A stretch of 13,935 nucleotides of DNA from contig JAPTWR010000083.1 of NCBI GenBank assembly GCA_028065135.1, forward strand, positions 1 to 13,935, written 5' to 3'. Each line of letters opens with the position of its first letter. The first letter of the stretch is position 1. This DNA is from Acidithiobacillus sp. GTDB taxonomy: Bacteria > Pseudomonadota > Gammaproteobacteria > Acidithiobacillales > Acidithiobacillaceae. The notes below the pieces were generated by a model. That model was not told the origin of the DNA. It was given only the letters and a program-made list of their open reading frames with translations, and made no database searches. Made by a program: the position numbers and the translations under genes. Shown in pieces: positions 1-13,935 of the stretch.

Positions 1-40
1 AAGGTTGGGGTCGCGAGTTCGAGCCTCGTTTCCCGCTCCA
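1..40 (+). tRNA. tRNA-Gly (probably GCC), 3' half only
   Basis: The window opens inside a tRNA gene. A T-arm is visible (stem 13-17 with 25-29, loop TTCGAGC at 18-24), followed by the acceptor 3' strand TTCCCGC at 30-36, discriminator T and encoded CCA at 38-40. The stretch is nearly identical, from memory, to the 3' half of enterobacterial tRNA-Gly(GCC). The anticodon lies outside the window, so identity rests on that similarity. Gly-Cys tRNA clusters are common in gammaproteobacteria, which agrees with the tRNA-Cys gene 40 bases downstream. Confidence 0.8.
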
Positions 41-45
41 CAATC

Positions 46-78
46 GGGGGAAAGCGTTCAGTCTTTCCCCTTTCTTTT
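46..78 (+). terminator. Hairpin with T-rich tail between the two tRNA genes
   Basis: GGGGAAAG (47-54) pairs perfectly with CTTTCCCC (63-70), a G-T pair can extend the stem, and TTTCTTTT follows at 71-78. This has the shape of an intrinsic terminator, although the stem is only half G+C. It could instead be a processing hairpin if the two tRNAs share a transcript. Confidence 0.5.
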
Positions 79-80
79 AA

Positions 81-154
81 GGCTGGGTGGCAGAGTGGTC
101 ATGCAGCGGCCTGCAAAGCCGCGTACCCCGGTTCGATTCCGGGCCCAGCCTCCA
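81..154 (+). tRNA. tRNA-Cys (GCA)
   Basis: A complete cloverleaf can be drawn. The acceptor stem is GGCTGGG (81-87) with CCCAGCC (144-150). The anticodon stem is GCGGC (106-110) with GCCGC (118-122), and the loop CTGCAAA carries anticodon GCA at 113-115. The T-stem is CCCGG (127-131) with CCGGG (139-143) around TTCGATT. The discriminator is T151 and CCA is encoded at 152-154. The integrase gene begins about 100 bases downstream on the same strand, so this tRNA is the likely integration target and its 3' end is probably shared with the element. Confidence 0.95.
127..154 (+). other. Presumed attachment site (attL core) in the tRNA-Cys 3' end
   Basis: Tyrosine recombinases encoded next to a tRNA gene usually recombine within the T-arm and acceptor 3' end and restore an intact tRNA. 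The tRNA here is complete and is followed directly by an integrase reading away from it. No second copy of the T-arm and acceptor 3' sequence is visible, so attR lies beyond position 13935. Exact core limits cannot be set without it. Confidence 0.55.
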
Positions 155-203
155 AACAAAAACAGTAGGTTGCAAGAATATCTCCGGCGCCGCTTGAATA
201 AAC

Positions 204-256
204 GCTGCAATTATGCTGCACTTAGGTTGAATTCCAGGTGCAGCGAGAGGTGCAGC
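204..256. repeat. Four TGCAGC/GCTGCA motifs in inverted pairs upstream of the integrase
   Basis: GCTGCA occurs at 204-209 and 215-220 (11 bp apart). Its complement sits inside AGGTGCAGC at 236-244 and again at 248-256 (12 bp apart). The two pairs face each other around position 228, and the last copy abuts the integrase ATG at 257. Such phased, symmetric hexamers resemble recombinase arm-type sites or an operator for autoregulation of the integrase. The assignment is inferred from layout only. Confidence 0.5.
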
Positions 257-1279
257 ATGGCGACCATTTCACCCCGTCACGATCAGGACGAGAACCTAAT
301 CGGCTGGCAGGCGATTATTCGTAAACGCGGGTTTCCATCACAGACCAAGACCTTCAGGACCAAGCGCGATGCTGAGGCGTGGGCAAAGGTCACTGAATCA
401 GAAATGGTTCGCGGGGTGTTCATACAGAGAACGGAGTCAGAAAGGACGCTGCTGTCTGAATTACTCGACCGCTATGCAACAGAGGTTGTGCCCACGTTGA
501 AAGGTGGCAGTCGCGACATGTCGCGGATTCGCACCCTCAAGGCGCACCTGGGCAAGTATGCGGTAGCAAGCATCACCTCCGCTCTGGTCGCTCAGTATAG
601 AGATTCTCGGCTAGCCACGATCAGCAAGTCAACAGGAACGCTGGTTGGGCCGCAAACGGTCAAGCATGAGTTGGGCATGCTCCAACGTGTTCTGAAGAAA
701 GGAGCCATGGAGTGGGGGGTGTTATTACCGGGCGGAATCCCGACGCTGCAAGTAAAAATGCCACGACTCCCAAACTCACGGGATCGACGCCTGGTGGACG
801 ATGAGGAAGCACGGCTGCTGGGAGGATGCCGTGAGTCGAATGCGGCGTGGCTGTATCCTGCGGTCATTCTTGCGATAGAAACCGCCATGCGGGCATCGGA
901 GCTACTCGGATTGCGCTGGGACAATATTGACCTAAAGGGCAGGGTGGCCGTGCTGCCGGATACAAAAAACGGCACTGCGCGCCGGGTGCCTCTGTCGTTC
1001 CGTGCCGGGGACGCCTTGGAGTCCTTGCCCCGGAACATCAGCGGCAAGGTGTTTACCGTGACGTATCGAGCGCTGGCGGCGAATTTCACGATCGCATGTC
1101 GCCGCGCCGGGATTGCTGACTTGCGTTTCCACGACCTCCGCCACGAGGCCACCAGCCGGTTGTTCGAGCACGGCTTCAACCCCATGGAAGTCTCGGCCAT
1201 CACCGGCCACAAGACGCTCCAAATGCTGAAGCGATATACTCATCTAAGGGCTGAGGATCTGGCGAAGAGGATGGGATGA
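257..1279 (+). CDS. int: Tyrosine recombinase / phage-type integrase
   Basis: This 340-residue site-specific recombinase would catalyse integration and excision of the element at the neighbouring tRNA-Cys. The N-terminus (about 16-45, WQAIIRKRG...DAEAWAK) resembles the arm-binding domain of these integrases. A core-binding helical region follows (about 60-165) and a C-terminal catalytic domain from about 175. All expected catalytic residues are present: R212 (MRASEL), K237, H292 and R295 (HDLRH), H318 (GHK) and Y327 (KRYTHL). The open frame runs back into the tRNA genes, but ATG 257 is chosen because it follows the tRNA, has a GAGAGG-like ribosome site and gives a normal family length. The stop overlaps the next gene in ATGA. 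Nothing suggests truncation. Confidence 0.93.
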   Translation: MATISPRHDQDENLIGWQAIIRKRGFPSQTKTFRTKRDAEAWAKVTESEMVRGVFIQRTESERTLLSELLDRYATEVVPTLKGGSRDMSRIRTLKAHLGKYAVASITSALVAQYRDSRLATISKSTGTLVGPQTVKHELGMLQRVLKKGAMEWGVLLPGGIPTLQVKMPRLPNSRDRRLVDDEEARLLGGCRESNAAWLYPAVILAIETAMRASELLGLRWDNIDLKGRVAVLPDTKNGTARRVPLSFRAGDALESLPRNISGKVFTVTYRALAANFTIACRRAGIADLRFHDLRHEATSRLFEHGFNPMEVSAITGHKTLQMLKRYTHLRAEDLAKRMG

Positions 1280-1827
1280 CTAATAAAAACAACAGGGGCG
1301 TAAGCACCAATATAGGCACGAACGAAAGAGATATGAGAATACGCATAATGTGCGGTGCTGAGCCAGCCCGTGATATTGATATGGGCCCGGTCGCCCAACT
1401 GTGTGATGAAATGGCAACTGGCGGCCATATCGAAGCACAATCTGGCGGCTACAGCAGTTTTGTTGCTGAGGTTATCAACAGGCGGCGCGTCAATTTGGGT
1501 GGTAAAAAAACGGATGCTCGGTGTTTTGTTATCCGTATCAAGGATGAAATATATGGTTTTTCCATATTGGTAGATTGGGGTGACCCCAAATTTATAGAAC
1601 TTCTGGTGCTTGGTGTGCAAACTCGGTTCAGGCGGCAGGGGCATGGCTGGGCGCTACTTATGACTGCAGAAGAGCAGGCACATAATTGTCAGAAGAACCT
1701 AAAGGTTCGATGTTATCCGGCGTCTAGCCAAATGAAGAGCATGTTAAAAAAACGTGGCTACGAAAGGATACATCCAGAATGCACGACCGCTGTCGAAGTG
1801 TACGGATGGCTCCATATAAAGCCTTAG
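1276..1827 (+). CDS. GNAT-family N-acetyltransferase, unknown substrate
   Basis: This 183-residue protein carries the GNAT acetyl-CoA-binding signature: a strand (ELLVLGVQ) leading into RFRRQGHGWALL at 117-128, matching the R/Q-x-x-G-x-G/A loop. Later, NLKVRCYPASSQMKSMLKKRGYERI is the usual strand-helix ending in a G-Y/F-x-x motif. It would transfer an acetyl group from acetyl-CoA to an amine; the substrate cannot be read from the sequence. Its ATG overlaps the integrase stop (ATGA) and GAAGAGG lies 5 bases upstream, which suggests translational coupling. A second possible start at 1333 (residue 20) has GAAAGAG before it. GNAT toxins exist, but no antitoxin-like gene is adjacent, so cargo enzyme is the simpler reading. 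Confidence 0.75.
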   Translation: MTNKNNRGVSTNIGTNERDMRIRIMCGAEPARDIDMGPVAQLCDEMATGGHIEAQSGGYSSFVAEVINRRRVNLGGKKTDARCFVIRIKDEIYGFSILVDWGDPKFIELLVLGVQTRFRRQGHGWALLMTAEEQAHNCQKNLKVRCYPASSQMKSMLKKRGYERIHPECTTAVEVYGWLHIKP

Positions 1828-1978
1828 AGGTTGGGTTGGGCGGGTGAGATTCCCGTCCGGTTGGGTTGTGGTGTTTGTTGTGTGCCACGCTTTTCGGAAA
1901 CCCTTCTCTAGCAGTCCGCGGGCAATGACGCGGATCATTCTAAATGCGGTGACAGCCAACGCTCTGCCAGTGTTTTAA

Positions 1979-2029
1979 GCCTCGCTTCCCGTTCCCCTCT
2001 CGCTTTATCAGAGGGGCGGGAAGTGAGGC
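1979..2029. repeat. Long near-perfect hairpin, 20-bp stem
   Basis: The arm 1979-1991 pairs with 2017-2029 over 13 bp with one G-T pair. After a TT bulge, CCCCTCT (1994-2000) pairs with AGAGGGG (2010-2016), leaving a 9-base loop. No T-run follows on either side, so a standard intrinsic terminator is unlikely. It is the first of a dense series of inverted repeats in the 580-base gap between the acetyltransferase and the next gene. It could be a structured RNA, a replication or transfer site, or a rho-assisted terminator for the int-GNAT pair. A shorter inverted repeat (TCCGCG/CGCGGA, 1915-1934) lies just upstream. Confidence 0.6.
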
Positions 2030-2054
2030 GCGGGCAGGATGCAGCGCCGTGGTT

Positions 2055-2154
2055 ATGGTTGGGATGGGAAGCAGCAAAGGCCAGTAACAAGGCCCGTTAG
2101 GGCCGGTCCCGCGTAGCGGGATGGGACGCCAGCCTTTGCTCCCATCCCAACCAT
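2055..2154. other. Branched (three-way) inverted-repeat structure; structured RNA or MITE-like element
   Basis: The outer stem pairs 2055-2069 with 2140-2154 (15 bp, no mismatch). A 4-base bulge at 2070-2073 follows, then GCAAAGGC (2074-2081) pairs with GCCTTTGC (2132-2139). Inside lie two further hairpins: GGCCC-GTTA-GGGCC (2091-2104) and GTCCCGC-GTA-GCGGGAT (2106-2122). The whole folds as a three-way junction of about 100 nt. I recognise no named RNA family. The terminal inverted repeats could also be the ends of a miniature mobile element, but no clear target duplication flanks them. The strand is undetermined because the pairing is symmetric. Confidence 0.55.
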
Positions 2155-2163
2155 TCCAAATTA

Positions 2164-2241
2164 GCCCCTGAAAGGGGCGGCCATGGCGTCAGCCATGGCG
2201 GGGTAATAGGCGTGGAAGGGGTTGCCGCGCAGCGCAACCCC
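2164..2241. repeat. Cluster of three short perfect inverted repeats
   Basis: Three perfect inverted repeats follow one another: GCCCC-TGAAA-GGGGC at 2164-2178, two GCCATGGC palindromes around GTCA at 2180-2199, and GGGGTTGC (2218-2225) with GCAACCCC (2234-2241). They continue the hairpin-rich stretch that begins near 1915. No coding potential is apparent here. Function unknown. Confidence 0.6.
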
Positions 2242-2245
2242 GCAC

Positions 2246-2278
2246 CATCGCCGGTCGCTGTCCTCATCGCCGGTCGCT
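2246..2278 (+). repeat. Two 14-bp direct repeats, 19-bp period
   Basis: CATCGCCGGTCGCT occurs at 2246-2259 and again at 2265-2278, start to start 19 bp. Two tandem copies resemble a short iteron or regulator-binding pair, about 130 bases upstream of the gene at 2408. Two copies alone are weak evidence for an origin. Confidence 0.6.
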
Positions 2279-2338
2279 ATCCGAAAACAACGCCATCGCA
2301 TACGTCATAACAATAAAATAATGAGTTGAAACATGTAC

Positions 2339-2373
2339 TTGCAATTACAATTGCGCCGGTATAGCATCATAAT
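2339..2373 (+). promoter_or_regulatory. Candidate operator/promoter region upstream of the 2408 gene
   Basis: GCAATT-AC-AATTGC at 2341-2354 is a short perfect inverted repeat in an AT-rich patch about 55 bases before the ATG at 2408. TTGCAA (2339-2344) with TATAGC (2360-2365) is a poor -35/-10 pair with a 15-base spacer, so the promoter call is tentative. The element-wide 19-bp motif is absent here, suggesting control separate from the transfer genes. Confidence 0.25.
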
Positions 2374-2407
2374 CACCAATCGCGGATGACGACAGGATGG
2401 TGACAAA

Positions 2408-2854
2408 ATGGAAACAATGGAATTGCTGGCCGGCGACATTGACAATCTCATGGGTGAGTTCATGCGCGGGCAGGACGTCGCGATGTTGAAGGAAGTTATT
2501 GATGGAGACAAGGCGCGCGTCAAAAGATTACGCGAGGAAATGACTTCAAGCCCCGTGACAGAGGCCAACCTCGATCTGGACATGGCGTCGCACTACCGCC
2601 GGGGCGTGCAATTGTGCATGCGCTATGCATACTGGAGGTCCATGCCCGTTCCGGAGGGTTCCGTTTTCACGGACGCCTCGGGTTGCATCTGGATGGCACC
2701 TGACCATGACAGCGAAGAACACCAAACGGGAATGCTGGTGATGCGCACCGCACAGGACATTCCCGTGGTAACCATGCTGTCGCGTGAGGAAGATGAAAGC
2801 TGGCTGCGCGCCATGGGATTTCTTGACGCGCTGGATTGTTTGCAAAGTCATTGA
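2408..2854 (+). CDS. Hypothetical protein, 148 residues
   Basis: I do not recognise this protein. The N-terminal half (1-80) is rich in charged residues and probably helical (DKARVKRLREEM). The C-terminal half has mixed hydrophobic and acidic character (SGCIWMAPDHDSEEHQTGMLVMRTAQDIPVVTML), suggesting a small alpha/beta fold. No signal peptide, membrane segment or HTH is apparent. The start has AGGATGG about 7 bases upstream. It stands alone on the plus strand, facing the minus-strand transfer genes, with an upstream inverted repeat. It is accepted as a gene because the frame is clean, fills the gap, has normal codon composition and is preceded by regulatory-looking sequence. Its position between int and the transfer block suggests cargo or regulation. 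Confidence 0.7.
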   Translation: METMELLAGDIDNLMGEFMRGQDVAMLKEVIDGDKARVKRLREEMTSSPVTEANLDLDMASHYRRGVQLCMRYAYWRSMPVPEGSVFTDASGCIWMAPDHDSEEHQTGMLVMRTAQDIPVVTMLSREEDESWLRAMGFLDALDCLQSH

Positions 2855-2860
2855 TTCCAG

Positions 2861-2883
2861 TACCCTAATTATTATTTAGGGTA
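2861..2883. repeat. 8-bp perfect hairpin after the 2408 gene
   Basis: TACCCTAA (2861-2868) pairs with TTAGGGTA (2876-2883) around a 7-base loop, starting 6 bases after the stop of the plus-strand gene. No T-run follows on the plus strand, so any terminator role is weak. It sits between the convergent genes. Confidence 0.4.
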
Positions 2884-2899
2884 GCAGGATCAACTAGTT

Positions 2900-2928
2900 A
2901 AAAAAAGAGGCGGAACATTCTCCGCCTC
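2900..2928 (-). terminator. Intrinsic terminator of the minus-strand transfer operon
   Basis: Read on the minus strand, GAGGCGGA (2928-2921) pairs perfectly with TCCGCCTC (2914-2907) around a 6-base loop and is followed by seven T (2906-2900). It lies 21 bases past the stop of the DotA/TraY-like gene, exactly where the minus-strand block should end. Confidence 0.9.
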
Positions 2929-2949
2929 AAGCCACGGGACTGCAAATTG

Positions 2950-5283
2950 TTACTGCGCCGTGGTTTCTTCGGCGATGGTACTGCCAGCACTCCCAGCATT
3001 CAGACCTTGTGCAACAACTTTCTGCGGCGGTTCAGAGCCACCGTTGCCACCACCAGAACCAGAACCGCTACCAGAGTCATTATTCTCTCGCTTCTGATCT
3101 TTTCCACCCATTATTCCGCCGACTTTCCCAGCATACTTGCCAACGACTCCACCGGCACCCGCTACTGCCAAAGTGGCCCCTCCGGCAACTTCTTCGGTAC
3201 CCAACCCTTGACCGGAGTGTCCACCGATCCATTGCGGAGCACGGTCGGCCAGGTGGGTGATGAGCTTCAGCACGGTTTTAATGAATAGAAACTCTGCACC
3301 GATGATGACCGCCAGCATGCTGCAGAATCCAATGATCCCGACCTGCGTACCGCCCATGCCGGCCAGAAACGCCTGTAACGCCTCTCCCACGAACCAGCCG
3401 CCGATGTCCATGATGAAGAACGCGAAGATGAAGCCCACGGTCAACAACAGTGGTCGGGCGATGATGCCAATGGCCGCCGAATAGCCGTAACTGGCCTGGG
3501 GTGGCGCGAAGCCTTCGCCCTCGGCATACACGTGGGCCGCCGCCCAGAGGACGGAGGCGACCATGAGTTCGACGACGAGGAACAGCCAGCCCACTATGGC
3601 GATCATCATGATGACGCCAGGGATGGCGGGGAAAACGTAGTGCAGGATGGCGCCTTCGCCAACCATAAATGCCCCAACGGTAAACGCGAGTTTGCCCAAC
3701 GGCAATGCCGCTGCCTTCAGCCCGCCGACAATCGCTTTGCCAACCATGCCCCCGAGAATGCCGCCGCCGACCGTTCCAGTCGGTCCGTCCACCTCGTCCG
3801 TCGTGCTTCCGGCGATGGCGCCCACTGCCTTTGCGCCATAAACGACGATCCTCGTTCCAACGCCCACGGCCATCAGTCCCTCGCCCCAGTGCTGCACTTT
3901 TGCCCCAAATGAGGCCACGTTGGACAGGGGGTCGCCACTGGTGAACAGCATCGGCATTTCCATAAGCCGCTTTCCCGCCCAAGAACTGCCTGTATTGGCG
4001 CCAGCACCGCCAACGGTGGCCACATTTACCGCCTGGGCTTGCTGACTGGACTGGTTCTGTTCTGCCTGATAAAGCTGAATCAATCCCTTCACGGCTTGGA
4101 TATACGGCTTGTAAAATGACCCAACGGAGCGCGCCATCGCGGTACTCGACGGCAGGTCCACCACAGCGTGCAGGGATTTGATCTGTGCCTGGGCCTTTGC
4201 GTTTATGTTTTCCAGCGTCCACCAGTAATAAGCGCTGCTCGCCCAGCCCAAGGAAGCTGAACTGGTGGCGAACGTTTGCAGTTGTTTCTTGTATTGTGTC
4301 CCACCGTATTGGCTTGCGGCAGTGTACGCTTCACCTTGTAAATTCTGGTACATGCTCACCAAACTCCCAAATTCGGCCGCGGAAGGCGGGGCACCATTGG
4401 CCTGGGCGTTCATCTGGACGAGCTTGTCAGCGTATGGCGCCAGGTCGCCCATCAACATCCCCACGTTCGCCCGTTCGTCCTGGCAGGCCTGCGTGTTTTG
4501 CGCAGTGGTAACGGTCGTTCCCGTGACGGCTCCATACGCATTCTTCACGGTCTGAACCGTATCGCCCCACAAATTGCCAAGCCATGACCCGCTGGGGGCG
4601 TCCGTCGATGACATATCACTGGAGCACTTAAAGGAAATGGTACCCAGTCCGTACTGAATGCCAGCCGTGCCGCCGCCCGCGGTCATTCCGTATACCCAAC
4701 TCCCAGAATAGCTATCGCCTACCCACAGCCATTGTGGAGTCAATTTCTGGTTTCCATTCTTTACAATATACTGCTGCGCGGTGGTATCGATCAGCGCCTT
4801 CTCGACAAACGCTTGTTCTTTCGCCTGATTCCCTTGATAGGGAATGATCATTCCGCCGTACTTTGGCACCTCCTGCACGAACGTGCTCCACACGTCGTCC
4901 GCCACCCCGATTCCCCAGTACACCACGACCAGCAAAATCACCTGAATCATGGCGAGACCCTTGGCCCAGGGGAGGGGAAACAGCATGAACCAGGTGGCCG
5001 GCCCCCGTATCGGCGCCCAGACGCTGTGATAGCGTTTCCCCAAAGGGACACCCTCGTGCGCCGTGGCCAAGCCACCAACCACGGCGGTGTACATCATGAT
5101 GGCGGAGACGTACATGAGCAGCGCGATGTCAATGACGCTGAACAACTGGCCCAGGATGGACCCAGGCCCGGAGGGCGCGGCACCGGATACGAACTTCCAC
5201 CAGCCGTTGCCCAGCAGCGAACTGATCATCTGCACGGAGATGTCACCGGAAGAGGGAATCAAGGATATGTTTGGGATGGTCAT
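2950..5283 (-). CDS. DotA/TraY-like integral membrane protein of an I-type type IV secretion system
   Basis: A 777-residue polytopic inner-membrane protein. Hydrophobic segments fall at about 46-74 and 109-128, then a long soluble loop (130-520, with cysteines at 220 and 267), then a C-terminal hydrophobic block at about 527-545, 553-587, 603-632 and 647-675. RAPQWIGG (681-688) resembles the motif that follows the last membrane segment in DotA/TraY proteins. The tail ends in a Gly/Ser-rich stretch (737-750). DotA (Legionella Dot/Icm) and TraY (IncI) are inner-membrane parts of the I-type channel, required for transfer. Its ATG has ACGGAGC 5 bases upstream and the 19-bp motif 27 bases upstream. 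It is last in the minus-strand block, with a terminator after it. The rest of the channel is not in the window. Confidence 0.82.
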   Translation of the reverse strand: MTIPNISLIPSSGDISVQMISSLLGNGWWKFVSGAAPSGPGSILGQLFSVIDIALLMYVSAIMMYTAVVGGLATAHEGVPLGKRYHSVWAPIRGPATWFMLFPLPWAKGLAMIQVILLVVVYWGIGVADDVWSTFVQEVPKYGGMIIPYQGNQAKEQAFVEKALIDTTAQQYIVKNGNQKLTPQWLWVGDSYSGSWVYGMTAGGGTAGIQYGLGTISFKCSSDMSSTDAPSGSWLGNLWGDTVQTVKNAYGAVTGTTVTTAQNTQACQDERANVGMLMGDLAPYADKLVQMNAQANGAPPSAAEFGSLVSMYQNLQGEAYTAASQYGGTQYKKQLQTFATSSASLGWASSAYYWWTLENINAKAQAQIKSLHAVVDLPSSTAMARSVGSFYKPYIQAVKGLIQLYQAEQNQSSQQAQAVNVATVGGAGANTGSSWAGKRLMEMPMLFTSGDPLSNVASFGAKVQHWGEGLMAVGVGTRIVVYGAKAVGAIAGSTTDEVDGPTGTVGGGILGGMVGKAIVGGLKAAALPLGKLAFTVGAFMVGEGAILHYVFPAIPGVIMMIAIVGWLFLVVELMVASVLWAAAHVYAEGEGFAPPQASYGYSAAIGIIARPLLLTVGFIFAFFIMDIGGWFVGEALQAFLAGMGGTQVGIIGFCSMLAVIIGAEFLFIKTVLKLITHLADRAPQWIGGHSGQGLGTEEVAGGATLAVAGAGGVVGKYAGKVGGIMGGKDQKRENNDSGSGSGSGGGNGGSEPPQKVVAQGLNAGSAGSTIAEETTAQ

Positions 5284-5310
5284 GGCATAGCTCCGTGTGA
5301 AAATATATTA

Positions 5311-5329
5311 ATGTGTGCCAAGCGGAAAC
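5311..5329 (-). promoter_or_regulatory. Copy 1 of the 19-bp dispersed motif (upstream of the DotA/TraY-like gene)
   Basis: The plus strand reads ATGTGTGCCAAGCGGAAAC. It lies in the 59-base gap between the coupling-protein stop and the DotA/TraY-like start, 27 bases before that ATG and oriented toward it. An AT-rich patch (5301-5310) separates motif and ribosome site. The other copies are at 7828, 11758, 11881 and 12330. Confidence 0.7.
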
Positions 5330-5342
5330 AGTGAGATCTGGA

Positions 5343-7445
5343 TCACTGCTCCGCTTCGTCCTCTTCCTCGTTTTCCCGTTGTTCTTCTTCTGCTGCTGGT
5401 TCGCTGGCAGGTTGCGGTGCCAGTTGCGGAAGCTGAAGCGGCGCTACCGATGCACCGGGCGTCGGCGCCATCATCTCGGTCATTACTTTTAGTATTTCAA
5501 ACCCCAATCCCGCACCTGGCATAATGGCATCCAGGGCATGTCCGGCCATGTGATCTGCAACGGCTTCACCAACATCAGGCGGGTCCGCGTCGGCCTGCGA
5601 TTGGGGTTGTTGCTGGTCGATGGCCTGCTGCGGTTGCATTTGCTGTGGCTGTGGTGGCTGGTCCAGCCGCCGTTTCGGGGCCTCGCTCATGGCTGATGGG
5701 TTAGGAATATCGACCTTCGGGGGTACTGCACCCCATACCGGCCGGGCATAGCGCGGCAGCACCCATCTTGCTTGATGCTCTTCTCGACTTCTTCTCTGAT
5801 TAGGATTTGCCTGGAAAGGCCAGTCCAGCAGCCCAACATGCTCGGACCCCGCCACGGTCAGAATCGCCCGCGGTCCCTTTTTTGTAACTTTCACTATCTG
5901 GCCAAACTGGCTGGGCAATACCGTATGTTCTTTTACTCTTTGATAGCTGCCCCCCTGGCTACTGCCTCCTCCCTGGCTACTACCAGACTGCACGTTCGTT
6001 GATGCCGCGTAACGCTCAAGGTCCCGCTCACCGATGAGTGATGCGGCCCATCGCTGGTCTTCAGGCTCGACGATGCGGCCAATGACCTTGGTTGCGGTCT
6101 GCATCGCCCAGCTTCTTGCTGTTGTCTTTGAATACTTCTCTTCTATTTGGTTGATGCCTTGACACCCCAACGCGATGCGAACGCCTTTGCTCCGAAGCAC
6201 TTCCAACGCGTCAGTAATAGATGGAATTTTCCCCATCCGTGGGACTTCATCCAAGATCAGCCAAATGCGCCTTTCTTCAGGCTGAACGTCCGGCAAATCC
6301 TCAAGTTTCAATACAATCTGCTCTATTAAAGAGGCGCACCAGGCTTCGCTTATCGATTTTGCTGAAGGACGGAATCCGAGGATGGCAATAGGGGGAACTT
6401 TGCCTGCAATCCATTTATTTACACTCCACTGTTTCTGTCTTGCCCGTTCTTTCAGATCGTCAGCCGCAACGCCGAGATTCACCACATGAGTGAGGTAAGC
6501 GGAGATGTTGGCAAGAAAAGACGTGGTCGTTTTGCTATCCGCTCCACCTGATATAAGTGACGCGGCCACTGGATTTTCTCTCGTTATTATTTCCTTGAGC
6601 ACTTTGAAATCAGCGAGAGCTTCGGCGCAGCGCTTGGCCAATTCCGCGAAGCCCCAAGCTTCGCCGTGTTCACGTTGAACATCGGATATGATGCCTGTAA
6701 CCAATGATCTGGCCCCATTGGTCCACATCGGATTGTCTGATTTTTCAGGCTCAGGAATCAAAGTGTTCGCTAGCGCCTCTGCGTCTAGGCGCGTGCGTAT
6801 ATCACGCCCCAGAGCCCACACTGCGCTGCGGTCATCCCACGGTGCCAGCAGTGCAAACTGCTTTCCGATTGCCTCCCCTTTCCCTATTTTTTGTTCAAAA
6901 TCTCCTTTGAAACTAAAAATGATGGCCTTGTCTCCACGTTCAATGATTTGGTTGATCATCGGCCAGAGGATCGTGGTTTTTCCTGCGCCTGAGCCGCCGA
7001 CGATAAGCATGTGAGAGGCTTCAAGGGCTTCGGTAGTTTTGATCTCTGGACGAATACGAATGCCTGCGTTTTTTCCTTTGACTGGCGGCGATGCCTCTTG
7101 GATAGCCTGCCGCATAAGCTTTGGTTTACGGGTAAGTTGGGATCCACGGATATGTATTTCGCTTGGGACGTATCCCGCTGCTAGGCCCAGAACGGAACCC
7201 GCTGCTAGGCCCAGAACGGAACCCGCTGCTAGGGGGATCAGGTATTCGGGGGGCAGGATGCCAAGGGCATGGATGGCGGCAAACAGTGTTTTGGGCATTA
7301 GGAATCCGCGAGTTTTCCACAACCCTATGCCCTCCCATGCGGTCGCGTATCCGACCAGGGCGCCGACCCCTGCGCCCAGCCCGATAACCTCGAAAAAGCC
7401 GGACCCCTTCGCGAATCTGGGATCGTTTTGGCCGCTGACTGTCAC
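5343..7445 (-). CDS. Type IV coupling protein (VirD4/TraD/TrwB family ATPase)
   Basis: A 700-residue coupling protein that would link the relaxase-DNA complex to the secretion channel and pump DNA. Two N-terminal hydrophobic segments (about 17-36 and 64-91) anchor it in the inner membrane. The P-loop GGSGAGKTT is at 150-158 and Walker B IWLILDE at 394-400. ALGCQGINQIEEKY (425-438) fits the conserved TrwB/TraD region after Walker B. The tail is unusual: Gln/Pro-rich (about 597-617) and strongly acidic at the end (EEEQRENEEEDEAEQ, 686-700). The GTG start overlaps the upstream stop (GTGA), implying translational coupling. A 24-bp tandem repeat duplicates AAGSVLGL within the second membrane segment. 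Closest by content to the TrwB/TraD group that partners MobF relaxases. Confidence 0.92.
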   Translation of the reverse strand: MTVSGQNDPRFAKGSGFFEVIGLGAGVGALVGYATAWEGIGLWKTRGFLMPKTLFAAIHALGILPPEYLIPLAAGSVLGLAAGSVLGLAAGYVPSEIHIRGSQLTRKPKLMRQAIQEASPPVKGKNAGIRIRPEIKTTEALEASHMLIVGGSGAGKTTILWPMINQIIERGDKAIIFSFKGDFEQKIGKGEAIGKQFALLAPWDDRSAVWALGRDIRTRLDAEALANTLIPEPEKSDNPMWTNGARSLVTGIISDVQREHGEAWGFAELAKRCAEALADFKVLKEIITRENPVAASLISGGADSKTTTSFLANISAYLTHVVNLGVAADDLKERARQKQWSVNKWIAGKVPPIAILGFRPSAKSISEAWCASLIEQIVLKLEDLPDVQPEERRIWLILDEVPRMGKIPSITDALEVLRSKGVRIALGCQGINQIEEKYSKTTARSWAMQTATKVIGRIVEPEDQRWAASLIGERDLERYAASTNVQSGSSQGGGSSQGGSYQRVKEHTVLPSQFGQIVKVTKKGPRAILTVAGSEHVGLLDWPFQANPNQRRSREEHQARWVLPRYARPVWGAVPPKVDIPNPSAMSEAPKRRLDQPPQPQQMQPQQAIDQQQPQSQADADPPDVGEAVADHMAGHALDAIMPGAGLGFEILKVMTEMMAPTPGASVAPLQLPQLAPQPASEPAAEEEQRENEEEDEAEQ
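7174..7233 (-). repeat. 24-bp in-frame tandem repeat inside the coupling-protein gene
   Basis: A 24-bp unit occupies 7174-7197, repeats exactly at 7198-7221, and continues for about 12 bases (7222-7233). On the minus strand it encodes AAGSVLGL twice (about residues 73-91) within the second predicted membrane segment. Two identical copies suggest a recent duplication or slippage that lengthens the segment by 8 residues without breaking the frame. Confidence 0.9.
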
Positions 7446-7792
7446 ACATCACCGACCTTGTTGGCATTGGCTTGCAGTGCATGCAGCAAACAGCGGGCAG
7501 TGCGAAGCGTGTTTTCCCGCATTTCGGCTTCGAGTTCTGGCCTCACTTGTCCAACGGCTTTCATGACCCAGTCCAAATGCGCCATGCCGTTATTAACGTC
7601 ATCCCCTTCCTGGGCAGACAATGTTTGCTCAGCAATGTGCAGTAACATGTCCCGACCGATTCCCTGAGCCACAGCAATATCAATTATTTCTCGATATTTT
7701 TCGGGCTGGTAAAAATCGTTCTGGATCACCTGGGCGGTTTCCGCAGATATCTGCTCCGGCGTCTTATGCTTGTTCTGTTCAAACCATGACAT
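7442..7792 (-). CDS. Hypothetical protein, 116 residues, between relaxase and coupling protein
   Basis: I do not recognise this protein. It is soluble, probably all-helical and acidic (TPEQISAETAQVIQND, LDWVMKAVGQVRPELEAEMREN), with no signal peptide, membrane segment or obvious HTH. It starts at ATG 7792 with AAGGAG 8 bases upstream, and its stop overlaps the coupling-protein GTG start (GTGA). Copy 2 of the 19-bp motif lies 35 bases upstream, so transcription can restart here. Coupling to the T4CP suggests an accessory or adaptor role in transfer; that is inferred only from position. Confidence 0.8.
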   Translation of the reverse strand: MSWFEQNKHKTPEQISAETAQVIQNDFYQPEKYREIIDIAVAQGIGRDMLLHIAEQTLSAQEGDDVNNGMAHLDWVMKAVGQVRPELEAEMRENTLRTARCLLHALQANANKVGDV

Positions 7793-7827
7793 GGCGTTGC
7801 TCCTTTTCCGTGGGTGGTACTACATAT

Positions 7828-7846
7828 ATATGTGCCAGGCGGAAAC
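7828..7846 (-). promoter_or_regulatory. Copy 2 of the 19-bp dispersed motif (upstream of the 116-residue protein)
   Basis: The plus strand reads ATATGTGCCAGGCGGAAAC. It overlaps the 12-bp palindrome ACATATATATGT (7822-7833). It sits in the 67-base gap between the relaxase stop and the 116-residue gene, 35 bases before that ATG and oriented toward it. Copy 4 at 11881 shares the flanking CTACATAT. Confidence 0.7.
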
Positions 7847-7859
7847 GCTGGTACCTAGC

Positions 7860-10800
7860 CTAGCTTCCGAGTTCGAGCTCCGCCTCTGGCTCGGGGGAGA
7901 ACTGATACCCCTCACGTTCAGTAATAGCAGCTTCGGTGGCTGGTTCGCCCACATGCTCCTGCTCTGGCTCCACCTCCAGTGAGCGCTTTTCGGCCAGGTC
8001 CCCCGCTTTGCCCAGATCATGATCCGCCTGCTGCCGCGCCTGGTGGATTTCTTCCATCTCTGGTGAAACCTGAGTCTTGGAAGCCTCCATCGCGCTCTGT
8101 TTTTCAGAGAACTTGCAGATCCCCTTGCAAAGCTTGTCTATGTCGTCAGTTATAATCTCCAGCTCATGCGTTTCTCGGGTCATGCCCACGTATGCCAAAT
8201 TCGCGCTTATCCCGCGCCCGCCACCCGTGAGCACAGGGATCGCTGTATGCTTCGTGCCGCCCTGACTGGCATGGGTTGTAATGGCATAGCTGTAGTCCAG
8301 CACTTCGGCCTTCTCCTGACTCAGCGTAACGGTCTGTCCATGATCTGTTTTAACCGATGCCTTGCCGTTTTCAACGATCACCGCCCCCGCTGTGCCATTG
8401 ATTAAATCCCGCGTTTTGTCGTTTTTTCGGAAGTACACCTGGTCGCCGTTTCGCAATTCCATTTCCCTTGCGGTGTATGCGGATATGCTGATTTTTACGG
8501 GGTTCACCTCCAGCGTTTGCTCTGGCTTTTCGCGGTTTTGTAATGTGAGCTTACCGCCGGACATAGCCACTACTGACCACTGCGACCCTTTTCCCGCCCC
8601 AACACCCGTGTCCTTGTCTGCGTAATCCCGATGGAACTCCACAATCACCGGTGACCCATCTTTGCTGACGTAATTCTCGGATTTCGTGGAGGACTCCCTG
8701 GTCAGGTCTAACTTGTCCAGTGCGGTGATTCGCACCGCGTCCCCACCCAATGCACCAGCGGTGTTTAACCCATCACGGATGTGGTGATTGATGGCTTGAC
8801 GCTTTTTATTAGTGTCCGCGATAAAATAGGTATCGGCGCGTTCCTGCGGCGACATAGATAGATATCTGGACGCTGCGACTTTCGCCAAGGCTTCATCTTT
8901 ATCCTGGCCTTTTTCTACATGCACCTGGGTCATAAACGGCTTCGCTAATTCGACGCCTTTCACAGCGTCTCCAGATGCGAAAGCCTGGGCAATCTTGAGC
9001 AATTCCGGCGCTGCCCGCTGACGCTGAACTTCATCAATCTTCACATGATCTATTGAACGGGTTTCCAGCAACTGCGCAAACGGCGTCCCGGCCTCGACGC
9101 TTTCTATTTGGTATGGATCACCCACAACCAACGTGCGGGCGTTCTCCGTATCCGCACGCTTGTAAAATCTGTCAAAGTCCTTGGCTGACACCATCCCGGC
9201 CTCATCCATGACGTATAAAATCTTCTGGGTTGGGTTGCCGGATTCATCCAGTGCCGCCTTACGCTGAAGGGCCGCGGCCAAGGTCAGCGTTTCGGTACAC
9301 CCTGCGCCCTCAAGCTCTTTTTTTGCTTTGGACGTCGGCGCAACGCCTATAACCTCAAAACCCGCCGCTTGATACTGAGCGACGATCACTTTCATTGATG
9401 TGGTTTTCCCGGCTCCTGACGAACCGACAACTCCTAAATGGCGGTCTGGCGAACAAAGGGCCAAGCCCACGGCGGCCTTTTGACCATCGCTGAACTTGAA
9501 CCCTTGTTTTTCTTCTTGCGTTGAGATGATCGCGTTTATTCGCGCGTCATCCCCTGGCCGTCGCAAACTCTGATCTCCGAATCGATCAGCACCCGCATCA
9601 CCATGCAGAACACTTGAATCTTCCCCGGTCTGGTTTGCATCCAGACTGCATTGGGACAACTCGCGCAGGCCGTTAACGGGGAATGTCCCAGTTGCTTCAA
9701 CGTTATTGACTGGGTTGTCATGGGCATATTTTCGTTTGCCATCTTGTAGCTCCTTTTCGTTCAATTGGATAACATCTAGTGGTTCCTGCGTTTCTACTTC
9801 CTGAACTGGATATATCGCTTCTGCCTTACCTCTTCCCTCCTTTCCCCTGTGTAAAATTTCTGCCTCGGTATAGATGGCGGATTTGGTGGTGAACTGGCGA
9901 TCGTTCAGCCCCTCAGCCTGACCGGCATACACCAGGCCAGCGACACGGGATTCGATGGCTTCATCGATGGCTTCAGGAGAAACGTCGCCCAGGCCTGCTG
10001 CCAAGGCTTCTGCCTTTAATGACTGCTCACTGAAAACGCTGTCGCGTTCACTGAGGTGGCGAATGGCGGATTTCAGCGCGTCTTCTGCTGTTATTTGCGA
10101 TGATTGGACGCCGGCGGCTTCACGGCGCAGGGCGGCATCATGAAGGGAATGAAGATCCATGTTTTTTTGCTCACGGAACTCTTTTCTCCATTCATATCTC
10201 TGGTCAATGTTGTTGAGGGTGGACTTGTGGCCTTTTGTCTTATTTTGTGCGGCCTGCCGTTCCTTGGCAGATACCCCATCCCGTTCACCACCGATCTCTT
10301 TTTTTATGTCCTGGGAGCGTGGAGAAAAGTATTCAATTTGCTCACGGGTGATGCCTGCAATTTCAAAATCAGTACCCTTGCCTTTTTCAATCTTGTATCC
10401 AAGCGCTTTGACCTCGCGGGCAAGCTCTGCCTTGTAAACGGCATCGGCGGCCATCTTTTTTTCGTTGTTATGACCCCAGTCCAGCTTGAGATTCACCCAT
10501 TTCCCATCCGCACGCTGCGTCATGTTTGAAATAATCGCGTGGGTGTGAAGATGAGGGGCTACCCGCCCCGTCGATGAGTCGCGGGCGTCTTCATGCACAT
10601 AAAGTCCAGCGGTTAAATTCCCGCTAAAGTCATTACCTTTGCCTCCGCCTTTGCCGATGCGCGCATGCACCATTTCCTGCTCTACAAAACGCATCGCAGC
10701 TCTGACGGCCTTTTGATGAGCCTGGACGATACGTGGATCTTCAACCGCCATGATGGATACGGATTTCGGGGCGGCGATGGTGAGCTCTTCGCCCATGCGC

Positions 10801-11078
10801 CGGGTTTCTGCAGTCTGACCCCCGCGCGTACTGATATCTTCACCTGTGTGCTTCACGGTGCCAGATAGCGCCCGGACCATATCTTCCACGGCCACCGCCC
10901 CGGCAAGGCCCTGTGCCTCGGCACCTTTTCCGAACCACTCCGACGGAGCGCCCCCGGCCATGGAATAGTAGCCTGTTGCACGTTGTTCCCCCGACCTGGT
11001 CAAGTGCTCCTCGTGCTTGCTCTCCATGTATTTGGCAACGTCCGCTGGAGAACCCGTAAGATGGGTATTCCGGATCAT
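7860..11078 (-). CDS. mobF: MobF-family conjugative relaxase-helicase (TrwC/TraI type)
   Basis: A 1072-residue bifunctional transfer initiator. The N-terminal relaxase has the three-histidine metal site PHLHTHA (H176, H178, H180) and candidate catalytic tyrosines Y37-Y38 (ATGYYS) just before SEWFGKGAEAQGLAG, the conserved stretch after the second tyrosine pair of TrwC. Only one tyrosine (Y17) stands where the first pair is expected. The helicase half has Walker A GSSGAGKTT (552-560), Walker B LYVMDEA (621-627), the GDP-Q motif VVGDPYQIE (651-659) and C-terminal RecD-like motifs YAITTHASQGGT (931-942) and AYVGMTRETHEL (962-973). It nicks oriT, stays covalently bound and unwinds the strand. ATG 11078 overlaps the FinO/ProQ stop (ATGA). 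The length is close to TrwC, and no acetylase/pilot extension as in F TraI is seen. Confidence 0.95.
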   Translation of the reverse strand: MIRNTHLTGSPADVAKYMESKHEEHLTRSGEQRATGYYSMAGGAPSEWFGKGAEAQGLAGAVAVEDMVRALSGTVKHTGEDISTRGGQTAETRRMGEELTIAAPKSVSIMAVEDPRIVQAHQKAVRAAMRFVEQEMVHARIGKGGGKGNDFSGNLTAGLYVHEDARDSSTGRVAPHLHTHAIISNMTQRADGKWVNLKLDWGHNNEKKMAADAVYKAELAREVKALGYKIEKGKGTDFEIAGITREQIEYFSPRSQDIKKEIGGERDGVSAKERQAAQNKTKGHKSTLNNIDQRYEWRKEFREQKNMDLHSLHDAALRREAAGVQSSQITAEDALKSAIRHLSERDSVFSEQSLKAEALAAGLGDVSPEAIDEAIESRVAGLVYAGQAEGLNDRQFTTKSAIYTEAEILHRGKEGRGKAEAIYPVQEVETQEPLDVIQLNEKELQDGKRKYAHDNPVNNVEATGTFPVNGLRELSQCSLDANQTGEDSSVLHGDAGADRFGDQSLRRPGDDARINAIISTQEEKQGFKFSDGQKAAVGLALCSPDRHLGVVGSSGAGKTTSMKVIVAQYQAAGFEVIGVAPTSKAKKELEGAGCTETLTLAAALQRKAALDESGNPTQKILYVMDEAGMVSAKDFDRFYKRADTENARTLVVGDPYQIESVEAGTPFAQLLETRSIDHVKIDEVQRQRAAPELLKIAQAFASGDAVKGVELAKPFMTQVHVEKGQDKDEALAKVAASRYLSMSPQERADTYFIADTNKKRQAINHHIRDGLNTAGALGGDAVRITALDKLDLTRESSTKSENYVSKDGSPVIVEFHRDYADKDTGVGAGKGSQWSVVAMSGGKLTLQNREKPEQTLEVNPVKISISAYTAREMELRNGDQVYFRKNDKTRDLINGTAGAVIVENGKASVKTDHGQTVTLSQEKAEVLDYSYAITTHASQGGTKHTAIPVLTGGGRGISANLAYVGMTRETHELEIITDDIDKLCKGICKFSEKQSAMEASKTQVSPEMEEIHQARQQADHDLGKAGDLAEKRSLEVEPEQEHVGEPATEAAITEREGYQFSPEPEAELELGS

Positions 11079-11653
11079 GGCGCAACCTCACCGACGGTCG
11101 GAGCCTCCCGCGCGGCTTTAGCAGCCCGTTGCCTTTTCCTTTTTGCGGTTCTCTTCGCCCTACGCGCCTGTTCTTGTTCCAGTAAGCGTTGTTCGTGCGC
11201 CAGACGTTTACGCTCCTTCGCCGCTTTTCGCTCCAATGCTTCGCGCTGCAATCGTTCGTGATAACGCAACGCGGCAACAAATGCGGTCATATCCTTTTCT
11301 GATATTTTTTGAACCGGTTTTCCATGCAGATCGTAACGGTGCTGTTTAAGAACGGCGGCAAGAGCATAATCAGGACGCTTCACCTGACTGCAATAGTCTT
11401 TCAATAATTTATCAATGACTGCGTTGATTACCGCTTTTTTATCTTTTCCGTGCGTTCTGCAAAGCACCTCGCGCATATCCTCACGAATGCGGTATTTCAG
11501 CGGCAGGATTTCGCCTTGCGTGAATACCGGGAATCGCATGACTTCCGTTTTTATCAGACGTCTGAACGCCTTCCCTTCAGGGCGCGACAGTTCCGTCTGT
11601 TCCGTCGCATCTGTGGGATTAACAATGACGGGTTCAGCTATATCATCAGTCAT
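11075..11653 (-). CDS. FinO/ProQ-like RNA chaperone
   Basis: A 192-residue protein. Residues about 26-120 match the ProQ/FinO RNA-binding domain: AFRRLIKTEVMRFPVF, GEILPLKYRIREDMRE, then HRYDLHGKPVQKIS. The C-terminus (131-183) is a strongly basic, probably coiled helix rich in Arg, Lys and Glu (KRLAHEQRLLEQEQARRAKR...). In F, FinO binds FinP and the traJ leader to repress transfer; ProQ-family proteins bind 3' hairpins of small RNAs. ATG 11653 is chosen for its strong AAGGAGGT site 5 bases upstream; an in-frame ATG at 11677 would add 8 residues but lacks one. It heads the minus-strand operon and its stop overlaps the relaxase start. Its partner RNA is not identifiable; the structured regions near 11851 and 12064-12152 are possible. 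Confidence 0.82.
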   Translation of the reverse strand: MTDDIAEPVIVNPTDATEQTELSRPEGKAFRRLIKTEVMRFPVFTQGEILPLKYRIREDMREVLCRTHGKDKKAVINAVIDKLLKDYCSQVKRPDYALAAVLKQHRYDLHGKPVQKISEKDMTAFVAALRYHERLQREALERKAAKERKRLAHEQRLLEQEQARRAKRTAKRKRQRAAKAAREAPTVGEVAP

Positions 11654-11673
11654 TGCCGACCTCCTTGTAATGG

Positions 11674-11727
11674 TCATATGAATACGTTTGCCCGGCGTTT
11701 ATCGTCGCGGTTGGAATGCTGCTCCAT
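11674..11727 (-). CDS. Possible 17-residue leader peptide upstream of the FinO/ProQ gene
   Basis: On the minus strand ATG 11727 is preceded by GAGGTGAA and encodes MEQHSNRDDKRRANVFI. Its TGA overlaps the upstream in-frame ATG (11677) of the FinO/ProQ gene in ATGA. Copy 3 of the 19-bp motif lies 30 bases before this ATG, the same spacing as at confirmed genes. The small ORF could be a translated leader that couples to or tunes FinO/ProQ synthesis. It is too short for any family match. Confidence 0.35.
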   Translation of the reverse strand: MEQHSNRDDKRRANVFI

Positions 11728-11757
11728 GTTTCACCTCGTCGTTTGTTGGTCTCACCA

Positions 11758-11776
11758 ATGTGTGCCAGGCGGAAAC
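11758..11776 (-). promoter_or_regulatory. Copy 3 of the 19-bp dispersed motif (upstream of the FinO/ProQ-relaxase operon)
   Basis: The plus strand reads ATGTGTGCCAGGCGGAAAC. It points toward the minus-strand operon, 30 bases before the leader ORF ATG and 104 bases before the FinO/ProQ ATG. It is the proximal of two copies preceding this operon. Confidence 0.7.
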
Positions 11777-11850
11777 ACCGGCACGCATATCGGATCTCAG
11801 AAGTCGTAATGCGGTTTCGTTTTTCTCCTCATGCCTGCTCTCCCATATGT

Positions 11851-11872
11851 GCCCCTGCGGAATTGCGGGGGC
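11851..11872. repeat. Hairpin between two motif copies (possible attenuator)
   Basis: GCCCCTGC (11851-11858) pairs with GCGGGGGC (11865-11872), one G-T pair, around GGAATT. On the minus strand it lies just after motif copy 4. It is followed at 11832-11797 by an 11-codon frame (MRRKTKPHYDF) with a weak ribosome site, which I do not call as a gene. The hairpin's left arm overlaps ATATGTGCCCCTGCGGAA (11845-11862), which partly resembles the 19-bp motif. A stem followed by a loose tail is the kind of RNA FinO/ProQ proteins bind; that link is speculation. Confidence 0.4.
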
Positions 11873-11880
11873 TTCTACAT

Positions 11881-11899
11881 ATATGTGCCAGGCGGAAAC
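11881..11899 (-). promoter_or_regulatory. Copy 4 of the 19-bp dispersed motif (distal copy upstream of the FinO/ProQ operon)
   Basis: The plus strand reads ATATGTGCCAGGCGGAAAC, overlapping the 10-bp palindrome ACATATATGT (11877-11886). It has the same orientation as copy 3, 123 bases further from the operon. Two tandem copies upstream of the relaxase operon suggest a doubled regulatory input or two start sites. Confidence 0.7.
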
Positions 11900-12320
11900 A
11901 GGCGGGCGGGCGGAGGAGGGCCAGTTGATTGAGGAGATGCTGCAGGTGACGCTGGCGGGGTCGCTACGCTCCTTTGCCCCGCCGCGTCGTAGCAGGGGAG
12001 GAGCGGCGGTTTCTGCCTGGACCGGCAAAAAACGGGACTAGTCGCACATAGGCAGGACAGAGGGCCGCGCAAGCGGCACGTCGCCATCCCTTGAGAGCGC
12101 AGCGAGCAAGGGGTGGGGCTGTGCGTGAAAAGGGTACTGCGCAGCGGTGCCCGTCTTCATACTGCTTTTAGCCTGCAAATAACCCAAAAAAGGCCTTATG
12201 CGGGTGATTCGCGGGCGTATGCCTGGCGTTTCGATGACGCTTTACAGACTGATAACATGGATTACGGGTGAATTAGGGAGCATTTGTTGGTGTTTCGTGG
12301 GCGATTCGCGGGTTGTTCCC
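11900..12320. other. Candidate origin-of-transfer region (divergent intergenic, hairpin-rich)
   Basis: This gap separates the FinO/relaxase operon from the TraK-L-M/Stb-like operon. In R388 the stb operon diverges from the transfer genes across oriT, and in RP4 traK diverges from traJ across oriT, so this is the best predicted oriT location. Hairpins: GGCGGGG/CCCCGCC (11954-11983), GCCGC-GCAA-GCGGC (12064-12077), CCATCCCTTG with CAAGGGGTGG (12084-12116), and GGGTAC/GTGCCC (12132-12152). GTTTCTGCCTGG at 12009-12020 partly resembles the 19-bp motif facing right. I cannot recognise a known nic sequence, so the exact site is not assigned. No convincing gene is seen here. Confidence 0.45.
12201..12312 (+). 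repeat. Degenerate direct repeats (GATTCGCGGG family) upstream of the HTH gene
   Basis: CGGGTGATTCGCGGG at 12201-12215 and TGGGCGATTCGCGGG at 12298-12312 share an exact GATTCGCGGG core. CGGGTGAATTAGGGA at 12265-12279 is a weaker intermediate copy. They precede a small HTH gene, as the StbA-binding direct repeats do in R388 and the TraK-bound region does in RP4. They may be binding sites for that protein, marking a centromere- or oriT-proximal array. Confidence 0.4.
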
Positions 12321-12329
12321 GGTGTTTTT

Positions 12330-12348
12330 GTTTCCGCTTGGCACACAT
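12330..12348 (+). promoter_or_regulatory. Copy 5 of the 19-bp dispersed motif (inverted, upstream of the plus-strand operon)
   Basis: The plus strand reads GTTTCCGCTTGGCACACAT, the exact reverse complement of copy 1. It lies 29 bases before the ATG at 12378 and points toward it. This is the only full copy on the opposite strand, and it precedes the only plus-strand operon in the transfer region, so motif orientation follows gene direction. Confidence 0.75.
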
Positions 12349-12377
12349 TAGCGAGGGTGCATTCAAGGAGGTGAAAA

Positions 12378-12740
12378 ATGGAAAGTTCACGGCTGTCTGC
12401 TCGGTTGTCCGCATATTTGAATGCGATTGATCTGGCGCGGCAGGCTGGGGTTACCTGGGCGCAAATAGGCGCACTTTTTGGAACCAGCGGGAAATATATG
12501 GCTGAGGCAGCGAAGACGGCGAAGATAAGGTATCGCGCTGAGGAACAATTGCCATTGCCATTGCCATTGCCATCCATACCAAACATACCAAAACCGCAGC
12601 CGCCGTCACAGGTTACTACACCAGAGGCACAAAGCCGGACTTCTTCGGTAGTACAGAGTGGTGGCGTTGATAGTAGTAGTGGCGGTGACAATGCGGAACC
12701 AAAAGCATCGCGCATCAAGTATATCGGACCTCAATCTTAA
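12378..12740 (+). CDS. Small HTH DNA-binding protein, TraK/StbA-like by position
   Basis: A 120-residue protein in two parts. Residues about 10-52 form a likely helix-turn-helix (LNAIDLARQAGVTWAQIGAL then FGTSGKYMAEAAKTAKIRY). From about 57 the chain is Pro/Ser-rich and probably disordered, opening with LPLPLPLP encoded by a hexanucleotide repeat. AAGGAGGTG lies 5 bases before the ATG and motif copy 5 lies 29 bases upstream. First gene of a three-gene operon with a ParA-like ATPase second, matching the layout of RP4 traKLM and R388 stbABC, whose first products bind DNA near oriT. The GATTCGCGGG repeats upstream are candidate targets. The functional analogy is from architecture; I do not claim sequence homology. 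Confidence 0.72.
   Translation: MESSRLSARLSAYLNAIDLARQAGVTWAQIGALFGTSGKYMAEAAKTAKIRYRAEEQLPLPLPLPSIPNIPKPQPPSQVTTPEAQSRTSSVVQSGGVDSSSGGDNAEPKASRIKYIGPQS
12549..12572 (+). repeat. Hexanucleotide tandem repeat TTGCCA x4 within the HTH gene
   Basis: Four exact copies of TTGCCA encode LPLPLPLP at the junction between the HTH domain and the disordered tail. The 6-bp unit keeps the frame, so slippage would change linker length without inactivating the protein. Confidence 0.9.
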
Positions 12741-12752
12741 AGGAGTATTGCA

Positions 12753-13487
12753 ATGAACAAGAGCATTTTGGTAGTGCACGGGGATAAGGGGGGCGTCGGC
12801 AAATCCACATTTGCCGCGCTCGTTACAGATTATGTGCTTCACACGTTTGGAAAGGTTGCGCTGGTGGAAGGGGATAGCACCATTTTTGATGTGGCTCCGC
12901 GATTTGAGAATACGGACGGGGTGGACATTATGGCCGTGGATTTGGCGCGACCAGATATGTCGGAAGACGCGATTGTTGCACTGTTTGATGAAATCGAACG
13001 CGGCGTTGATGGTGATTCCCATATCATCATAAATACGCCCGCGAGTGCGGGAAAGACGCTTGATGCACAGGCGGACCTTATTGTTCCGGCCATCGAAGGT
13101 CTGGGCTATAAACTGGTGGTTTGCTGGATGGTAGACGTTGGTGAAGATAGCGCGCGGCTCAGTATGCAAAGCAAGCTCTGTGAACTCGCCAATCTGAAAG
13201 TGGCGGTGCGGAATACCCGGTTAAAGGCCGCCGCCGCATTGCCCTGGGCTACTCACAAAGCCCGTGATGCGTGGTTGAAAAGCGGCGGTCTGGAGGTGAC
13301 GTTGCCAGGCCTCACGGAGCGCGTAGTTAGCAAGGTCCGGGAAATTCAAATGCCGTTTTCCCAGATCGTGACTGCGACGGTGAAAGATGTGGACCTCTCC
13401 ATTATCGAAAGGCAGGCCATTAGACGTTGGGTAGACAATTCATGGGCTGATGGTGTGGCTCCAATTTATCAGGCATTGGGGGGATAG
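12753..13487 (+). CDS. ParA/MinD-like ATPase, TraL/StbB-type
   Basis: A 244-residue P-loop ATPase with the deviant Walker A motif KGGVGKST at residues 12-19, right after an N-terminal strand (SILVVHGD). VALVEGDST (35-43) fits switch I and HIIINTPASAG (88-98) the Walker B/switch II region. The length equals RP4 TraL (about 241). AAAGGAG lies 7 bases before the ATG, 12 bases after the upstream stop, so it is co-transcribed with the HTH gene. ParA-type proteins drive DNA segregation; R388 StbB affects plasmid positioning and transfer, and TraL is a transfer accessory ATPase. No ParB-like gene is seen next to it, which favours the transfer-type TraL/StbB reading over classical ParAB partition. 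Confidence 0.85.
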   Translation: MNKSILVVHGDKGGVGKSTFAALVTDYVLHTFGKVALVEGDSTIFDVAPRFENTDGVDIMAVDLARPDMSEDAIVALFDEIERGVDGDSHIIINTPASAGKTLDAQADLIVPAIEGLGYKLVVCWMVDVGEDSARLSMQSKLCELANLKVAVRNTRLKAAAALPWATHKARDAWLKSGGLEVTLPGLTERVVSKVREIQMPFSQIVTATVKDVDLSIIERQAIRRWVDNSWADGVAPIYQALGG

Positions 13488-13491
13488 TGAT

Positions 13492-13935
13492 ATGGAACTG
13501 AACGATCTGGAAAGTATGAGTAGTGGTATCGGGACGGAGAACACGGAAGCAGGGACGGGGGAAACCTCTTCCCCGTTGCCGTCCGTGCAAACAGCGCCAG
13601 TGAGCGGGTACGACGTCATCGCAGACCTGCTACCTCACGAAGAACTCAAGGCGCTCAACAAGTGGGTCCAGACCTACCATCTGGGCGGGAATGATCCATT
13701 GTTCGGCGGGTACATTATGGCAAAAACCACGTTTTTGGCGGCGATTGCTGCCGGGCAGGCGGCAACGCTTATCCATGAGGATGTGTCGAAGCTCCCTGAC
13801 ATTATATACCGCGCGGTGACCTCAGGAGCGGGAGATATTTCTGGACAAGTGCAAGCTGCGGTTCTGGCCAACGTGACAGGGTTGGCACAGGCAATCGAAG
13901 GGGGGATTGCTAAGTCCACTGCGCCGGCGGTTTTG
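13492..13935 (+). CDS. Third protein of the TraKLM/Stb-like operon (partial, runs off the window)
   Basis: An open frame of 148 codons from ATG 13492 to the window edge with no stop. It starts 4 bases after the ATPase stop, with GGGGGGAT upstream. The first 40 residues are acidic, Ser/Thr/Gly-rich and probably disordered. Then come helical stretches (YDVIADLLPHEELKALNKWV, PLFGGYIMAKTTFLAAIAAG) and a long Ala/Val-rich helical region. This recalls RP4 TraM (a DDP-type motif, then long amphipathic helices) in order and style, but the match is weak and from memory. Function unassigned beyond operon membership. Confidence 0.75.
   Translation, partial: MELNDLESMSSGIGTENTEAGTGETSSPLPSVQTAPVSGYDVIADLLPHEELKALNKWVQTYHLGGNDPLFGGYIMAKTTFLAAIAAGQAATLIHEDVSKLPDIIYRAVTSGAGDISGQVQAAVLANVTGLAQAIEGGIAKSTAPAVL

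Follow-up and report, generated by a model that had tools for sequence, protein, structure and literature searches.

The 13,935-nt stretch of DNA analysed here (the window) is part of an Acidithiobacillus integrative element carrying a MOBF relaxase, a coupling protein and a StbAB-like pair; a tRNA-Cys is also present. The minus strand encodes a DotA/TraY family protein (2950–5283; TIGR04346, E = 2.2e-159), a TrwB/TraD-type coupling protein (5343–7445; PF10412, E = 2.5e-58), a 116-aa protein without a family match whose gene overlaps trwB (7442–7792), a MOBF (TrwC) relaxase-helicase (7860–11078; PF08751, E = 2.6e-69, with the MobF model above its cut-off) and a ProQ/FinO-domain protein whose gene overlaps trwC (11075–11677; PF04352, E = 8.3e-20). 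The stop of a 17-codon leader frame (11674–11727, minus strand) overlaps the start of the ProQ/FinO gene. On the plus strand, a gene in the StbA/TraK position encodes a 120-aa protein with a predicted three-helix N terminus (12378–12740), followed by a ParA/TraL (StbB)-like ATPase gene with weak CbiA/ParA and TraL matches (12753–13487). A fold search with the StbA-like protein gave no significant match; 16 relatives were found, at least two of them from Acidithiobacillus sp., and a StbB-like relative occurs in all 13 relaxase regions compared.

Between these genes the 19-mer ATRTGTGCCARGCGGAAAC recurs. Allowing up to three mismatches, the window holds five matches, all exact, at the positions claimed in the initial annotation; shuffled windows hold 0.02 copies on average, and none of 200 shuffles held five. 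Copy 1 (5311–5329, minus strand; coding orientation GTTTCCGCTTGGCACACAT) lies between the DotA/TraY start (5283) and the TrwB end (5343), 27 nt 5′ of the DotA/TraY ATG. Copy 2 (7828–7846, minus strand) lies between the start of the 116-aa gene (7792) and the TrwC end (7860), 35 nt 5′ of the ATG of the former. Copies 3 (11758–11776) and 4 (11881–11899), also on the minus strand, fall inside the gene gap 11678–12377, copy 3 standing 30 nt 5′ of the 17-codon leader frame described above and copy 4 standing 48 nt 5′ of an 11-codon frame; the frames of 17 and 11 codons are doubtful as genes. Copy 5 (12330–12348), the sole plus-strand copy, is 29 nt 5′ of the StbA-like gene (start 12378). A stem-loop, GCCCCCGCAATTCCGCAGGGGC (11851–11872, minus strand), lies 8 nt downstream of copy 4 and is overlapped by a possible degenerate copy with one inserted base (about 11845–11862, minus strand), seen by eye and without statistics.

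As first annotated, every copy is intergenic between main genes and faces the next frame (5 of 5), and the motif-to-ATG gaps are reproduced, each with a Shine–Dalgarno-like tetramer. No copy stands immediately 5′ of the relaxase gene, which overlaps the ProQ gene (11075–11078), itself preceded by two copies. The site had also been described as element-wide, which holds for the transfer module. No copy precedes the three plus-strand genes at the left end of the window (int, GNAT and a 148-aa ORF), so that, for the part seen, the motif is better called transfer-module-wide.

The plasmid collection contains no near DNA match to the window and no match to its StbA or ProQ proteins. DotA matches occur in 350 plasmid records, all below 60% identity, and the TrwC and TrwB matches also stay below 60% among the best 5000 records each. 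The best relaxase match is an Acidiphilium plasmid with mobF beside a P-loop NTPase gene, in a 26.9-kb stretch with no annotated coupling protein. Among the 80 matches listed for the relaxase in genome contigs, none is from a named Acidithiobacillus and the best reaches 40% identity; viral contigs gave one weak locus. A 16-mer of the motif occurs in 22 viral stretches, with a single match per stretch, and these were taken as chance. Four literal 16-mers are absent from the main texts of the open-access papers searched, and little literature was found on transfer control in biomining acidophiles.

Recurrence in related elements

Scanning related elements, as the initial annotation had proposed, showed the motif six times in one genome (G802, contig C16) and eight times in another (G805, contig C6), the only two contigs with clusters of near copies among 31 genomes of the order. 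Both clusters lie in related elements, with relaxases 33–34% identical to that of the window over the best segment, and with the same motif placement. GTTTCCG-N4-GCACA is present in all 19 sites of the three elements. Copies placed at random within genes were not observed; in G802/G805, two copies extend over the 3′ end of an upstream frame. Four parallel sites occur in a fourth element (G805:C883), with TTTGAATG as the left half and a right half that is for the most part the same. That two elements binned in the same genome (G805) have different left halves suggests that elements diverge in control specificity. The near copies in G802:C16 and G805:C6 lie in the transfer module and do not precede the listed primase, integrase or cargo genes. 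The notion of a directional, non-palindromic site serving relaxase, coupling, channel and StbA/TraK-like operons gains from its recurrence in two elements and the parallel set in a fourth, and is narrowed to the transfer module. The genes trwC, trwB and stbB are common to all three motif elements, but also occur in elements without the motif.

Outside the clusters, the 31 genomes contain 44 scattered 19-mer matches (up to three mismatches), compared with 8 for a reversed-pattern control. At up to two mismatches the bipartite pattern is matched 480 times there; without the 14 matches that make up the known clusters, 466 remain, compared with 278 for its reversed form. A second set, of 57 genomes from another order, has 27 matches at up to one mismatch and 24 for the control. 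When 26 of the 44 scattered 19-mer matches were put through the Shine–Dalgarno and ORF test defined below, 6 passed, and 1 on the opposite strand. The excess is likely due to composition, and host-wide use of the motif may conceivably contribute to it.

A de novo search for 18-mers with at least four copies within three mismatches, covering the window and parts of four regions, recovered, apart from low-complexity repeats, the window motif and the C883 family. A second search, for 17-mers with at least three copies within two mismatches, found no comparable box in parts of eight regions; the regions G826b and G821b were covered by the motif scan alone. Repeats in two further G805 contigs were rejected as boxes, those in C25 resembling a terminator-type block and those in C590 sitting in trwB, downstream of trwB and in stbB.

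Site geometry and known promoter classes

Scanned from −19 to +60, information above 0.5 bit is confined to motif positions 0–27, except for weak columns at 55 and 60; adding the C883 sites brings one extra column, at −7. In the full set of 23 sites (the 19 GTTTCCG-N4-GCACA sites and the four of G805:C883), a Shine–Dalgarno site with an ORF of at least 45 aa follows 20–55 nt downstream at 21 sites. On the opposite strand the same holds for 1 of 23, and among random positions for 231–287 of 2000 per locus; the limits were chosen after the sites were seen. Start codons chosen by script fall 23–52 nt after the sites. At 8 of the 23, the motif starts 2–13 nt past the stop of a same-strand upstream ORF, so that a separate promoter would have hardly any space between the genes. 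At nine sites a stem-loop, its sequence differing from site to site, starts 4–9 nt after the motif, compared with two in the upstream flank and a mean of 0.24 (maximum 2) in 300 mononucleotide shuffles. The remaining 14 sites fail this test, including four of the five in the window, where only the copy 4 leader passes; none of the five window leaders is exceptional in folding energy.

These sites match neither a sigma70 nor a sigma54 promoter, in agreement with the original description. None of the 10 sigma70-like −35/−10 pairs in the window (16–18 bp spacing; shuffle mean 8.5, s.d. 2.9) overlaps a copy, and around the sites no two offsets so spaced resemble TTGACA and TATAAT in their conservation. 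The best mean agreement is 3.09 of 6 with TATAAT and, within the motif, 3.65 of 6 with TTGACA. The window copies contain TGGCAC with no GC at the distance required for a sigma54 −12 element, and its first G is a G in only 10 of the 19 sites. We know of no sigma factor that matches the block spacing. An ECF-type −35 on the opposite strand was rejected, as nothing is conserved at the −10 distance, and so was an oriT or att site, as the copies precede genes and are not single. Integron attC was dropped, the motif sequence not fitting attC.

A candidate transcription-start box and its reader

The observations to be explained are the sites and their orientation, their return in related elements, the constant N4 spacer and the position of the stem-loops. 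From these we infer that the box works at the DNA level, that it marks the start of transcription and that its reader is element-linked and differs between elements. On sequence comparison, we give a probability of roughly one half to the motif being a transfer-module-specific transcription-start box read by an element-linked factor. A trans-acting factor would recognize two blocks on double-stranded DNA, TGTTTCCG and GCACA, with four free bases between them; lying one helical turn apart, the blocks would be contacted on one DNA face. The factor and RNA polymerase would start RNA a few bases downstream, at about motif position 24–27, and this RNA would begin purine-rich, often with a stabilizing stem-loop, before the Shine–Dalgarno site and first gene. 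The coupling-protein, DotA/TraY, ProQ–relaxase and StbAB operons would in this way be switched together. More tentatively, the box could define a private promoter class of Acidithiobacillus elements, about 25 bp long with an exchanged left half and a common right half, giving co-resident elements separate regulons; its initiation factor, of neither sigma70 nor sigma54 geometry, would be an element-linked divergent sigma-like protein or some other factor.

Directional placement would also be expected from repressor operators or RNA leader signals. If the box were the operator of an element-borne repressor, a protein bound to it would shut ordinary promoters lying upstream or overlapping, and copies before several transfer operons are the pattern of repressor networks; the StbA repeats of R388 likewise occur in three other promoters (PMC3098194). 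However, the sites are surrounded by no conserved second promoter element, the promoter would sit inside the upstream gene at the 8 sites that closely follow a stop, and the window's sigma70-like pairs, near the shuffle mean in number, miss every copy; a repressor is rather improbable. Somewhat less probable still is a post-transcriptional leader signal, in which the transcribed motif would be bound by a small RNA with ProQ/FinO or by an RNA-binding protein. The 23–52 nt to the start codons, the stem-loops near some sites and the ProQ/FinO-domain proteins encoded by the window and G802 elements fit such a signal. However, outside the sites the left-half complement, the 8-mer CGGAAACA, is absent from the window and from 20.5 kb of G802 and is present a single time, in trwB, in 33.5 kb of G805, so that no antisense RNA for the left half is visible in these incomplete element stretches. 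Nor was a ProQ relative detected in 40 kb around the G805:C6 module (E 1e-4), and a constant N4 gap of free sequence would seem better suited to recognition of a DNA face.

In a special case of the transcription-start box, with odds that overlap those of the general reading, the element would encode a sigma70-family factor like that of G802 that uses the box as its promoter; taken singly, this is unlikely. The proposed check for such a factor had a divided outcome, with a sigma70-family protein in the G802 element (19050–19862) and none found in G805. The G802 protein has the region 4 helix-turn-helix but no Pfam region 2 match, and its whole-length matches to sigma factors have large r.m.s.d. 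and come from a low-confidence model. A second candidate (G805:C883, 12306–13295) exceeds the Sigma70_r4_2 cut-off and has a DnaJ-like N terminus, but was rejected as it has no region 2 match.

Plasmid R388 has a MOBF relaxase. Its StbA binds element-specific repeats (stbDRs) that lie upstream of its own operon and in three other promoters (PMC3098194) and are described as adjoining oriT. By analogy, the StbA/TraK-like protein (12378–12740) could be the reader, with the copies serving regulation and segregation in the manner of stbDRs. A copy stands before stbA itself, and the predicted N-terminal three-helix unit has block mean pLDDT values of 69–89. The stbDRs, however, are two sets of five 9-bp repeats, whereas the boxes here are single, 19 bp long and bipartite. 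The StbA-position proteins of the three motif elements are all dissimilar, with no mutual blastp match at 1e-4, so that the box is shared despite dissimilar StbA proteins, and the R388-type tracking of repeats with the cognate StbA was not seen. The StbA of G820:C93 is 46% identical to that of G802, yet no motif within four mismatches occurs in 40 kb there, and other short repeats, seen by eye, precede stbA in G802, C883 and G820. Judged from these sequences, StbA is unlikely to be the box reader, and stbDR-like sites are the most improbable of the readings.

Comparison with known systems

Boxes that define regulons of mobile elements are already known; the box described here, its geometry and its reader are not among the known ones. 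Promoters of the T7 class resemble the box in being contiguous, about 20–25 bp long and made of a left part that is specific and a right part that is shared, with a 5′ stem-loop and a ribosome site after them, but differ from it in sequence. The T7-type polymerase family (PF00940) has no match in the 31 genomes of the order, nor in the control genomes. AcaCD is FlhDC-like, and the SetCD activator boxes of SXT reportedly precede many transfer operons of that element. In IncA/C plasmids, one type of AcaCD box stands before many transfer operons, and also in mobilizable islands, with the genes in the same orientation, as here (PMC4207636). The AcaCD motif, however, is described as lying upstream of transcription starts, with the profile of a class 2 activator (PMC4207636), whereas the box here lies 23–52 nt from the start codon. 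No FlhDC-type activator pair was seen among the scanned window proteins, most of the element lying outside the window.

The box provides a sequence handle for the mobilization regulon, for cataloguing elements under shared control and for hunting the trans-acting reader. Should that reader turn out to be a new initiation factor, a further type of promoter would join those of cellular bacteria.

Acidithiobacillus caldus SM-1 carries an integrated element, IMEAcaSM.1, with VirD2, VirD4 and TraY (PMC3826726). It differs in that its relaxase is named VirD2 and its target is tRNA-Ser, as against tRNA-Cys in the window; promoters go unmentioned in the main text of that paper (PMC3826726). TraI of A. 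caldus SM-1 (P0010), which is probably located on IMEAcaSM.1, is 84% identical to the window relaxase.

A directional motif in the transfer module

The 19-bp sequence ATRTGTGCCARGCGGAAAC occurs five times in the window, beginning at 5311, 7828, 11758, 11881 and, inverted, at 12330 (copies 1–5). A window scan allowing up to three mismatches bore out these five copies, all exact, whereas dinucleotide shuffles of the window contained a mean of 0.02. As the initial annotation had it, all five lie between main genes and are oriented toward the next frame, at distances of 27, 35, 30, 48 and 29 nt from an ATG. Each of these ATGs has a Shine–Dalgarno-like tetramer. The annotation's further claim of element-wide placement stands for the transfer-module genes only: at the left end, the genes for the integrase, the GNAT protein and the 148-aa protein, all on the plus strand, have no copy.

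We take this DNA as an integrative element of Acidithiobacillus, of which the window contains the left 14 kb only; the named relatives of its relaxase above 36% identity, and both named relatives of its StbA-like protein, are from this genus. The left end is marked by a tRNA-Cys (81–154) and comprises a tyrosine integrase gene, a GNAT acetyltransferase gene (1276–1827, plus strand) overlapping the stop codon of the integrase gene, and the 148-aa gene. A type IVB-like DotA/TraY family gene (2950–5283; TIGR04346, E = 2.2e-159) is paired with a MOBF relaxase gene, trwC (7860–11078), and a gene for a TrwB-type coupling protein. Within the relaxase operon, a ProQ/FinO-domain gene (11075–11677), preceded by a 17-codon leader frame, overlaps trwC, and a relative also lies near the relaxase in G802, a related genome. 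The set is completed by a gene for a 120-aa protein that occupies the StbA/TraK position and by one for a ParA/TraL-like ATPase. TraI of A. caldus SM-1 (P0010) is 84% identical to the window relaxase; it probably belongs with the 81-kb IME carrying VirD2, VirD4 and TraY that is listed in an A. caldus survey (PMC3826726).

Recurrence and anatomy of the sites

A tRNA-Gly/tRNA-Cys query of a draw of 360 genomes of one class led to related genomes. The best match was genome G717 (154 bases at 90%), and the motif was sought in 31 genomes of its order, which would be Acidithiobacillales given this hit and a G802 protein 100% identical to an A. ferrianus protein. At up to three mismatches, 58 matches were found in 23 of the 31 genomes. 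Fourteen are clustered, six on contig G802:C16 (within 3263–12706) and eight on G805:C6 (within 17315–28541). Each cluster is a transfer module that has relatives of trwC, trwB and stbB. The two modules share 75% identity in the relaxase, but each has only 33–34% identity to the window relaxase over the best segment. The remaining 44, of which 42 have three mismatches, lie scattered, and a reversed-pattern control in the 31 genomes gave 8; the bipartite pattern described below gave 466 matches outside the two clusters against 278 for its control. Composition is the likely cause of this excess. Among the 13 regions (17 stretches) compared, the other 11 had no match at up to three mismatches and three of them had one each at four.

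Every one of the 19 sites in the three elements has GTTTCCG-N4-GCACA, preceded by T in 18, with partial conservation at positions 17–19 and 22–24. The N4 varies: it is CYTG in the window copies, ATTG or CTTG in five of the six from G802 and CTCT in six of the eight from G805. Copies are therefore more similar to others of their own element than to those of another. The G802 copy that has ACGC as its N4 overlaps the 3′ end of an upstream frame and retains both blocks.

A parallel family was found in a fourth element, G805:C883, whose relaxase is 38.6% identical to that of the window over 1160 aligned positions. Searched de novo for repeats, this element yielded four copies of TTTGAATGSCNRCACCTR, placed as the window motif is, with three on the same strand and one inverted before a StbA-like gene. 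Aligned ungapped with the 19-mer, the left half differs, whereas three of the four sites retain GCAC (the other has ACAC) and the next YA is largely retained, as would be expected were specificity set by the left half. Like searches of the regions other than G826b and G821b gave no comparable box family.

Across all 23 sites, under limits chosen after the sites had been viewed, 21 are followed at 20–55 nt by a Shine–Dalgarno sequence and a frame of at least 45 aa (opposite strand, 1 of 23; random positions, 231–287 per 2000 for each locus), and nine, only copy 4 of them in the window, have a stem-loop with six or more pairs beginning 4–9 nt past the motif (upstream flank, 2; 300 mononucleotide shuffles, mean 0.24, maximum 2). 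Folding energy gave a weaker signal than the stem-loop test, with z ≤ −1.8 in 8 of 23 leaders, none of them in the window. The two sites failing the frame test are window copies 11758 and 11881, with 17- and 11-codon frames; on 26 scattered sites, six passed and one did on the opposite strand.

Candidate readers of the motif

The best-supported reading, with a probability of about 0.5, is a transcription-start box specific to the transfer module and read by a putative element-linked factor. As the initial annotation proposed, neither a sigma70 nor a sigma54 promoter accounts for it. No window copy overlaps a sigma70-like pair, of which the window has about as many as its shuffles (10 versus 8.5); the TGGCAC of the window copies resembles a sigma54 −24 box, but it lacks a downstream −12 box, and its GG is not conserved in the other elements. 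A repressor operator at these sites is unlikely, although it ranks first among the alternatives. An RNA leader signal, also unlikely, comes after it. Outside the sites, the 8-nt complement of the left half is found once in 68 kb from the three motif elements, within trwB, and twice in the 14.5 kb from C883, which has a different left half; by this search no element-borne antisense RNA against the left half is visible. A sigma-like reader, which we consider improbable, would be a special case of the start box, so the odds of the two overlap. The T7-type polymerase domain PF00940 had no match in the 31 genomes, a negative to be read with caution since the controls gave no match either.

Reading by StbA is very improbable, because the three motif elements have dissimilar proteins in the StbA position and because the motif is absent from G820:C93, a contig whose StbA is 46% identical to that of G802. 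By eye, separate short repeats precede stbA in G802, C883 and G820, paralleling the stbDRs before stbA in R388 (PMC3098194). Arrays of ~10–11 bp repeats so placed lie at 12500–12680 of the G802 stretch L183 (CCGCAAACC-like) and 5800–5960 of the C883 stretch L189 (AAAGCGAAGG-like). Two copies of GGGYGATTCGCGGG (12200–12217 and 12298–12316, by eye) upstream of the StbA-like gene of the window are possible StbA sites distinct from the 19-mer.

Boxes that define a regulon are already known from mobile elements: those of AcaCD precede transfer operons and also occur in islands mobilised by IncA/C plasmids (PMC4207636). We found no description in the literature of the one-turn bipartite geometry near the gene start, the stem-loop position or the exchanged left half, and four literal 16-mers of the motif had no match in the main texts searched, a scope outside which subscription journals and supplements fell.

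Other features of the related elements

Two sigma-related proteins are encoded in these elements. The first (L183, 19050–19862) is of the sigma70 family and belongs to a small family (14 clusters found) whose recognition helix comes in two alternative types; the second (L189, 12306–13295) joins a DnaJ-like N terminus to Sigma70_r4_2 and is flanked by a DNA-binding-like gene and a primase-like gene. Between divergent operons at ~12415–12453 of L183 lies an inverted repeat, CACCC-GTCA-GGGTG, followed by CGATTGTGTG, which we take to resemble the MOBF oriT arm of R388; similar stretches were seen by eye in G805:C6 and C883. In a further element (stretch L197), a terminator-like block ending in a T-rich stretch, GTAGCACAGAAAA...GGGAGCC...GGCTCCC, recurs at 2765, 5665 (a variant), 17804 and 19409, several copies in one element.
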